NCBI RefSeq assembly: GCF_008831305.1
Contig: NZ_ML708614.1
Location: 124,001 to 188,000 of the forward strand
Length of the DNA stretch: 64,000 nucleotides
Direction of reading: 5' to 3'
DNA from: Kocuria coralli
GTDB taxonomy: Bacteria > Actinomycetota > Actinomycetes > Actinomycetales > Micrococcaceae
Each line of letters starts with the position of its first letter. The first letter of the stretch is position 1. The translations under genes were made by a program, and so were the position numbers. Shown piece by piece: positions 1 to 64,000 of this stretch. The notes beneath the pieces were generated by a model. It was given only the letters and a program-made list of their open reading frames with translations. It did not search any database and was not told the DNA's origin.

Positions 1-1047
1 GAGTTCAACACGGGCAAGACCGTGCTCAACGGCGCCGGTTTCTTCCAGATCAACGCACGGGAGGACGGCACCCGGTCGTCGTCGTCGGTGTCCTACCTCC
101 ATCCGATCGAGGCCGAGCGCACCAACCTGACCGTGCTGCCCGGCACCCAGGTGAAGGAGCTGATCTTCGACGGCGATCGGTGCACGGGCGTCTCGGTGGT
201 GGACAACGCCTTCGGCACCTCCCAACCCGTCCGTGCCCGCAAGGAGGTCGTGGTCAGCGCCGGGGCGATCGACTCCCCCAAGCTGCTCATGCTCTCGGGC
301 ATCGGGCCGGCCGGCCACCTGCGCGAGATGGGCGTCGAGGTCCGCGTCGACGCCCCGGGGGTGGGTGAGAACGTCCAGGACCACCCCGAAGGGGTGATCC
401 AGTGGGAGGCGAAACGGCCCATGGTCACCGAATCGACCCAGTGGTGGGAGATCGGGCTCTTCGCGCAGGTGGATCCCGGGACCGACCGGCCGGATCTGAT
501 GATGCACTACGGGTCGGTCACCTTCGACATGCACACCGTCCGGCAGGGCTACCCGACCTCGGACAACGCCTTCTGCCTGACGCCCAACGTCACGCACGCG
601 CGCTCCCGCGGGACCGTGCGGCTGCGCTCCAGGGACTTCCGCGACAAGCCCCGGTACGATCCCCGGTACTTCACCGACCCCGAGGGTTACGACCTGCGGA
701 TCATGACCGCCGGTTTCCGCAAGGCCCGCGAGATCGTGGCGCAGGGGCCGATGTCCGGATGGGCGGGCGAGGAGCTGTTCCCGGGCGAGGACGTTCAGAC
801 GGACGAGCAGTTCGCGGACTACATCCGCCGCACCCACAACACCGTGTACCACCCCGCCGGCTCGGTCCGCATGGGCGCCGTCGACGACCCCATGTCCCCC
901 CTCGATCCGCAGCTGCGGGTCAAGGGCGTACGGGGCCTGAGGGTCGCCGACGCCTCCGTGATGCCCGAGCTGGTGACGGTGAACCCGAACATCACGGTGT
1001 TCATGATCGGCGAGCGCGCTGCGGAGCTCATCGCGCAGGACGGCTGA
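1..1047 (+). CDS. GMC-family FAD oxidoreductase (choline/alcohol dehydrogenase type), 5' truncated by the window edge
   Basis: The reading frame is already open at base 1, so only the C-terminal part (349 residues) is visible; the N-terminal Rossmann FAD-binding motif lies outside. The visible part has typical GMC features: SAGAIDSPKLLMLSGIG in the FAD domain, the catalytic histidine in YHPAGSVRMG near the C-terminus, and the closing LRVADASVMP and NPNIT motifs with the second active-site polar residue (N). GMC enzymes oxidise alcohol groups of choline-like or other primary alcohols with FAD. The substrate cannot be read from this fragment. The gene converges with the next gene on the minus strand across only 13 bases. 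Confidence 0.85.
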   Translation, partial: EFNTGKTVLNGAGFFQINAREDGTRSSSSVSYLHPIEAERTNLTVLPGTQVKELIFDGDRCTGVSVVDNAFGTSQPVRARKEVVVSAGAIDSPKLLMLSGIGPAGHLREMGVEVRVDAPGVGENVQDHPEGVIQWEAKRPMVTESTQWWEIGLFAQVDPGTDRPDLMMHYGSVTFDMHTVRQGYPTSDNAFCLTPNVTHARSRGTVRLRSRDFRDKPRYDPRYFTDPEGYDLRIMTAGFRKAREIVAQGPMSGWAGEELFPGEDVQTDEQFADYIRRTHNTVYHPAGSVRMGAVDDPMSPLDPQLRVKGVRGLRVADASVMPELVTVNPNITVFMIGERAAELIAQDG

Positions 1048-1060
1048 GCTCCGGCGGGCG

Positions 1061-4000
1061 TCAGCCCATCAGCTTGGCGACCAGGATCCGGGCGAAGTCC
1101 TCCGTGATGTCCCCGTAGTTCAGGGAGAAGTCCTCGTCCACGCGCGTGGGCAGCACGCCCGAGCACAGCACCGTCGCACGGGCGTAGAGCCCGGGCAGCT
1201 CGGCGCCGATGGGCACGGACAGCAGCTGCAGCTCCTCGTCCCAGGACACCAGCGGCCGGCCCGCCTGGCGTGCCGCCAGGTGCTTGCCCAGCCCGGAGTT
1301 CACGAGGCGGCCGTGACCGGACTCGACGTCGGCCTCCGTGCGGAAGACGTAACGGGTGCGGTGATGATGGTTGATCCGGTACATCCCCGGCTGCTCGCGG
1401 TCCGTCGTGGCACGCCAGGTGGCGTCGCCGGCCTCGAACCGCTCCGCCACGCCGTTGTACTGCATCTCGACCCGCGGCAGGCCCGCCTCCACGGTGGACA
1501 GCGGTGCCAGGGTGTCGAGCATGACCGGGCCTGCCTCGTACACCACGTCGCACAGCCCGTCCGGCAGGGCCTCCTGCAGGCGTTCGAGGTCGACGTCCTG
1601 GACCAGCGAGGAGGAGTGGTCCTCCGGGGACAGCGTCACCAGGGCGCCGCCCTGCGCCGCGGCGGCCTCGGACACCACGGTCTCCTTGTCCGGGGTCCAA
1701 CCACCGGTCAGCAGGATCGAACCGTCCACGAGCTGCGTCAGCGCGGGCGAGCAGACCTGCCAGCGGCGCACCATCCAGTTCTCATCCCGGACGACCTCCA
1801 GGAACCCGAGAGCGAGCAGATGGCCCACGAACCACTCCTCGAACCGTTCGGTGTCCACCAGCTGGCGCGCCACGATGGACAACGACGAGCGCTTCCCGCC
1901 GCCCAGGAAGGTCAGCACGTCCCGGAACGGCGCCCACGAGGTGGGGTGCTCGCCCTGCTCCGGGCCGATGAACTGCAGGGCCTCGACCGAGCCCGCCTCC
2001 GACACGGCGGAGAGCTTGGTCAGCCGGCCCGGGTAGCGCTTCTCCAGCCCGCAGTCGCGGCAGCGGCCGAACACCCACGGCGCCTTGGCCTTGGGGTCCA
2101 TGGGAGGGAGCACGATCCGGTGCTTGCCGGTGGCCAGGCACGACGGCCCTTCGTGCTCCGGCAGCTCGTTCTCCCGGGAGACCCACAACTGGCCCTCGGC
2201 GGAGTGCCAGCCCGCGACGGTGGGCAGCTCGACCGCCGAAAGCTCGGCCGGCGGAGCCTCGATCGGGTCCAGGTTGTTGAACGCGCCCTGCACGTACTCG
2301 TCCGGCAGCTCCGCGACGGTTGCCGCGGTGACGGGCCACAGGGCGTCGTCGCCGGTGTGCACCATCTCCCCCTCGTAGCCGAGGGAACGCTGGGTCATGT
2401 AGAACGAGCAGTCGCGCACCGAGTAGTGCACCCGCTGCTTGACCGTGCGCCCGGCCTTGAGTACCAGGACGTAGTCGTTGGGCTTGACGCCCCCGGCGGG
2501 CGCAGCCATCGGGGTGCCCCCGGTCGAGATCTGGAACGGGGGCACGACTCCTTCGGCGAGCTTGTGCCGCTGCAACCGGAACGTCTCCTGGTGCCGCCAC
2601 TCGACCTCCAGCGTCAGGGGGTCGTCCGAGTCCGAGACCACGGTGATCTGAGGCGGGTTCTGCGCCGACCAGCGCACCACATCGCCCGGGATGCGCAGCC
2701 CCCCGGACAGCCGCACGGTGGGCGCCAGGCGCGGCACCAGCCCGGAGAAGTTGTCGTTGACGGTCAGCTCGGGGTTGCCGGCGCGCAGCACCTGGACGTC
2801 GTCGAACATGGCCCAGCCCTCGGGCAGGCCGGCGGTCCCCGCCGGGACGAACGTGTAGTCGGGTGAGGCCGAATCGTTCAGGATCGACCGCATCTGGGCG
2901 AGCATGGGTTCCTCGTCGCGCACCAGGACGCGGCACGGCCAGGCCGCGGGGATGTGGTCCACGGAGATGAACGTGTCCGAGAACGCGTCCTTGGCGAAGA
3001 CGACGACGGGCCGCGCGGTGCGCTCGAACCGGTGCGCCCCCGCGGACAGCTTGAGTTCGCCGGCGAGCAGGGACGACGGCTCGATCCTGGCCGTCAGTGC
3101 GGAGATCCCCAGGTAGGCGTCCCCGATGTAGGACAGGAACAGGGTGCGGGGCCCGGCTGTGGTCTCCAGCTCCACCTCGCGGTCCATCATGAACCGCTTG
3201 GGCACCACGAAACCGAACTCGAAGACCGTATTTCCGATGTAGTCCATCGAGTCGACCAGGGCCAGGGATGCCGAGTGCTGCCCCGGTTTGCTCGAGACCG
3301 ACCGGGTGACGGGCGTCGGCCCTCCCGCTTCCGCCCGGGACTTCTCCCAGCGCGCCAGCTCGGCGCGGGCGACCTCCAGGCCCGGGTATCGGGTCACGGA
3401 GGTCGACCAGATCTGGCGCATGGACTTGGAGACGTCCGTGTCCGCCACGTCCAGCCAGAAGTCCACGTAGACGCCCAGCTCCTCGGGCGAGAGCCCCTGG
3501 GCGGTGGTCAGCTGCATGTCCGCGAACATCTGGTGCAGCTGCCGGCGTTCGGAGTCCCCCAGCAGGCTCTGGGTCAGGGCCAGGCCGACCGGTCGCTGAT
3601 TGAGGGCGTCGCCCACCGGCAGCCCGACCTCGCCGTCGCGCAGTTCGAGCCAGTAGCGCAGCGCGTCCCAGTAGGCCTCGGTGTCCTTCTTGAACGAGGA
3701 CTCCAGTGCCTTGGCGTTGTCCTGGCCGGCGTGCAGCAGCACGGCCAGCGGGAGGTAGAACGCCGAGGCCGACTTGTTCCCGGTCTGCGATGCCAGCCTG
3801 GACGTGTGCCGCCCGGCCAGGGCGAACAGGGCGAGCAGGGCGATGATCGGCGGCGGGGCCAGCTCGGAGAGCGTGTCCAGCTGCCGGCGGGAGTCGCGGT
3901 ACCAGAACGTGGTCAGCCGGGTGAAGGTCTCGAAGACCGGGGTCCGCGAGCCGTCCAGCACCAGCAGCGGGGTCACGGAGTCCGCGATGGCGCGCAACGT

Positions 4001-4198
4001 CGCGGGTCCGTCGAGCCCGTACGGCTCCCCGATGCGGGCCAGCGCCTTCTCGTCCAGGTCCAGGAACACCAGTTCCCCGGCTTTGTCCTCCCCGTAGAAC
4101 GCCGCGCACACGGCGTCGTTCCATTTGAGGTACTCGGTCTCGGCCTCGTTTCGCGCGATGCGATGCTGGCCCAGTGCGAGCGTTTGGGTTTCGGACAC
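1061..4198 (-). CDS. Large protein of unknown function with a zinc-ribbon-like motif, divergent partner of the SNF2 ATPase
   Basis: I do not recognise this 1045-residue protein as a named family. It starts with GTG, preceded by a good GGAGG site. The N-terminal third is helical with a hydrophobic stretch (PPPIIALLALFALAG, about residues 115-130) that looks too short for a signal anchor. The middle is beta-rich. Around residues 685-715 a Cys...His pair is followed by CRDC, a likely zinc-binding element. After it, about residues 770-850, the pattern suggests a winged-helix-like segment. The C-terminus is Trp/Tyr/His-rich. The gene is transcribed divergently from the SNF2 gene across 202 bases, which suggests the two products work together. 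Base composition looks like the neighbours. A role in defence or DNA maintenance is inference only. Confidence 0.8.
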   Translation of the reverse strand: MSETQTLALGQHRIARNEAETEYLKWNDAVCAAFYGEDKAGELVFLDLDEKALARIGEPYGLDGPATLRAIADSVTPLLVLDGSRTPVFETFTRLTTFWYRDSRRQLDTLSELAPPPIIALLALFALAGRHTSRLASQTGNKSASAFYLPLAVLLHAGQDNAKALESSFKKDTEAYWDALRYWLELRDGEVGLPVGDALNQRPVGLALTQSLLGDSERRQLHQMFADMQLTTAQGLSPEELGVYVDFWLDVADTDVSKSMRQIWSTSVTRYPGLEVARAELARWEKSRAEAGGPTPVTRSVSSKPGQHSASLALVDSMDYIGNTVFEFGFVVPKRFMMDREVELETTAGPRTLFLSYIGDAYLGISALTARIEPSSLLAGELKLSAGAHRFERTARPVVVFAKDAFSDTFISVDHIPAAWPCRVLVRDEEPMLAQMRSILNDSASPDYTFVPAGTAGLPEGWAMFDDVQVLRAGNPELTVNDNFSGLVPRLAPTVRLSGGLRIPGDVVRWSAQNPPQITVVSDSDDPLTLEVEWRHQETFRLQRHKLAEGVVPPFQISTGGTPMAAPAGGVKPNDYVLVLKAGRTVKQRVHYSVRDCSFYMTQRSLGYEGEMVHTGDDALWPVTAATVAELPDEYVQGAFNNLDPIEAPPAELSAVELPTVAGWHSAEGQLWVSRENELPEHEGPSCLATGKHRIVLPPMDPKAKAPWVFGRCRDCGLEKRYPGRLTKLSAVSEAGSVEALQFIGPEQGEHPTSWAPFRDVLTFLGGGKRSSLSIVARQLVDTERFEEWFVGHLLALGFLEVVRDENWMVRRWQVCSPALTQLVDGSILLTGGWTPDKETVVSEAAAAQGGALVTLSPEDHSSSLVQDVDLERLQEALPDGLCDVVYEAGPVMLDTLAPLSTVEAGLPRVEMQYNGVAERFEAGDATWRATTDREQPGMYRINHHHRTRYVFRTEADVESGHGRLVNSGLGKHLAARQAGRPLVSWDEELQLLSVPIGAELPGLYARATVLCSGVLPTRVDEDFSLNYGDITEDFARILVAKLMG

Positions 4199-4364
4199 TG
4201 CCCCTCCGTCTGCGGCTGCGCGGCCGCCGTCATGCTTGGTGAGAACCTCGGTAGAACAACTCGTTACAACAACACCGTCCCCGGGACTGCAGCCGCTGGG
4301 AGGGCCGAGGTACGAACGGGGACGGATACCGAGTATAGGCGCGCGGCACCGGGGCGATCACCGC

Positions 4365-4400
4365 TTCTGCCTGTCCTCCCCCGCAACTAGAATGTCCTGA
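4365..4400 (+). promoter_or_regulatory. Putative promoter of the SNF2 gene, leaderless
   Basis: A strong -10 hexamer TAGAAT sits at 4388-4393, with a weak TTCTGC at the -35 position 17 bases upstream. The expected transcription start falls on or next to the ATG at 4401, and no Shine-Dalgarno sequence precedes that ATG, so the transcript is probably leaderless. On the opposite strand a possible -10 TATACT (plus positions 4332-4337) could serve the divergent 1045-residue gene. The two promoters would share this 202-base gap. Predicted by eye. Confidence 0.45.
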
Positions 4401-7400
4401 ATGACCACTTCTGCCACCGCGCCTGCGACAGGAACCGGCTCGTCCCCATGGCAGCGCGCGCTGGCCTCGGTGCTCGACGACGACGTCCTGGCGGACGAGG
4501 TCGAGGGCTCCTCCCGGGAGACCCCCTCCATCGGCCTGGAGTTCGACCTGCAGCTGCCGGTGCTGCGCAGGGTTCGCCGGGAGTCCGCCGGCGCGCCGTA
4601 CACGCTGGGGATGCGGCCGGTGCGCCGCGGCCGCAGGGGGGAATGGATCCGCGGCGGGCTGGACTGGGAGAAAGTGGCCGATGCGGGTGTCTCGGGGCTG
4701 CTGACCCCGGAGCAGGCCGACTGGTTCGACGAGATCCGGGCCCTGGCCAACGTGCGTTCCCGGCACGTGGTGCACGATCGCCACTGGGTCTACCTGGAGC
4801 ACTACGAATCCCCCGTGCTGTGGTCCCTCCTGGGCCGGGCGGGTGAGCTGAACGTCGAGTTCGTCAGCAAGGACCGCGGACAGCCCGTGCGCGTGGCCCC
4901 GCCGGGGAGGTTCCAGATCGACCTGGTGCACGACGAGGACGAGGATCTCCTGCTGCATCCCGAAGTGGTCACGGGCGAGGGCCGGGACGCCGAGCGCAGA
5001 CCCCTGGACTCGGCCGGGATCGTGGGCGCCCCGGGGCACGGCGTGTTCTTCCCGGAGGCCACCCCGGACCAGTTGCGCGGCGCCGAGGACCTCAACGCCT
5101 TCCCCCTGACCCTGGTTCCGCTGAGCACCCGGCTGACCCGCGAGCAGCGCCAGTTCCTGGAGTCCACGCCCAAGGTCACGGTTCCGCGCGAGGAGATCCA
5201 GGAGTTCCTGGACCGGTGGTTCCCGCGCCTGCATCAGCGCATCGGCCTGACCAACGACGACGGCTCCATCGAACTGCCGGAGGTCGCCGCACCGGAGATG
5301 GTGCTGACGGTCACCCATGACGATCTGACCGTCCGGCTGGAATGGGAATGGGAATACAGCCAGGGGGGACAGCGCGTCCGGCTGCCGTTCCGCCCGCTCG
5401 ATCCCCTCGGTACGGAACCGGTCAAACGCGAGTCCACGTGGGAGACCGCCATGACCAAGGCCGTCACCCGCCGGATCCCCGACCTGGAGTTCCGCCGCTC
5501 GGCCTACGTGGGCTACGACGCCGTGGTCCTGCTGCGCGACTGGCTGCCCGAGCTGGAGAAGGTCCACGACCTGCGGGTCGCCGTCACCGGAACCGCCCCC
5601 GCCTACCGGCCCGCCCAGCAGCCGCCGGAGATCACGGTCTCCACGCTGCCCAGCGATCGGCGGGACTGGTTCGACCTGGGGGTCACGGTGCGCGTGGGCG
5701 ACTTCTACGTTCCCTTCGCGGACGTCTTCCGCGCCCTGGCTCAGGGCCAGGACGTGATGATGCTGCCGGACGGCTCCTGGTTCGCCCTGGACGCCCCGCG
5801 GTTCGAACAGCTGCGCGAGCTGCTGCGCGAGGCCAGGTCCCTGCAGGAGACCCCCGGCGACGAGCTGCGGATCTCCAAGCACCAGCTGGGCCTGTGGCAG
5901 GAACTGGAGGAGCTGTCCGACCGCAGCGAGACCGTGAGCCAGTGGAAGCAGGCCGTCGCCCGGCTGGCCGAGCGCGAACCCGCCGACCCGATCCCCGTGC
6001 CGGATGCCCTGACGGCGGATCTGCGCCCCTACCAGGTCGAGGGCTACCGCTGGCTGTGCGCCCTGCGGGAGCTGGACCTGGGCGGGATCCTCGCCGATGA
6101 CATGGGCCTGGGCAAGACCGTCCAGGTCATCGCCATGTTCGTGCGCACCCTGGCCGAGGCGCCCGCCACCACCCGGCCCTTCCTGGTGGTGGCCCCGACC
6201 TCCGTCGTGCCCAACTGGGTCTCCGAGATCCGGAAGTTCGCTCCCGGCCTGCGCGTGTCCGCAGCCTCCGGCACGGCCCAGGGGTCCGGTGAGTCGCCCG
6301 AGACGCTGGCCGCGGGCAACGACGTCGTGATCACCTCCTATACCCTGCTCCGCCTGGACGAGGCGCTGTGGACCCGGCCCGACTGGGAGTCGGTGATCCT
6401 GGACGAGGCGCAGTTCCTCAAGAACCCGCGGACCCAGGCTCACAAGGCCGCCCGGGACCTGAGGACCAGGACCACGATCGCCGTCACGGGCACGCCCCTG
6501 GAGAACGGCCTGACCGACCTGTGGGCCCTGCTGAGCCTGACCGCCCCCGGGCTGTTCCCCTCGAGACGGGAGTTCGTGGAGACCTACCAGCGGCCCATCG
6601 AGGTCTCCTCCGACCGCCAGGCGCTCGCGCGGATGCGGCGCCGGATCTCCCCCTTCATGCTGCGGCGCACCAAGGACGCCGTGGACCTCCAGCTGCCGCC
6701 GAAGCTCGAGCAGACCCTGAACATCGAGCTGAGCGAGGAGCATCGCAAGCTCTACGACCTCCACCTGCAGCGCGAACGGTCCAAGGTTCTCCGGCTGCTG
6801 CCCGAGCTCAACCGAAACCGTTTCACGATCTTCAGCTCCCTGACCAAGCTGCGGCTCATGGCCCTGGACCCGTCGCTGGTCGACCCCGAGCTGGAGATCA
6901 GCTCCTCGAAGCTCGAGGCGCTGTTCGAGCATCTGCCGGAGATCGTGGCCGAGGGCCACCGGCCACTGGTCTTCTCCCAGTTCACCGGCTTCCTGAAACT
7001 GGCGGCGGCCCGCCTCAAGCGGCTGGGCATCCCGTATTCCTATCTGGACGGCTCGACCCGTGACCGCGGCGGTGCGATCGGACGGTACCGGGAGGGGACG
7101 TCGCACGTGTTCCTGATCTCGCTCAAGGCCGGCGGCACCGGCCTGAACCTCACCGAGGCCGACTACTGCTTCCTCCTGGATCCCTGGTGGAACCCCATGG
7201 CGGAGAACCAGGCCGTGGACCGCGCGCATCGCATCGGGCAGGACCGGAAGGTCATGGTGTACCGCCTGGTGGCGAGCGGGACCATCGAGGAGAAGGTGAT
7301 GGAGCTCAAGCACCGCAAGGCCCGGCTCTTCGACAGCGTCATGGACGACGACGGGACCTTCTCCTCAGCTCTCACGGAGCAGGACGTCATGGATCTTTTT

Positions 7401-7409
7401 GCGGGATGA
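4401..7409 (+). CDS. SNF2-family DNA-dependent ATPase/helicase (HepA/RapA-like superfamily 2)
   Basis: This 1002-residue protein has a complete SNF2 motor in its C-terminal half: LRPYQVEGYRWL (motif Q/I region, about residue 535), Walker A DDMGLGKT (about 565), the DEAQ box (about 667), VTGTPLENGLTDLW (motif III region), and the second RecA lobe with LISLKAGGTGLNLTEAD and QAVDRAHRIGQ (motifs V and VI). Residues of about 420-480 (DWFDLGVTVRVGDFYVPF) resemble the bacterial SNF2-associated domain. The first 400 residues are not recognised, and I see no N-terminal SWIM zinc finger. SNF2 enzymes translocate on duplex DNA to remodel protein-DNA complexes. The divergent zinc-finger protein and the downstream 389-residue protein may be partners. 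Similar ATPases occur in several phage-defence systems, but that role is not shown here. Confidence 0.92.
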   Translation: MTTSATAPATGTGSSPWQRALASVLDDDVLADEVEGSSRETPSIGLEFDLQLPVLRRVRRESAGAPYTLGMRPVRRGRRGEWIRGGLDWEKVADAGVSGLLTPEQADWFDEIRALANVRSRHVVHDRHWVYLEHYESPVLWSLLGRAGELNVEFVSKDRGQPVRVAPPGRFQIDLVHDEDEDLLLHPEVVTGEGRDAERRPLDSAGIVGAPGHGVFFPEATPDQLRGAEDLNAFPLTLVPLSTRLTREQRQFLESTPKVTVPREEIQEFLDRWFPRLHQRIGLTNDDGSIELPEVAAPEMVLTVTHDDLTVRLEWEWEYSQGGQRVRLPFRPLDPLGTEPVKRESTWETAMTKAVTRRIPDLEFRRSAYVGYDAVVLLRDWLPELEKVHDLRVAVTGTAPAYRPAQQPPEITVSTLPSDRRDWFDLGVTVRVGDFYVPFADVFRALAQGQDVMMLPDGSWFALDAPRFEQLRELLREARSLQETPGDELRISKHQLGLWQELEELSDRSETVSQWKQAVARLAEREPADPIPVPDALTADLRPYQVEGYRWLCALRELDLGGILADDMGLGKTVQVIAMFVRTLAEAPATTRPFLVVAPTSVVPNWVSEIRKFAPGLRVSAASGTAQGSGESPETLAAGNDVVITSYTLLRLDEALWTRPDWESVILDEAQFLKNPRTQAHKAARDLRTRTTIAVTGTPLENGLTDLWALLSLTAPGLFPSRREFVETYQRPIEVSSDRQALARMRRRISPFMLRRTKDAVDLQLPPKLEQTLNIELSEEHRKLYDLHLQRERSKVLRLLPELNRNRFTIFSSLTKLRLMALDPSLVDPELEISSSKLEALFEHLPEIVAEGHRPLVFSQFTGFLKLAAARLKRLGIPYSYLDGSTRDRGGAIGRYREGTSHVFLISLKAGGTGLNLTEADYCFLLDPWWNPMAENQAVDRAHRIGQDRKVMVYRLVASGTIEEKVMELKHRKARLFDSVMDDDGTFSSALTEQDVMDLFAG

Positions 7410-7508
7410 ATCACCTTGACTCGCCGGTAATCTCCGGAGCGAGATGTCACGTCAACAAAGTGCGAGAGTGTCACATTGCGGATGTTTCCCGGTTCCCATG
7501 GGATCCGG

Positions 7509-7523
7509 TATTGCAGTGCAATA
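7509..7523. promoter_or_regulatory. 15-bp palindrome, possible operator
   Basis: TATTGCAGTGCAATA is a perfect palindrome around a central G, 36 bases before the preferred start of the next gene and 100 bases after the SNF2 stop. Its position fits a repressor site or promoter element controlling the 389-residue protein separately from the SNF2 gene. Which regulator would bind it is unknown. Confidence 0.4.
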
Positions 7524-7559
7524 GCGTGAAGATGAATTCCTCAGGAGGTGTTTCCGGTA

Positions 7560-8729
7560 GTGTCCACATCACCATCCGGCCTCCCGCGCTTCGCTGACCA
7601 GCACGGCCCTCTCATCGCCGACATGGTCGACAGCGGGCTGCGCCCGGATCAGATCCGCCACCGTTTCCTCCTCCTGCACCCCGACGAGTCACCGGGAGTG
7701 CTCGACGAGTTCCTGAACCGGATCAGCTCCAGGTACTCCGCCGAAGAGGCCACCCGATTCACCGCCTCCTACTCGGAGGTGCAGATCCGCTCGGGCGTCG
7801 AGCTGGCCATCTCCGAGCAGCAGGGCCTGACCGGGGACTGGGTCGCGGCGTGCATGCTCGACGAACCCACCTTCAGCTCCGTCGAACGGCTCACCAGCAT
7901 CTGCGACCCGTCGGGCGAGACCACCCGCGTGGTGCTCGGAAGGATCGCCGCCACGCGCCAGGCCATCGACGACGGCCGCAAGTTCTCGCTGTCTCCCGAC
8001 GCCTACGAGCGGGTACGCCACGACATCGGCTCGCAGTCCGGGCTGGAGGATCCTCCGGCCTGGCCCGTTCCCTGGACCGAGGTGGCCTACCGGCTGGGCG
8101 GCGGCCTCTGGTACTGCGCCATGAAGTCCATCGGCCTGGAGGTCGGCTCCTCGGCCCGCGGCAGGCGCAACTGCCTGGACACGATGAAGTCCCGGAGCTC
8201 GCCGGATGCCGCCCTCGAGGTCCAGAAGCTCGACGATCCGGGCATCGGCGTGATCACCCCCGCCATGTCCTCCGCCGACCAGGTCCCCGAATCCGTGTGG
8301 GACCACCTCCGCGACCTGGTGGCCGAGGACCTGGAGGCCCTGCCCTGGAAGAGCCAGCTGGTGCTCAAGTACCACTGTCCCGGCCGGGTCACCCCGCCGT
8401 CGGCCTGGGCCGGCAACGGCCCCGAGGGGGTGACCTGCGCCATGTCGACCACCATCACGGTCCCGGCTGCCCTCTGGCCCTTGGACGAGGCCTACTTCGC
8501 GGAAGGTCACTGGCAGGAGCCCGCCACCTGGAGCCTGCCCTGGACGGCCGGTCCCCTGGAGCCCGTCACGGCCGCCGAGCGGATGATCGACGGCCTGCGG
8601 TTCGGGCGGCTGTGCACCAATCCCTACAGCTTCCGCTGGGGCACCGCCTCGATTCCGCAGCCCTCGGCCGACGACGGAGCGGACCAGCAGGACACTCCGG
8701 GTGACGTGATCCCGCTCCGCGCCCAGTAA
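7560..8729 (+). CDS. Protein of unknown function, third gene of the SNF2 locus
   Basis: This 389-residue protein is not recognised. I chose GTG 7560 because AGGAGG at 7543-7548 lies 11 bases upstream; the in-frame GTG at 7548 overlaps that ribosome site. There are no membrane segments or signal peptide. Around residues 165-205 the pattern WTEVAYRLGGGLWYCAMKSI followed by Gly-Leu resembles the small helix-turn-helix modules found as repeats beside homing endonucleases (LGxGxWxxAxxxxGL), so DNA binding is possible. The rest is rich in Trp and Pro, with no nuclease motif that I can identify. It lies 150 bases after the SNF2 gene in the same direction and may have its own promoter. Confidence 0.75.
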   Translation: MSTSPSGLPRFADQHGPLIADMVDSGLRPDQIRHRFLLLHPDESPGVLDEFLNRISSRYSAEEATRFTASYSEVQIRSGVELAISEQQGLTGDWVAACMLDEPTFSSVERLTSICDPSGETTRVVLGRIAATRQAIDDGRKFSLSPDAYERVRHDIGSQSGLEDPPAWPVPWTEVAYRLGGGLWYCAMKSIGLEVGSSARGRRNCLDTMKSRSSPDAALEVQKLDDPGIGVITPAMSSADQVPESVWDHLRDLVAEDLEALPWKSQLVLKYHCPGRVTPPSAWAGNGPEGVTCAMSTTITVPAALWPLDEAYFAEGHWQEPATWSLPWTAGPLEPVTAAERMIDGLRFGRLCTNPYSFRWGTASIPQPSADDGADQQDTPGDVIPLRAQ

Positions 8730-8808
8730 GGCGACCGCGCTGCGGCCAGGCCCCGTTACGAACGTCACGGAGCACCGGAGCGCGGATCCCGTAGACTGTT
8801 CCGGTCGA

Positions 8809-8921
8809 GTCGAAGGGGAGTAGTTCCACGCGCCGGTGAGGCGCAGCGGCCAGTCGACATACCGGATCTCTTGGAGGAGTCCCGGCTGGCCACCCGGCAA
8901 CGGGCGAACGAGACCTTCGGC
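8809..8921 (+). promoter_or_regulatory. yybP-ykoY family manganese riboswitch
   Basis: The element begins with an 8-bp closing helix: GTCGAAGG (8809-8816) pairs with CCTTCGGC (8914-8921) with one G-U pair. The family hallmark GGGGAGTAG follows at once (8815-8823). Then come a GCGCC/GGCGC hairpin (8830-8844), the conserved AGTCGACATAC segment, a CCCG/CGGG hairpin closed by a GCAA tetraloop (8893-8904), and the terminal signature CGAACGAGACC. This family senses Mn2+. It ends about 65 bases before the start of the ferritin/VIT transporter gene, so it should control that gene. A -10-like TAGACT (8792-8797) sits at the right distance to start a transcript at the first helix. Confidence 0.9.
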
Positions 8922-8987
8922 AGGGCGCACGCCCGTTCACCCGATATCGCCGCGCATGATTCGCGCGTCGAGGACAAGGACTCCTCC

Positions 8988-10115
8988 ATGACTGATTCCG
9001 CAAGCCCGCAGCACGCCGCCTCCGCCGAGCCGAGCCCGGCCCAGATCAGGCGGTGGAACCGCTATCTGGCCGAGGAACGCGCCGAGGCCGAGATCTACCG
9101 CCGGCTGGGCGAGTCCAGCTCCGGGCGGCACAAGGAGATCCTGCTCCAGGTCGCCGAGGCCGAGGGGCGGCACTCCCAGTACTGGGAGGACAAGCTCGGC
9201 CCCCACACCCGGCCGTCGCCCCGGCCGTCGCTGGGCTCCCGGCTGCTCATCTTCCTCGCGGAGCACTTCGGTTCCGTGTTCGTCCTGGCACTGATCCAGC
9301 GCGCCGAATCCCGCTCCCCCTACGACAAGGACGAGGACGCCTCACCCGCGATGGCCGCCGACGAGGCCATTCACGAGGAGATCGTGCGCGCCCTGGCCAA
9401 CGACGGAAGGCAGCGGCTGTCCGGGAACTTCCGCGCCGCCGTCTTCGGCGCCAACGACGGCCTGGTCTCCAACCTGGCCCTGGTCATGGGCGCAGGGGCC
9501 ACCGGCATGTCCTCGACCATGGTGCTGTTCACCGGCATCGCGGGCCTGCTGGCAGGTGCGCTGTCCATGGGGGCGGGTGAATTCGTCTCCGTGCGCTCGC
9601 AGCGAGAGCTCCTGGACGCGTCCTCCCCCACGCAGATCACGCTGTCCGCGGCACCGCACCTGGACCTGGAGGCCAACGAGCTGGAGCTGATCTACCAGGC
9701 CCGCGGCATGACCCCGGAGGCGGCAGCGCACCGCGCCCAGGAGCGCCTGGGTCACCTCGACTGCGACTGCGACCCGTCCCTGTCGTTCAAGGACCCCGAT
9801 CCGGACGACGATACGGCGGAGCCCGACAATGTGGCCCTCGGCACCGACCTCGGCGCGGCGGCATCGAGCTTCTGCTTCTTCGCCTCCGGCGCCGTGATCC
9901 CCATCCTCCCCTACCTGTTCGGCATGGGCGGCGGCTGGGCGCTCGTGCTCGCCATGACGCTGGTGGGCGTCGCGCTCCTGGTGACGGGCGGCCTGGTCGG
10001 TCTGCTGTCCGGGGCTTCCCCCCTGCTGCGCGGGCTGCGGCAGCTGGCCATCGGCTACGGCGCGGCCATCGCCACCTACTTCCTGGGCCTGCTGTTCAAC
10101 GTGGCCGTGCTGTAA
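8988..10115 (+). CDS. Ferritin-like domain fused to VIT/CCC1-family metal transporter (MbfA-like)
   Basis: This 375-residue protein begins at ATG 8988 (AAGGA just upstream); longer in-frame reading would run into the riboswitch. Residues of about 15-135 form a rubrerythrin-like four-helix domain with di-metal motifs: EERAEAEIY, AEAEGRH (ExxH) and DEAIHEEI. From about residue 145 comes the VIT/CCC1 hallmark FGANDGLVSNLALVMG, then about five membrane segments. A cytosolic loop contains the acidic, Cys-containing stretch LDCDCD followed by DPDPDDD. VIT proteins move Fe2+ or Mn2+ out of the cytosol; the ferritin-like part senses or delivers the metal in MbfA-type proteins. The upstream Mn2+ riboswitch suggests Mn2+ export, which is inference. 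Confidence 0.9.
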   Translation: MTDSASPQHAASAEPSPAQIRRWNRYLAEERAEAEIYRRLGESSSGRHKEILLQVAEAEGRHSQYWEDKLGPHTRPSPRPSLGSRLLIFLAEHFGSVFVLALIQRAESRSPYDKDEDASPAMAADEAIHEEIVRALANDGRQRLSGNFRAAVFGANDGLVSNLALVMGAGATGMSSTMVLFTGIAGLLAGALSMGAGEFVSVRSQRELLDASSPTQITLSAAPHLDLEANELELIYQARGMTPEAAAHRAQERLGHLDCDCDPSLSFKDPDPDDDTAEPDNVALGTDLGAAASSFCFFASGAVIPILPYLFGMGGGWALVLAMTLVGVALLVTGGLVGLLSGASPLLRGLRQLAIGYGAAIATYFLGLLFNVAVL

Positions 10116-10274
10116 CAGCGCCGGGAACTGCTGGTCATACTGTCCCCTCTTAGGGTGACGTACCCCCTGGAATCACGACAGACGGGCTTGTCAACAAACG
10201 TCACCCACCTGTCAATGCACTCATCGCGATAAAGACTCGATAACATGGTAAGCGTGGTCACTGGCCACATACGG

Positions 10275-10481
10275 CAGCAAGGGGACGCTGCAGATCCGGC
10301 CGATTCGCCAGCGCTGGGGGGTGCTGCGTCTACGGCACCTGCGGCGCTTAGCCGCTCAGCCCACGGTTGCCCCTTGCTGAGACGCAGGACGTCTGCCGAC
10401 GGTCGCGGGCTCTCTTCCGATTCTGGAGGCGCATCTCTCCCCGCGCTGGGTGCATTAGAGCATCCGTGCTCGCGACCGTTG
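10275..10481 (+). ncRNA. Candidate structured RNA (strand uncertain)
   Basis: Pairing that I can see by eye: CAGCAAGGGG (10275-10284) is the exact complement of CCCCTTGCTG (10370-10379), closing a domain that contains a GGGTGC/GCACCT hairpin (10319-10340) and a GCGGC-GCTTA-GCCGC hairpin (10341-10355). A second domain is closed by a 14-bp helix between 10397-10410 and 10468-10481, with two G-U pairs. This much nested pairing in a gene-free stretch is suggestive, but strand, ends and family are not established. It does not match tmRNA, RNase P or SRP signatures that I know. Confidence 0.3.
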
Positions 10482-10509
10482 GTCCTCATCCCGCTCTCCG
10501 TATCTTTTC

Positions 10510-10578
10510 CAGCAACGAACCCTCGCGGGTGTCCCGCTTCAACGCATGAAGCGGGACACCCGCGAGGGTTCGTTGCTG
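10510..10578. terminator. Perfect 32-bp inverted repeat with 5-base loop, likely sucCD terminator
   Basis: Bases 10510-10541 are exactly complementary to 10547-10578, leaving the loop ACGCA. The hairpin lies 48 bases beyond the sucD stop codon and would fold on either strand. There is no T-run on either side, which is common in GC-rich actinobacterial terminators. The length and perfection of the stem are unusual for a simple terminator. A small mobile repeat is an alternative. Confidence 0.6.
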
Positions 10579-10625
10579 CCGCTGTCCCGAGCAGGGGCGG
10601 CCGCCGTTGTTCGGCGTCCCGGGTC

Positions 10626-11543
10626 TCAGCGACCGGACATGAGCTCGCGCATGAGATCGGCGGTCTCCGTCGGGGTCTTGCCGACCTTCACGCCGGCGGC
10701 CTCGAGGGCCTCCTTCTTCGCCTGGGCCGTTCCCGAGGAACCCGAGACGATGGCGCCCGCGTGGCCCATGGTCTTGCCCTCGGGGGCCGTGAAGCCCGCC
10801 ACGTAGCCGACGACCGGCTTGGTCACGTTGTCCTTGATGAAGTCGGCGGCACGCTCCTCGGCGTCGCCGCCGATCTCGCCGATCATCACGATGCCCTCGG
10901 TCTCCGGGTCGGCCTCGAAGGCCTCCAGGGCGTCGATGTGGGTGGTGCCGATCACCGGGTCGCCACCGATGCCGATGGCCGTGGTGAAGCCCAGATCGCG
11001 CAGCTCGTACATCATCTGGTAGGTCAGGGTGCCGGACTTGGAGACCAGCCCCAGCTTGCCCTTGCCCGTGATGTTGGCCGGGGTGATGCCCAGCAGGGAC
11101 TCCTCGGGGGAGATGATGCCCGGGCAGTTGGGGCCGATGATGCGGGTCTTCGGCTTGCCGTCCTCACCGGTCTTGGACTTGGAGTAGGCCCAGAACTCGG
11201 CCGAGTCCTGCACGGGGATGCCCTCGGTGATCACGACGACCAGCGGGACCTCGGCGTCGATGGCCTCGATCACGGCGTCCTTGCAGAACTTCGGCGGCAC
11301 GAACACGATCGAGGCGTTGGCCCCGGTCTGCTCCACGGCCTCGGCCACGGAGGCGAAGACGGGGAGCTCGACGTCAGCGCCGTCCTTGTCCTTGTGCGCG
11401 ACGGTGGTCCCCGCCTTGCGGGCGTTGACGCCGCCGAGGACGTTGGAACCTGCTGCGAGCATCCGGGCGGTGTGCTTGGTACCCTCGCCGCCGGTGATGC
11501 CCTGAACGATGACCTTGGAGTCCTTGTTCAAGAAGATGGACAT
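10626..11543 (-). CDS. sucD: Succinyl-CoA ligase (ADP/GDP-forming) alpha subunit
   Basis: The 305-residue protein matches the usual SucD length and pattern. It has an N-terminal CoA-binding domain ([26 protein letters not shown]-like region) and the ligase domain with the phosphohistidine in [15 protein letters not shown] near residue 250. With SucC it interconverts succinyl-CoA and succinate with substrate-level ATP/GTP formation in the TCA cycle, in the cytosol. It follows sucC by 39 bases in the same direction and is the last gene before the long hairpin. Confidence 0.97.
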
Positions 11544-11582
11544 GAGTGTTTCCTCTGCTTTGTCTCTGAAGTGCGGCGGGGA

Positions 11583-12749
11583 TCAGTTGGCGGCGGCCAG
11601 TTCGGCGGCCTTGTCGGCGCCACCGTCCATGGTGTCGACGGCGGTCACCAGCGGGTGGTTGGCCTCCTCCAGAATGCGGCGGCCCTCCTCCACGTTGTTG
11701 CCGTCCAGGCGCACGACCAGGGGCTTGGTGGCGGTGTCGCCGAGGATCTCAAGTGCCTGCACGATGCCGTGGGCCACCTGATCGCATGCGGTGATGCCGC
11801 CGAAGACGTTGACGAAGACCGACTTGACGTCCTGGTCACCCAGGATGACGTCCAGGCCGGCCGCCATGACCTCGGCGGACGCGCCGCCGCCGATGTCCAG
11901 GAAGTTGGCGGGCTTGACGCCACCGTGCGCCTCACCGGCGTAGGCGACCACGTCCAGGGTGGACATCACGAGACCGGCGCCGTTGCCGATGATGCCGACC
12001 TGGCCGTCGAGCTTGACGTAGTTGAGGTCCTTCTCCTTGGCCTTGGCCTCGAGCGGGTTCTCCGCGGCCTTGTCGACCAGCTCCGCATGGCCGGGCTGGC
12101 GGAAATCGGCGTTCTCGTCCAGGGAGACCTTGCCGTCCAGCGCGAGGATCTGGCCGTCGCCGGACTTGACCAGCGGGTTGACCTCCACCAGGGTGGCGTC
12201 TTCCTTGGCGTAGACCTCGCCGAGCTTGACCAGCACCGGGACGATCTTCTCCGCGGTCTCGGCGTCGAACCTGGCCTCGGTCACGATCTGGCGGGCCTTG
12301 TCCTCGGTGATGCCCTCGATCGGGTCCACCTCGACGCGGGCCAGGGCCTCGGGACGCTCCACGGCCAGCTGCTCGATCTCCATGCCGCCCTCGACCGAGC
12401 ACATGGCCAGGTAGGCCCGGTTCGCGCGGTCCAGCAGCAGGGAGAAGTAGTACTCCTCGGCGATGTCGGCGCCCTGGGCGATCATCACGCGGTGGACGGT
12501 GTGACCCTTGATGTCCATGCCGAGGATCTGCTGGGCGTACTCGTATGCCTCGTCTGCGGTCTTGGCGACCTTCACGCCACCGGCTTTGCCACGGCCGCCC
12601 ACCTTGACCTGTGCCTTGACGACGGTGACACCGCCGATCTTCTCTGCGGCTTCCTTGGCTTCTTCTGCGGTGGTGGCCACGTACCCCTGGAGCACGGGAA
12701 CGCCGTGCTTCTCGAAGAGATCACGTGCCTGGTATTCGAACAGGTCCAC
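11583..12749 (-). CDS. sucC: Succinyl-CoA ligase (ADP-forming) beta subunit
   Basis: The 388-residue protein starts with [20 protein letters not shown] chose the GTG at 12749 because GAAGGA lies 9 bases upstream and the family begins here. An ATP-grasp domain occupies the first 230 residues ([17 protein letters not shown] nucleotide-binding region, LVEVNPLV metal-binding region). The C-terminal ligase domain contains [13 protein letters not shown] and [15 protein letters not shown]. It binds the nucleotide and succinate sites of the SucCD complex. Longer upstream reading in the same frame is composition noise, not protein. Confidence 0.97.
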
Positions 12750-13058
12750 GGGTGAGAGTCCTTCTTCGTCGAAGTGTCGTCGGCCGCACCTCTTCGCACT
12801 GGTGCGACCGTGTCCTGGAAGAGCAGGTCGTGCGCGGAAGCCCGCACAACGACACGCCGCCGCGTTCTTGGGCGCGACCGCCGCACTCCTCTCAATGCAA
12901 CAGTAACGGAATGCCGCGTGCGACGTGACACTGGCCGGGCCCGACGTCGCGTCATCCAGCGGCGGCAGTGCTCGTCCGGCCCTGGTTCCGGGCCGCCGCG
13001 TCGCCTTTTCTCCGGACAGCCGCAGGAAGGTTCCGCGGAAAGTTGATTGACTGTCCCT
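12750..13058. other. Divergent upstream region of sucC and a membrane-protein gene
   Basis: This 309-base gap must hold the sucC promoter and leader on the minus strand and the start region of the plus-strand membrane protein. The only element that I can support is the sucC ribosome site GAAGGA (12759-12764). Several short complementary segments occur, but I cannot assign a leader family. No coding gene is evident. Confidence 0.5.
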
Positions 13059-13919
13059 ATGCACTCATCCGGCCGTCGGACGGACTCCACCCCTCGCGGG
13101 GGCTCGGGAGCGGAGCGCGGCCGTACGCGAAGCCGGCTCCGGGCCGGTCTCCTGGGCTCTGCGCGGGGGCTCTCCGCGCCCGCGGCGGGATCCGGGGCGG
13201 GCGGCCGGACCGGGCCGTCGCGCCCGCTCCTGGGCCTCGTGCTGGCGGCGTGCGCGGTGCTGGCCGCCATCCAGCTGCCGCTGGCGGGCATCCCGGATCT
13301 GATGTACCCGCCCGGCCGGCTTCTCCCCCTGTGGCCGCAGACCCTGATCTGGGCGGCGGCGGGCCTGATCTGGGGCCTGGCGGTGCGGCGGATCTACCTT
13401 GGGCTCAAGCGCTCCGCGCACCGGCGGAACGTCTTCGGCGGCTCCATCGCGCCACCGTCGGTCTCGGATGATCACCGGCACGTCGCGGTCGCCCTGTGGC
13501 TGTGCGTCGCCGCGGTCCTCTGCGCGGTCATCCTGCCGCCCATGCTGGTCGGCCAGTGGACCCTGCAGCCCGTGCAGATGTGGCACGGGCTCTACACCAC
13601 CTACGGGATGGCGGGAATCCTCGCCTCGGCGGGCTGGCTGGTCCATCTCTGCGGTTTCGCGATGGTGACCTCCCTGGCCCTGGCGGCATGCCAGTCGCTG
13701 GTGGAGACCTTCCTCCCACGGCCCTGGGCCACCCGGGTGCCCTGGGGCGGGCTGCTGATCGGCCTGGTCGGCGGGCTGCAGCAAGCCGTTTCGGGTGGTC
13801 TTCCCGCCTTCGTCACCGCGCTGGTCGCCCTGACGCTGCTGGGGGCCGTCCACCTGCTCACCGGGCGTCTCCTGCGCTGGACGGCCCCGGCCGCAGCACT
13901 CGTGCTGATCTTCCTCTGA
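13059..13919 (+). CDS. Polytopic membrane protein of unknown function
   Basis: The protein is about 286 residues long. After a basic, low-complexity N-terminus of some 55 residues there are six or seven hydrophobic segments: [80 protein letters not shown] and two near the C-terminus. The ATG at 13059 is preferred; a TTG 12 bases upstream is possible, and neither has a strong ribosome site. It diverges from sucC. A permease or envelope role is possible but nothing specific can be read. Confidence 0.7.
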
Positions 13920-13987
13920 AGCTCCACTGTCGCCCCGGCCCCCGGCCAGGGTGTGCGCGAGAGCGCGGAGGATTCGCTGCACGGCAA

Positions 13988-14003
13988 GCGGTCGCTCGAC
14001 CGC
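13988..14003. terminator. Short hairpin after the IclR gene
   Basis: GCGGTC-GCTC-GACCGC forms a 6-bp stem with a 4-base loop, 8 bases past the IclR stop codon and in the convergent gap with the membrane-protein gene. It is short and lacks a T-run. Confidence 0.35.
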
Positions 14004-14011
14004 GGCCTCTT

Positions 14012-14830
14012 CTACAAGACCCCGTCAGGTGGTGAGCCGCCCATGCGGTGACTCACCCGCGCCGCGGCGGCTACGGCGGCGATCGCGTGCTCCTCAAAAA
14101 CTGCTGTAGAAGTCCGGTAGCTGGGAGCCGAGACCATCAGGGCTGCGCACAAACCGTGTGAATCCCAGATGGGCGCGGCCACGCTGGTCTCCTGCTCGGA
14201 AGTCTCCGAGGCATTGACCGCCCAGCCGCGCTGCCGAACGGTGGCGAGCCTTCCGAGATAGCTCTCTACGGACTCTGCTCCGCGGCCGGAGCCGACCCGT
14301 TTCACCCTCCCGTCGCGCAAAAGTTCACGGACGTGCTGTTGTTCAGAGTGAGCCAAGAACATCTGCACGGATGCCGACTCCGCGGTATTGAACCGTTCAC
14401 CGAGGGCGCAGCTGTGCTTGACTGGCTGCGCGCTGACGACCTGCTCTACGCACACCGCCTCACTGTGGTTCCACACCATAACGGAGCTGGACTCCCCGGT
14501 CCGTTCGACCAGGGACTCCAGCTCCTGACGCGCCGCTACGATGACATCGGCCTGCGCCAGCAAAGGTGCCGCGAGAGCCAGGAGCCCCAGACCAAGGCGG
14601 TAGCGGGAGGTCCGCTCATCCCAGTCAACGATCTGCTCCTCCCGAAGGCTGCTGAGCAGCCGGGACACGGAGGATTTATGCAGACCGACCTCCGCCGCCA
14701 GTTGCGTGATCGAAACGGCCGGGTTGCGCCCCAGAATGCGCAAGACCTCCCAGACCGCCGGGGACGTGACACCGCGTCCGCTGATACCTGTGCCAGCCGA
14801 TCGTGGTCTTCCACCAGCCGCTTCTGCCAT
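14012..14830 (-). CDS. IclR-family transcriptional regulator, probably of creatine use
   Basis: The 272-residue protein has the IclR layout: a winged helix-turn-helix at about residues 25-80 (VWEVLRILGRNPAVSITQLA, GLHKSSVSRLLSSL, YRLGLGLL) and the C-terminal effector-binding domain (VCVEQVVSAQPVKHSCALGE; NASETSEQETSVAAPIWDSHG). IclR proteins repress or activate catabolic operons in response to a small substrate. It lies 15 bases after the creatinase gene and ends the transporter-creatinase-regulator unit, so creatine or a product is the likely effector (inference). Confidence 0.9.
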   Translation of the reverse strand: MAEAAGGRPRSAGTGISGRGVTSPAVWEVLRILGRNPAVSITQLAAEVGLHKSSVSRLLSSLREEQIVDWDERTSRYRLGLGLLALAAPLLAQADVIVAARQELESLVERTGESSSVMVWNHSEAVCVEQVVSAQPVKHSCALGERFNTAESASVQMFLAHSEQQHVRELLRDGRVKRVGSGRGAESVESYLGRLATVRQRGWAVNASETSEQETSVAAPIWDSHGLCAALMVSAPSYRTSTAVFEEHAIAAVAAAARVSHRMGGSPPDGVL

Positions 14831-14845
14831 GGCCCTCCTCGAGTT

Positions 14846-16114
14846 CTACGGCTCGATGATATTGAAATCCGGCCCATATGGATAAGCGGTGATGTTCTCG
14901 GCTCCATCCTGGCCCACGACCAGGATGTCGTGCTCCCGATAGCCGCCAGCCCCCGGCGCATCTTCCTGGACCATAATCATGGGTTCCATCGAAACCACCA
15001 TCCCCGGTTCCAGGACGGTCTCCACGTCCTCGCGCAACTCCAGTCGGCCCTCACGGCCGTAGTAGTGACCGATCACCCCGAAAGAATGTCCGTAGCCGAA
15101 GGACCGGTTGGCGAATAGCCCGTGCTTCACGTAGATCTCATTGAGGGCATGGGCGATGTCGCCGCAGCGGGCTCCCGGCTTGATCAGGCTCAGCCCCGCT
15201 TCGTGTACGGCCAGGTTGATCTCCCAGAGTTCACTGGCTCTCTTGCCGGGATCCCCCATGAACATGGTGCGTTCCAGCGCGGTGTAGTAGCCGGACGGCA
15301 TGGCGAAGCAGTTCATGGACAGCACATCGCCCCTACGCAGCCGACGCGTGGTGGCCCAGTTGTGCGCGCCGTCCGTGTTGACACCGGATTGGAACCATAC
15401 CCAGGTGTCCCTGATCTCGGAGTCGGGGAAAGATCGGGCGATCTCTTGAGTCATCGCCTCCGTCCCGATCAGCGACAATTCGTACTCGCGCACACCCTCC
15501 GCGATGGCATCGTGGATCGCATAGCCGCCTATATCGGCGATGCGAGCCGACTCTCGGATGACGGCGATCTCCTCCTCCGATTTGATCATGCGCTGACTCA
15601 TGGCGGTGCCAGAAACATCGACGAGTTCCGCAGCGGGAAAGGTGGCCTGATACTGCTCTTTGTCGACGACCGGAATCCAGTCGGCTTCGATACCGATCCG
15701 GTGCGCATCAACACCGTCATCGGCGATAACTTTGGCGACGGCGTGCCAGAAGTTGTCCCGCTGCCAGTCCGTGTAGACCAGATTCTCGCCGTAAGAACGT
15801 CGCCAGGGCATGCCACCGTCGATATTGGCGGTAATGCTCACCAGGGAATCCGCCGTGACCACCAGCCCGTATCTGCGCCCGAAAGAGGTGAAGAGAAAAT
15901 CCGAATAGTACTTGATGTTGTGGTACGAGTTCAGAATGACGGAATCGATGCCCTGGGCTTCCATGGCCGCTCTCAACCCCTCAAGACGTCGTTTCATCTC
16001 CGCGTCGCTAAAAGTCAACCGCACCTTCTCCCCGTTGTGCAGGACTTTGGTCCGATCCAGGAGATCTATGTCCGCTCTGGTGGCCGGAAGTCCGGTGGAA
16101 GTCACGAGGCTCAT
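14846..16114 (-). CDS. Creatinase (creatine amidinohydrolase)
   Basis: The 422-residue protein has the pita-bread (M24) fold and follows bacterial creatinase closely: SYHNIKYYSDFLFTSFGR, ITANIDGGMPWRR, YTDWQRDNFWHA, WFQSGVNTDGAHN, ALERTMF, LIKPGARCGDIAHALNEI, FGYGHSFGVIGHYYGRE, and VLEPGMVVSMEPMIM. The His in GYGHSFG matches the creatinase catalytic histidine, and metal ligands of M24 peptidases are replaced, as in true creatinases. The enzyme hydrolyses creatine to sarcosine and urea. The length fits the family (about 403) plus a short N-terminal extension. It lies between an MHS transporter and an IclR regulator, supporting creatine catabolism. Confidence 0.93.
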   Translation of the reverse strand: MSLVTSTGLPATRADIDLLDRTKVLHNGEKVRLTFSDAEMKRRLEGLRAAMEAQGIDSVILNSYHNIKYYSDFLFTSFGRRYGLVVTADSLVSITANIDGGMPWRRSYGENLVYTDWQRDNFWHAVAKVIADDGVDAHRIGIEADWIPVVDKEQYQATFPAAELVDVSGTAMSQRMIKSEEEIAVIRESARIADIGGYAIHDAIAEGVREYELSLIGTEAMTQEIARSFPDSEIRDTWVWFQSGVNTDGAHNWATTRRLRRGDVLSMNCFAMPSGYYTALERTMFMGDPGKRASELWEINLAVHEAGLSLIKPGARCGDIAHALNEIYVKHGLFANRSFGYGHSFGVIGHYYGREGRLELREDVETVLEPGMVVSMEPMIMVQEDAPGAGGYREHDILVVGQDGAENITAYPYGPDFNIIEP

Positions 16115-16188
16115 GGATTATCTCTCCTTGGTTAGAAATGCCATCGTTTTCAAGAGGTGCAACCAGACGATCGACCTCATCGGGTGAG

Positions 16189-17538
16189 TCAGTAGGCGAT
16201 GTCTCGCTTGGAGTTGTCCCGCGACCACAGCACGGCGCCAAGCGCGATGGCTGCTGCCCCCATCAAGATGTAAGCGGGCCACATGGTGTTGCCCGTGCTG
16301 TTGATCAGCCAGGTGTTGACGGCGCTCATCGGACCGCCGAAGAAGGCGTTGCCCACGTTGAACACCAACGCGAATCCCGTGAAGCGCACGGCCGTGGGGT
16401 AGAGCTCGCAGATCGCCGACGGCAGGGCACCGTCGTTCAAGGACAGGAAACCTCCCATCACGATCAGAACGACGACCGCTAACCAGTAGTGCCCCGTGTT
16501 CATGACCATGAAAGCGGGCAGGCTCAGCAGAATAAATGTTGCCGAGGCCAGGATCAGGGTGTTGCGCCGACCGATCTTGTCCGCGATAAATCCCGTCAGG
16601 AAGATGAAACTGATGTAGGTGAGCAAGGACAGCGTGGTGGCGAACTGCGCTGCGGCCGTGTCATATCCCAATTGCTCGGACATATACGTCGGCATGAAGG
16701 TCAGCACCACGTAGAAGCCGACCGCATTGAGCAGTACGATGCCGAAGCCCTGGAGCAACTGTTTGGGCTGGCCGATGATGAGCTGCCTGAAGGGAAAGAC
16801 CGGTTTTCCGGCCCTGCCGGCTGGCATTTCCCGACGATCCAGATTTTTCCGGAAGGCGGGGGTGTCGGCGATCTGCCGGCGGATGTAGAGGCCGATGAGC
16901 CCGAGCGGTGCCGCCAGGAGGAAGGGCACCCGCCACCCCCATGCCTCCATCGCCTCGTTCGAGAGCGTGCCATAGAGAACGGTGGCGAACAAGGAACCCA
17001 TCAGCAGCCCGGTCGCTGTGGAGCCCGGTACCACCGCCGCGTAGATCCCACGCTTTTCGCGCGGCGCGTACTCGGTGAGCAGAGCGGAGGCACCGGCGTA
17101 CTCGCCGGCTGCAGAGAATCCCTGCACCATCCTGAACAACAACAGCAGCAATGGGGCCGCGATACCGATGCTCTGGGATCCAGGGAGGATACCAATGCAG
17201 AAGGTGGCACCGGACATCAGCAGGATCGACCACGCGAGAGTCCTGGTCCGACCGTGCTTGTCGCCCCAGTACCCCCAGAAGAATGCGCCAAACGGACGAA
17301 CCAAGAAGCTCATCGCGAAGAGCACAAAGGCCATGAACGTACTGTTCTCGACGTCGCCGTGGAAGAAGGCGAGGCCGATCGTGACGGCCAGGTAGCTGTA
17401 GGCCCCGTAGTCGAACCATTCGACGAAGTTCCCGATGAAGCTGGAGACGACGGCCTTCCGCCGCTCACCCTGGCTGGGTTCAGTGGTACCGGAGCCAGGC
17501 TCGGCGCTTACTTGTACGTGCGTCACAACGGTTCCCAT
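16189..17538 (-). CDS. MFS transporter, metabolite:H+ symporter (MHS) family, probable creatine uptake
   Basis: The 449-residue protein shows the MHS pattern: IGNFVEWFDYGAYSYLA in the first membrane segment, RPFGAFFWGYWGDKHGRTRT (MFS motif A), FSAAGEYAGASALLTEYAP, and a second motif A-like ADKIGRRNTLIL. About twelve membrane segments are visible. Relatives import proline, betaine, shikimate or organic acids with protons. The creatinase gene 74 bases downstream suggests creatine or a related guanidino compound as substrate. The start lacks a clear ribosome site; a short N-terminal tail precedes the first segment. Confidence 0.9.
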   Translation of the reverse strand: MGTVVTHVQVSAEPGSGTTEPSQGERRKAVVSSFIGNFVEWFDYGAYSYLAVTIGLAFFHGDVENSTFMAFVLFAMSFLVRPFGAFFWGYWGDKHGRTRTLAWSILLMSGATFCIGILPGSQSIGIAAPLLLLLFRMVQGFSAAGEYAGASALLTEYAPREKRGIYAAVVPGSTATGLLMGSLFATVLYGTLSNEAMEAWGWRVPFLLAAPLGLIGLYIRRQIADTPAFRKNLDRREMPAGRAGKPVFPFRQLIIGQPKQLLQGFGIVLLNAVGFYVVLTFMPTYMSEQLGYDTAAAQFATTLSLLTYISFIFLTGFIADKIGRRNTLILASATFILLSLPAFMVMNTGHYWLAVVVLIVMGGFLSLNDGALPSAICELYPTAVRFTGFALVFNVGNAFFGGPMSAVNTWLINSTGNTMWPAYILMGAAAIALGAVLWSRDNSKRDIAY

Positions 17539-17561
17539 CGGCTCGGAGCTTGCCGCTCATG

Positions 17562-17576
17562 TTGCGTGATATGCAA
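17562..17576. promoter_or_regulatory. Palindrome upstream of the creatine operon, possible IclR operator
   Basis: TTGCGTGATATGCAA has TTGC/GCAA arms and lies 24 bases upstream of the transporter start. A partly similar TTGCG follows at 17581. IclR regulators usually bind imperfect 12-15 bp palindromes near the promoter. Assignment to the operon's own IclR is inference. Confidence 0.4.
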
Positions 17577-17655
17577 TAGCGTTGCGCCTCATGCATCATG
17601 ATGGGAAGGTCTGGAACCGAAAAACACGGAATCTTAACATCGAAGTTCGCCCCCA

Positions 17656-17690
17656 TTAACGCCCCCAGCCCGGTGAGTCCAGGGCGTTAA
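17656..17690. terminator. Hairpin at the 3' end of pcrA
   Basis: TTAACGCCC (17656-17664) pairs with GGGCGTTAA (17682-17690), a perfect 9-bp stem with a 17-base loop. The outer arm includes the stop codon of the helicase gene. It could terminate the helicase transcript. No T-run is present. Confidence 0.4.
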
Positions 17691-20122
17691 CTCACCTTGG
17701 ACAGCGGCGCCGAGCGGACCAGGAGCCGCTTCTCCTCGGTGCCGAACCGCACCTTGGCGATGACCTTGTCCCCGGAGCCTTCGAGCTGGATCACGGTTCC
17801 ACGGCCGAAGGTCCTGTGGTCCACCTGCTCCCCCACGGACAGCGCGAGCACTTCCTTCTCCTGGTCGATGCGCCCGGCCCTGGCAGGCCGGTTCGCCCCC
17901 TGGCCGATGCGCTGGAACCCGCCCGAGGAGCCTGCACCCGCCCCCCACCACGACCCGGAGTCACCGCCGCGCCGGGCACCCCCGCCGTACACGCCCGACC
18001 CGCCGTAGGCGCCGGAGCCATAGGCCCCCGAACCCCAGCCGGCGGGAGCAGAACTGCCCTCGCGCTCCCAGGAGATCAAGGAGGACGGGATCTCGTCCAG
18101 GAAGGGGCTGGGCGGGTTGTACTGGGACTGGCCCCACTGCTGACGGTTCTCCGCACGGGTCAGGTACAGCCGCTGGCGAGCGCGGGTGATCCCCACGTAG
18201 GCCAGGCGGCGCTCCTCCTGCATCTCCTTCTCGTCGGTCATGGAGCGCTGATGGGGGAAGATCCCGTGCTCCATGCCGGTCAGGAACACCACCGGGAACT
18301 CCAGTCCCTTGGCGGTGTGCAGGGTCATGAGGGTCACCATGCCCTGGTCGTCGGTACGGTCCGGGATCTGATCCGCATCCGCGACCAGCGCCACGTGCTC
18401 GAGGAACTCGGGCAGGCCGGCGTCGGGGTGCTCCCGTTCGTATTCGCGGACCACGGCGACCAGCTCGGCCAGGTTCTCGACCCGTGATTCGTCCTGGGGG
18501 TCATCGGAGGTCCTCAGGGCCTCGAGGTATCCGGACTGCTCCAGCACGGCCTCGAGGACGGCTGCGGGCCCGTTGCCCTCGGCCACGGTGGACAGGTCGT
18601 CGATCAGCTGCACGAAGGCCCTGACCGCCTTGACCGACCGGGTGGCCATGCCGGGAGCGTCATCGGCCCGGCGCAGCGCCGCCATGAAGGAGAGGCGGTC
18701 CCGCTCCGCGAGCGCGCTGACCGCACCCTGGGCCCGGTCCCCGATCCCCCGTTTGGGCTCGTTGAGGATGCGCCGGACGGTGATCTCGTCGTCGGGGTTG
18801 ATCAACGTCCGCAGGTAGGCCAGGGCGTCCTTGATCTCCTTGCGCTCGTAGAAGCGCGTACCGCCCACCACCCGGTAGGGCAGGCCGACGCGCATCAGGA
18901 TCTCCTCGAGCGACCGCGACTGGGCGTTGGTGCGGTAGAAGACGGCGACGTCGCCGGGGCGGACGCCGTGCTCGTCCTGCAGCCGGTCGATCTCCTCGAC
19001 GATCCACCGCGCCTCCTCGTGCGCGGACTCCGCCGCGTACCCGACGATCTGCACGCCGTCCCCGGAGGAGGTCCACAGCCTCTTGTCCTGGCGTCCCGAG
19101 TTCTTGGAGATCACCGCGTTGGCGGCCGAGAGGATGGTCTGGGTGGAACGGTAGTTCTGTTCCAGCAGCACCGTGCGGGCACTGGGATAGTCCTTCCCGA
19201 AGTCCACGATGTTGCGGATGTCGGCGCCGCGGAAAGCGTAGATGGATTGATCGGAGTCGCCCACGACAGTCAGCTCCCCCGGCGGCACGGCCGGGGCCTG
19301 CTCGCCGTCGCCCCCGCCCACGATCTCCCGGACCAGCGCGTACTGGGCGTGGTTGGTGTCCTGGTACTCGTCGATCAGCACATGGCGGTAGCGGCGGCGG
19401 TAGTACTCGGCGATCGCCGGGAAGGCGCGCAGCATGTAGACGGTCTGGGCGATGAGGTCGTCGAAGTCCAGGGCGTTGGCCGCTCGCAGGCGCTCGGTGT
19501 AACCGCGGTAGACCTGGGCCACGGCGCTCTCCCACGGGTCGCCGCCGGAAGCCCGGCTCAGATACGTCTCGTCGTCGACCAGCTCGTTCTTCAGCCCGGA
19601 GATCGCGTGCTGTATCGCCTTGGGCGCGAATCGTTTGGGGTCCAGCTCGTGCTGCTTGGCGACGGCGGTGATCACCCGCAGGGAGTCCGCGGAGTCGTAG
19701 ATCGAGAACGTGGACTTCAGCCCGATGGAGGTGGCCTCGCGCCGCAGCACCCGTACGCAGAAGGAGTGGAAGGTGGAGATCGTCATGGACCTGGCGCTCG
19801 GACCCACCAGGTCCACCACGCGTTCGCGCATCTCCGCGGCCGCCTTGTTGGTGAAGGTGATGGCCAGGATCTCACCCGGGTGCGCTCTCCCGGTGGCCAG
19901 GAGATAGGCGATACGGTGGGTCAGCACCCGGGTCTTGCCGGAGCCCGCCCCCGCCACGATGAGCAACGGGGAACCGGAGTGCTCCACCGCCTGGCGCTGG
20001 GGATCGTTCAGGCCGTCGAGCAGCGCGGCGGGGTCTGCGGCAGCGGGTTCGCCTCCGGGGCCGTCCGTCCGGGGAGCGGCCGCCGCGGCCGAGAGCAGGG
20101 GGTTGTCCGTGAGGAAATCCAT
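17687..20122 (-). CDS. pcrA: ATP-dependent DNA helicase PcrA/UvrD (superfamily 1A)
   Basis: The 811-residue protein has all SF1A motifs: NDPQRQAVEHSG (Q motif), Walker A AGAGSGKTRVLTHR, TFTNKAAAEM (Ia), DEYQDTNHAQY (II), VGDSDQSIYAFRGA (III), LEQNYRST (IV), MTLHTAKGLEFP (V) and YVGITRARQRLYL (VI). A Gly/Ser-rich linker leads to a C-terminal Tudor-like patch (VDHRTFGRGTVIQLEGSGDK), as in actinobacterial PcrA. It unwinds duplex DNA 3' to 5' in excision repair and replication restart. It lies 86 bases downstream of the NHL-type gene on the same strand. Confidence 0.96.
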   Translation of the reverse strand: MDFLTDNPLLSAAAAAPRTDGPGGEPAAADPAALLDGLNDPQRQAVEHSGSPLLIVAGAGSGKTRVLTHRIAYLLATGRAHPGEILAITFTNKAAAEMRERVVDLVGPSARSMTISTFHSFCVRVLRREATSIGLKSTFSIYDSADSLRVITAVAKQHELDPKRFAPKAIQHAISGLKNELVDDETYLSRASGGDPWESAVAQVYRGYTERLRAANALDFDDLIAQTVYMLRAFPAIAEYYRRRYRHVLIDEYQDTNHAQYALVREIVGGGDGEQAPAVPPGELTVVGDSDQSIYAFRGADIRNIVDFGKDYPSARTVLLEQNYRSTQTILSAANAVISKNSGRQDKRLWTSSGDGVQIVGYAAESAHEEARWIVEEIDRLQDEHGVRPGDVAVFYRTNAQSRSLEEILMRVGLPYRVVGGTRFYERKEIKDALAYLRTLINPDDEITVRRILNEPKRGIGDRAQGAVSALAERDRLSFMAALRRADDAPGMATRSVKAVRAFVQLIDDLSTVAEGNGPAAVLEAVLEQSGYLEALRTSDDPQDESRVENLAELVAVVREYEREHPDAGLPEFLEHVALVADADQIPDRTDDQGMVTLMTLHTAKGLEFPVVFLTGMEHGIFPHQRSMTDEKEMQEERRLAYVGITRARQRLYLTRAENRQQWGQSQYNPPSPFLDEIPSSLISWEREGSSAPAGWGSGAYGSGAYGGSGVYGGGARRGGDSGSWWGAGAGSSGGFQRIGQGANRPARAGRIDQEKEVLALSVGEQVDHRTFGRGTVIQLEGSGDKVIAKVRFGTEEKRLLVRSAPLSKVS

Positions 20123-20185
20123 GATCCCCCCAGTTTAAGCCGGGACGCCGACACCATCCGGGCCGGATCCCCTCATGGGTCCGAT

Positions 20186-20204
20186 GCCGGTCCTCGGCAC
20201 CGGC
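20186..20204. terminator. Small hairpin after the NHL-type gene
   Basis: GCCGGT (20186-20191) pairs with ACCGGC (20199-20204) around a 7-base loop, 4 bases past the stop of the minus-strand NHL-type gene and before pcrA. It may reduce read-through. It is short, so support is limited. Confidence 0.35.
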
Positions 20205-20208
20205 GGGC

Positions 20209-20940
20209 TCACACGGGGGCGACCTCCACGTGGTGCCTGCCGTTGTCGTCCACGACCCACAGCTCGCCGTCGGCGACGTCGACCGTGTGCGGCCGGTCCA
20301 GCACGATGTTCTCGGTGAAGTCGGCCTCGTCCTCGTCGATCTCCGGTCCGCCCAGGACGGTGCGCAGTTCCTGAGTCTCCCTGTCCAGGACCCGAACCGC
20401 GTTGTTGCCGGTATCGGCGATCACGATGGAGCCGTCGTAGAGGATGTTGACCGATTCGGGGGTGCGCAGCTTGGCCTCCTCGGCGGGGCCGTCCTGCCAG
20501 CCGGCCCCGTGCCGGCCGACCAGGGTGACCACCTGGGGATCGCCGTCGCCCTTGTCCATGTCGAATTCCAGGTACCGCAGAGACGACGAATCACGGTCCA
20601 CGATCCAGATGCGGCCGTCCGGGTCCTCGATGCTGCCGCTGGTCGCGGCGAACTTCGCATGGGAGACCTTGCCGTCACGACGCCCGGACTCCCCCGTACC
20701 GGCGAACTCGACGAGGGCCTGCGTGTAGGCGTCCCAGCGGAAGAGCTGATTGCGCTCGGGGACGGAGACGACGGCCGCCCACAGCTTATGGGACCAGGTC
20801 ACGTCCGCGATCCGGGCGCCGTCGAGGATGGAGAGGTCGATCTGGCGCCGTACGGTCTTCCAGTCGTTCTCGAAGAGGGTCAGTTCCCCGTGGGACAGCC
20901 TCAACAACAGGCCCTCCGGGAGGCCGATCGACAACTCCAC
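20209..20940 (-). CDS. NHL-repeat (beta-propeller) protein of unknown role
   Basis: The 243-residue protein starts at GTG 20940 with GGAGG six bases upstream; the longer frame upstream is not protein-like. It contains several NHL-type blades: GRIWIVDRDSSSLRYLEFD, LRTPESVNILYDGSIVIADT, NNAVRVLDRET, DRPHTVDVADGELWVVDDNG. Such blades build six-bladed propellers that bind proteins or peptides, or hydrolyse lactones. There is no signal peptide, so it is cytosolic. Highly acidic loops are notable. It is transcribed toward pcrA. Confidence 0.8.
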   Translation of the reverse strand: MELSIGLPEGLLLRLSHGELTLFENDWKTVRRQIDLSILDGARIADVTWSHKLWAAVVSVPERNQLFRWDAYTQALVEFAGTGESGRRDGKVSHAKFAATSGSIEDPDGRIWIVDRDSSSLRYLEFDMDKGDGDPQVVTLVGRHGAGWQDGPAEEAKLRTPESVNILYDGSIVIADTGNNAVRVLDRETQELRTVLGGPEIDEDEADFTENIVLDRPHTVDVADGELWVVDDNGRHHVEVAPV

Positions 20941-21102
20941 AGTGCACCTCCAAAGCGCTGGATGCGAGCGCGATGCCCGCCCTGTCCCGCCCGGGGTGAT
21001 CCCGTTCGGGATGTGATCCAGCCTACTCGCTCGGGTGCCCCGATGCCGCCGGTGCCACGGCTTCCGGGAAACGGTTCGGGAGGCCTGCGCGATAATGGGC
21101 GC

Positions 21103-21813
21103 ATGGGCTTGACGCGCGCGCAGAAGATCAAGAAATACGGGGACAGGGCCGGTGAGGTACCGGCCGGCGGGCCGGGCCGCCGCGAGCGATCCGCAGCTGC
21201 GGCTCCCGCGCGCAGGAACACGGAGCTTCCGGCACCCGAACCGACCAAGGTCAAGCGGCAGCCCGGAGTCCTGATCGCCGTGATCATGGTCATCGGGGCG
21301 CTGCTGATGTTCTACGTGAACGTGCTGATCATGCCCGAGTTCTCCGCCATGGTCGCCGAGGACCACGGTGTACCGGAGTTGCAGGTCATCGGCTACGACC
21401 AGGCCTGGTTCGAGCAGTTCGCCCGCACCATCGGCGACGACGGCGCCCAGCTCTACGCCTCGGTCCACTGGGGCATCGGCCTGCTGGCACCGCTGGTCAT
21501 GGCGGCGGGCTGGGCGCTCTTCATGGTGATCTACGCCAAACGCGGCTACGAGCGGTGGAGCGGCCTGATCGTGACGGTGCTCTTCCTGGTGGTCTACCTG
21601 GTCGGCAACGCCGTGGTCCAGCAGGCCGTCGCGGACGCGGGCAACGGCGCACTGGTCACCTTCTCCTCGGTCCTGATCTCCACGCGCTGGGTGCTGCTGG
21701 TCGTGCTCATGGCGGTGACCTTCGGGATCTTCTTCCGCAAGATGCGCGAACGCCTGCAGAACTTCGACCCGGTCGCCGCCAACGAGGAGCGCAAGCGCAG
21801 GTTCGGGCGCTGA
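21103..21813 (+). CDS. Membrane protein of unknown function
   Basis: The 236-residue protein starts MGLTRAQKIKKYGDRAGEV. A basic N-terminal tail of about 50 residues precedes four membrane segments: VLIAVIMVIGALLMFYVNVL, GIGLLAPLVMAAGWALFMVI, LIVTVLFLVVYLVGNAVVQQ, and WVLLVVLMAVTFGIFF. The C-terminus is basic (NEERKRRFGR). No family is recognised. It diverges from the NHL-type gene and converges with the ABC operon with a 15-base gap. Confidence 0.75.
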   Translation: MGLTRAQKIKKYGDRAGEVPAGGPGRRERSAAAAPARRNTELPAPEPTKVKRQPGVLIAVIMVIGALLMFYVNVLIMPEFSAMVAEDHGVPELQVIGYDQAWFEQFARTIGDDGAQLYASVHWGIGLLAPLVMAAGWALFMVIYAKRGYERWSGLIVTVLFLVVYLVGNAVVQQAVADAGNGALVTFSSVLISTRWVLLVVLMAVTFGIFFRKMRERLQNFDPVAANEERKRRFGR

Positions 21814-21828
21814 GCGCCGCGAACCCGC

Positions 21829-23499
21829 TCACAGCGTCGGGACGTTGCTGAGCAGCTGCCGGGTGTAGTCGTGCGTGGGGTGCTCGAGGACCTCGTCCAC
21901 CGGCCCGGCGTCGACGATCACACCCTGATTGAGCACCACGATCTGGTCGGCGATGTGCCGGGCCAGCGTGATGTTGTGCGTGACGAACAGCAGCGCCAGC
22001 CCGCGCTCGGCGCGCAGGTGGTTGAGCAGCGCGATGATCGAGGCCTGCACCGACACGTCCAGGGCGGAGGTGATCTCGTCGCACACCAGGATGCTCGGCG
22101 CATTGACCAGCGCCCTGGCGATCGCCGCCCGCTGGCGCTCGCCACCGGACAGGTCCCCGGGGCGCCGGTCGTAGAAGCTGCGGCTGAGCCGGACCGAGTC
22201 GAGGGCCTCCTCGACCACACCCCGCCGCTCACGGGGCGGCAGCTTCTGGCTCATCTCCAGGGGAACCGTGAGCGACTGCCCGATCGTCCGCCGCGGATTG
22301 AGCGAGGAGAACGGCGACTGGAAGATGTACTGCACGTCCTGCCGCTGGTCCCCGGTGCGCTGCCGAGTGGAGTTCGCCAGCTCCTTGCCGCGCAGGGCCA
22401 CGACGCCCTGGTAGTCGTCCACCAGCCCGGCCACGCACCGGGACAGGGTGGTCTTGCCCGAACCCGACTCGCCGAGCACCATGGCGGACTGGCCGGGCTC
22501 CAGCGTGAACTCGACGCCCTTGAGCACCTCGGTACTGCCGTAGGACTTCCTCAGATCCCTGACCGTCAGCAGCGGGGACCTGTTCGGCTCCTCGGCGGTC
22601 TCCGCCGGGAGACCCGGGGTCCGGGAGACCGTGGGCAGCTCGTTGGTGGCCGTCAGCACCTTCTTCCCCGCCAGGTCCGGCACCGCTTCGAGCAGGCGCC
22701 GGGTGTACGGGTGCTCCGGTGCGGCCAGGAGCTGCCCGACCGGCCCCTCCTCCACCAGTTCACCGCGCAGCATCACCGCGACCCGGTCGGCCAGTTCCGC
22801 CACCACGGCGAGGTCGTGGGTGATGTACAGGCTGGCGACGTCGTGCTGCTGGGTCATCATCCGGATGGTGTCCAGCACGTGGGACTGGGTGGAGACGTCC
22901 AGGCCGGTCGTGGGCTCGTCCAGGATCAGCACGTCGGGGGTCATGGCGAATGCCATGGCGATGCCGATGCGCTGCTGCTGCCCGCCCGAGAGCTGATGGG
23001 GCCAGCGCCGCTGGTAGGCGGGCGTGCTCGGCAGCCCGACCTCCTCGAGCACCTGGGCCACCCGGGCGCTGCGCTCCTTGTCCGAGGAGCCGTACCCGTG
23101 GATGTCGAGGACCTCGCGGATCTGCTCCCCCACCCTGATCGCCGGGTTCAGGCTCAGCGCCGGGTCCTGCGGGATATAGGCGACCCGGCTGCCCCGGAGC
23201 CGCCGCATCCGTTCCTCCGGGAGTTCCAGGAGCTGCACGTCCTCGCCCTCGCGGGAGCACAGGGTGATGCTGCCGGAGCCGTAGGCCAGTCCCGCCCGGT
23301 AGTGGCCCAGGCAGGCCAGGCCCGCGGTGGTCTTGCCCGATCCGGACTCCCCGACCAGGCCCAGGATCTCCCCCCGGAAGAGCGTCAGGCTCACGCCGTG
23401 CAGGATCTCCGTGCCGTCGTGCGTGACCACCCGCAGGTCCTCCATCCACAGGGCGGTATCGGTCGCGGTGGCGGTGCCGCTCATCGTCGAGGAGGTCAT
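21829..23499 (-). CDS. Peptide-type ABC importer, fused tandem ATPase subunits (DppD-DppF type)
   Basis: The 556-residue protein carries two nucleotide-binding domains. The first has Walker A GESGSGKTT (about residue 47), signature LSGGQQQRIGI and DEPTTGLDVST. The second (from about residue 300) has GESGSGKTT, SGGERQRAAIARAL and DEITSALDVSV. HPYTRRLLEAVP and HDYTRQLLSNVP are the oligopeptide-type C-terminal motifs. It drives uptake through the two permeases encoded upstream. Its ATG overlaps the preceding stop codon (ATGA), so translation is probably coupled. It is the last gene of the operon. Confidence 0.95.
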   Translation of the reverse strand: MTSSTMSGTATATDTALWMEDLRVVTHDGTEILHGVSLTLFRGEILGLVGESGSGKTTAGLACLGHYRAGLAYGSGSITLCSREGEDVQLLELPEERMRRLRGSRVAYIPQDPALSLNPAIRVGEQIREVLDIHGYGSSDKERSARVAQVLEEVGLPSTPAYQRRWPHQLSGGQQQRIGIAMAFAMTPDVLILDEPTTGLDVSTQSHVLDTIRMMTQQHDVASLYITHDLAVVAELADRVAVMLRGELVEEGPVGQLLAAPEHPYTRRLLEAVPDLAGKKVLTATNELPTVSRTPGLPAETAEEPNRSPLLTVRDLRKSYGSTEVLKGVEFTLEPGQSAMVLGESGSGKTTLSRCVAGLVDDYQGVVALRGKELANSTRQRTGDQRQDVQYIFQSPFSSLNPRRTIGQSLTVPLEMSQKLPPRERRGVVEEALDSVRLSRSFYDRRPGDLSGGERQRAAIARALVNAPSILVCDEITSALDVSVQASIIALLNHLRAERGLALLFVTHNITLARHIADQIVVLNQGVIVDAGPVDEVLEHPTHDYTRQLLSNVPTL

Positions 23500-24395
23500 G
23501 AGGTCTCCACATTCGTCGAGGCGGTGGCCCGGGCGATGGCGTCCGCCAGCAGGTTCGTGCCGATGGTCAGGATGGCGATGGCGATGACCGGCAGGATCAC
23601 GCCCCACGGCTGGATGCTCAGGGCGATGCGGTTCTCGTTGATCATCAGGCCCCAGTCGGCGGTGGGCGGCTGCATCCCGAGCCCCAGGAAGGACAGCGAG
23701 GCGATCGCGCCGATGGAGTAGGTCAGCCGCAGGCCCGCCTCCACGCACAGCGGCCCGGTGATGTTCGGGAAGATCTCCCGGCTCAGGATCCGCGCGCGCG
23801 GCATGGCGTACATCTCCGCGGCGCGGATGTAGTCCTCACTGGTCACGCCGAGGGTCGCGGCCCTGGCCACGCGGGCCACGCGCGGCGCATGGGTAAGGCC
23901 GATCACGGTCACCAGCACCCAGCCCTGGGGGCCCAGCACCACGATGGCCAGCAGGGCCAGCACCAGCTGCGGGAAGGCCAGGACGACGTCGTTGAGGCGC
24001 ATGATGATCGAGTCGGTCTTCCCCCCGGCATAGCCGGCGACCATGCCGATCACGCAGCCGACCACCAATCCCAGGGCCGTGGCCAGTACCGAATAGGCGA
24101 GCAGGAGCAGCCCGCCCGCCAGGAACCGGGAGGCCACGGAACGCCCGAGGTTGTCGGTGCCGAAGATCCCGGTCGTCTGGAACGGCCGGTCCGCGAACTC
24201 CGTGGGCGAGTAGCCGGTGACCAGGGGGGCGAGCAACGGCCCCGCCAATGCGAGGATCACGATGAACGCCGTCAGGATCACCCCGACCTTGCCCTGCTTC
24301 TGCGCCCAGATCCGCGCGACCAGCCGGGAGGGACGTGTTGCGGATTCCTTGAGGTCGTCTCCGACGGAGCCGGGGTTCAGGTCCACGGTGCTCAT
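23496..24395 (-). CDS. Peptide-type ABC importer permease (DppC type)
   Basis: The 299-residue protein has an N-terminal cytosolic stretch, a first membrane segment (GVILTAFIVILALAGPLLAP), the periplasmic FGTDNLGRSVASR motif typical of DppC/OppC, and five further segments. The EAA-loop is RAAEMYAMPRARILSREIFP. It pairs with the DppB-type permease to form the channel. Both its ends overlap neighbouring genes by ATGA. Confidence 0.94.
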   Translation of the reverse strand: MSTVDLNPGSVGDDLKESATRPSRLVARIWAQKQGKVGVILTAFIVILALAGPLLAPLVTGYSPTEFADRPFQTTGIFGTDNLGRSVASRFLAGGLLLLAYSVLATALGLVVGCVIGMVAGYAGGKTDSIIMRLNDVVLAFPQLVLALLAIVVLGPQGWVLVTVIGLTHAPRVARVARAATLGVTSEDYIRAAEMYAMPRARILSREIFPNITGPLCVEAGLRLTYSIGAIASLSFLGLGMQPPTADWGLMINENRIALSIQPWGVILPVIAIAILTIGTNLLADAIARATASTNVETS

Positions 24396-25345
24396 GATGC
24401 GCTCCGGAGCTTCGGGTTGGCGAGGATGCCGGCGATGTCCGCCAGCAGGTTCACCACGACGTAGACGGCCGCGATGATGATGGAGATGGCCTGCACCACC
24501 TGCACGTCCCGGAAGGTCACGGCGTCGATCAGCGCCTGCCCGATCCCGGGATACCGGAACAGATACTCGACCACGACGACGCCTCCGGCCAGCCAGGCCA
24601 GCTGGATGGCGACCACCTGGGCCACGGGCCCGATGGCATGCGGCAGTGCGTGCCGGAAGATCACCTGGCGTTCCGAGACGCCCTTGAGCCGCGCCATCTC
24701 CACGAACCCGGAATCCATGACCTCGGCCATGGTGGCCCGCATCATCCGGATGATGTAGGGGATGACCACGAGGGCCAGCGTAAGGGTGGGCAGGATCAGC
24801 TGAGCCGGTAGCTCCCACACCTGCTGCCCCGGCGGGCTCATGGTGACCGCCGGCAGGATCCGGAAGACCGAGGTGGCGAAGAGGGTCACCAGGGCGATGC
24901 CGATGACGAACTCGGGCAGTGCCGCCAGGGTCAAGGTGGACCAGGTCACCACCTGGTCCCGGCGCTTCCCGCGGTGCAGGGCGGAGAAGATGCCGATCGC
25001 GATGCCCACCGGCACCGCGATCACGGCGGCGCACAGCATGAGCACGAGCGAGGAGCTGATCCGGTCCCCCAGCAGCTCGATGACCGGCCCGCCCGTCGTC
25101 GTCGAGGTCCCGAAATCCCCGACGAACAACCCGCCGAGCCACAGGAAATAGCGCTCGAAGGGGGAACGGTCCAGGTGCAGCTCCGCGTTCAGGGCGGCGA
25201 TGCGCTCCTCCGTGGCCTGCTGGCCGAGGATCGCCCGTGCGGGGTCACCGGGCAGCAGCAGCGTGGCCGCGAAGACCACCACCGACACGGCGAGCAGGAT
25301 GAATATGCTCACCAGCAGTCGTCTGAGGATGAGTTTGCCGATCAT
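24392..25345 (-). CDS. Peptide-type ABC importer permease (DppB type)
   Basis: The 317-residue protein starts MIGKLILRRLLVSIFILLAV, the usual first segment of DppB/OppB. It contains LPGDPARAILG, six membrane segments and the EAA loop EMARLKGVSERQVIFRHALP. It forms the channel with the DppC-type partner. Start and stop codons overlap the binding-protein and DppC genes by 4 bases each. Confidence 0.94.
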   Translation of the reverse strand: MIGKLILRRLLVSIFILLAVSVVVFAATLLLPGDPARAILGQQATEERIAALNAELHLDRSPFERYFLWLGGLFVGDFGTSTTTGGPVIELLGDRISSSLVLMLCAAVIAVPVGIAIGIFSALHRGKRRDQVVTWSTLTLAALPEFVIGIALVTLFATSVFRILPAVTMSPPGQQVWELPAQLILPTLTLALVVIPYIIRMMRATMAEVMDSGFVEMARLKGVSERQVIFRHALPHAIGPVAQVVAIQLAWLAGGVVVVEYLFRYPGIGQALIDAVTFRDVQVVQAISIIIAAVYVVVNLLADIAGILANPKLRSAS

Positions 25346-26928
25346 GAGACCTCCCCGAGCCAGACACGACGGAATGTGTAGCCGGACAGCGGCAGCCCGG
25401 TGGCGTTCTCCTGCAGGCCCAGGACGTAGCGCTGATAGGCGTCGACCTGATTGGCGAAGCCCCAGATGATGTACCCGCCCTCGTCGAACAGCTGCTGCTG
25501 CGCCTGGCGGACCAGCTCGTTCCTGCGGGTCTCGTCGAGCTCGGCCTGGGCCTCGTCGAGCAGGGCGGTGAAGTCCTCGTTCACCCAGCCCGTCTCGTTG
25601 AAGGGGGAGTCCGCGGTCGCGCAGTTGCGCGCCTGGGGCAGGAAGTTCCTGGTGTACCAGAAGCTCTGGGCGAAGTCCCACTGCAGGTACTGCTCGCCGA
25701 AGAAGGTCGTGGTGTCCACCCTGCGGATCTCCACGGTGATCCCGGCGTCGGCGGCCTGCTGGGCGAAGACCTGGGCGGCCTCGACCACGCCGGACTGGAT
25801 GGGCGCCGTCACCAGCTCCACGGTGATCCCGTCCGGGTAGCCGGCCTCATCGAGCAGGCGTCGCGCCTCGGCGACGTCCTGTTCCCGCTGCGGGAAGTCC
25901 GACGGATAGGACGAGTCGTAGGGGGAGAACATGTCGTTGCCCAGGTCCCCGTATCCGGAGAGCACCTGCTCGATCATCTGCTGGCGGTCCACCGCGAGCC
26001 GGAAGGCCTGGCGGACGCGGACGTCATCGAAGGGCTCGACATCGACGCGCATGGTGAAGGGCAGCCACATGCCGGTGGCGGAGTTCAGCACCGCCATGCG
26101 CTCGTCGCTCTCGATGACCTCCACCAGGGCCAGCGGGATCTGCCCCACGCAGTCCACCTGGCTGGACAGCAGGGCGTTGATCAGCGCGTCGGTGTCGTTG
26201 AAGTTCAGCAGTTCCACCTCGTCGAGGTGGGGCGCCTGGTCCCAGTAGTGCGGGTTGCGCTCCAGCACCGTCGACATCCCCGCGGAGAACGACTTCAGCC
26301 GGAAGGGCCCGGCCCCCACGGGGACAGCGGGATCGTAGTCCCGGGGGACGATGCCCATGGAGTACTGCGCCAGGGCGTCGTCGAGCACCGCGTTCGGCGC
26401 CGAGAGATGGATCTCCACCGTGCGGTCGTCCACGGCGACTGCACGCTCGAACATGGCCAGGTTGGCCGCATTGGTCTTGGGGTCCTCGGGGTCGGTGACC
26501 CGCTCGAAGGTGAAGACCACGTCGTCGGCGGTCAGGTCCGAGCCGTCGGAGAACAGGAGGTTCTCCCGCAGTCGCAGAGTCCACACGGAACCATCGGCGT
26601 CGGGCTCCAGGGACTCGGCCAGCCGGTAGGCGATCTCGTAGTCGTCGTCGCGCTCCACGAGGGGTTCGTACAGGTTGATCACCCGGGCCGAATCCCCGGA
26701 GTTGACCGGGATGTGGGCGTCCAGGGTGTCCGCCGTGGAGCCCCCGGTGAGGCCCACGCGCAGCACTCCCCCGGACGACGGCGGGGCGGAGGTGTCCACC
26801 TCGAAAGCGGTCTGGCTGCCGCATGCCGTGAGGGCGCCGACCGAGCCGAGGACGAGCGCTCCGGAGAGCAGCTGTCGGCGGGCGAGGGAGTGCTGTGCCC
26901 AGCGCCCCGTGGTGAACCGGTCAGTCAT
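25342..26928 (-). CDS. Peptide-type ABC importer substrate-binding lipoprotein (family 5)
   Basis: The 528-residue protein has a twin-arginine-like n-region (RRQLL), a hydrophobic segment and a lipobox ending LTAC (about residue 36), so it is an exported lipoprotein. SBP_bac_5 features include GGVLRVGLTGG, YEPLVERDD, FTFERVTDPEDPKT and VRQAFRLAVDRQQM. It captures a peptide, nickel chelate or similar ligand outside the cell; the exact ligand cannot be read. AGGGA precedes the ATG at 26928, which lies inside the regulator gene (8-base overlap). Confidence 0.94.
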   Translation of the reverse strand: MTDRFTTGRWAQHSLARRQLLSGALVLGSVGALTACGSQTAFEVDTSAPPSSGGVLRVGLTGGSTADTLDAHIPVNSGDSARVINLYEPLVERDDDYEIAYRLAESLEPDADGSVWTLRLRENLLFSDGSDLTADDVVFTFERVTDPEDPKTNAANLAMFERAVAVDDRTVEIHLSAPNAVLDDALAQYSMGIVPRDYDPAVPVGAGPFRLKSFSAGMSTVLERNPHYWDQAPHLDEVELLNFNDTDALINALLSSQVDCVGQIPLALVEVIESDERMAVLNSATGMWLPFTMRVDVEPFDDVRVRQAFRLAVDRQQMIEQVLSGYGDLGNDMFSPYDSSYPSDFPQREQDVAEARRLLDEAGYPDGITVELVTAPIQSGVVEAAQVFAQQAADAGITVEIRRVDTTTFFGEQYLQWDFAQSFWYTRNFLPQARNCATADSPFNETGWVNEDFTALLDEAQAELDETRRNELVRQAQQQLFDEGGYIIWGFANQVDAYQRYVLGLQENATGLPLSGYTFRRVWLGEVS

Positions 26929-27865
26929 GGAAGACTCCCTTCGACGCTGAGGTGTCGTGCTCGTCGCGGACGTCGCGCTCCGTGGCATCCGGCCCGTGGT
27001 CACGACGGCGGATCAGCACGGTATCGACGTGATGCTCGAGGACCCGGGTCATCTGCTCGGCATCGATCAGGCCGGTGAGCACTCGCAGCCCGACCCCGTC
27101 GACCAGGCCGATCAGGGAGTCCACCATCGGCCGGGCGGGGCCTTCGATGAAGACCCCTTGCCGCTGTCCGTCCAGGACCACGGCCGTCACGGTCCGGTGC
27201 CAGCAATGGTAGGCCTCGGCATGGAGGGACCTGCAGTCCTCGTCCAGGCTGCTCGTGCCCCAGAACTGGGCCCAGATGGACCACTCCGCGCGGGTCTGCC
27301 TGTCCGCCGGGACCTGGCTCCCGAGCAGGCCCTTGAGCTGAGCGACCGGCTCGGCGAGCTCCGAGAGCAGGGCCACCTGGCGGTCGTACTCCAGCTTGAT
27401 GGTGTAGTGGAGGGTCTCCAGGAAGACCGCCTTCTTGCCTGCGAAGTGATAGTGGATCGCCGCATTCGAGACGCCCGCGGCCGCGGCGATGTCCGCCACG
27501 CGGACCGCCTGATAACCACGCTGGGAGAAGAGCCACCAGGCCGCCTCCACGATGCTTCGCTTGCGCGCCGCATGATCCGTTGCGCTGCCGGGCAGATCGG
27601 AGTGGACCTGCAGCGGGGCGGCGGCGCTGGAGGCATCCGTGCTGTCGGCTCCGGTGAGCAGCCACGAGACGGTCACCCCGGTATGGGTGGCCAGGCTGAA
27701 GAGCTCGTGCGGCGTGAACCGGCGCGTACCGGTCAGTGCTTTGGAGAGTTTCGTCTCATCCAGCCCGATCCTGAGCGACAGCTCCCGCTGGGCCAGACCG
27801 GAGGCGCGAATCGCCTCCCGGGCACGTGAAGCCGCCGTATCGGGAGTCACCACGGGCGGAGTCAT
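26921..27865 (-). CDS. XRE-TetR fusion regulator, first gene of the ABC importer operon
   Basis: The 314-residue protein has two DNA-binding modules. Residues of about 15-70 form a Cro/C1-type helix-turn-helix (LAQRELSLRIGLDETKLSKA, TGVTVSWLLTG). Residues of about 98-145 form a TetR-type helix-turn-helix (WWLFSQRGYQAVRVADIAAA, SNAAIHYHFAGKKAVFLETL), followed by a TetR ligand domain. It is transcribed ahead of the importer genes and overlaps the next gene by 8 bases, so it probably controls its own operon. No ribosome site precedes the ATG; the promoter position predicts a leaderless mRNA. Confidence 0.9.
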   Translation of the reverse strand: MTPPVVTPDTAASRAREAIRASGLAQRELSLRIGLDETKLSKALTGTRRFTPHELFSLATHTGVTVSWLLTGADSTDASSAAAPLQVHSDLPGSATDHAARKRSIVEAAWWLFSQRGYQAVRVADIAAAAGVSNAAIHYHFAGKKAVFLETLHYTIKLEYDRQVALLSELAEPVAQLKGLLGSQVPADRQTRAEWSIWAQFWGTSSLDEDCRSLHAEAYHCWHRTVTAVVLDGQRQGVFIEGPARPMVDSLIGLVDGVGLRVLTGLIDAEQMTRVLEHHVDTVLIRRRDHGPDATERDVRDEHDTSASKGVFHD

Positions 27866-27871
27866 GTGATG

Positions 27872-27901
27872 TATCTAACAGCGTGGTTGCGCTAATCGCA
27901 A
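27872..27901 (-). promoter_or_regulatory. Promoter with overlapping palindromic operator for the ABC importer operon
   Basis: Read on the minus strand, TTGCGA (27896-27901) and TAGATA (27872-27877) are -35 and -10 hexamers with an 18-base spacer. The expected start is about 27865, the A of the ATG. The palindrome TTGCGATTAGCGCAA (27887-27901) overlaps the -35 box, an ideal place for autorepression by the XRE-TetR protein. Read by eye. Confidence 0.6.
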
Positions 27902-27999
27902 ATGCCTGACTCAGCATCAGCGATGATCGCAAGCCCGTGCCCACGGGATCTCAGGCACCGCACGGCGGAGAGGTCTCCGGTACGCACGCGAACGCCCGG

Positions 28000-28599
28000 C
28001 TACCGACCCAGCAGTGCCCTCAGCCCCGCGCTGACGATGGCCTCGGGATCCACCCGGTACCCCGCATGCAGCGATGCGTACAGCGGGGCGATGCCGTCGT
28101 CGACGACCGCTTCCCGCTCGTGACCGGCCATAGGCGTCGTCGCAGCGCTTCCGATGACGAAGTTCGACAGGGCGTACGCGTCGCCGAGCGGATCGACGGC
28201 ACCCTCCTCGGCGAGCAGGACGCACATGCGCTCCGAGAGCCGCAGATAGTTCGGCCCCCTGGGTGCCCTCATGGCGATGACCTGGCACGCCCAGGGGTGA
28301 TCCACGAGATGCCGGTAGTAGGCGAGCATCAGCTCATAGAGGCTTGCCTCACGCCCGGCTCGCCGCATAGCGGCATCCAGCCCCAGGGCCTCGTCGAGCG
28401 CCAGGTCGAAGAGGTCGTCGACCGAAGTCACCCGGGAGTACAAGCTCGCCGGGGCGACACCCACGCGCAGCGCCACCGCTCGCACCGTGAGGGCCCGCAG
28501 GCCGCCCTCGTCCAGCAGCTCTACGGCCACCCCGGCGATCTGGTGGACGTCCACCGCCCGGGATCTGAGGGTCGGCTTGCGATGGTCCCAGTAGCTCAT
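28000..28599 (-). CDS. TetR-family transcriptional regulator
   Basis: The 199-residue protein has an N-terminal helix-turn-helix (AGVAVELLDEGGLRALTVRA, VGVAPASLYSRVTSVDDLFD) and a TetR C-terminal ligand domain. ATG 28599 is chosen because AGGGTG precedes it; a GTG three codons earlier is possible. It is divergent from the double-GNAT gene with a short shared gap that holds a palindrome, so it probably controls that gene and itself. Confidence 0.88.
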   Translation of the reverse strand: MSYWDHRKPTLRSRAVDVHQIAGVAVELLDEGGLRALTVRAVALRVGVAPASLYSRVTSVDDLFDLALDEALGLDAAMRRAGREASLYELMLAYYRHLVDHPWACQVIAMRAPRGPNYLRLSERMCVLLAEEGAVDPLGDAYALSNFVIGSAATTPMAGHEREAVVDDGIAPLYASLHAGYRVDPEAIVSAGLRALLGR

Positions 28600-28616
28600 G
28601 CCGGTCACCCTATCCG

Positions 28617-28629
28617 AACTATGTTAGTT
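28617..28629. promoter_or_regulatory. Palindrome between the TetR and GNAT genes, possible TetR operator
   Basis: AACTA-TGT-TAGTT is a perfect inverted repeat in the 38-base gap between two divergent starts. It overlaps likely -10 positions for both directions. Assignment to the adjacent TetR protein is inference. Confidence 0.45.
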
Positions 28630-28637
28630 TTAGGTTC

Positions 28638-29723
28638 ATGCTGGATTCCAGGCTCCTCCCGCTCCGTCGTCGTCGTGCGTCATTGCGCGCCATGCGACCC
28701 GAAGACGCGAACGGCTACGCATCAGGTGCAGCCGATCCCGCAGTCCGCGAATACGCGCACCTGCCGGAACCCGGATACACCGAGGCATCGGTGATCACGC
28801 TGATCCAGGGCGAGATACATGAGGGACTGGAACGCGGCGACCTCGCGGTCCTGACCATCGCCGACCCCGGGACCGACGCCTTCGCGGGCAGCCTGGTGCT
28901 GTTCGGCGCGTCGGCGGGCTCGGTCGAGGTGGGGTTCTGGGTACATCCCGACCACCGGGGCCGGGGAGTAGCCTCGGAGGCACTCGCTCTGGCGGTCGAA
29001 TTCGCGCGACGCAGCGGATTCACCCGACTCACGGCCCGCTCCGTGCCCGGCAACCAGGCCTCCCAGCTCGTTCTCGATCGATCGGGCTTCGTCCAGGACA
29101 TGCCTGCCAACGGCACCGCTCCCTCAGGGCGCACGGTCGCCCTGGTGCATCACCACCGCGAGATCGGTCCACTCCTGCCGCTCCCCCTGAAGACCGGGCG
29201 GCTGCGACTACGACTGCACGAACACGCCGATGCACGCGCGCTGCAGCGGATCTACAGCCGCCCCGATGTCACCCGGTACCTTCTCGATGACCCGTGGACC
29301 GAAGCCGACGCCGGACGGAACGTCGAGGAGCGCATGGCGAAGACCGGCCTCGACGACACGAGCGGGGCGCTGGCACTGGTCGTCGAGCACGAGGGCACGG
29401 TCGTCGGGGACGTCCAGCTCTGGCTGACCGATACGGAACGGGGCCTCGCCGAGATCGGCTGGGTGCTCGACCCCGCGCACGGCGGCCGGGGGCTGGCGAC
29501 GGAGGCCGTGCGAGCCGTGCTCGAGCTGGCGTTCGATCGGTTCGGACTCCACCGGGTCGCCGCGCAGATGGATGCCCGCAATGCGGCCTCCGCCCGGCTC
29601 GCACGCCGCGCCGGGATGCAGCTCGAGGGGCACCTGCGCCAGGACTGGTGGAGCAAGGGCGAATGGACCGACACGCTCGTCTTCGGCGCCCTCTCCACCG
29701 ATTCACCCGCCGTGGACGACTAG
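28638..29723 (+). CDS. Tandem GNAT acetyltransferase (two RimJ/RimL-type domains)
   Basis: The 361-residue protein has two acetyltransferase domains. The first (about residues 1-175) carries the acetyl-CoA loop HPDHRGRGVASEAL and SGFTRLTARSVPGNQASQLV. The second (about 180-350) carries DPAHGGRGLATEAVRAVLEL and FGLHRVAAQMDARNAASARL. Such proteins acetylate protein N-termini, amines or antibiotics; the substrate is unknown. A divergent TetR regulator with a palindromic gap suggests inducible expression. Confidence 0.9.
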   Translation: MLDSRLLPLRRRRASLRAMRPEDANGYASGAADPAVREYAHLPEPGYTEASVITLIQGEIHEGLERGDLAVLTIADPGTDAFAGSLVLFGASAGSVEVGFWVHPDHRGRGVASEALALAVEFARRSGFTRLTARSVPGNQASQLVLDRSGFVQDMPANGTAPSGRTVALVHHHREIGPLLPLPLKTGRLRLRLHEHADARALQRIYSRPDVTRYLLDDPWTEADAGRNVEERMAKTGLDDTSGALALVVEHEGTVVGDVQLWLTDTERGLAEIGWVLDPAHGGRGLATEAVRAVLELAFDRFGLHRVAAQMDARNAASARLARRAGMQLEGHLRQDWWSKGEWTDTLVFGALSTDSPAVDD

Positions 29724-29742
29724 CCGCGAGGTTCGGCGTCGT

Positions 29743-29793
29743 TGACGTGCTGATGACCGTCGATCGGCGGCATGGACGGTCATCAGCACGTCA
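29743..29793. terminator. 19-bp perfect hairpin between the GNAT gene and tRNA-Arg
   Basis: Bases 29743-29761 are exactly complementary to 29775-29793, with a 13-base loop. It sits 20 bases after the GNAT stop and 20 bases beyond the 3' end of the minus-strand tRNA, so it can terminate both convergent transcripts. There is no T-run. Confidence 0.6.
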
Positions 29794-29813
29794 CGGCCGT
29801 GGAATATGCAGAG

Positions 29814-29886
29814 TGCCCCCGAATGGATTCGAACCATCGACACCGGCTTTAGGAGAGCCGTGCTCTATCCCCTGAGCTACGGGGGC
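29814..29886 (-). tRNA. tRNA-Arg (CCT anticodon)
   Basis: The 73-base minus-strand sequence folds into a complete cloverleaf: acceptor GCCCCCG/CGGGGGC, D-stem GCTC/GAGC, anticodon stem CGGCT/AGCCG with loop CTCCTAA (anticodon CCT), T-loop TTCGAAT. The discriminator base is A. CCA is not encoded. Confidence 0.96.
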
Positions 29887-29959
29887 AACGCGGACCATCA
29901 TACGGGGTTGCGGAGGCGCACTGGTCAAGGTCCGTCTCCTGCGCGATAGATTGACGGCC

Positions 29960-31357
29960 ATGCCCGTCTACATCGATCCGCCCCGCTGGCCCGCGCACGG
30001 CACCGAGTTCTCGCACCTGGTCTCGGACACCTCGCTGGACGAGCTCCATGAGGCCGCGCAGCGCATCGGTGTGTCGCGCAGGGCCTTCGATCGGGACCAC
30101 TACGACCTTCCGCGCGAGCGCTACGACGACGCCGTGGCCGCCGGTGCCATTCCCGTCGACGGCAAGGAACTGGTCAGGGTGCTCGTGGCCTCCGGCCTGC
30201 GCATCCCCGCGGTCAGGCGCAACGACAAGGTGCTCACCGCGCTCCGCCGTCGGTGGGACCGGGCGTTCGGCGAGACGGAGGCGCTGGCGAGGCTCCGGGA
30301 GGTCCTTCTGCAGGCCTGGGGCGAGGAGCACCGGCGGTACCACGACCGGACGCACCTGCTCGCGGTGCTCAGGTCCCTTGACGTCCTCACGGAGGGAGCG
30401 GCCCCGACGGAGGTCACGCTGGCCGCGTGGTTCCACGATGCCGTCCACCTCGGCCAGGCGGGGGACGAAGAGGCCTCAGCCCTGATGGCCGAGGCGATGC
30501 TCCCCGTCATGGGCTTCAGCCAGGAGGTCACCCGGGAGGTCGGGCGCCTGGTCCGGCTGACGACCGACCACCAGACGTCGGAGGACGACGACGCCGGCGG
30601 GCTGCTCAGCGACGCCGACCTGGCGGTACTCGGAGGGACGCCCGCCGAGTACGCGGCCTACGTGCGGCGGGTGCGTGAGGAGTACGCGGAGGTACCTGAC
30701 ACGTACTTCGCCCGCGCCAGGCTGTCGGTCCTCGGCTCGATGGACCCCTCCGGGCTCTACAGGACCGGGAAGGCTCGTGAACTCTGGGGCGCTCAGGCCC
30801 GGGAGAACCTGGCAACGGAGATCGACGAGCTGGCACTCGGCGCCTCGGTACATGCCGCGGTGCCGGACGGGTCCGCCCTGCTCTCCATCGTGGGGGTCTG
30901 CTTCGTCCGCGACGGCAAGCTCCTGACGGTGCGCAAGCGCGATACCGGGATGTTCATGCTGGTCGGGGGCAAGCGCGAAGAGGGCGAGTCCGCGGAGGCC
31001 GCTGCCGTTCGCGAGATCGCGGAGGAGGTCGGCCTGACCGTCGCACCCGACGACCTGGAGCTGCTGGGGCATTTCGTGGCACCGGCCGCCAATGAGGCGC
31101 AGACCTGGGTCGATTCCACCGTGTTCGTCGTCGCCCCCGAGTACGTGGATGCGGACGACGGCGCCCGGCCATCACCGCAGGCGGAGATCGAGGAACTGCG
31201 CTACCTGGATCTGTCCCCCGCCGCTGTCGAGACCGCGGAGGCCGCGCTCGCCCCGCTGGTCAGACGACAGGTCCTTCCCATGCTGCGCCGCAGGGACCGG
31301 CGCTTCTGGCCGGCTTTCACCGGGCTCGACGGCCCCTACCTCCTGGAGGGGCGCTGA
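29960..31357 (+). CDS. DUF4031-HD-NUDIX fusion protein
   Basis: The 465-residue protein has three parts. Residues 1-75 (MPVYIDPPRWPAHG; SRRAFDRDHYDLPRERYDDA) match DUF4031. Residues of about 95-290 look like an HD-type metal phosphohydrolase (YHDRTHLLAVL; AWFHDAVHL). Residues of about 310-440 are a NUDIX hydrolase with GGKREEGESAEAAAVREIAEEVG, here split as GGKREEGE and REIAEEVG. I chose ATG 29960 because DUF4031 begins with this motif. NUDIX enzymes hydrolyse nucleoside diphosphate derivatives, so nucleotide clean-up is likely. All three in one chain is notable. Confidence 0.88.
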   Translation: MPVYIDPPRWPAHGTEFSHLVSDTSLDELHEAAQRIGVSRRAFDRDHYDLPRERYDDAVAAGAIPVDGKELVRVLVASGLRIPAVRRNDKVLTALRRRWDRAFGETEALARLREVLLQAWGEEHRRYHDRTHLLAVLRSLDVLTEGAAPTEVTLAAWFHDAVHLGQAGDEEASALMAEAMLPVMGFSQEVTREVGRLVRLTTDHQTSEDDDAGGLLSDADLAVLGGTPAEYAAYVRRVREEYAEVPDTYFARARLSVLGSMDPSGLYRTGKARELWGAQARENLATEIDELALGASVHAAVPDGSALLSIVGVCFVRDGKLLTVRKRDTGMFMLVGGKREEGESAEAAAVREIAEEVGLTVAPDDLELLGHFVAPAANEAQTWVDSTVFVVAPEYVDADDGARPSPQAEIEELRYLDLSPAAVETAEAALAPLVRRQVLPMLRRRDRRFWPAFTGLDGPYLLEGR

Positions 31358-31367
31358 GGCGTGCCGG

Positions 31368-31634
31368 CTACTTCAGCTTGCCGTCACGTTTCCTGCGCCG
31401 GTAGACCATCGCGGCTGCCACCAGGCCGAGCAGGATGCCGACGCCGCCGGTGACCGAGACCCACATGGCCGCGTGCCCCAGGGGAATCGACATCAGCAGT
31501 CCCACGATCACGCCGGGAACGGCCCCGGCCACCATGCCGATGGCCAGGTAGGTGTACTCCTGGTCGGCTCCCGTACGGGACGAGGCGCTGTAGTCGTGCG
31601 GGGGCTGAGGGGATCGTCGGTTGCTGGACGGCAT
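31368..31634 (-). CDS. Small membrane protein of unknown function
   Basis: The 88-residue protein has a Ser/Pro-rich N-terminus, then two hydrophobic segments (LAIGMVAGAVPGVIVGLL and MWVSVTGGVGILLGLVAAAM) and a basic tail (YRRRKRDGKLK). It lies 71 bases downstream of the NlpC/P60 gene in the same direction and converges with the fusion gene. Function unknown. Confidence 0.65.
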   Translation of the reverse strand: MPSSNRRSPQPPHDYSASSRTGADQEYTYLAIGMVAGAVPGVIVGLLMSIPLGHAAMWVSVTGGVGILLGLVAAAMVYRRRKRDGKLK

Positions 31635-31705
31635 GGTTCAAGCCTATCCGCGTGCCAGACCATGGACGACTCACCGGCCTGCTCCGGAGCTGCCCGAGCC
31701 GCGCC

Positions 31706-32590
31706 TCATCGGAAGGTGTAATAACCGTCCAGGTCCATGGCATGCACGGAGTGGACGATCGTGCCCTGCTCGGGGTTCAGCGCCGAGATCATCTGGTCCC
31801 CGCCGAGGTAGATGCCCACATGGGATCCGTCGTTCTGGGATACCAGGTCCCCGGGCCGCGGCGCGCTGGTGGGCGTTCCCGCGGCGAACTGCTCCCAGGT
31901 CACCCGGGGGATCTCGATGCCGTGCTGCGCGTACACCCACTGGACGTACCCGGAGCAGTCCCATGCCATGAACTCGGTGCCGCCCCAGATGTACGCCCCT
32001 CCCAGCCCCAGGTGGGCGGTGTCCAGGATGGCCCGGTCGGAGACAGCCGCGGCCGGGGCGGGTGCTTCACGGCCGGACTCTGCGGAGACCTCGGCCGGCT
32101 CCCCGCCGAACGGCGCCGAGACGACCGCAGCGAGATCCTCGATCCCCCGGTCGTGTGCCGGGGAGCCCGGATCCTCCGTACCACCGTTGGCGGCCCACAG
32201 GGCTGACGGCGTGGACTGGGCGGTCAGCTCCCCGCCCGGATACGCACCCGCGTCCGAGGCGGATATCTCTCCGGCAGGCGCATCCGATGCCGAGGACGTT
32301 CCATCAGCGTACACGAACGTGACCGTGCCATCGGCGTCCGTGGACCACGAGAACGTCCAGGCGTTGGCCTCGGCGGCCTCGCGGTCGAAACCGGCGTCGT
32401 CGGGGATCGTGCCGGTCACGGTGGCCCAGCCGGGGAACTCGACCGGCGCGGCGTGACTGCCCGTGGCGCTCAGAGCCGCCGCGCCGACGGCGCCGATCCC
32501 CGCGGCTCCGCCCAGGAGCCAGGAACGCCGGAGGAAGGATCCCGTTGCGGGCGAGACGTCAGGGGCGAGGAAGGGAGTCGTGGACGGCAT
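31706..32590 (-). CDS. Secreted NlpC/P60-family peptidoglycan peptidase
   Basis: The 294-residue protein has a Tat-like signal (RRSWLLGGAAGIGAVGAAAL, cleavage near residue 46). A low-complexity linker follows, then a C-terminal NlpC/P60 domain with catalytic Cys in WDCSGYVQWVY and His in SHVGIYLGG. These enzymes cut D-gamma-glutamyl-diaminopimelate-type or related links in stem peptides and act on the cell wall. A 252-base gap with a stem-forming sequence precedes it. Confidence 0.9.
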   Translation of the reverse strand: MPSTTPFLAPDVSPATGSFLRRSWLLGGAAGIGAVGAAALSATGSHAAPVEFPGWATVTGTIPDDAGFDREAAEANAWTFSWSTDADGTVTFVYADGTSSASDAPAGEISASDAGAYPGGELTAQSTPSALWAANGGTEDPGSPAHDRGIEDLAAVVSAPFGGEPAEVSAESGREAPAPAAAVSDRAILDTAHLGLGGAYIWGGTEFMAWDCSGYVQWVYAQHGIEIPRVTWEQFAAGTPTSAPRPGDLVSQNDGSHVGIYLGGDQMISALNPEQGTIVHSVHAMDLDGYYTFR

Positions 32591-32688
32591 GGCGGATCCT
32601 CACGGGCTGGGTCGAATGACAGGCCGCTGCACGGGAGTTGGCATCCCGAGGATGGACGGCGGCCTGACGCGTGGCCCGAACGCTACGC

Positions 32689-32727
32689 CGTGGTCCGGGC
32701 GCCCCTTCCGGAAGATCACGGACCACG
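32689..32727 (-). promoter_or_regulatory. Stem in the upstream region of the NlpC/P60 gene
   Basis: CGTGGTCCG (32689-32697) pairs exactly with CGGACCACG (32719-32727). An inner CTTCCGGAAG palindrome extends the fold. It lies about 100 bases before the ATG. Its role is unknown; it may be a structured leader. The ydaO (c-di-AMP) signature is absent. Confidence 0.35.
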
Positions 32728-32842
32728 ATGCGCATTGATCACGAATCAGGGATCTAAAGCGGGCTATTCATACCTGAACATCACCTGATCGATGCGTCGG
32801 TCCGGCCTGTGGAGCCTCCAACGTCACGAGACCGGGTGCGGG

Positions 32843-33580
32843 TCAGTCCGTCGAAACGCACAGGGCCTGGGCCACCTTCGGGGCGACCCGGACCTCTTCG
32901 GCCTCCGAGGAGGCTTCGACACGGCGGATGACCACCCAGCCGTCCTCGTCGAGCTCAGCGGTGAAGGCAGCGCCCGTGAGCACTCCTGCACCGGCCAGGG
33001 CGGGCACGGAGGAACCGTCGGCCTGGACCCCTTCGGGGACGCCGATCAGCTTGAACGGTCCGGTGGACCCGTCCTTGACCAGGGTCAGCAGCCGCGGGAG
33101 GTCAGCCAGGGTCCCCTTGGGGGCTGCCAGGAGGGCCGCGTTGGCGGCCTCCTCATCCGGTGCGCTCAGCCCGGCGAGACCCGGGATGGGCATTCCGTAC
33201 GGGGAGATCTCAGGAGCGTGGAGGAGCACCATCAGCCGCTTCTCCACCTCTTCGCTCATGACGTGCTCCCAGCGGCAGGCCTCGTCGTGGACGTCGGCCA
33301 GCTCCATGCCGATCACGTCGGCCAGCAGCCGCTCGGCCAGCCGGTGCTTGCGCATGACCCTGACCGCGGCCTCCCGGCCTTCGTCGGTCAAGGCGATCTG
33401 ACGATCGGGCAGGACCTTCAGCAGGCCGTCGCGCTCCATGCGCGACACCGTCTGGGAGACCGTCGGCCCCGAGTGCTCCAGGCGCTCCACGATGCGGGCG
33501 CGCATGGGCGGGATCCCCTCCTCCTCGAGGTCGAGCACGGTGCGCAGGTACATCTCAGTGGTGTCGATCAAATCAGTCAC
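32843..33580 (-). CDS. ideR: Iron-dependent repressor, IdeR/DtxR family
   Basis: The 245-residue protein starts [15 protein letters not shown], the family N-terminus; GTG 33580 has AGGAG 6 bases upstream, which settles the start. The winged helix contains [18 protein letters not shown]. Metal ligands are visible: Met in TTEMYL (site 2), H in [10 protein letters not shown] in [11 protein letters not shown] (Cys, Glu, His of site 2). A C-terminal SH3-like domain follows. With Fe2+ (or Mn2+) bound, it represses siderophore and uptake genes. Close to DtxR/IdeR rather than MntR because the Cys in the EACRWEHV motif is retained. Confidence 0.93.
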
Positions 33581-33841
33581 GAACATCTCCTGCACTCTTC
33601 GGGAGGGTTGACGCATGTGGGGCAGAGGTCGCGCGGGCATGCGCGGGAACATACCGGCGTGCGTTTCATCGTTGAATCGCTGAGGTCATCCTAGTCGGTC
33701 ACACCCCCGGGACCGGGGCATCCTCCGGCTCTCGGGCATGGCTGTCAAGGTATGTGGGGCACAATGGCCACCGTCGCTGTGCATCCACGACTGCGCAGGA
33801 CGTGAACCGAATCAAAGATCTGCGTGCTTTGGAGGCCTTCC

Positions 33842-34981
33842 GTGTCGCGACCCGTCTCGATCCCCGATCACCTGCTGCCCGCCGACGGCCGGTTCGGCTC
33901 GGGGCCCTCCAAGGTGCGCGAGGATCAGGTGGGCGCGCTCGCCCGCGCCGGCCGCGGCCTCCTGGGCACGTCGCATCGGCAGGCCCCCGTCAAGGACGCG
34001 GTGGGGCGGATCCGAGAGGGGCTGGGTGATTTCCTGCAGCTCCCGGAGGGTTACGAGATCCTGCTCGGCATGGGCGGCGCCACGGCGTTCTGGGACAGCG
34101 CGGCCTTCGGCCTGGTGCGGGAGAAGGCCCAGCACGCGGCCTTCGGCGAGTTCGGCGCCAAGTTCGCCTCGGTCACGGACGGCGCCCCGTTCCTGGCGCC
34201 CTCCACGATCCGTACCGCCGAGCCGGGGACTCGGACGCAGGTCCTGGCCGAGGAGGGCGTGGACGTGTACGCCTGGCCTCAGAACGAGACCTCGACGGGT
34301 GTGATGGCTCCCGTGCGCCGCCCCGACGGCGTCGAACGCGCCGTGCCGGGATCCCGCGGTCCGCTGGTCGTCGTGGATGCGACGTCGGCCGCCGGAGGGG
34401 CCGCCGTCGACCTCCAGGAGACGGACGTCTACTACTTCTCCCCCCAGAAGAACTTCGCCTCCGACGGCGGCCTGTGGTTCGGGGCCTTCTCCCCCGCCGC
34501 GATCGAGCGGATCGAGGAGATCTCCGCCTCGGGACGCTGGATCCCGGACTTCCTGTCCTTGCACTCGGCCCTGGAGAACTCCCGCAAGAACCAGACCTAC
34601 AACACGCCGGGCCTGGCGGGGCTGGTCATGCTCGACGACCAGGTCCGCTGGCTCAACGAGCAGGGCGGTATGGCGTGGGCAGCGGCCCGCACCAAGGATT
34701 CCTCGGACCGCGTCTACACGTGGGCGGAGGCCAGCGACCTGGCCACTCCTTTCGTCACCCGTCCCGAGGACCGGTCGACCGTGGTGACCACCGTCGATTT
34801 CCACGACGACGTCGACGCGGCGGCCATCAGCGCGGCCCTCCGGGCGCACGGTGTCGTGGACGTGGAGCCCTACCGCAAACTGGGGCGCAACCAGCTGCGT
34901 ATCGCGACGTTCACGGCCGTGGAGCCGGATGACGTCTCCGCCTTGCTGGCCTGCATCGACGTGGTGGCGGAGCAGCTCTGA
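33842..34981 (+). CDS. serC: Phosphoserine aminotransferase, actinobacterial type
   Basis: The 379-residue protein starts at GTG 33842 with GGAGG 6 bases upstream. Class V aminotransferase features: RFGSGPSKVRE, GTSHRQAPVKDAV, LGMGGATAFWD, VVVDATSAAGG, and the PLP lysine in YYFSPQKNFASDGG (about residue 203). It converts 3-phosphohydroxypyruvate and glutamate to phosphoserine in serine (and possibly pyridoxal phosphate) synthesis. It neighbours DUF3027 and Csp genes, as in other actinobacteria. Confidence 0.96.
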   Translation: MSRPVSIPDHLLPADGRFGSGPSKVREDQVGALARAGRGLLGTSHRQAPVKDAVGRIREGLGDFLQLPEGYEILLGMGGATAFWDSAAFGLVREKAQHAAFGEFGAKFASVTDGAPFLAPSTIRTAEPGTRTQVLAEEGVDVYAWPQNETSTGVMAPVRRPDGVERAVPGSRGPLVVVDATSAAGGAAVDLQETDVYYFSPQKNFASDGGLWFGAFSPAAIERIEEISASGRWIPDFLSLHSALENSRKNQTYNTPGLAGLVMLDDQVRWLNEQGGMAWAAARTKDSSDRVYTWAEASDLATPFVTRPEDRSTVVTTVDFHDDVDAAAISAALRAHGVVDVEPYRKLGRNQLRIATFTAVEPDDVSALLACIDVVAEQL

Positions 34982-34997
34982 CCCGCGGCTTCCGTCC

Positions 34998-36248
34998 TCA
35001 CACCTTCCGGCCCGTGGACGGCCTGTCGCCGGGGTGCCGCGAGTACCACCACAGCAGCGCCGCCCCGATCGCCAGCCCCGCGACTCCCGCCGCGACGGCC
35101 GGGGCCATGCCCCAGCGGGGCCCGAAGGCGGCCGTGATCCAGCCGACCAGCGGCGCCCCGATCGGGGTCCCGCCCATGAAGATCGCGGTGTAGAGGCTCA
35201 TCACCCGTCCGCGCATGGCGGGATCGGTGGTGGTCTGGACGTAGGCGTTCGCCGTCGTGGTCACGGTGAGCACGGCCAGGCCCGTGGGCACCAGCCACAG
35301 GGCGAACATCACCACGTTGGGGGCGGTTGCGGCCAGCACGGTCGAGAGCGCGAAACCCGCCGCACCCAGGAACATCGTGCGCAGGCGCGCCCGGGGCCGC
35401 TGGGCTGAGAGGAGGGCGCCGGCCAGGGTTCCGAGCGCGAGCGCGGAGTTCAGGATGCCGAAGGCCTCCGAGCCCTGCCCGTACTCGGTACCGGCCATGG
35501 CCGCCAGGTAGACCGCGAAGTTCAGGCCGAAGGTGCCGATGATGAAGATGGTCAGCAGCACGCCCAGCAGATCCGGTCGTCCCGCCACATAACGGAACCC
35601 CTCCAGGATCTGCCCGCGCCCCCGCGGCGCCCGAGGGGAAGGACGCAGCCGAGCACGATCCAGCGACCAGAGGGCGGCGAGCATGGCCGCGAAGCTGGGG
35701 CTGTTGAGCAGGAACACCCATCCCGACCCGACCGCCGCCACCAGCAACCCGGCGACGGCGGGCCCCACCAGCCGGGCCAGGTTGAAGGAGGTCGAGTTCA
35801 GCGCCACCGCGTTGGAGAGGTCCTCATCCTCGACCAGCTGACTCACGAAGGTCTGGCGGGCGGGGGCATCGAAGGTCGTCGCCATACCCAGGGCCAGGGC
35901 GAAGACCATGACCAGGCCCAGGGTGACCAGGCCGGTCACGATCAGCAGGCCGAGGATCAGGGCCAGGGCGGCCATGACCGCCTGGGTCACCACGAGCAGC
36001 TGGCGCCGGTCGGAGCGGTCGACGATCACTCCCGCATACGGGGCCAGCACCATCTGCGGTGCGAACTGCAGGGCCATGACCACGCCCATCGCGCGGGTGT
36101 CCTGGTCGGTCAGCTCGGCGAACACCAGCCACGACTGGGCCGTCCGCTGCATCCACGTGCCCACGTTGGACACGACCGCGCCCGTGTACCACCGGCGGTA
36201 GTTCGGGTATCGGAACGACCGGAAAGCTCCCGACGACGTTGCGGCCAC
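34998..36248 (-). CDS. MFS exporter (EntS/DHA3-like)
   Basis: The 416-residue protein has twelve predicted membrane segments and begins FRSFRYPNYRRWYTGAVVSN, typical of MFS group DHA3 (drug or siderophore exporters). MFS motif A appears as YAGVIVDRSDRRQLLV. The substrate is unknown. GTG 36248 starts immediately after the TAG stop of the DUF3027 gene, so the two are cotranscribed and probably coupled. Confidence 0.88.
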   Translation of the reverse strand: MAATSSGAFRSFRYPNYRRWYTGAVVSNVGTWMQRTAQSWLVFAELTDQDTRAMGVVMALQFAPQMVLAPYAGVIVDRSDRRQLLVVTQAVMAALALILGLLIVTGLVTLGLVMVFALALGMATTFDAPARQTFVSQLVEDEDLSNAVALNSTSFNLARLVGPAVAGLLVAAVGSGWVFLLNSPSFAAMLAALWSLDRARLRPSPRAPRGRGQILEGFRYVAGRPDLLGVLLTIFIIGTFGLNFAVYLAAMAGTEYGQGSEAFGILNSALALGTLAGALLSAQRPRARLRTMFLGAAGFALSTVLAATAPNVVMFALWLVPTGLAVLTVTTTANAYVQTTTDPAMRGRVMSLYTAIFMGGTPIGAPLVGWITAAFGPRWGMAPAVAAGVAGLAIGAALLWWYSRHPGDRPSTGRKV

Positions 36249-36869
36249 CTAGGCGGTCTGGTCGTCAGCGCCCGCGGTGCCGTCAACGCCGCCGTCCCCT
36301 GCAGGGTCCGCCGGAGCCCCGTCCGCGGCACCGGCCTCCGCTTCGGCCTCGCTGTCTGTCCCCGCGTCTGTTTCCGCGCCGTCTGTTTCCGCGCCGTCCG
36401 TCTCAGCGCCGTCCTCGGCGTCCGCATGTCTCTCGTCGTCGCTGAGCCGGTCGGACCAGGGCACCCAGTGCGGGGCGAGGAGGGCGCCCTCGGCCGGCAG
36501 CAGGCCCGACTCGCACACGGTCGGTACGGACTGCCGCGGGGCACGGGCAATGGTCACGTACCACTCCCAGTCCAGGTAGCCGCGTCGGTTCGAGGTGAAG
36601 TAGTGGGTGACCAGGCGCTCGTCGTCGGCCACGACGCGATGGCCCTCCCCGATCTCCTCGGGGTCGGCCAGCTCCTTCAGCGCGGACAGCGCGAACTCCC
36701 GGGCCTCGGCGAGCTTCCGGTCGAGCACCGGCTTGCGACGGCGTGCAGGTGCCGGAGGAGTGACCCCGTCGGCCTTGGAGGACGCGGCGGTCCCGGCCGG
36801 GACGGACGCGCCCTCGGGCCGGACGTCGGTCACATCCTTCGTGCTCTCTGGCTCTGTGCTCTCTGACAT
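36249..36869 (-). CDS. DUF3027-family protein
   Basis: The 206-residue protein has a central conserved part (DRKLAEAREFALSALKEL; VTHYFTSNRRGYLDWEWYVT; LAPHWVPWSDRL) that matches actinobacterial DUF3027 proteins next to serC and csp. Its function is not known. The C-terminus is highly acidic with tandem DGAET units coded by a 15-base repeat (about 36357-36413). Confidence 0.85.
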   Translation of the reverse strand: MSESTEPESTKDVTDVRPEGASVPAGTAASSKADGVTPPAPARRRKPVLDRKLAEAREFALSALKELADPEEIGEGHRVVADDERLVTHYFTSNRRGYLDWEWYVTIARAPRQSVPTVCESGLLPAEGALLAPHWVPWSDRLSDDERHADAEDGAETDGAETDGAETDAGTDSEAEAEAGAADGAPADPAGDGGVDGTAGADDQTA

Positions 36870-36879
36870 GGGAAACGCC

Positions 36880-37263
36880 TCACACGTCCAGGTTGTCCGC
36901 CACGGTGCGCAGGATCGTGGCGATCTTCTTGCCATGCGCACGGTCCGGGTACTTGCCGCGCTGCAGCCCACCCGAGATGTCGTCGAGCAGCCTGATGAGA
37001 TCCTCGTTGATCACGGCCATCCGCTGAGCCGGCATGCGGGTGTTCTTGGCCACCGACGGAGTGCGTTCGATCACCGTGGCGGACAGCGCCGACGGGCCGC
37101 GGCGACCGTCGGCGATTCCGAATTCCATGCGGGTGCCGGGGGCCACGGAATCCAGCCCGGCGGGCAGCGCGCTGGCATGGAGGAAGACCTCACCGCCGTC
37201 GTCGCTTGCGAGGAAGCCGAATCCCTTGTCGGCGTCGAACCACTTGACCTTGCCAGTGGGCAC
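36880..37263 (-). CDS. Cold-shock protein with C-terminal extension
   Basis: The 127-residue protein begins VPTGKVKWFDADKGFGFLAS, with RNP1 (KGFGFL) and RNP2 (VFLHASAL) motifs of the cold-shock fold. A helical 60-residue tail follows, as in actinobacterial CspB-type proteins of this length. It binds single-stranded nucleic acid. GTG 37263 is chosen as the domain starts there. It is 10 bases upstream of the DUF3027 gene. Confidence 0.92.
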   Translation of the reverse strand: MPTGKVKWFDADKGFGFLASDDGGEVFLHASALPAGLDSVAPGTRMEFGIADGRRGPSALSATVIERTPSVAKNTRMPAQRMAVINEDLIRLLDDISGGLQRGKYPDRAHGKKIATILRTVADNLDV

Positions 37264-37445
37264 TTTTCCTGACCTCAGTTCGTATCGTGCGATCCGCCAG
37301 TGTCCTGGCGTCACAGGCCGTCGGCCCCCGGTCGAGCCGGCCTGCGCGATTCATGAATGACTCTATGCGAAACAGCTGAGCTTACCGTGTTGTTCCGTAT
37401 TCCGCTGCGGGCATGTGCCCCGGACGGGCCTGTATTCTGTAGGCC

Positions 37446-37727
37446 ATGTCTGCCAGCAACCCAGCCCCCGCGGCACAGGCCGACGACGCCTCGCACACCT
37501 CCCCTCAGCGACCCGGTTCCGGGTTGAACCCGTGGGGCTGGCTCGCCCTGTTCCTCTTCATCACCTCCGGCATCGCCATCGTGACCATGCTGATCCTCAA
37601 GTGGACGACGGGCGGCGGAGAGGTGTGGCCGTGGTTCACGCGCTACTCGTACTTCGCGTTCCCGGCTGCTTTCCTGTGCCTGATCCTCTCGCTGCTGCAC
37701 ACCCTGCTCCAGAGGCGCCGGGCCTGA
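37446..37727 (+). CDS. Small two-helix membrane protein
   Basis: The 93-residue protein has a Pro/Ala-rich N-terminus and two hydrophobic segments (WLALFLFITSGIAIVTMLIL and SYFAFPAAFLCLILSLLHTL), ending in RRRA. Function unknown. It is divergent from the cold-shock gene and its stop codon is 5 bases before the start that I use for the helicase partner gene. Confidence 0.75.
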   Translation: MSASNPAPAAQADDASHTSPQRPGSGLNPWGWLALFLFITSGIAIVTMLILKWTTGGGEVWPWFTRYSYFAFPAAFLCLILSLLHTLLQRRRA

Positions 37728-37732
37728 GCGCC

Positions 37733-39778
37733 TTGCCTTCGGCCTTCCTCGCAGATCTCGGGGCCCGCACCCCGCAGCAGCTCGAACGGCTCCTGACGGC
37801 TCGGCCCGACCTGGCGGCGGCCACCCCCACCTCGATCGGCGAGCTGGCGGAGCTGGCGACCGCCCGCGTCTCCCTTCAGCACGCGATCCAGTCCTTGAAT
37901 CGCGTCCAGCTGGATTCCCTCGAACGGGCAGTGCTCCTGGGTCCCCAGAGCCTCCGCGACGACGACGCCCTCCGGGCTCTCGCACTGATCCATCCCGCCG
38001 GCCCAGGTGAGTCCGGCGCCCACCCCTGGGTGCTTTCACCCGGCGTGGCCGAGGCCCTCGGGCGCTACCCTGCCGGAATGGGACGCCCCGCAGCCGTCCT
38101 CCGCGCGTTGAAGTCCGCCGTGGTCCCAGCCGACTCCCGGACCTCGGAGGGTTCCGGTCCCGCGATCGACCTGGACGCCATCCCTCCCCGGCCCGCCGAG
38201 GTCCTGGCCGATTTCCGCAGGCATCCCCTGGGCTCGATCCGGGACGCGCGGCGGAAGCCCGTGCCGGATCAGCCCGAGGCACGCCCCATCGACTGGCTCC
38301 TGGCGCGCGAGGTCTTGATAGCGGTGGACTCCCGGCATGTGGAGCTGCCCCGTGAGCTCGGGCTGGCTCTGCATCACGGCGACCCGTGGGCCGGAACCGA
38401 GTCGCATCCTCCGGCACCCGCCGGCCGGCCCGTCAGCCCCCGGGTCCGCGACAATGCGGCGATGGCAGCGGTCCCCGAACTGATCCGCGACCTCTCCGGA
38501 CTGCGGAGCGAACTGGGGCAGCGGCCCCTCGAGGTGCTGCGGGCCGGTGGCGTCGGGGTGCGCGAGCGCCGCCGGCTGGCCGCCGCTCTCGACCTCGGCC
38601 AGGACCGTGCGGACCGGCTCCTGGGCTACGCGCAGCTCGGCGGCCTGGTCGAACAGGACGACCGGTCCGGAGCCTGGCGGCCCACGACGGCGCCCTGGGA
38701 GGCGCTGGAGGTTCCCACGGCCCACGGCATCCTGCTGACCGCCTGGCTGACCGCGGACTCGATCCCCGCCTCGGTGGGAGGGCACCGTGCCGACGGTTCG
38801 GTGATCACGCCGTTGACCGACCGGACCTCGGTCCCCGACGCCGCCCCGCTGCGCCGCGCGGTGCTGACCGCCCTGCTGCACTCGGGGGACGTCGCTCCGG
38901 ATCCCGCCTGGTGGGACCGCACCCTGGCGTGGCTCCGGCCGCGGCTGGCGGGCGCCCTGGCCCGGTACGGCGCCGCGCTGGTCCAGGAATGCGCGGATCT
39001 CGGCCTGACCGGTGCGGGGGCCGCCACCGACCTCGTGCGGCTCCTGCTCGACGACGGTCCCGCCGCGGTCACCGCGGCCTTGCGGGACAGGCTCCCCGCG
39101 GCGGTCGAGACGGTCGTCGTGCAGAGCGACTACACGGCCGTCGCCCACGGGACGCTGTCCCCGCAGGCCGCCGCAGACCTCCGGCTGGTGGCCGAGCCCG
39201 AGGGCCGGGGTGCAGCGGCGACGTACCGCTTCGGCGTCGCCTCGCTGCACCGTGCCCTGGACGCCGGCCACGACGCGGCATCGCTGCGGTCGCTGCTGGA
39301 GGCACGGACCGACGGCGAGCTGCCCGGCGCCCTCGAGCATCTCCTCGATGAAGCCCTCCGCACGCACGGCAACCTGCGGGTACTGGACGCCGAGCAGGTC
39401 GTGACGGGGCGGGCGGACCTCGTGGAGGCGATCGCCGGCTCGGCGGCGCTGCGCGGTTTCGAGGTGCTCAGGGCCGCTCCCGAGGTCCTGATCGTGAGGC
39501 ACCGCGACGCGAAGCCCGCACCGGGCGCGCGCAAGGACCCCCTCCGATCCGCCGTTCTGCGGGCCGCTCAGCAGACGGGCGTGGCACCCTCCACGGACGT
39601 CACGACCCATGAGATGCACGAACCGATCGGGGAACTCGGCGGCGGCCCGCAGGAGCTCATCGGCCTGTTCCCCCTCCCCCGCTCGTCGCGCCCGGAGGTG
39701 GACGCCGAGCACATCCGCACCGTGGCATCCCGTCTCGCGGAGACCGCCCGTACCGACCTGGAGGCATCGCATGGCTGA
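37733..39778 (+). CDS. Helicase-associated protein with XPB/Ssl2-like N-terminal-type domain
   Basis: The protein is about 681 residues with TTG 37733 (CTG/other starts possible). It begins PSAFLADLGARTPQQLERLL. Conserved blocks include IDWLLAREVLIAVDSRHVEL and LPAAVETVVVQSDYTAVAHG, and AADLRLVAEPEGRG, YRFGVASLHRALDAGHD; these match the family encoded immediately upstream of actinobacterial XPB (Helicase_C_3-type). No Walker motifs are present. The stop overlaps the XPB start by 8 bases, so the pair is probably a complex or regulator-motor couple. Confidence 0.82.
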   Translation: MPSAFLADLGARTPQQLERLLTARPDLAAATPTSIGELAELATARVSLQHAIQSLNRVQLDSLERAVLLGPQSLRDDDALRALALIHPAGPGESGAHPWVLSPGVAEALGRYPAGMGRPAAVLRALKSAVVPADSRTSEGSGPAIDLDAIPPRPAEVLADFRRHPLGSIRDARRKPVPDQPEARPIDWLLAREVLIAVDSRHVELPRELGLALHHGDPWAGTESHPPAPAGRPVSPRVRDNAAMAAVPELIRDLSGLRSELGQRPLEVLRAGGVGVRERRRLAAALDLGQDRADRLLGYAQLGGLVEQDDRSGAWRPTTAPWEALEVPTAHGILLTAWLTADSIPASVGGHRADGSVITPLTDRTSVPDAAPLRRAVLTALLHSGDVAPDPAWWDRTLAWLRPRLAGALARYGAALVQECADLGLTGAGAATDLVRLLLDDGPAAVTAALRDRLPAAVETVVVQSDYTAVAHGTLSPQAAADLRLVAEPEGRGAAATYRFGVASLHRALDAGHDAASLRSLLEARTDGELPGALEHLLDEALRTHGNLRVLDAEQVVTGRADLVEAIAGSAALRGFEVLRAAPEVLIVRHRDAKPAPGARKDPLRSAVLRAAQQTGVAPSTDVTTHEMHEPIGELGGGPQELIGLFPLPRSSRPEVDAEHIRTVASRLAETARTDLEASHG

Positions 39779-41522
39779 TGGACCCATCGTGGTGCAATCG
39801 GACCGCACCGTCCTGCTCGAGGTGGAGCATGAGCGGGCGGAAGCCGCCCGCCGCGAGCTCGCCGTCTTCGCCGACCTCGAACGAGCACCGGAACACGTCC
39901 ACACCTACCGGCTGACACCGCTGGGCCTGTGGAACGCCCGGGCCGCCGGCGTCGATGCGGAGTCCGTGATCGACACCCTGCTCGAGTACTCGCGTTACCC
40001 CGTGCCGCATTCCCTGCTCATGGACATCGACGAGACCATGGCCCGGTGGGGACGCCTGGCCCTCGAAAAGGATCCGGTCCACGGCCTGGTACTGCGCTGC
40101 GACGACTTCCCGGTCTACGAGGAGATCGCCCGGGCGAAGAAGATCGCCCCGCTGCTGGGACCGCGCATCGATCCCCGCACCACCGTGGTCCACGGCAGCA
40201 GCCGCGGAGAGCTGAAGCAGAACCTGCTCAAGCTCGGCTGGCCCGCCGACGACCGGGCCGGGTACGTGGACGGCACGCCCTATCCCATCGCGCTGTCGGA
40301 GACCGACCGGCGGACCGGTCGTCCCTGGACCCTGCGGCCGTATCAGGCCGCCGCAGCAGAGGCCTTCTGGTCCACCGGAGCCGGCACCGTGGTCCTGCCG
40401 TGCGGTGCCGGGAAGACCGTCGTGGGAGCGTCGGTGCTCGCCTCCTCCTCGACCACGGCCCTCATCCTCTGCACGTCGGCGGTCGCCGCCCGGCAGTGGC
40501 GCGACGAGCTCATGGCCCGCACCAGCCTCTCCGAGAACGAGGTCGGCGAGTACACGTCACGGACCAAGGAGATCCGGCCCGTGACCATCGCCACCTACCA
40601 GATGCTGGCCACCCGTCGCGGCGAGCTCTGGCCCCACCTCGAACTGCTCGACGGCCAGGACTGGGGCCTGATCGTCTACGACGAGGTCCATCTGCTCCCC
40701 GCCCCCGTGTTCCGCCGCACCGCGGACATCCAGGCCCGCCGTCGCCTCGGGCTGACGGCCACCCTGGTCCGTGAGGACGGGAAGGAGGGCGAGGTCTTCT
40801 CGCTCATCGGGCCCAAGCGCTACGAGGCCTCGTGGAAGGAGATGGAAGGGCAGGGCTGGATCGCTCCGGCCGAGTGCCTGGAGGTCAGGGTGGACCTCCC
40901 CGAATCCGACCGTCTCGCCTATGCCACGGCAGAGGACGCGGACCGGTACCGGCTGGCGGCGTCCTCCCCGCTCAAGAACCAGGTCGTCAGGCGGCTCCTG
41001 CACCAGCACCCCGGCGAACAGGCCCTGGTCATCGGCCAGTTCGTCGATCAGCTCGAGGAGCTCGGCGAGCTCCTCGACGCCCCCGTGCTGACCGGCAAGA
41101 CGCCCGCCAGGAAGCGGCAGGCCCTCTACGACCGGTTCCGCGCCGGTGAGATACCCGTGCTGGTGGTCTCGAAGGTGGCCAACTTCTCCGTGGACCTGCC
41201 CTCCGCCACCGTGGCCGTGCAGGTCTCGGGCACCTTCGGCTCCCGGCAGGAGGAGGCCCAGCGCCTGGGCCGGCTCCTGCGACCGTCCCCCGGCGGCCGG
41301 CAGGCCACCTTCTACACCGTGGTGGCCCGGGACACCGTGGACATCACGTTCGCCGCCAAGCGGCAGCGCTTCCTCGCGGAGCAGGGCTATGCGTACCGGA
41401 TCATCGATGCCGGGAATGTGCCGCCCTCTGCCCCGGACCGGCGGAGCGCCCCGGAAAGGGAATCCGGGCCGGCAACCGCAGGATCCGCTGAGAATACCCC
41501 TGAAGAATCCGAGGAGAACTGA
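39771..41522 (+). CDS. DNA repair helicase XPB-like (ERCC3 family)
   Basis: The 583-residue protein starts at ATG 39771 with GGAGG 6 bases upstream. An N-terminal damage-recognition-like domain precedes the SF2 motor: LRPYQAAAAEAFW, Walker A PCGAGKTVVGA (about residue 210), DEVHLLPAPVFRRT (DEVH box), GLTATLVRED, and motif VI region QEEAQRLGRLLRPS. Bacterial XPB is a 3'-5' helicase in nucleotide excision repair or transcription. It is followed by tdk after 3 bases. Confidence 0.93.
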   Translation: MADGPIVVQSDRTVLLEVEHERAEAARRELAVFADLERAPEHVHTYRLTPLGLWNARAAGVDAESVIDTLLEYSRYPVPHSLLMDIDETMARWGRLALEKDPVHGLVLRCDDFPVYEEIARAKKIAPLLGPRIDPRTTVVHGSSRGELKQNLLKLGWPADDRAGYVDGTPYPIALSETDRRTGRPWTLRPYQAAAAEAFWSTGAGTVVLPCGAGKTVVGASVLASSSTTALILCTSAVAARQWRDELMARTSLSENEVGEYTSRTKEIRPVTIATYQMLATRRGELWPHLELLDGQDWGLIVYDEVHLLPAPVFRRTADIQARRRLGLTATLVREDGKEGEVFSLIGPKRYEASWKEMEGQGWIAPAECLEVRVDLPESDRLAYATAEDADRYRLAASSPLKNQVVRRLLHQHPGEQALVIGQFVDQLEELGELLDAPVLTGKTPARKRQALYDRFRAGEIPVLVVSKVANFSVDLPSATVAVQVSGTFGSRQEEAQRLGRLLRPSPGGRQATFYTVVARDTVDITFAAKRQRFLAEQGYAYRIIDAGNVPPSAPDRRSAPERESGPATAGSAENTPEESEEN

Positions 41523-41525
41523 CCG

Positions 41526-42146
41526 GTGGCGAAACTGTATTTCCGCCATGGAGCCATGAACTCCGGAAAGTCCACGGCCCTTCTGCAGGCGGCCTTCAAC
41601 TACGAAGAACGCGGGCAGAGAGTGCTGCTGGCCAAGGCGCGGACCGATACCAAGGGCGACGCCGATGTGGTCTCACGACTGGGGATTTCACGCACGGTGG
41701 AACTGCTGGTCTCCCCCGAGGACGACGTGCGGCAGCGCTTCCACCGGCTGGCCTCGGGCACGGAGCCCGAGGCCCTCGTGGGGAACCTGGACCTGCCGCC
41801 CGTCGCCTGCCTGCTCGTGGACGAGGCGCAGTTCCTGACCCCCGCCCAGGTGGAGGATCTCCTGCGCATCGCGGTGCTGGACGGGGTCCCGGTACTGGCC
41901 TACGGCATCCGCACCGACTTCCGCACCCGGTCCTTCCCCGGATCGGCGCGACTGCTGGAGCTCGCCCATTCCCTGGAGGAGCTCAAGACCATCTGCCGGT
42001 GCGGACGAAAGGCGATGTTCAATGCCCGCAAGGTGGACGGCCATTTCGTCTTCGCCGGCGACCAGGTCGCCATTGACGGTGACGTGAACTACGAATCCCT
42101 CTGCGCCGCTTGCTATCTTCGCTACTCGGACGGCACATTGGGATGA
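41526..42146 (+). CDS. tdk: Thymidine kinase
   Basis: The 206-residue protein starts at GTG 41526 with GAGGAG 9 bases upstream. Type II thymidine kinase features: YFRHGAMNSGKSTALLQA (P-loop), LVDEAQFL, YGIRTDFRTRSFPGSARLLE and the zinc-binding ICRCGRKAMFN with a second pair CAACYLR. It phosphorylates thymidine in the nucleotide salvage pathway. Confidence 0.96.
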   Translation: MAKLYFRHGAMNSGKSTALLQAAFNYEERGQRVLLAKARTDTKGDADVVSRLGISRTVELLVSPEDDVRQRFHRLASGTEPEALVGNLDLPPVACLLVDEAQFLTPAQVEDLLRIAVLDGVPVLAYGIRTDFRTRSFPGSARLLELAHSLEELKTICRCGRKAMFNARKVDGHFVFAGDQVAIDGDVNYESLCAACYLRYSDGTLG

Positions 42147-42245
42147 CCATGGAGCGAACACCCTAAGCGGGCATCGAGTCGCCGCACAGTATCGGCAACG
42201 AATCATCACAGTTGGCTCACAGAAAACGTGGAGAGAATCGATTTC

Positions 42246-42959
42246 GTGAATACCAAGACCCCTGAAGCCAAGCTCCTGGTCGTCGACGACGAGCCCAACA
42301 TCCTCGAGCTACTGGCCACCTCCCTGCGTTTCGCCGGGTTCGAGGTGGTCACCGCCGCCAACGGCCGCGACGCCATCGCCAAGGCCGAGCAGGAAAGCCC
42401 GGACCTGGCCGTGCTCGACGTCATGCTCCCGGATCTTGACGGCTTCGCCGTCACCCGCAAGCTGCGCGCCGAGGGCCGGTCGTTCCCCATCGTCTTCCTG
42501 ACCGCCAAGGACGACACCGATGACAAGGTCCAGGGCCTGACCGTGGGCGGCGACGACTACGTCACCAAGCCGTTCAGCCTGGACGAGGTCGTCGCCCGCA
42601 TCCGAGCCGTGCTGCGCCGCACCCAGCCGGCCGAGCACGACGATTCGCGGCTGCGCGTGGACGACCTGGTCCTCGACGACGACGCCCATGAGGTCTTCCG
42701 CGGCGAACGCGAGATCGACCTCTCCCCCACCGAGTTCAAGCTGCTGCGCTACCTGATGCTCAACCCGAACCGGGTGCTGTCCAAGGCGCAGATCCTGGAT
42801 CACGTGTGGGAGTACGACTTCAACGGCGACGCCTCGATCGTGGAGTCCTACATCTCCTACCTGCGCCGGAAGATCGACAACGACCCCGACCTCCCGCCCT
42901 TGATCCACACCAAGCGCGGCGTGGGCTACCTGTTGCGCACGGCCAGCAAGCACTCCTGA
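42246..42959 (+). CDS. OmpR/PhoP-family response regulator
   Basis: The 237-residue protein starts at GTG 42246 (GGAGAG 10 bases upstream). The receiver has VVDDEPN acidic residues, phospho-Asp in LDVMLPDLDG, and VTKPFSLDEV lysine. The winged helix is EIDLSPTEFKLLRYLM, KAQILDHVWEYDFNGD and YLRRKIDNDPDLPPLIHTKR. It resembles the PhoP/TcrA group, not MtrA. The cognate kinase is encoded 28 bases downstream. Confidence 0.95.
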   Translation: MNTKTPEAKLLVVDDEPNILELLATSLRFAGFEVVTAANGRDAIAKAEQESPDLAVLDVMLPDLDGFAVTRKLRAEGRSFPIVFLTAKDDTDDKVQGLTVGGDDYVTKPFSLDEVVARIRAVLRRTQPAEHDDSRLRVDDLVLDDDAHEVFRGEREIDLSPTEFKLLRYLMLNPNRVLSKAQILDHVWEYDFNGDASIVESYISYLRRKIDNDPDLPPLIHTKRGVGYLLRTASKHS

Positions 42960-42987
42960 GCCGCGGCACAGGCACCGTCAAGCCCTC

Positions 42988-44778
42988 GTGGAGACCCTGG
43001 CAGCCCGCTGGAGAGCGTCATCCCTGCGCACGCAGCTGATGGCGCTCACAGGCATGCTCCTGGCGGTCAGCATCCTGGTCACGAGCTTCGTGGCGATCTC
43101 GGTGCTGCGCGACTCGATGATCAACTCGATCGATGGAAGCCTGAAAGGGTCGCTTCCCTCGATCTCCGCGGCCTTGATGGCCGAGATGACCGGCAGCCCC
43201 ACGGAGTCGGTGCCCCATCGGGGTTACCTGCTCTCCGAGGACGGCCAGGTGATCCTCAGGATGGATGCCAGTAACAATTCCGCCGACAGCGCTTCGTCGG
43301 ACGTGGACGCCGAACCCGACCTGTCACGTTTCAACCGGGAGATGGTGGCCCAATCCGGCCAGGTGGGCATGACGGTCCCCTCCGCCGACGGCGCCGACGG
43401 ATCCTGGCGAGTGACAGCGGGGGTCCAGTTAAAGACCCCGTACAGCGTGGTCGTCGCCGAGCCGCTGGGCGAGACCAACCGGCTGGTCTCCGCGATCGCC
43501 CTCCTGACCCTGAGCTTCGGCGCCGCGACGCTGATCGCGGCGCTCGTGGTGGGCTGGGTCCTGATCACCCGTGCGTTCCAGCCGTTGAAGAAGGTCGAGC
43601 AGACCGCCGCGAAGATCGCCGAGGGCGACCTGTCCCGGCGTATGGCCGGGTACAACTCGGAGACCGAGGTCGGGCAGCTCTCGATGTCCCTGAACCGGAT
43701 GCTGGGCCATATCGAGGACGCCTTCGACGCCCGAACCCGCTCCGAGGCCAAACTCCGGCAGTTCGTCGCCGACGCCTCCCACGAGCTGCGCACCCCCCTG
43801 GTCTCGATTCGCGGCTACTCGGAGCTCTACCGCCATGGTGCGCTGCACGACGAGGAGCAGGTCGCCCAGGCCATGGGACGCATCGAGTCCGAGTCCACGC
43901 GCATGACGCAGCTGGTCGAGGACCTGCTCTCACTCGCCCGCCTGGACAGCAAGCGGGAGCTGAAGACCTCCGATGTCGACCTCCTGGTCCTCGCCCACGA
44001 CACCGCCGCGGACTTCGCCGCCTCCAGCCCCGACCGCAAGATCACCGTGACCGACCTCGACGACGGCCCCGCTTCTCCGGTCCGGACCCGCGGGGACGAG
44101 GCCAAGCTCCGGCAGGTCCTGGCCAACCTGATGACCAACGCAGTGCGCTACACGCCGCAGGGCAGCGACCTGGAGATCCTCATCGGCTCGGTCTCCGTGG
44201 CGGGCGCGCCGCACGACCAGCGGGTCGCAGTCGCCTCCGGGGACTCGCTCCCGGAGCGCATGGCCCAGATCAAGGTCCGTGACCACGGAGCGGGGATCAA
44301 GGGAGACGACCGGGCGAAGATCTTCGAACGCTTCTACCGCGCGGACAGTTCGCGGACCCGGGAGACGGGCGGGACCGGCCTGGGGCTGTCCATCGTCTCG
44401 GCGGTGGTCGACCAGCACGGCGGCACCGTGGCCCTCGAGGACACCCCCGGCGGCGGCGCGACCTTCGTGGTGTCCCTGCCCAGCGTCTCCACTCCCGACT
44501 CGCCCCAGCGGACCACGGGGGAGATCCCCGTGCCCGCGCCTGGCAGCGTCCCGGAGAACCCCGCAGCCTCCACGGAGCCCGCACCCCCGGAGGACGTGGT
44601 GGATGCGACCGATGGCGCTCTTGAGGGGCGGCCCGGTACCCGCGCAGCCGAGCCCTGGGGCTCCGACACCTCCTCGACGGAGACGGCACCCGCGGACGAC
44701 GGCCTTCCCCCGATCCCGGAGATCGACGACGACGATCCGGACATCATCGACGAGACCGACCAGGACCCCCGTTCCTGA
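42988..44778 (+). CDS. Sensor histidine kinase
   Basis: The 596-residue protein has two membrane segments (about residues 20-40 and 168-190) flanking an extracellular sensor domain, then HAMP, HisKA with DASHELRTPL (His near residue 266), and HATPase with NLMTNAVRYTP, DHGAGIKGDD and GGTGLGLSIVS. A long acidic, Pro-rich tail of about 80 residues follows. Its signal is unknown. It pairs with the upstream response regulator. Confidence 0.94.
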   Translation: METLAARWRASSLRTQLMALTGMLLAVSILVTSFVAISVLRDSMINSIDGSLKGSLPSISAALMAEMTGSPTESVPHRGYLLSEDGQVILRMDASNNSADSASSDVDAEPDLSRFNREMVAQSGQVGMTVPSADGADGSWRVTAGVQLKTPYSVVVAEPLGETNRLVSAIALLTLSFGAATLIAALVVGWVLITRAFQPLKKVEQTAAKIAEGDLSRRMAGYNSETEVGQLSMSLNRMLGHIEDAFDARTRSEAKLRQFVADASHELRTPLVSIRGYSELYRHGALHDEEQVAQAMGRIESESTRMTQLVEDLLSLARLDSKRELKTSDVDLLVLAHDTAADFAASSPDRKITVTDLDDGPASPVRTRGDEAKLRQVLANLMTNAVRYTPQGSDLEILIGSVSVAGAPHDQRVAVASGDSLPERMAQIKVRDHGAGIKGDDRAKIFERFYRADSSRTRETGGTGLGLSIVSAVVDQHGGTVALEDTPGGGATFVVSLPSVSTPDSPQRTTGEIPVPAPGSVPENPAASTEPAPPEDVVDATDGALEGRPGTRAAEPWGSDTSSTETAPADDGLPPIPEIDDDDPDIIDETDQDPRS

Positions 44779-44877
44779 CGGCACCGGCGATCCGTCCGCC
44801 CGGCCGCTGCGGGCGCCCGAGGTGAACCGGCACCGGGGAAAAGCAGCAGGAGGCGCCTGGACGGGCGTCCCGCCGGC

Positions 44878-45771
44878 TCAGGCCTCGGCCGTCACCTGGT
44901 GATGGCGCAGCAGCCAGTCCCCGAGTTCGTTGCGGGAGTCCTCGCGGGCCCACAGCGCTGCGTGGACGGTCACGGCGCTGCCCTCCCGGCCTCCGACCAC
45001 GTGGGTCGAGACCAGCACGGCGTTGCGGCCGAGCGGCAGGACATCGACCACGTGGATATCCGCGTCGGCATCGCCCTGGTCGAGCCGGTCCGGTTCCACG
45101 GGGCGGCCGTCGGCTCCGATCAGGACGGCACCGGGATGGACCTGGGCCGCGGGCAGGCCGTGGCGCAGTCGATGGGTCTCCATCCCCAGCACCTCCTGCT
45201 CCGGGGTGGAGCCCCGGGCCAGTGACTCCTCCTGTGCGCCCAACGCCACGAGCAGGTCCGGGTCCTGGTCCCGGGCTTCCTCAGCGGGGTCGTAGGGGTC
45301 GGGATCGTGGGTGCCGAGGCCCGGGCCGGCGTCGACCGGGGCGCCCGCCTGGAAGGCCCGCGCTGCGGCATTGGCGCGGGCGTCGGCTGCCTCGTTCATC
45401 TCGTGCCCGGCATGGCCCTTGACCCACTCGAAGCTGACGTCCCGTCCTTTCATGGCGGTGTCCAGGGCCTTCATGAGCTCGACGTTGCCCACGGGCTTGC
45501 CGTCGGCCTTCTTCCAGCCCTTCTTCTTCCATCCCGGCATCCATTTGGTGATGGAGTTGATCACGTACTGGCTGTCGCACAGCACCTTGAGGGGCTCCCT
45601 GACATCCGCGGTGGCCTCCAGCAGGTCCAGGACGGCCTTGAGCTCGCCCATGTTGTTGGTGCCGTGGGCCCAGCCCCCCGCGTGCCAGCGGTCGTCGTCG
45701 ATGTACCAGGCCCACCCCGCGGGTCCGGGATTGCCCAGGGCCGAGCCGTCAGCTGCTGCGATGATCGTCAT
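44878..45771 (-). CDS. rnhA: Ribonuclease HI with C-terminal extension
   Basis: The first 145 residues are RNase HI: catalytic Asp in AAADGSALGNPGPAGWA, Glu in NNMGELKAVLDLLE, Asp in CDSQYVINSI, and the last acidic residue in NEAADARANAAA; the basic handle WKKKGWKKADGKPVGN is present. It cuts RNA in RNA:DNA hybrids. A further 150 residues, not a domain that I recognise, show a DUF4440-like alpha-beta pattern (LLVALGAQEESLARG; DIHVVDVLPLGRNAVLVST). It converges with the kinase gene. Confidence 0.92.
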   Translation of the reverse strand: MTIIAAADGSALGNPGPAGWAWYIDDDRWHAGGWAHGTNNMGELKAVLDLLEATADVREPLKVLCDSQYVINSITKWMPGWKKKGWKKADGKPVGNVELMKALDTAMKGRDVSFEWVKGHAGHEMNEAADARANAAARAFQAGAPVDAGPGLGTHDPDPYDPAEEARDQDPDLLVALGAQEESLARGSTPEQEVLGMETHRLRHGLPAAQVHPGAVLIGADGRPVEPDRLDQGDADADIHVVDVLPLGRNAVLVSTHVVGGREGSAVTVHAALWAREDSRNELGDWLLRHHQVTAEA

Positions 45772-45838
45772 GGCATCACTTTCCCACGAACCTCGGACAC
45801 GCCTCGCAGATGTCGGATGGTGGAGGCACCACGCACCA

Positions 45839-45876
45839 CGAGGGGCCGTCCGCCCTCTCGGACGAACGGCCCCTCG
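45839..45876. terminator. Hairpin after groEL
   Basis: CGAGGGGCC (45839-45847) pairs with GGCCCCTCG at 45868-45876, and GTCCG pairs with CGGAC inside, leaving a 4-base bulge and a CCCTCT loop. It lies 58 bases past the groEL stop and before rnhA. Likely the groEL terminator. Confidence 0.55.
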
Positions 45877-45933
45877 CGCATGCTCGGACCGGGCGGTGCC
45901 GGTCGAGCGGCGATGATCAGCCGAGCGGCTGGA

Positions 45934-47664
<1,731 letters not shown>

Positions 47665-47729
47665 TCACCGGATGCAGCTGAGTTCACTCACCGTGCCGGG
47701 GGCCCGCTCCGCGGCCGCAGCATGGCCAC

Positions 47730-47756
47730 TTAGCAGTCCACTCGACTGAGTGCTAA
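47730..47756. promoter_or_regulatory. CIRCE element 1 (HrcA operator)
   Basis: TTAGCAGTC-N9-GAGTGCTAA matches the CIRCE consensus TTAGCACTC-N9-GAGTGCTAA with one mismatch and exact 9-base spacing. It lies downstream of the promoter in the groEL leader. Confidence 0.9.
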
Positions 47757-47761
47757 CAGAC

Positions 47762-47791
47762 ATTATTGGCACTCTGCCCAGGTGAGTGCAA
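47762..47791 (-). promoter_or_regulatory. groEL promoter
   Basis: Read on the minus strand, TTGCAC (plus 47786-47791) and AATAAT (plus 47762-47767) are spaced by 18 bases. The second CIRCE element covers most of it. Confidence 0.6.
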
Positions 47792-47792
47792 A
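47766..47792. promoter_or_regulatory. CIRCE element 2 (HrcA operator)
   Basis: TTGGCACTC-N9-GAGTGCAAA is a second CIRCE box with two mismatches and exact spacing, overlapping the -35/-10 region of the groEL promoter. Confidence 0.8.
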
Positions 47793-47829
47793 CTATCCGC
47801 GCCGTTGCCCCGGGGTGTTCACCGCGGGC

Positions 47830-48498
47830 TCAGCGCTGCCGCTCCCACTCCTCGCGCAGGATGCCGTAGATCATGCGGTCGTAGAGCTCGCCGCGGACCA
47901 TCCGCGCCCGCCGGATCCGCGCCTCCTCCGTGAAACCGAGCTTCTCGGCCACCCGGCACATCCCCGCGTTGCCGCTCCAGGTCTCCAGGTCGAGACGGTG
48001 GGAGTCGGAGTGGTCGAAGAGGTAGCCCACCCACAGTTTCAGGGCCTCGGTGCCGTAGCCCCCGGACCAGTACCGCGGCGGGTAGATCGAGACCCCCAGC
48101 GAGCGCAGCGCCATGACGCGGCTGCCCTGCCCGTCGTCCTCCGAGGGCGGTTCCCAGTGATACCAGGAGACCTGGCCGATGAAGCTGTCGTCGGCCGCGT
48201 CGGCGATGACGGCGGTCTGGCGCGGCACGGGCCAGTCGCCGGATTGCACGTCGGCCCGCAGCTTGCCGAGCCAGTTCTGCGCCCCCTCCGCGGTGAAGTT
48301 CGGGTAGAAGGGCCCGTCCGTGCGCTGCCACTCGTGCTCCCCGCCGTGTTCGGGCGGCATGATCCACGACTCGTACAGCGGCAGGTCGCCGGGAGTCCAG
48401 TCCCGCAGCCTGACCCGGCTGCCCTCGATGGGCCAGCCGTGCCCGGCGTCGGTGCGCCGCACCTCGGCTGCATCGCCCTTCCCTGATGCGCTCACCAT
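47830..48498 (-). CDS. GNAT-family acetyltransferase
   Basis: The 222-residue protein has a RimJ/RimL-type fold: IEGSRVRLRDWTPGDLPLYE, SLGVSIYPPRYWSGGYGTEA (acetyl-CoA loop), LDLETWSGNAGMCRVAEKL. The substrate is unknown. Its ATG is within the 3' end of the LytR_C gene (7-base overlap), so it is probably cotranscribed with that gene. Confidence 0.88.
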   Translation of the reverse strand: MVSASGKGDAAEVRRTDAGHGWPIEGSRVRLRDWTPGDLPLYESWIMPPEHGGEHEWQRTDGPFYPNFTAEGAQNWLGKLRADVQSGDWPVPRQTAVIADAADDSFIGQVSWYHWEPPSEDDGQGSRVMALRSLGVSIYPPRYWSGGYGTEALKLWVGYLFDHSDSHRLDLETWSGNAGMCRVAEKLGFTEEARIRRARMVRGELYDRMIYGILREEWERQR

Positions 48499-49283
48499 GC
48501 CGCCCCACCCGCTCCCGGCACGACCTCTTCGGGGGCCGGCGGGAGGTAATCCTCCGCCGGGGGTACGTAGTCCTGGACGGGCGGCTCGACCGGCGCCACC
48601 TCTGCGGGAGCCTGCTCGGCGGCCGCCGCCGGCGCGGGCGCCTCCTCCACGGTCACCGGCTCCGCCGTGGGGCCGCCTGCGATGTCCGTGCCCACGACGA
48701 CGACGATCGGGTACGACACGGCGTCCTCGGCCACCACCTGCTCGATCCCGAGCTCCTCGGCCAGCGCCTCGGCCTGCTCCCGCTCGTCCTCGTAGTACAC
48801 GACGCTCTCGTTGACGCCGACGCCCCAGTTGTCGATCGAGGCGACCGTCCAGCCCGCCTCGCCGAGCTGCCCGGCCGCCGTTCCCGCTGCGCCGTCGACC
48901 AGAGCCGCGTTGTAGACGCCGACCTGAACGGTCGCATCGGGCTCCACGGCCGCCTCGGTCTCCTCGGTGGCCTGCGGCGACGCGGAGGTCTGGCTGGCCG
49001 ACGGGGTCGCGGTGGCCCCGGCCGGGCCGGCTTCGGCCGTGGCGTCGCCGCTCACGTAGGCCACCGCACCGATCGCCAGCGCGACCGCTCCCGCCAGCAG
49101 CACGGGCAGGATCTGCCTGGTGGCATGCGGCGCGGAGGCACCCGCGGCGCGGTGGGCACCCGCGCGCGTGCCGTCTTCGGGAACGTCGTCGAACCAGTCC
49201 CCGGCGGTCCAGGGCGGGGTGCCCCCGGACTCTGCGTCCGGGGTCTCGTCGGCGACGTCGTCGGGCTCATGGGACGGACTCAT
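48492..49283 (-). CDS. LytR_C-domain membrane protein
   Basis: The 263-residue protein has a cytosolic acidic N-terminus, one membrane segment (LPVLLAGAVALAIGAVAYVS), then a LytR_C-type extracellular domain (VQVGVYNAALVDGAAGTAA; VGVNESVVYYEDEREQAEAL; VVVVGTDIAG) and a Pro-rich tail. GGAGG 9 bases upstream favours ATG 49283. Homologues are linked with cell-wall polymer attachment. It sits after the DUF3263 gene, a common actinobacterial pairing. Confidence 0.85.
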   Translation of the reverse strand: MSPSHEPDDVADETPDAESGGTPPWTAGDWFDDVPEDGTRAGAHRAAGASAPHATRQILPVLLAGAVALAIGAVAYVSGDATAEAGPAGATATPSASQTSASPQATEETEAAVEPDATVQVGVYNAALVDGAAGTAAGQLGEAGWTVASIDNWGVGVNESVVYYEDEREQAEALAEELGIEQVVAEDAVSYPIVVVVGTDIAGGPTAEPVTVEEAPAPAAAAEQAPAEVAPVEPPVQDYVPPAEDYLPPAPEEVVPGAGGAAW

Positions 49284-49347
49284 GAGCACCATCCTCCCAC
49301 CGACTGCGGGTACAGCCGTAGTCCCGTGCCGTGACGGTGCCGCCTCG

Positions 49348-49647
49348 TTACCCGGAGACGACGTCCCGCTGCTCCCGGAGCCGGCGCATGAGGGCCGGGG
49401 CGGCCTCGCAGGCCGCCGGGGTGTCGATCAGGACGTTGAGCCGCTGGTAGTAGGCAGTGACGGGGATATCGAGTTCGCTGCGGATCGTGCGCTCCTTGGC
49501 ACCCTGGTACTTGAAACGCCGGGACTCCATGTCGAGGATCGCCCGTTCCATGTCGTCCAGGCCGGGTGATGCCTCGGCGCCCGGGCGGTCCTCCGCCCCC
49601 TCCACGAGCTCCCCCTCCGCCTCGGGTTCGCCCCGCTGCTCGGTCAT
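49348..49647 (-). CDS. DUF3263-family protein
   Basis: The 99-residue protein has an acidic N-terminus and the conserved DUF3263 part [40 protein letters not shown]. It looks like a small helix-turn-helix protein. Function is not known. It is 5 bases downstream of the SDR gene and 64 bases upstream of the LytR_C gene. Confidence 0.87.
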
Positions 49648-49652
49648 CTCGC

Positions 49653-50396
49653 TCAGCCCTTCTGCTCGGCCCGCGGGCGGACGGACACGGTGGTGAGCTG
49701 GACGTCGTCGGTGGCGTCCACGACCGTACGGACGGCGCTCGCGACCGAGGAGGGCTGGATGTACTCCTCCGCCGCGTACTCCTTGCCCGCCGACTCGCGG
49801 ATGCCCCGCAGCATCGCGGTGTCCGTGGGTCCTGGATGGACGGACGAGACCCGGATGCCGTCGGGTTCGACCTCTTGGCGCAGGGCGTCGCCGAAAGCAC
49901 GCAACGCGAATTTGGAGGCGGCGTAGATCGCATTGCCGCCGCTGGCCGTGAAACCGGCCCCGGAGTTGATCAGCACCACCGTTCCCCGCACTGCCCGCAG
50001 GGCGGGCAATGCGGCCCGGGTGATCTCCGCGGGCACCATGACGTTGAGCTCCAGCTGCGCCCGCCAGGCCTGCGGGGTGGCCTCCGCGATGGGGAACCGA
50101 TCGGCGATCGCCGCGGCGTGCACCAGGACGTCCAGGTCCTCCAGCCCTTCGACGAGGCGGGGCAGGGCGTCGAAATCCAGGAGGTCGGCCTCCACCGGCC
50201 GGACGTTCGAGCTGATCTCGGCCAGCTCCCGCAGCTTCCCCGTGTTCCGGCCCACCGCGATCACCCGGTGGTCCCGGGCCAGGTCCTCCACCACGGCACG
50301 TCCTATACCGCCCGTCGCGCCGGTCACCAGCGCGATCGGCAGTCCGGCGGAGGTCGTCTCGGTCGTCCAGGTGGTCTCGACGGCGTCGTAGCTCAT
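49653..50396 (-). CDS. Short-chain dehydrogenase/reductase (SDR)
   Basis: The 247-residue protein has the NAD(P)-binding motif [11 protein letters not shown], catalytic Ser/Tyr/Lys in [27 protein letters not shown] (residues split; Tyr-x3-Lys is YAASK), and [10 protein letters not shown]. The substrate is unknown. It is the first gene of the DUF3263-LytR_C-GNAT unit and diverges from ung. Confidence 0.92.
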
Positions 50397-50528
50397 GCTG
50401 CCACTCTAGGACGACGGCGCCGGGGTCCGGCAACATCGCCCGGGTCGCGGGCAGCAGCCGCCCCGTACCGCCTGCCACCGCCTGCCACCGGCCGGGGGCA
50501 CCCGCACGGTCGCCGTAGAGTGGGCACC

Positions 50529-51206
50529 ATGACCAAGGGTGAGCTAGCAGACATCATGGCCCCTGACTGGGCGGAGGCCCTGCAGCCGGTGGAGGGCGTG
50601 ATCCGCGAACTCGGCGATTTCCTGCGCGCCGAGCACGCCGCCGGGTACCGGACCTTCCCTCCGGGGCCGGAGATCTTCCGCGCGTTCCAGGAGCCGATGG
50701 CGGAGGTCAAGGTCCTGGTGGTGGGACAGGACCCCTATCCCACGCCGGGGCATGCGATGGGCCTGTCCTTCTCCGTGCGTCCCGACGTCCGCCCGCTCCC
50801 GCGTTCGCTGCAGAACATCTACCAGGAGCTTCAGGACGACCTGGGGATCCCGCCGGCCTCCCACGGCGACCTCAGCGCCTGGACCCGGCAGGGCGTCATG
50901 CTGCTCAACAGGTGCCTGACGGTCCGCCAGGGCGCGCCCGCGTCGCATCACGGCAAGGGCTGGGAGACCGTGACGGAATGCGCCATCAAGGCGCTGGCCA
51001 CCCGCGGTCGGCCGTTGGTCGGCCTCCTGTGGGGCCGGCCCGCCCGTTCCACCGCTCCGTGGCTGGGCGGGGCTCCCCGGGTCGAATCCGCGCACCCCTC
51101 TCCCCTGTCCGCCTCCAAGGGCTTCTTCGGGTCGAGGCCCTTCTCGCGGGTCAACGAGCTGCTGGAGGAGCAGGGTGTCGAACCGGTGGACTGGCGCGTA
51201 GGCTGA
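50529..51206 (+). CDS. ung: Uracil-DNA glycosylase (family 1)
   Basis: The 225-residue protein has the water-activating loop [33 protein letters not shown](A), LLWGRPARS, and the Leu-loop [18 protein letters not shown]. It removes uracil from DNA. It is divergent from the SDR gene and followed at 5 bases by the siderophore-interacting protein gene. Confidence 0.96.
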
Positions 51207-51211
51207 ATTAC

Positions 51212-52093
51212 GTGACACCTACAATGCCTAATTCCCCAGTCAGTCCGACCAACGACACCGCAGCCGGCAAGCCGGCGGCGGCCAGGCCCCGGAAGGCCCA
51301 GATCAACCTGACGGTCCGGCAACGGCTCGAGCTGTCGCCGACCATGGTGCGCGTGGTGGCGGGCATCGGTGAGCCGGAGTCCTTCGAGGACATCGCCGCC
51401 CCGGAGAAGTACGTCAAGCTCGTGTTCTTCGACCCCGCCCTCGGCCTCGGCGAGCATCCCGACTACTGGGAGCTCAAGGAGAGCCTGCCTCCCGAGCAGC
51501 AGCCCGTCACCCGGCACATGACCCTGCGCAAGGTGGATCTCGATCGCGCGGAGGTGTGGATCGACGTCGCCACCCACGGGGACACCGGCTACGCGGGCCC
51601 CTGGGCGGCGAACGCCCAGCCGGGCGACACGATCGTCGCCGTGGGCCCCGGCGGGCGCTGGATCCCCCGCGACGACGCCGCGTGGAGCCTGTTCGTGGGC
51701 GACGACACCGCCATCCCGGCGATCGCCGCGAACCTGGAGACGCTGCCCGCCCACGCCGTCGGCGAGGTGATCCTCGAGGTCGAGGGCCCTGAGCACGAGC
51801 AGGAGGTTCCCGTGCCTCCCGGAATGACGCTCCGCTGGTGCCACCGCAGCACCCAGGACCCTGGCACCCGGGCGCTCGTCGAGGCCGTCAAGACGGCCGG
51901 GTGGCCGGGGTCGCCGGAAGGTCTCCAGGTCTTCGCCCACGGCGAGCGCGAGACGATCAAGATGCTGCGCCCCGTGCTGTTCGACCAGCACGAACTGAGC
52001 CGGGACCAGGTCTCGATCTCCGGGTACTGGGCGCAGGGCCGTACGGAAGAGGTCTTCCAGGCCGAGAAGCGCACCCCTATCGGGCAGATCTGA
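51212..52093 (+). CDS. Siderophore-interacting protein (FAD/NAD(P)H ferric-siderophore reductase)
   Basis: The 293-residue protein has the SIP fold: FAD-binding region with RHMTLRKVDLDRAEVWIDVA and HGDTGYAGPWAANAQPGDTI, SLFVGDDTAIPAIAANLETL, and the C-terminal AHGERETIKMLRPVL and SISGYWAQGRTEEVF. It reduces ferric siderophores to release iron. GTG 51212 is used; ATG 51224 is possible. The IdeR gene is in the same window, but no iron box is seen here. Confidence 0.92.
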   Translation: MTPTMPNSPVSPTNDTAAGKPAAARPRKAQINLTVRQRLELSPTMVRVVAGIGEPESFEDIAAPEKYVKLVFFDPALGLGEHPDYWELKESLPPEQQPVTRHMTLRKVDLDRAEVWIDVATHGDTGYAGPWAANAQPGDTIVAVGPGGRWIPRDDAAWSLFVGDDTAIPAIAANLETLPAHAVGEVILEVEGPEHEQEVPVPPGMTLRWCHRSTQDPGTRALVEAVKTAGWPGSPEGLQVFAHGERETIKMLRPVLFDQHELSRDQVSISGYWAQGRTEEVFQAEKRTPIGQI

Positions 52094-52103
52094 ATCGGGC
52101 AGT

Positions 52104-52128
52104 CCCGGCCCTCCGGCACCAGGCCGGG
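52104..52128. terminator. Hairpin after the siderophore-interacting protein gene
   Basis: CCCGGCC (52104-52110) pairs with GGCCGGG (52122-52128) around an 11-base loop, 10 bases past the stop, in the convergent gap with the ThrE-type gene. Confidence 0.45.
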
Positions 52129-52169
52129 GGCTCGGGCACTGGTCCGGCCCGTGCGCCCGGCCTGTCGGC

Positions 52170-54110
52170 TCAGCGCCGCCGGTTGCGGCCAAGGCCCACC
52201 CGGTACTCCTGCTTCATGAGCGGGCGGGTGAGGTACTGCCCCAGGACCAGGCCGGCGGCCATGGTCAGGATGGTGGTCATCGCGGTCACCAGCGAGACCA
52301 CCCCGTCTCCGGTCGTCTGACCCTCGATCGTCACCGCGTACATGCCGCGGAAGATCGACAGGCCGGGCAGGAGGAAGGTCATGGCGGGAACGGCGATCAC
52401 CAGGGACGGGATGCGCATGCGGCCCGCGTACAGGGCCGCCAGACAGCCTGCGGTCACAGCGCCGAACACCGCCTGGAGACGGACGTCGAGCCCCAGGTAC
52501 CCGGCTGCGTGGTACAGCACCAGGCCGCCGAAGGCCGAGACGCTCGCCGGGAACAGGAACTTGAGCGAGGCCTGCAGGGTGATGGCGATCAAGGCCGCTG
52601 CCAGGGTCATGCAGATCGTGTTGACCAGGAAACCCGGCGGATCGAACTGGACCTGGGCCGGGTCCAGCGCGGTGATCCCGACCGCCCGCGCCATCACGAT
52701 GCCCGCGTAGATGCCCGCTACGATGCCCGCGAAGGCCATCCCCGTCGAGACCAGGCGTCCGGCGGCGGTGACGGGGAACCCGCTGATGGCGTCGTGCATC
52801 GTGGACATGAAGCGCGTGGTCGGCATGAGCATGATCAGGCCCGCCGCGATCACGCGCGGAGGGGATATCTCGAAGTCGACCCAGTAGAACGCCATCGCCA
52901 GGATCGTGATCACGAAGCTGGAGACGACCATGACGAAGAACTCCGGGTAGCGGCGCTTGCCCATCCACATCCCGATCCTGGCCACCAGGAACCCGGACAG
53001 GGCGGAGATGCCCGCTCCGACCGCCCCTCCCCCGATGCCCAGGGTGATCGTGAACGCCGCAGTCATCATGCACACGGTGACCACCCAGTTGGGGAAGGTC
53101 TTGGGCCGCGCGTTGATCGCCCGGAGCCGGGAGCTGGCCTCCCCCCGCGACATGTCCCCTTCGATGATCTCCGTGACCAGCTGGTGGGTGTCCGCGAGCC
53201 CGGCGTAGTTGTCGGTCCAGGACCGCACGACCCGCATCACGGTGTGGCTGGTCATGTTGTTGTCGCTGAAGATGTCCTCCCGCGTACGGGACGCGGTATC
53301 CGTGGTCTCCGGGACGTAGTTGATCATCACCGCCTGGTTGGTGATGTCCACCTCGATGTTCTCGACCCCGTAGGTGGCGCACACCGCGACGATCGCGTTC
53401 TCCACCTCAAGGGCGTCGGCGCCGTAGTGGAACATGGTCTCGGCCAGGCGGAGGGTGAAGTTCAGCGTCCGCCGGGCCTCCTTCTCCCCGGCGTCGGCGT
53501 GGCGCCGCAGGTGCGCGAAGGGGCTGGCCGCGAGCCGGTCCACCAGCGCCATGGGCGCGGTCATCCCGGTGTCGCGTTTCATCAGCGAGCGCAGCACCCG
53601 CTTGGACCGCGGCTGGGAGGTGGTGTTCGTCGACGCCGATGCGGGGTAGGCGGCCGGCAGGATCGTCGTGGACGAGCTCTGATCGCGCGGAGCCGACTTC
53701 ATGGCCGACGTGTCGGGTCTGACCACCGAACTCGTGGTGGTGGCGGCCCGGCGCCGTCCGACCGCCGTCGCCGGCCTCGTCTGGGACGGGGACTTCCGGC
53801 GCAGGCGGTCGCGTTCGATCTCCTCCGGGGTCAGGACCCTCATGGGATTGGCAGCCGCCGCGAGCACCTCGGTGCGGGTGCCGTCGTGGCGGGCACGGGC
53901 TCGTTCCGCCTGTGCCTCCGTGGGCACGGGCCGGGTGAGCAGCCCCCCGGTCAGACGGTCATCCAGCTGCAGATCGGCGTCCGGCCCGAAGGGCTGCAGG
54001 GAGGCGGGCTCGGGATCGGTCCACCCTGAGACCGGGTAGCGCCGGTCGCCGTCCAAGGACCGCGCGACCGCTTGCAACCCGCCGGACGCCTCCGTGGGCC
54101 CCCGGCTCAT
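52170..54110 (-). CDS. Threonine/serine exporter family (ThrE-type) membrane protein
   Basis: The 646-residue protein has a long disordered N-terminus (about 170 residues, Ser/Thr/Arg-rich). A ThrE cytosolic domain follows (LRLAETMFHYGADALEVENA; VDITNQAVMINYVPETTDTA), then about ten membrane segments with a second ThrE part. Members export threonine and serine. The long N-terminal tail is unusual compared with CgThrE (489 residues). It is last of a minus-strand run after two Fem-type genes. Confidence 0.87.
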   Translation of the reverse strand: MSRGPTEASGGLQAVARSLDGDRRYPVSGWTDPEPASLQPFGPDADLQLDDRLTGGLLTRPVPTEAQAERARARHDGTRTEVLAAAANPMRVLTPEEIERDRLRRKSPSQTRPATAVGRRRAATTTSSVVRPDTSAMKSAPRDQSSSTTILPAAYPASASTNTTSQPRSKRVLRSLMKRDTGMTAPMALVDRLAASPFAHLRRHADAGEKEARRTLNFTLRLAETMFHYGADALEVENAIVAVCATYGVENIEVDITNQAVMINYVPETTDTASRTREDIFSDNNMTSHTVMRVVRSWTDNYAGLADTHQLVTEIIEGDMSRGEASSRLRAINARPKTFPNWVVTVCMMTAAFTITLGIGGGAVGAGISALSGFLVARIGMWMGKRRYPEFFVMVVSSFVITILAMAFYWVDFEISPPRVIAAGLIMLMPTTRFMSTMHDAISGFPVTAAGRLVSTGMAFAGIVAGIYAGIVMARAVGITALDPAQVQFDPPGFLVNTICMTLAAALIAITLQASLKFLFPASVSAFGGLVLYHAAGYLGLDVRLQAVFGAVTAGCLAALYAGRMRIPSLVIAVPAMTFLLPGLSIFRGMYAVTIEGQTTGDGVVSLVTAMTTILTMAAGLVLGQYLTRPLMKQEYRVGLGRNRRR

Positions 54111-54258
54111 ACCCGCACCTCTACTACCAACACGTCTGTTCCTTCCGCAGGTCCGAGTTCACCATCGAAGCTCATGCGCCTGGGGAACGCCTCTGCCCGG
54201 CCTTGGCCGACGCAGTGCGGTTCCTGACCTTCCGGCGCCTGGACGGGCGAGCGCCCGC

Positions 54259-55341
54259 TCAGTAGAACGGCTCGTTGCGGGAACGCACCCAGAGCTGGCG
54301 CATGACCTTCTCGGCGGCGCGGTTCCAGATCGCGACCTTCGCCGAGCTGATCTCCTGGTCCCAGACACCCACGTAGTCGATCGCGCTCCTGGTGAAGGAG
54401 GTCTTGAACATCCCCATCCCGTGGAAGGGATGCTCCTTGTCCTTGAGCTGATCCGCCGGAGGGGTGCCGCACAGGTCGTAGTCGGTGATCCCGTAGTCGT
54501 TCTTGAGGTCGTTGATCGCCGTCCACTGCACCAGGTGGGCGTCGCCCGGCTGCTTGCGCCGGGGCTTGGAGCCGCCGTCCTTGTACGTGCCGTGCTTGCC
54601 GTAGTTCACCACGAAGGCGCCGACGGAGGCCTCGCCGTCCTCGTAGGCGAAGTACAGCCGTCCCTGCCCCGCCTGGGCGAAGTTGGACCAGAACCGGCGG
54701 TAGTATTCGTAAGGACGCAGGGTGATGTTGGCCTGGCCCTGGCGCACGGTGTGCATGAGGGAGTACATGGTCTTCATGCCCTCCTCGTCGACCGGCACTC
54801 GTTCCACGCGGGCCTCGTCGCGGATGGCGCGGCGCAGCTTGTTCCGCCCGTTGCTCTGCATCCCCTTGAGGATGGCCTCGGAATCGCGATCGGTGTCCAG
54901 CAGCGCGGTGTGGTCGTTCGGCTGGATGATGGAGGACTGGACCAGCCCCGCCGCCTCGAACGTCTGCCGGGCCTCCTCGGAGGCTTCGAAGACGGGCTCG
55001 TACTTGACCAGGAAGACGTTCCTGGCGTTGTCCCGGACGAAGGACTCCATGGCCCGGGCGAAACCCACCATGTCGTTGACCGTCTCCACGGACGGCCCCT
55101 TCACCACGTACCAGACCCGGCCCAGGGCCGGCACCGACTTCTCCAGGACCAGGCTGTAGACGGCCTGAGAACCGTCCGCGGGCTCATGCACCAGGTGGAC
55201 CGGCCGCCAGCCGTGGTGCTTCTTGACATCGGCGAAGGACGCCGACTGCAGCATGTCCCCACCGCGCGGGTTCGCGATGACGTGTGTATCCCAGTCTGCG
55301 ACTTCCTGCGTCGTCGCAAAGCGCGCTGTGAACTCTCGCAA
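54259..55341 (-). CDS. Fem-type peptidoglycan bridge aminoacyltransferase (MurM/FemX family), copy 1
   Basis: The 360-residue protein has the FemABX pattern: tandem GNAT-like lobes with SASFADVKKHHGWRPVHLV, FAYEDGEASVGAFVVNYG, VQWTAINDLKNDYGITDYDL and GMGMFKTSFTRSAIDYVGVW. Fem enzymes add amino acids from aminoacyl-tRNA to the lipid II stem lysine. TTG 55341 aligns with copy 2; a longer GTG start at 55395 is possible. It is 69 bases downstream of copy 2. Confidence 0.87.
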   Translation of the reverse strand: MREFTARFATTQEVADWDTHVIANPRGGDMLQSASFADVKKHHGWRPVHLVHEPADGSQAVYSLVLEKSVPALGRVWYVVKGPSVETVNDMVGFARAMESFVRDNARNVFLVKYEPVFEASEEARQTFEAAGLVQSSIIQPNDHTALLDTDRDSEAILKGMQSNGRNKLRRAIRDEARVERVPVDEEGMKTMYSLMHTVRQGQANITLRPYEYYRRFWSNFAQAGQGRLYFAYEDGEASVGAFVVNYGKHGTYKDGGSKPRRKQPGDAHLVQWTAINDLKNDYGITDYDLCGTPPADQLKDKEHPFHGMGMFKTSFTRSAIDYVGVWDQEISSAKVAIWNRAAEKVMRQLWVRSRNEPFY

Positions 55342-55410
55342 AGTCTTCTCTCTCGGATTCTCGGAAAGGTTGGATCGGATGGGCCGGGCCCGCACCGGAG
55401 TGCGGTGATC

Positions 55411-56607
55411 TCAGTACCAGTTCTCGCCGTGGCGCTTGAGGTGCACGCGCAAGAGCGCGCCTTCGCCGCCCGCGGTCCAGGCCTTGTATTTCAGCCTGTT
55501 CAGCGGGAGGTCCCAGCAGCCCACGAAGTCCGTGACGTGGTCGTTGAAACCGGTCTTGAACTGCCCCACACCGTACAACGGGTGGTCGGTGTCCTTCAGC
55601 CGGTCCGAAGGAGGCGAGGAGCACAGGTCGTACTCGGTGGCGCCGTGCTCCTTGAGCCAGCGGATGGATTCCACGACCGACAGGGCCGGTACCCCGCGGA
55701 CGGGCTGCTTGCGCAGGGACGCGGCGTCCTTGCGGGAGCCCTTATGCCCCAGCAGCATCACGAAGTCGCAGCACACCACCTTCCACGAGGAACCGTCGTC
55801 GCCGGGGGCGGGGGTAGTTCCAGAGGGGGCCTCAGCGCCGGCCTCGGGGGCGTAGCCGAAGACGAAGCATCCCTGCCCGGCCTCGGCATGGCGCTTCCAC
55901 ATGGATTTGTAGTACTCGCGGTTGCGCAGGCTGAACCGCCCTTCGGCGGTCTGGGCGAAGAGGTCGAGGAAGATCTCGCAGTTCTCCTCGTCGACCGGGA
56001 CCACCTTGGCCACGGCCCCGCCCTTCCGCGCCCTGCGGATGTTGTAGCGGGTCCCCCGGCTGAAGCCCGCCTCGATCGTGTCGAGGTCCTCGGTGATGTC
56101 CAGGATCACGGTGGAGCCGTTGGGCTGCACGTTCCAGGTCTCCTCGAGCCCCGCGTGGGTCAGCGCAGCGCGGTTGGCCACGGTGTCCTCGATCTCCGGC
56201 TCGACCTTGAGCAGGAACGCCCCGTGACGGGAGGCCAGCTCACCGATCGCATGGGCCACGTCGACCGTGTCGGCCACCGATGTGGTGCCAGGCCCCTTGG
56301 GCGCATACCAGACGGCACCGACCCCGGGGACGGTCCTGCTCAGCACGGTCACGGCGACCTCGCCCCGTGGGGTGTCGACGACGACGAACAACGGGTCCCA
56401 CCCGAATGCGCCCTTGTGCTCGGCGAACGCCGGCCCCTGGAACACGTTCCCGCCGTCGGGGTTGCCGATCAGGCGATCCGTCCACTCCCCGGCCGAGGCC
56501 TCGACCACGCGCGCCGTGGCCGTCATGGGGCCGGAGCGCCCCGGGGTGTTCCGGCCCAGGGGGTGACGGCTGCCCGGCAGGACGCGCGGGATTCTGGGCA
56601 GTGGCAT
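55411..56607 (-). CDS. Fem-type peptidoglycan bridge aminoacyltransferase, copy 2
   Basis: The 398-residue protein has FQGPAFAEHKGAFGWDPLFV, VQPNGSTVILDITEDLDTIE, LSVVESIRWLKEHGATEYDL and GVGQFKTGFNDHVTDFVGCW. ATG 56607 is preferred because GAGGTGAG lies 7 bases upstream; an internal ATG at 56526 is the other candidate and fits the copy 1 alignment better. It and copy 1 are paralogues that likely add successive residues of the interpeptide bridge. Confidence 0.87.
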   Translation of the reverse strand: MPLPRIPRVLPGSRHPLGRNTPGRSGPMTATARVVEASAGEWTDRLIGNPDGGNVFQGPAFAEHKGAFGWDPLFVVVDTPRGEVAVTVLSRTVPGVGAVWYAPKGPGTTSVADTVDVAHAIGELASRHGAFLLKVEPEIEDTVANRAALTHAGLEETWNVQPNGSTVILDITEDLDTIEAGFSRGTRYNIRRARKGGAVAKVVPVDEENCEIFLDLFAQTAEGRFSLRNREYYKSMWKRHAEAGQGCFVFGYAPEAGAEAPSGTTPAPGDDGSSWKVVCCDFVMLLGHKGSRKDAASLRKQPVRGVPALSVVESIRWLKEHGATEYDLCSSPPSDRLKDTDHPLYGVGQFKTGFNDHVTDFVGCWDLPLNRLKYKAWTAGGEGALLRVHLKRHGENWY

Positions 56608-56697
56608 CGAAGATCTCACCTCGTGGATAGACAGCTTCTCTGTGCGTAACCGTACCGGGTCGCATGCTTCCCCGGCGGTCGCGGAACGCCGCTCTGA

Positions 56698-57486
56698 TCA
56701 TGCGACGATCACCTCGACCCCGCCGTCCTCCAGCGCCCTCGCAAGGCGCCCCGCCGGGGCTGCGTCGGTGATCAGCACATCCACCTGGGCGAAGGTGGCG
56801 AAGCGGGCGAAGTTCTCGTGATCGTGCTTCTCGGCGTCGCAGAGCACCACCACCTTGCGGGCCGAGTTGACGATCGCCGTTTTCACAGCCGCCTCCGGAA
56901 GCTCGGGCGTGGAGAAACCGAAGCCCGCCGCCACGCCGTTGCAGCCCAGGAAGGCGATGTCGCAACGGTAGCGGGAGTACTGCTCGGCCGTGAACACTCC
57001 GGAGGCGGCCCAGGTCAGGGTGCGCACACGACCGCCCACCAGTTCGAGCAGGATCTCCGGCTGGTCCGCCAGACGACCCGCGACGTGCAGGGCGTGGGTC
57101 ATCACCAGGAGCTGCTGGTCCGCTGGATTCGCCTGCCGACTGGCCAGGGCGTCGGCCAGGGTCTCGACGGTGGACCCGGCGTCGAGCGCGACGCTCGTCG
57201 CCTCCATGAACTCGAGGTACTCCAGCGCCGCCGCGGCGATGCGCCGCTTGGCGGGGGTCTTGAGCGTCTCCCGGGTGTCCAGCGACTGCTCGACCGAGTC
57301 CGTGCGCGCCAGGGACACCGCGCCGCCGTGAACACGGCGCAGGACGCCTTCGGATTCCAGGGCGGCCAGATCGCGCCTGATGGTCTCCATCGTCACCGCG
57401 AAACGCCGCGCCAGATCCGCACCGCTGACCCGGCGGGTTGCTCCCACGAGCCGCGCGATCTCCGCCTGACGTTCCTCGGCAAACAT
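56698..57486 (-). CDS. DeoR-family transcriptional regulator
   Basis: The 262-residue protein starts at ATG 57486 with AGGAGAGG upstream. Its helix-turn-helix is RRVSGADLARRFAVTMETIR, RDLAALESEGVLRRVHGGAV. The C-terminal sugar-phosphate-type domain has ALDAGSTVETLADAL, GGRVRTLTWAASG and CDIAFLGCNGV. Such proteins respond to sugar phosphates. It is divergent from the ABC exporter genes, and the start of the Fem genes is downstream. Its target is unknown. Confidence 0.92.
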   Translation of the reverse strand: MFAEERQAEIARLVGATRRVSGADLARRFAVTMETIRRDLAALESEGVLRRVHGGAVSLARTDSVEQSLDTRETLKTPAKRRIAAAALEYLEFMEATSVALDAGSTVETLADALASRQANPADQQLLVMTHALHVAGRLADQPEILLELVGGRVRTLTWAASGVFTAEQYSRYRCDIAFLGCNGVAAGFGFSTPELPEAAVKTAIVNSARKVVVLCDAEKHDHENFARFATFAQVDVLITDAAPAGRLARALEDGGVEVIVA

Positions 57487-57582
57487 TGAGCCCCTCTCCT
57501 GTTCCGGCATCCTCTCATTCTGCCGCCACCGGGCCCCTGGGCGGGTACCGACAGCCTGCAATGCACTCGTACCGCTCAAGGC

Positions 57583-57594
57583 GTAGAGTTCTAC
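57583..57594. promoter_or_regulatory. Palindrome in the DeoR-ABC exporter gap
   Basis: GTAGA-GT-TCTAC is an inverted repeat in the 236-base divergent gap, about 100 bases from the DeoR start. It could be an operator for the DeoR protein, by position only. Confidence 0.3.
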
Positions 57595-57722
57595 CGCTTC
57601 AAGCATCTTCCAATATCACCTGCGCAGTCAGCGACTCTCCTCCACTTGTTGTCACTTGCGGTCAGGTTCTGTCCGCTCGTCGCCATACCGTGAGCGTCGT
57701 TCCCAGAATTCCGGAGTCAGTT

Positions 57723-59522
57723 GTGCTGCTACGCCTCATCCGCACCTATACCGGCAGGTACCTGCCGTGGGTCGTCGCCGTCGTGGCCCTGCAGCTCGTC
57801 GCGTCGTTGGCCATCCTGGTGCTGCCCGCGCTCAACGCCCGGATCATCGACCAGGGCATCGCCCGCGGGAACACGGAGGTCATCGCCACCACCGGCATGC
57901 TCATGCTCGGTGTCACCCTGCTGCAGGCGATGGCCGCGATCTCCGCCGTCTACTGCGGTGCACGAGCCGCCATGGGCACCGGCCGCGATCTCCGCCGCGC
58001 CGTCCAGCGCTCGGTGGCCGGCTTCTCCGACCTCGAGGTCGAGAAGTTCGGGGCGCCCTCGCTGATCACCCGCGGCACCAACGACGTCCAGCAGGTGCAG
58101 ATGCTGGTCCTCATGGGCCTGAACCTCATGGTGGCCGCCCCCTTGATGAGCGTCGGCGGCATCATCATGGCCGTGCGGGAGGACCCCGGACTGTCCTGGC
58201 TGCTATGGGTCTCCGTCCCCCTCCTGGCCGCGCTGATCGGCGTGATCGTAGTGCGCCTGATGCCCATGTTCCGCAAGATGCAGGCCCGGATCGACGACAT
58301 CAACGGGGTGCTGCGTGAGCAGGTGGTCGGCCTGCGCGTCGTCCGCGCCTTCGTACGGGAGGACTACGAGAAGAAGCGCTTCGCCACCTCGAACGACGCC
58401 CTGGCCGGCATCTCGCTGCGCATCGGCGAGCTGTTCGTGCTGATGTTCCCCCTGATCATGATGATCCTGCACCTGGCCACCGCGGCCGTGGTCTGGTTCG
58501 GGGCCCAGCGCATCGAGGCCGGCCAGCTGGAGGTCGGCGGGATGACCGCTTTCATCCAGTACCTGCTGCAGATCCTGATGGCCGTCATGATGGGCGTGTT
58601 CATGCTCATGATGGCCCCGCGGGCGATCGTGTCGGCCGAGCGCATCGGGGAGGTCCTCAAGACCCGGACCACCCTGCACGAGCCCACGGCTCCGGTGACC
58701 CCGGAGCACGCACGGGGCGTCGTGGAGTTCCGGGACCTGAGCTACCGCTACCCGGGGGCGGAGAAACCCGTCCTGGCCGGCATCGACTTCACGGCCTCCC
58801 CCGGCACCACCACTGCGATCATCGGCTCCACCGGATCCGGCAAGTCCACCCTGCTCAACCTGGTACCCCGGCTCTACGATCCCACCGGGGGTCAGGTGCT
58901 CCTGGACGGGGTCGCCCTGACCGACCTGGAGCGCGAGCAGATCGTGAGCCGGGTGGCGGCAGTGCCGCAGAAGCCGTACCTGTTCTCCGGGACGGTCGCC
59001 TCCAACCTCCGTTTCGGCAATCCGGAGGCCACCGACGACGAGCTCTGGGCCGCCCTCGAGACCGCCCAGGCCGCGGACTTCGTGCGCGCCATGCCCGAGG
59101 CCCTGGAGAGCAACATCTCCCAGGGCGGCACCTCCGTGTCCGGCGGGCAGCGCCAGCGGCTCTGCATCGCCCGGGCCCTGGTGGCCAAGCCGCTGGTCTA
59201 CCTGTTCGACGACTCCTTCTCGGCCCTGGACGTCGCCACGGACGCCCGGCTGCGCACCGCGCTGAAGCCCGTGACCGCCGAGGCGACCATGATCATCGTG
59301 GCCCAGCGCGTGTCCACCGTGGTGGACGCGGACCAGATCCTCGTGCTCGAGCACGGCCGGATCCAGGCACGGGGCACGCATCACGAGCTGCTGGAGCGCT
59401 CGTCCACCTATCGCGAGATCGTGCAGTCCCAGCTCAACCCCGAGGACTCGCCCCTGGAGGCCAGCTCGGCGCACGGAACCGACCGCGCCGGAAACACCCC
59501 ATCACCGGAGGCACGCTCATGA
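57723..59522 (+). CDS. ABC exporter half-transporter (subunit with degenerate ATP site)
   Basis: The 599-residue protein starts at GTG 57723 (GGAG 6 bases upstream). Six membrane segments precede a nucleotide-binding domain with Walker A GSTGSGKST and signature SGGQRQRLCIARAL. The Walker B is LFDDSFSALD, where the usual catalytic Glu is Asp, as in heterodimeric exporters. It overlaps the partner gene by ATGA. Confidence 0.93.
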   Translation: MLLRLIRTYTGRYLPWVVAVVALQLVASLAILVLPALNARIIDQGIARGNTEVIATTGMLMLGVTLLQAMAAISAVYCGARAAMGTGRDLRRAVQRSVAGFSDLEVEKFGAPSLITRGTNDVQQVQMLVLMGLNLMVAAPLMSVGGIIMAVREDPGLSWLLWVSVPLLAALIGVIVVRLMPMFRKMQARIDDINGVLREQVVGLRVVRAFVREDYEKKRFATSNDALAGISLRIGELFVLMFPLIMMILHLATAAVVWFGAQRIEAGQLEVGGMTAFIQYLLQILMAVMMGVFMLMMAPRAIVSAERIGEVLKTRTTLHEPTAPVTPEHARGVVEFRDLSYRYPGAEKPVLAGIDFTASPGTTTAIIGSTGSGKSTLLNLVPRLYDPTGGQVLLDGVALTDLEREQIVSRVAAVPQKPYLFSGTVASNLRFGNPEATDDELWAALETAQAADFVRAMPEALESNISQGGTSVSGGQRQRLCIARALVAKPLVYLFDDSFSALDVATDARLRTALKPVTAEATMIIVAQRVSTVVDADQILVLEHGRIQARGTHHELLERSSTYREIVQSQLNPEDSPLEASSAHGTDRAGNTPSPEARS

Positions 59523-61516
59523 GCCACCCAGACCAGAGCACCGGGGCAGAGGCCGGCGACCGCCGCGAGCTTCCGGACGGGCCCGACGGCGAGTTCGAGG
59601 GCAACGACGACATCGAGGTCCTCGGCGAAGGCGTGGCCCCGGGCAAGAAGGCCAAGCACTTCTGGCCCACGGTCCGCCGGATGGCCGGGCTCTTCGCCGG
59701 GCACAGGTTCGGCATGATCCTGGTGACCACATTCATCACGGTCTCGGTGGTCCTGGCCGTCCTGGCGCCGCAATACGTCGGCCGGGCCACCGACGTCGTG
59801 TTCGCCGGCGTGCTCCAGCGGGACCTGCCGACGGACTCCACCCAGGCCGACGTGGTGAGCGGCCTGCGCGCGGAGGGGAACGACTCCCTGGCGGACGTCT
59901 TCGCCGCCATGGACCTGGTGCCCGGCCAGGGCATCGACTTCCATCGCCTCGGCATGCTCATCATCCTGGTGCTGGCCATGTACGCGGGGGCCTCGATCCT
60001 GCAGTGGGCCCAGGGATGGGTGCTGAACAAGATCTCCGTGGTGATCATCCGGGACCTGCGCGAGAACGTGGAGACCAAGCTGCACCGCCTGCCGTTGAGC
60101 TATTTCGACACCCGTCGCCGCGGTGAGGTCATGTCCCGCGTGACCAACGACGTCGACAACGTCCAGACCACGTTGCAGCAGACCTTCTCGTCGCTCCTGG
60201 AGTCGACCATGAGGGTGCTGGGCATCGTGATCATGATGTTCATCCTCTCGTGGCAGCTCGCGCTGGTCGCATTGATCGCGCTGCCCCTCTCCGCCGTGGC
60301 CGCGGGCGTGGTGGGGTCACGGGCCCAGAAGCACTTCGGGCGGCAGTGGGCGGCCACCGGGGCCCTGAACGGCCAGATCGAGGAGGACTTCTCCGGGCAC
60401 CGTCTGGTGACCATCTTCGGCCGGGAGGAGTCCATGGCCGACGCATTCGACGAGCGCAACGACCACCTGTACGAGGCATCCTTCAAGGCGCAGTTCGTCT
60501 CCGGCACCATCATGCCGATCATGCAGTTCGTCAGCTGGTTGTCCTACGTGGGGATCGCCGTCGTCGGCGGACTGCGCGTGATCTCCGGCCAGATGACCCT
60601 CGGGGCGGCGACGGCTTTCATCCAGTACTCGCGCGAGTTCACCCAGCCCCTGTCCCAGGTGGCGGGGATGGCCACCCAGCTGCAGTCCGGCGTGGCCTCC
60701 GCCGAACGGGTCTTCGAGCTGCTGGACGCCGACGAGCAGGAGCCCGACCCCGCGGTGGCACAGCTTCCGGCGGAGACGGAGGGCCGCGTGCGCTTCGAGG
60801 ACGTCAGCTTCTCCTACACCCCCGGGGTGCCGCTGATCGAGGAACTCTCCTTCGAGGCGCACCCGGGCCACACGGTGGCCATCGTCGGGCCCACGGGCGC
60901 CGGCAAGACCACGCTGGTGAACCTGGTGATGCGCTTCTACGAGCTCGACGCCGGCCGGATCACCCTGGACGGCACGGACATCACCGCCATGACCCGCGGG
61001 CAGCTGCGCTCCCGCGTGGGCATGGTGCTCCAGGACGCCTGGCTCTTCGAGGGCACCATCCGGGAGAACATCCGCTACGGGCGGCTGGACGCGACGGACG
61101 AGGAGATCGAGGCCGCCGCCGTCGCCACCTCTGTGGATCGTTTCGTGAGGTCCCTGCCGGACGGCTACGAGACGGTCATCGAGGACGACGGCGGGAACAT
61201 CTCCGCGGGCGAGCGCCAGCTCATCACCATCGCCCGGGCCTTCCTGGCGGCCCCGGCCCTGCTGATCCTGGACGAGGCCACGTCCTCCGTGGACACCCGG
61301 ACCGAGGTCGCCGTGCAGAAGGCGATGGCGGCGCTGCGCGAAGGCCGGACGTCGTTCGTCATCGCCCACCGACTGTCCACCATCCGGGATGCGGACACGA
61401 TCCTGGTGATGAACGAGGGCCGCATCGTGGAGCAGGGCGACCACGAGACCCTGCTGGAGCAGCGCGGAGCCTACTGGGATCTCTATCGCAGTCAGTTCCA
61501 GGAGGGCAAGGTCTAG
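59519..61516 (+). CDS. ABC exporter half-transporter (subunit with consensus ATP site)
   Basis: The 665-residue protein has an acidic N-terminal tail (about 60 residues), six membrane segments, Walker A GPTGAGKTT, signature ISAGERQLITIARAF (G-rich signature is SAGER) and canonical Walker B ILDEATSSVD. With the preceding subunit it forms a heterodimeric multidrug- or peptide-type exporter. The extracellular loop of about 50 residues between the first two segments is longer than in its partner. Confidence 0.93.
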   Translation: MSHPDQSTGAEAGDRRELPDGPDGEFEGNDDIEVLGEGVAPGKKAKHFWPTVRRMAGLFAGHRFGMILVTTFITVSVVLAVLAPQYVGRATDVVFAGVLQRDLPTDSTQADVVSGLRAEGNDSLADVFAAMDLVPGQGIDFHRLGMLIILVLAMYAGASILQWAQGWVLNKISVVIIRDLRENVETKLHRLPLSYFDTRRRGEVMSRVTNDVDNVQTTLQQTFSSLLESTMRVLGIVIMMFILSWQLALVALIALPLSAVAAGVVGSRAQKHFGRQWAATGALNGQIEEDFSGHRLVTIFGREESMADAFDERNDHLYEASFKAQFVSGTIMPIMQFVSWLSYVGIAVVGGLRVISGQMTLGAATAFIQYSREFTQPLSQVAGMATQLQSGVASAERVFELLDADEQEPDPAVAQLPAETEGRVRFEDVSFSYTPGVPLIEELSFEAHPGHTVAIVGPTGAGKTTLVNLVMRFYELDAGRITLDGTDITAMTRGQLRSRVGMVLQDAWLFEGTIRENIRYGRLDATDEEIEAAAVATSVDRFVRSLPDGYETVIEDDGGNISAGERQLITIARAFLAAPALLILDEATSSVDTRTEVAVQKAMAALREGRTSFVIAHRLSTIRDADTILVMNEGRIVEQGDHETLLEQRGAYWDLYRSQFQEGKV

Positions 61517-61646
61517 GGACGGCCCCGAACAGGGCGCGGCTAGTGTCCATCCGGCGATGGGGCTAACGTGGAGACCACGAGCCAGGCACGACGCCCCGGC
61601 GCGTCCTGGCTACCCCTATCGGCCCTGATCGGGCAGAGGAGTAACC

Positions 61647-62249
61647 GTGACCAATTTCGCCGTCGTTGAACGCCGCCATCTGGCCGCCCTGTTGCGGCGG
61701 GTGGGCCCGGATGCCCCTACCCACTGCGAGGGCTGGAACACCCATGATCTGGCCGTTCATCTCGTGGAACGCGACTCGCGGCCGGACATCGTCGTGGGCA
61801 AGAAGGTTCCCAAGCTGCCGTTCCTGGGCAAGCGGGCGGAGGCCGGCGACAGCGCCCTGTACGCCCTGCCGTGGAACGAGCTCGTGGCCAAGGTCGAGAA
61901 GCCGGCACTGCTCTCCCCTGCCCGCGTAGGCCCCGTGGACAAGAGGATGAACACCGCGGAGTTCTTCGTCCACCACGAGGACGTCCGCCGGGCCCAGGAG
62001 ACGTGGCACCGGCGGCAGCTCCTGCACGATGAAGAGAAGGACCTCTGGAGCGCTTTGCAGCTGCTGGGCAAGCCCCTGCTGCGCAACGAGGAGGATTCGA
62101 TTCTGCTGGTGGCCTCCGGATACGGATCCATCAGCGGCGGCAAGGGCAGGTCCAAGCGCGTGAAGCTGGTGCGCGGCAACCCGTCGGAGCTCCTGCTGTG
62201 GACCTACGGCCGGCGTGAGGCCGCGGAAGTGGTCATCACCGAGGAGTGA
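61647..62249 (+). CDS. TIGR03085-family protein (mycothiol-dependent DinB-like fold)
   Basis: The 200-residue protein starts at GTG 61647. It has a DinB-type four-helix pattern with DAPTHCEGWNTHDLAVHLVE and FFVHHEDVRRAQ, containing His residues that would bind a metal. This matches the actinobacterial TIGR03085 family, related to mycothiol-dependent enzymes. The reaction is unknown. It is followed by a clear terminator. Confidence 0.85.
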   Translation: MTNFAVVERRHLAALLRRVGPDAPTHCEGWNTHDLAVHLVERDSRPDIVVGKKVPKLPFLGKRAEAGDSALYALPWNELVAKVEKPALLSPARVGPVDKRMNTAEFFVHHEDVRRAQETWHRRQLLHDEEKDLWSALQLLGKPLLRNEEDSILLVASGYGSISGGKGRSKRVKLVRGNPSELLLWTYGRREAAEVVITEE

Positions 62250-62304
62250 GCCGCCGCCCCCGGCCGGCCCTGGCCGGGGCCAGAGCCGCACCATGAGGGC
62301 AAGA

Positions 62305-62338
62305 AAAGGCCGGACCCACCATCGTGGGTCCGGCCTTT
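62305..62338 (+). terminator. Intrinsic terminator after the TIGR03085 gene
   Basis: A 15-bp perfect stem (62305-62319 with 62324-62338) around a CATC loop. It begins with A-tract and ends with TTT, as expected of a bidirectional terminator. It lies 55 bases past the gene stop and 49 bases beyond the 3' end of the minus-strand tRNA. Confidence 0.9.
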
Positions 62339-62386
62339 CCCGTGCCTTCTCGCCGGTCATGCCTCCGGCGGCTTCTCCGGAGTTCC

Positions 62387-62462
62387 TGGAGCCCCCTACC
62401 GGATTCGAACCGATGACCTGCTGTTTACAAGGCAGCTGCTCTACCAACTGAGCTAAGGAGGC
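62387..62462 (-). tRNA. tRNA-Thr (TGT anticodon)
   Basis: The 76-base sequence includes an encoded CCA. The cloverleaf has acceptor GCCTCCT/AGGGGGC, D-stem GCTC/GAGC, anticodon loop CTTGTAA (TGT), T-loop TTCGAAT and discriminator T. The anticodon stem GCTGC/ACAGC has a C-A mismatch at its lower end. Confidence 0.95.
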
Positions 62463-62530
62463 GTGTCCCGCATATGGAACCCGCCCATGATAGCCGCTGG
62501 GCTACCGGGGTTCACATCCGCGGGACGTCC

Positions 62531-62571
62531 GATGGCGCTGCCGGCGGAGCGGTCCGCCCGGCAGCGCCATC
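62531..62571. terminator. Hairpin after the DsbA-like gene
   Basis: GATGGCGCTGCCGG (62531-62544) pairs exactly with CCGGCAGCGCCATC (62558-62571), a 14-bp stem with a 13-base loop, 6 bases past the minus-strand stop. Confidence 0.65.
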
Positions 62572-62577
62572 GCCGGA

Positions 62578-63429
62578 TCAGCCTTCGCCGTCCTGGGCGG
62601 CTTCGACGGCGTCCTTGATGCCCTGCTCCTGATCCCACACGGTGCCGTCGATCATCACGGTCGGGGTGCCGCCGATCCCGTTGGCCTGCGACAACGCGGT
62701 GGTGTAGTTGACCATGGTCCGCCATTCCCCGGAGTCCACGGCCTCGGAGATGTCGGCACCGTGGTTGCTGGCGATGTCGACGATCTGCTGGTCGTCCAGG
62801 CCCCCGGTGCCCTGGTGCTCGAACAGCTCGAGCTGGAAGTCCATGGCCTCCTGGACGCCCGCCTGATCCGCGACGGCGTAGAACGCGTTGGCCGCCCGCG
62901 ACGAGTAGTTGGTGGCGTTGTCCAGGAAGTTCACGGTCCGATACTCGATCGTGGCGTCACCGGAGTCGACCAGGTCCGTGATCTCGTCCCCGTACTGGTG
63001 CTCGAAGTCCGCGCAGTGCACGCAGTCGAAGTCCTGCCACACCACGATCTGCACCGGATCGCCGGAGTCGGCGGCGGTGCCCGGCTCCACGACACCATCG
63101 GCGTCGGGTTCGGCCGGCGGGGTCTCGGGTGCCGACGGCACGCTGGTGACATCCACCTCCTGGACGTCGGAAGTGTCCTTCTCGATGCCGTCAGCGGTCA
63201 TCACGATGCCGCCGTACTGGTTGGAGCTCGAGGGGACGGGGCCGGAGTCCGCCACGCGCTGGGATCGCACCTGCCAGACCACCAGAAGGGCGATCACCAG
63301 GACGATGACCACCAGCAGGGCGATGCCGCCGATGAGCAGCTTGCGCTGCCGGGCATCCGATCTGGCATGCCTATCCGCGATCTGGCGGGCTTGCGCCCGG
63401 AAGTCGTTGGGGTCGGTCTTGTTCGCCAT
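62578..63429 (-). CDS. Membrane-anchored DsbA-like thioredoxin-fold protein
   Basis: The 283-residue protein has a basic cytosolic N-terminus and one membrane segment (LLIGGIALLVVIVLVIALLV, about residues 31-50). The extracytosolic part has a linker, then a DsbA/TlpA-like domain with active site CVHC (DFDCVHCADFE), and the cis-Pro loop GIGGTPTVMIDG. It probably catalyses disulphide exchange of secreted proteins. Confidence 0.92.
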   Translation of the reverse strand: MANKTDPNDFRAQARQIADRHARSDARQRKLLIGGIALLVVIVLVIALLVVWQVRSQRVADSGPVPSSSNQYGGIVMTADGIEKDTSDVQEVDVTSVPSAPETPPAEPDADGVVEPGTAADSGDPVQIVVWQDFDCVHCADFEHQYGDEITDLVDSGDATIEYRTVNFLDNATNYSSRAANAFYAVADQAGVQEAMDFQLELFEHQGTGGLDDQQIVDIASNHGADISEAVDSGEWRTMVNYTTALSQANGIGGTPTVMIDGTVWDQEQGIKDAVEAAQDGEG

Positions 63430-63685
63430 GAGTCCTCTTCAAGAATCTGCGGGGATCGGGCCGGGCGGCCGGGGCCGAGCGGCGCACAGTACATAGGTCG
63501 CGTGGTGCTGGGGGAAGAATATCGGTCTTCGTCGTTCAGGCGGTGCCCAGAAACCGTGGTTGCCGCCGCCGCAGACGGCAGCGTCGCTGCGCCGTCGTCC
63601 GGATCCCCCGGGCCGACGGGCTCGCCGAGGATATGGCCAGTAGACTGATCAGTGAACAAGCCCACGGTTGCACGAGGAGTTTGTA

Positions 63686-64000
63686 ATGAGCCCGTCCGAC
63701 ACCCAGCAGCATTCCGAAGGATCCCAGTACGACTTCGTGGTGGTCTCCAACCGCCTCCCGGTGGATCGCGTCACCGACGACGACGGGTCGAGCACGTGGC
63801 GTCGCTCCCCGGGCGGTCTGGTCTCCGCGATGGCCCCGGTCATGGCCAGCAACGACGGCGCCTGGGTGGGCTGGTCCGGTGGCGCCGACGAGCACCTGGA
63901 CCCCTTCGACCACGATGTCTTCCACCTGGTACCCGTCCCCCTCTCCGCGCAGGAGGTCGAGCGGTTCTACGAAGGCTTCTCGAATGCCACGCTGTGGCCC
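63686..64000 (+). CDS. otsA: Trehalose-6-phosphate synthase, 3' truncated by the window edge
   Basis: The 105 visible residues start at ATG 63686 (GAGGAG 6 bases upstream) and contain the OtsA N-terminus: YDFVVVSNRLPVDRV, WRRSPGGLVSAMAPVM, AWVGWSGG and the FHLVPVPLSAQEVERFYEGF region. It joins UDP-glucose and glucose-6-phosphate to trehalose-6-phosphate. The rest lies outside the window. It diverges from the DsbA-like gene. Confidence 0.93.
   Translation, partial: MSPSDTQQHSEGSQYDFVVVSNRLPVDRVTDDDGSSTWRRSPGGLVSAMAPVMASNDGAWVGWSGGADEHLDPFDHDVFHLVPVPLSAQEVERFYEGFSNATLWP

Follow-up and report, generated by a model that had tools for sequence, protein, structure and literature searches.

The gene of interest in the 64,000-nt stretch of Kocuria coralli DNA analysed here (the window, which lies on contig C5 of the 3.43-Mb genome G000) encodes a membrane protein with a ferritin-like N-terminus and a VIT1 domain, and it is preceded by a leader with the features of a yybP-ykoY riboswitch (Table 1). 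The start codon is likely the ATG at 8988, as the alternative TTG at 8871 falls within the aptamer. All of the structural elements that a first-pass annotation had listed for the leader (an 8-bp closing helix, GGGGAGTAG, a GCAA tetraloop and CGAGACC) are in the sequence. Downstream, between the ferritin-VIT gene and a convergent sucD-like gene, lies an inverted repeat (10510-10578) whose 32-bp arms match perfectly around a loop of 5 nt; it is probably a two-way terminator.

Table 1. Features of the leader and the ferritin-VIT gene. Positions are those of the window; residue equivalences use X. oryzae numbering (PMC6754395), transferred onto the window leader within this analysis.
Feature	Position	Strand	Basis
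-10-like hexamer TAGACT, just 5' of the aptamer	8792..8797	+	TANNNT conservation
yybP-ykoY (Mn2+) riboswitch aptamer	8809..8921	+	fold, R1 105 bits, covariation
P1 closing helix, 8 bp, one G-U	8809-8816/8914-8921	+	sequence, fold
GGGGAGTAG	8815-8823	+	sequence
L1 5' strand GGGGAGUAG, equivalents of X. oryzae G8, G9, A10	8815..8823	+	GGGAGTA in 49/49 VIT leaders
P1.2	8823-8826/8906-8909	+	aptamer helix
P2	8830-8834/8840-8844	+	single-sequence fold only
P3	8848-8855/8884-8891	+	aptamer helix
L3 metal loop C-GACAUAC-C	8855..8863	+	[GA]TCGACA in 49/49 VIT leaders
L3 residues equivalent to X. oryzae A46, A48 (Mn-discriminating adenosine) and C51	A8857, A8859, C8862
Distal P3 hairpin strand GGAGGAGTCC, perfect complement of 8978-8987	8873..8882	+	sequence, shuffles, pairing probability
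P4 with GCAA loop, CCCG-GCAA-CGGG (8893-8904)	8893-8896/8901-8904	+	aptamer helix
CGAGACC	8909-8915	+	sequence
L1 3' strand GAGACC	8910..8915	+	GAGAC in 49/49 VIT leaders
AAGGACTCCTCC, Shine-Dalgarno-like AAGGA plus spacer, proposed to be sequestered by 8873-8882	8976..8987	+	sequence
Gene for 375-aa rubrerythrin/ferritin-like + VIT1 membrane protein (MbfA-like architecture)	8988..10115	+	Pfam, Foldseek

Architecture of the encoded protein

The MbfA/VIT-like architecture assigned in the first-pass annotation holds. The C-terminal part of the protein belongs to the VIT1 family (Pfam, 4.1e-54), and its membrane domain matches that of VIT1 in PDB entries 6iu3 and 6iu4 both by sequence (profile match, 5e-14) and by fold (Foldseek match of the protein model to 6iu4, 2.2e-5, with a model of modest confidence, pLDDT 72), although the solved VIT1 chain lacks the ferritin-like domain. 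This VIT1 is a plant vacuolar iron transporter. At a threshold of E 0.1, the N-terminal domain of all 24 relatives matches Rubrerythrin, with a best value of 1.9e-7; the match of the window's own protein, at 0.0043, falls short of the curated cut-off. Residues E30, E59xxH62, E107 and E126xxH129 are invariant in all 24 relatives. Ferritins are the nearest folds to a model of the N-terminal domain (pLDDT 86; Foldseek probability 0.99, with a weak E of 0.18), and in a sequence profile search of the PDB with the same domain designed proteins ranked first (2.6e-5), while a ferritin-like di-iron protein reached only E 0.7.

The N-terminal ferritin-like and C-terminal VIT1 domains are also the arrangement of MbfA from Agrobacterium and Bradyrhizobium, with which the window protein was compared by architecture. 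As described in PMC7762939, MbfA relatives are iron transporters, and MbfA itself is controlled by Irr, is reported to export iron and has ferroxidase activity in its ferritin-like domain, whereas the window gene has a putative Mn2+ riboswitch. A further difference from MbfA as described there is a palindrome that, in some relatives of the window's organism, is common to the VIT gene and an NRAMP region (see below).

The leader as a member of the yybP-ykoY class

The 126-nt fold of the window leader has a z-score of -1.60, with 13 of 200 shuffled sequences folding equally well, and GGGGAGTAG with at most one mismatch occurs in the window at chance level (15 found versus 16 expected). P2 is a 5-bp hairpin in this single-sequence fold and lies outside the covariance model described below. 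Since the fold alone barely beats shuffled sequences, the case for a riboswitch rests on comparison.

The first-pass annotation had proposed a search with the Rfam model RF00080 and had named the lack of a hit as an outcome that would refute its reading. RF00080 gave no match in the whole window at its gathering cut-off of 45 bits, which is a database threshold and not a defining feature of the class, and none in 8730-9100 up to E 10; its only match elsewhere in the genome was one of 10 bits, and the leaders of eight relatives were negative at E 10. The E. coli mntP leader is reported to be a Mn-sensing riboswitch (PMC9603457), yet as a control it scored 41.6 bits, also under the cut-off, and the E. 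coli alx leader was absent from the RF00080 matches at E 1. An actinobacterial leader before an MntP gene (L106) scored 31 bits. According to its printed alignment, the RF00080 model does not contain the closing helix P1. Since both E. coli leaders are missed as well, the negative result in the window is uninformative and no refutation, and RF00080 was rejected as the deciding test.

A covariance model, R1, was therefore built on VIT leaders alone, namely the 16 that turned up when 30 VIT loci of the family were examined. R1 matches two leaders outside its training set, those of E. coli mntP (31.9 bits, E 8.1e-6) and E. coli alx (23.1 bits, E 0.0014), its E-values being rough. Among 149 family genomes, 53 contain a total of 54 copies at E <= 3.2e-14, under strict filters that may lose weak copies, and the next matches among those listed, 13 in number, all have E 0.0266 or worse. 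At E 0.001, copies are present in 38 of 297 genomes of the order and in 35 of 396 genomes of the phylum.

Helices P1, P3 and P4 are conserved. Two-sided changes occur in 24 of 27 pairs, and 96.1% of cells are paired, in an alignment of 101 R1 matches that includes two sequences from E. coli and one weak 57-nt match. Fitting this alignment to the model biases it towards the model's structure, but none of 500 shuffles reaches the observed covariation, and the covariation score of 0.452 falls to 0.076 or less when the partners are slid by one column.

The metal site of the X. oryzae riboswitch comprises G8, G9, A10, A46, A48 and C51 together with a GAGACC strand, and an invariant L3 adenosine that binds Mn2+ by its N7 is a trait of the class (PMC6754395). 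Three metal-site motifs (GGGAGTA, [GA]TCGACA and GAGAC) are present in 49 of 49 VIT leaders (alignment A2), and the 7 VIT leaders inspected in addition all have them too. The commonest L3 loop of the VIT leaders, GTCGACATACT (38 of 49), also occurs in the non-VIT group, in 10 of its 49 leaders; L106, which precedes MntP, and L135, which precedes GDT1, are two of these. Loops without TCRACA are found, in the same set, in 8 of the 49 leaders of other genes and in E. coli alx, and in no VIT leader. The L3 or L1 strands are changed in L113, L118, L122, L123, L143, L147-L149 and L151 (aptamers at 1501), with GTCGCCA or a loop lacking a recognisable TCRACA as examples, and these leaders of other actinobacterial genes are candidates for a changed metal specificity.

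The window leader resembles the E. coli mntP and alx leaders in its L1 strands (GGGGAGUA and GAGACC), its L3 Mn adenosine, its closing helix, its P3 and P4 arms and its placement before a metal transporter gene. It differs from them in L3, which reads GUCGACA in place of the GUCAACA of E. coli mntP, in the ferritin-VIT gene behind it, in its lack of any RF00080 score and in a predicted pairing between distal P3 and the start region in the window's genus. Actinobacterial members of the class have been described in Corynebacterium glutamicum, where RF00080 leaders, one of them before terC, precede a different gene and scored 43.7-49.9 bits with the Rfam release used in PMC3890552. Judged by model, covariation and motif conservation, the leader is a genuine member of the yybP-ykoY class: an ordinary aptamer with an uncommon target gene.

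Distribution of the leader

A ferritin-VIT homologue is present in 148 of the 149 family genomes, and in 46 of these 148 a strong leader lies 66-230 nt before the VIT match. Besides these 46, the 54 strong leaders include two before a shortened VIT start (at a contig end in G082; in G133 the copy is broken) and six that have a different gene behind them. Of the six, Pfam was applied to L065, which precedes a gene for a Na/Ca-exchanger family protein adjoined by a DtxR-type regulator. The broken copy (L070, G133:C4:51000-55500) consists of a leader and a VIT gene ending after about 50 codons, and another contig of G133 carries a complete VIT gene that lacks a strong leader. No adjacent strong leader was found in the remaining 102 of the 148 genomes under the strict filters, by which weak copies may be lost.

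At 80 further VIT loci, the leader is present at 9 and absent from 71, with no match between E 8.9e-18 and 0.53. The nine carriers are Kocuria dechangensis, three Arthrobacter, Rothia kristinae, a Diaminobutyricibacter, a Frigoribacterium, a Microbacteriaceae MAG and a Pengzhenrongella. Rothia kristinae and Arthrobacter rhombi also occur in the family survey. The survey of ferritin-VIT genes that the first-pass annotation had called for found the same leader repeatedly, and two claims of that annotation stand: the class of the RNA, given the recovery of mntP and alx by R1, the covariation and the conserved motifs, and the linkage, with the leader directly before the ferritin-VIT gene in the window and in relatives. 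Since most VIT genes have no leader, the ferritin-VIT protein is not tied to the riboswitch.

Related leaders before non-VIT genes were examined with Pfam at nine loci, picked from 55 at which the following gene is not VIT or the frame is unresolved. They precede two MntP, three GDT1, one TerC and three Na_Ca_ex genes, one of the last being adjacent to a DtxR-type regulator gene.

A TANNNT hexamer lies 8-32 nt before GGGGAGTAG in all 54 VIT leaders inspected (46 from the family survey and 8 others); eight control windows placed 40-344 nt upstream contain it in 0 to 8 of the 54. With a -10-like box so regularly placed, the VIT message most likely begins with the leader. Another riboswitch, SAM-IV, was noted in two genomes of the family, where it lies upstream of the VIT locus (L020, 814-924; L030, 808-918).

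The literature searched gave no statement that yybP-ykoY controls ferritin-VIT genes, with a mention in Dambach 2015 or Price 2015 being possible, and no paper joining yybP-ykoY with VIT1. Papers on riboswitches, Arthrobacter and manganese offered nothing on ferritin-VIT control, judged by their titles.

A palindrome upstream of leaderless VIT genes

The leader is absent in five of eight sampled genomes of the window's genus. Four of these (G083, G103, G061 and G005) have the palindrome TTCGGNNNNCCGAAA upstream of the VIT gene, 51-90 nt before the VIT match (loci L006, L007, L008 and L009). In the fifth (G134, locus L004), even the closest site departs from the palindrome by at least 5 mismatches; before its VIT gene lies AAAGGGTAATAGTTC (1395-1409), which resembles a decayed aptamer start. 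A scan of the window's whole genome found no exact copy. Whole-genome scans of the four sister genomes found further exact copies only in G103 and G005, one in each (L244 and L245, around 1501), where they precede an NRAMP gene by 51 and 25 nt, respectively (Pfam Nramp, 4e-103 and 3e-102). In the window's own genome, no NRAMP gene was found in the window or in five other stretches of the contig that carries it. An ABC transporter gene runs the opposite way from the same gap in both G103 and G005, so the palindrome may serve this gene and not NRAMP. B. subtilis MntR represses uptake genes and activates exporter genes (PMC11275975), and an operator shared by the two kinds of gene would fit such a regulator; the palindrome may be an MntR-binding site.

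Sites with at most 3 mismatches to the palindrome precede 1 of 25 genes with a leader and 31 of 101 VIT genes without one, and they occur in 75 of 3000 random windows, which were drawn from the same loci and so include true sites. Leader and palindrome are negatively associated by Fisher's test (p 0.004, or 0.014 without the four motif-defining genomes) in a set that holds some species twice, but a tree-aware pair test gave no support for their exclusion (8 pairs, median p 1), and the idea that riboswitch and palindrome are mutually exclusive was dropped. Each of the two states changes at least 11 times on the VIT tree (FastTree). Similar sites were also seen before 11 of the 12 Microbacterium VIT genes of the set.

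Model for control of the ferritin-VIT gene

Riboswitches of this class are described as using Mn2+ to stabilise P1.1 against a competing downstream hairpin (PMC6754395, PMC11087558). Such a switch is predicted for many of the relatives, since the 3' strand of P1 pairs downstream, with no metal modelled, in 38 of 54 VIT leaders versus 20% of shuffled downstream regions, and in L043 this strand forms a terminator-like hairpin followed by a T-run. It is not predicted for the window leader (0.32).

The window leader may instead act through its start region. The sequence GGACTCCTCC (8978-8987) ends at the start codon and is perfectly complementary to GGAGGAGTCC, and the same 10-mer pair is present in the three sampled same-genus genomes that have the leader (the window's genome, G036 and G120). 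Such a pair arose in 5, 5 and 9 of 5000 shuffles of the three leaders, and its modelled mean pairing probability is 0.70, 0.998 and 0.82, the three sequences being related and so not independent. Across the 54 leaders, the start region is predicted to pair with the aptamer only modestly more often than in shuffles (15 of 54 versus 15.7%).

These observations, taken with the class literature, suggest the following model, in which the ferritin-VIT message would begin with an ON riboswitch, the direction being that reported for the class. Without Mn2+, the fold of the leader would block expression; in the window's genome and the two sister genomes, the distal P3 strand GGAGGAGUCC would do so by pairing with GGACUCCUCC, immediately 5' of the start codon. 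Once Mn2+ occupied the site between L1 and L3, P1 and P3 would be stabilised and the start region freed, allowing the ferritin-VIT protein to be made. The protein would then lower free Mn2+, and probably also Fe2+, by export, with the ferritin-like domain serving as a cytoplasmic metal-handling module. We infer each of the four central points of this model, namely Mn2+ as the ligand, the ON direction, the masking of the start codon and the export of Mn2+.

Substrate of the transporter

We consider it likely that a Mn2+-sensing ON riboswitch sits on the ferritin-VIT message and that the protein lowers free Mn2+, and probably Fe2+, by export; the most likely role of the protein is accordingly worded as that of a Mn2+-induced exporter or a balancer of Mn and Fe. 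The first-pass annotation had predicted Mn2+ export or a link between Mn and Fe balance, and this has the support of genomic context. Related leaders precede MntP, GDT1, TerC and Na/Ca-exchanger genes, the palindrome is common to the VIT gene and the NRAMP region in sister genomes without the leader, and MntP and GDT1 are nearly absent from the family, with MntP over the cut-off in 3 of 149 genomes and GDT1 in none of the 149. No match to Na_Ca_ex was found in the window's genome. On the other side, most VIT genes are leaderless, TerC, another family found behind yybP-ykoY, is present in 149 of 149 family genomes, and the window's genome has a second VIT1-family gene (L237, G000:C2:107132-107761), at which no R1 leader was reported. 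The ferritin-VIT protein is therefore not the sole candidate, and the argument for Mn2+ export is weakened.

A wider proposal is that, in the Micrococcales, ferritin-VIT is a main Mn2+ exporter, replacing the missing MntP and GDT1, and that its gene has repeatedly been swapped between the yybP-ykoY riboswitch and an MntR-like operator palindrome common with the NRAMP importer gene. This proposal is tentative, and we hold it with somewhat less than even confidence.

It is also conceivable, if unlikely, that the riboswitch senses Mn2+ and the protein mainly handles iron, so that an excess of Mn2+ would lead to the oxidation or removal of Fe2+ for the sake of the Mn/Fe ratio and not to the export of Mn2+. 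An iron handler would suit the di-iron ferritin-like residues (E, ExxH, E and ExxH) that never vary in the 24 relatives, the second VIT1 gene, and the iron export and ferroxidase activity described for MbfA (PMC7762939), but it fits less well with the near absence of MntP and GDT1 and with the fact that in two leaderless sister genomes the VIT palindrome recurs exactly at a single further place, next to an NRAMP gene. The last point is not decisive, since NRAMP proteins can transport Fe2+ in addition to Mn2+ and a divergent ABC gene shares the site.

Rather improbable is a change of ligand preference within the yybP-ykoY fold, towards Fe2+, say, or some other divalent metal, which would make iron the inducer of ferritin-VIT. 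Variants of the class with other metal specificities are to be expected according to PMC7266159, MbfA proteins are discussed for iron (PMC7762939) and RF00080 scores nothing for the window leader, all of which would agree with such a shift; the equivalent of the Mn-discriminating adenosine and the other core motifs are nevertheless kept in every one of the 49 VIT leaders, and the commonest loop of these leaders is shared with those before MntP (L106) and GDT1 (L135). Chance resemblance or a conserved RNA of some other kind, to which the lack of an Rfam match and the unexceptional single-sequence fold might point, is scarcely credible given the covariation, the recovery of the mntP and alx leaders and the 54 strong matches in 53 of 149 genomes; short of an alignment artefact behind the covariation, the present data exclude it.

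Implications

The actinobacterial Mn2+ riboswitches examined here score under the Rfam cut-off, so surveys that rely on Rfam will omit many of them. Ferritin-VIT proteins have until now been viewed as handling iron; RNA control links them to manganese homeostasis and makes their substrate testable. The presence of this leader suggests that, in these actinobacteria, the ferritin-VIT transporter helps to guard the cell against excess manganese.
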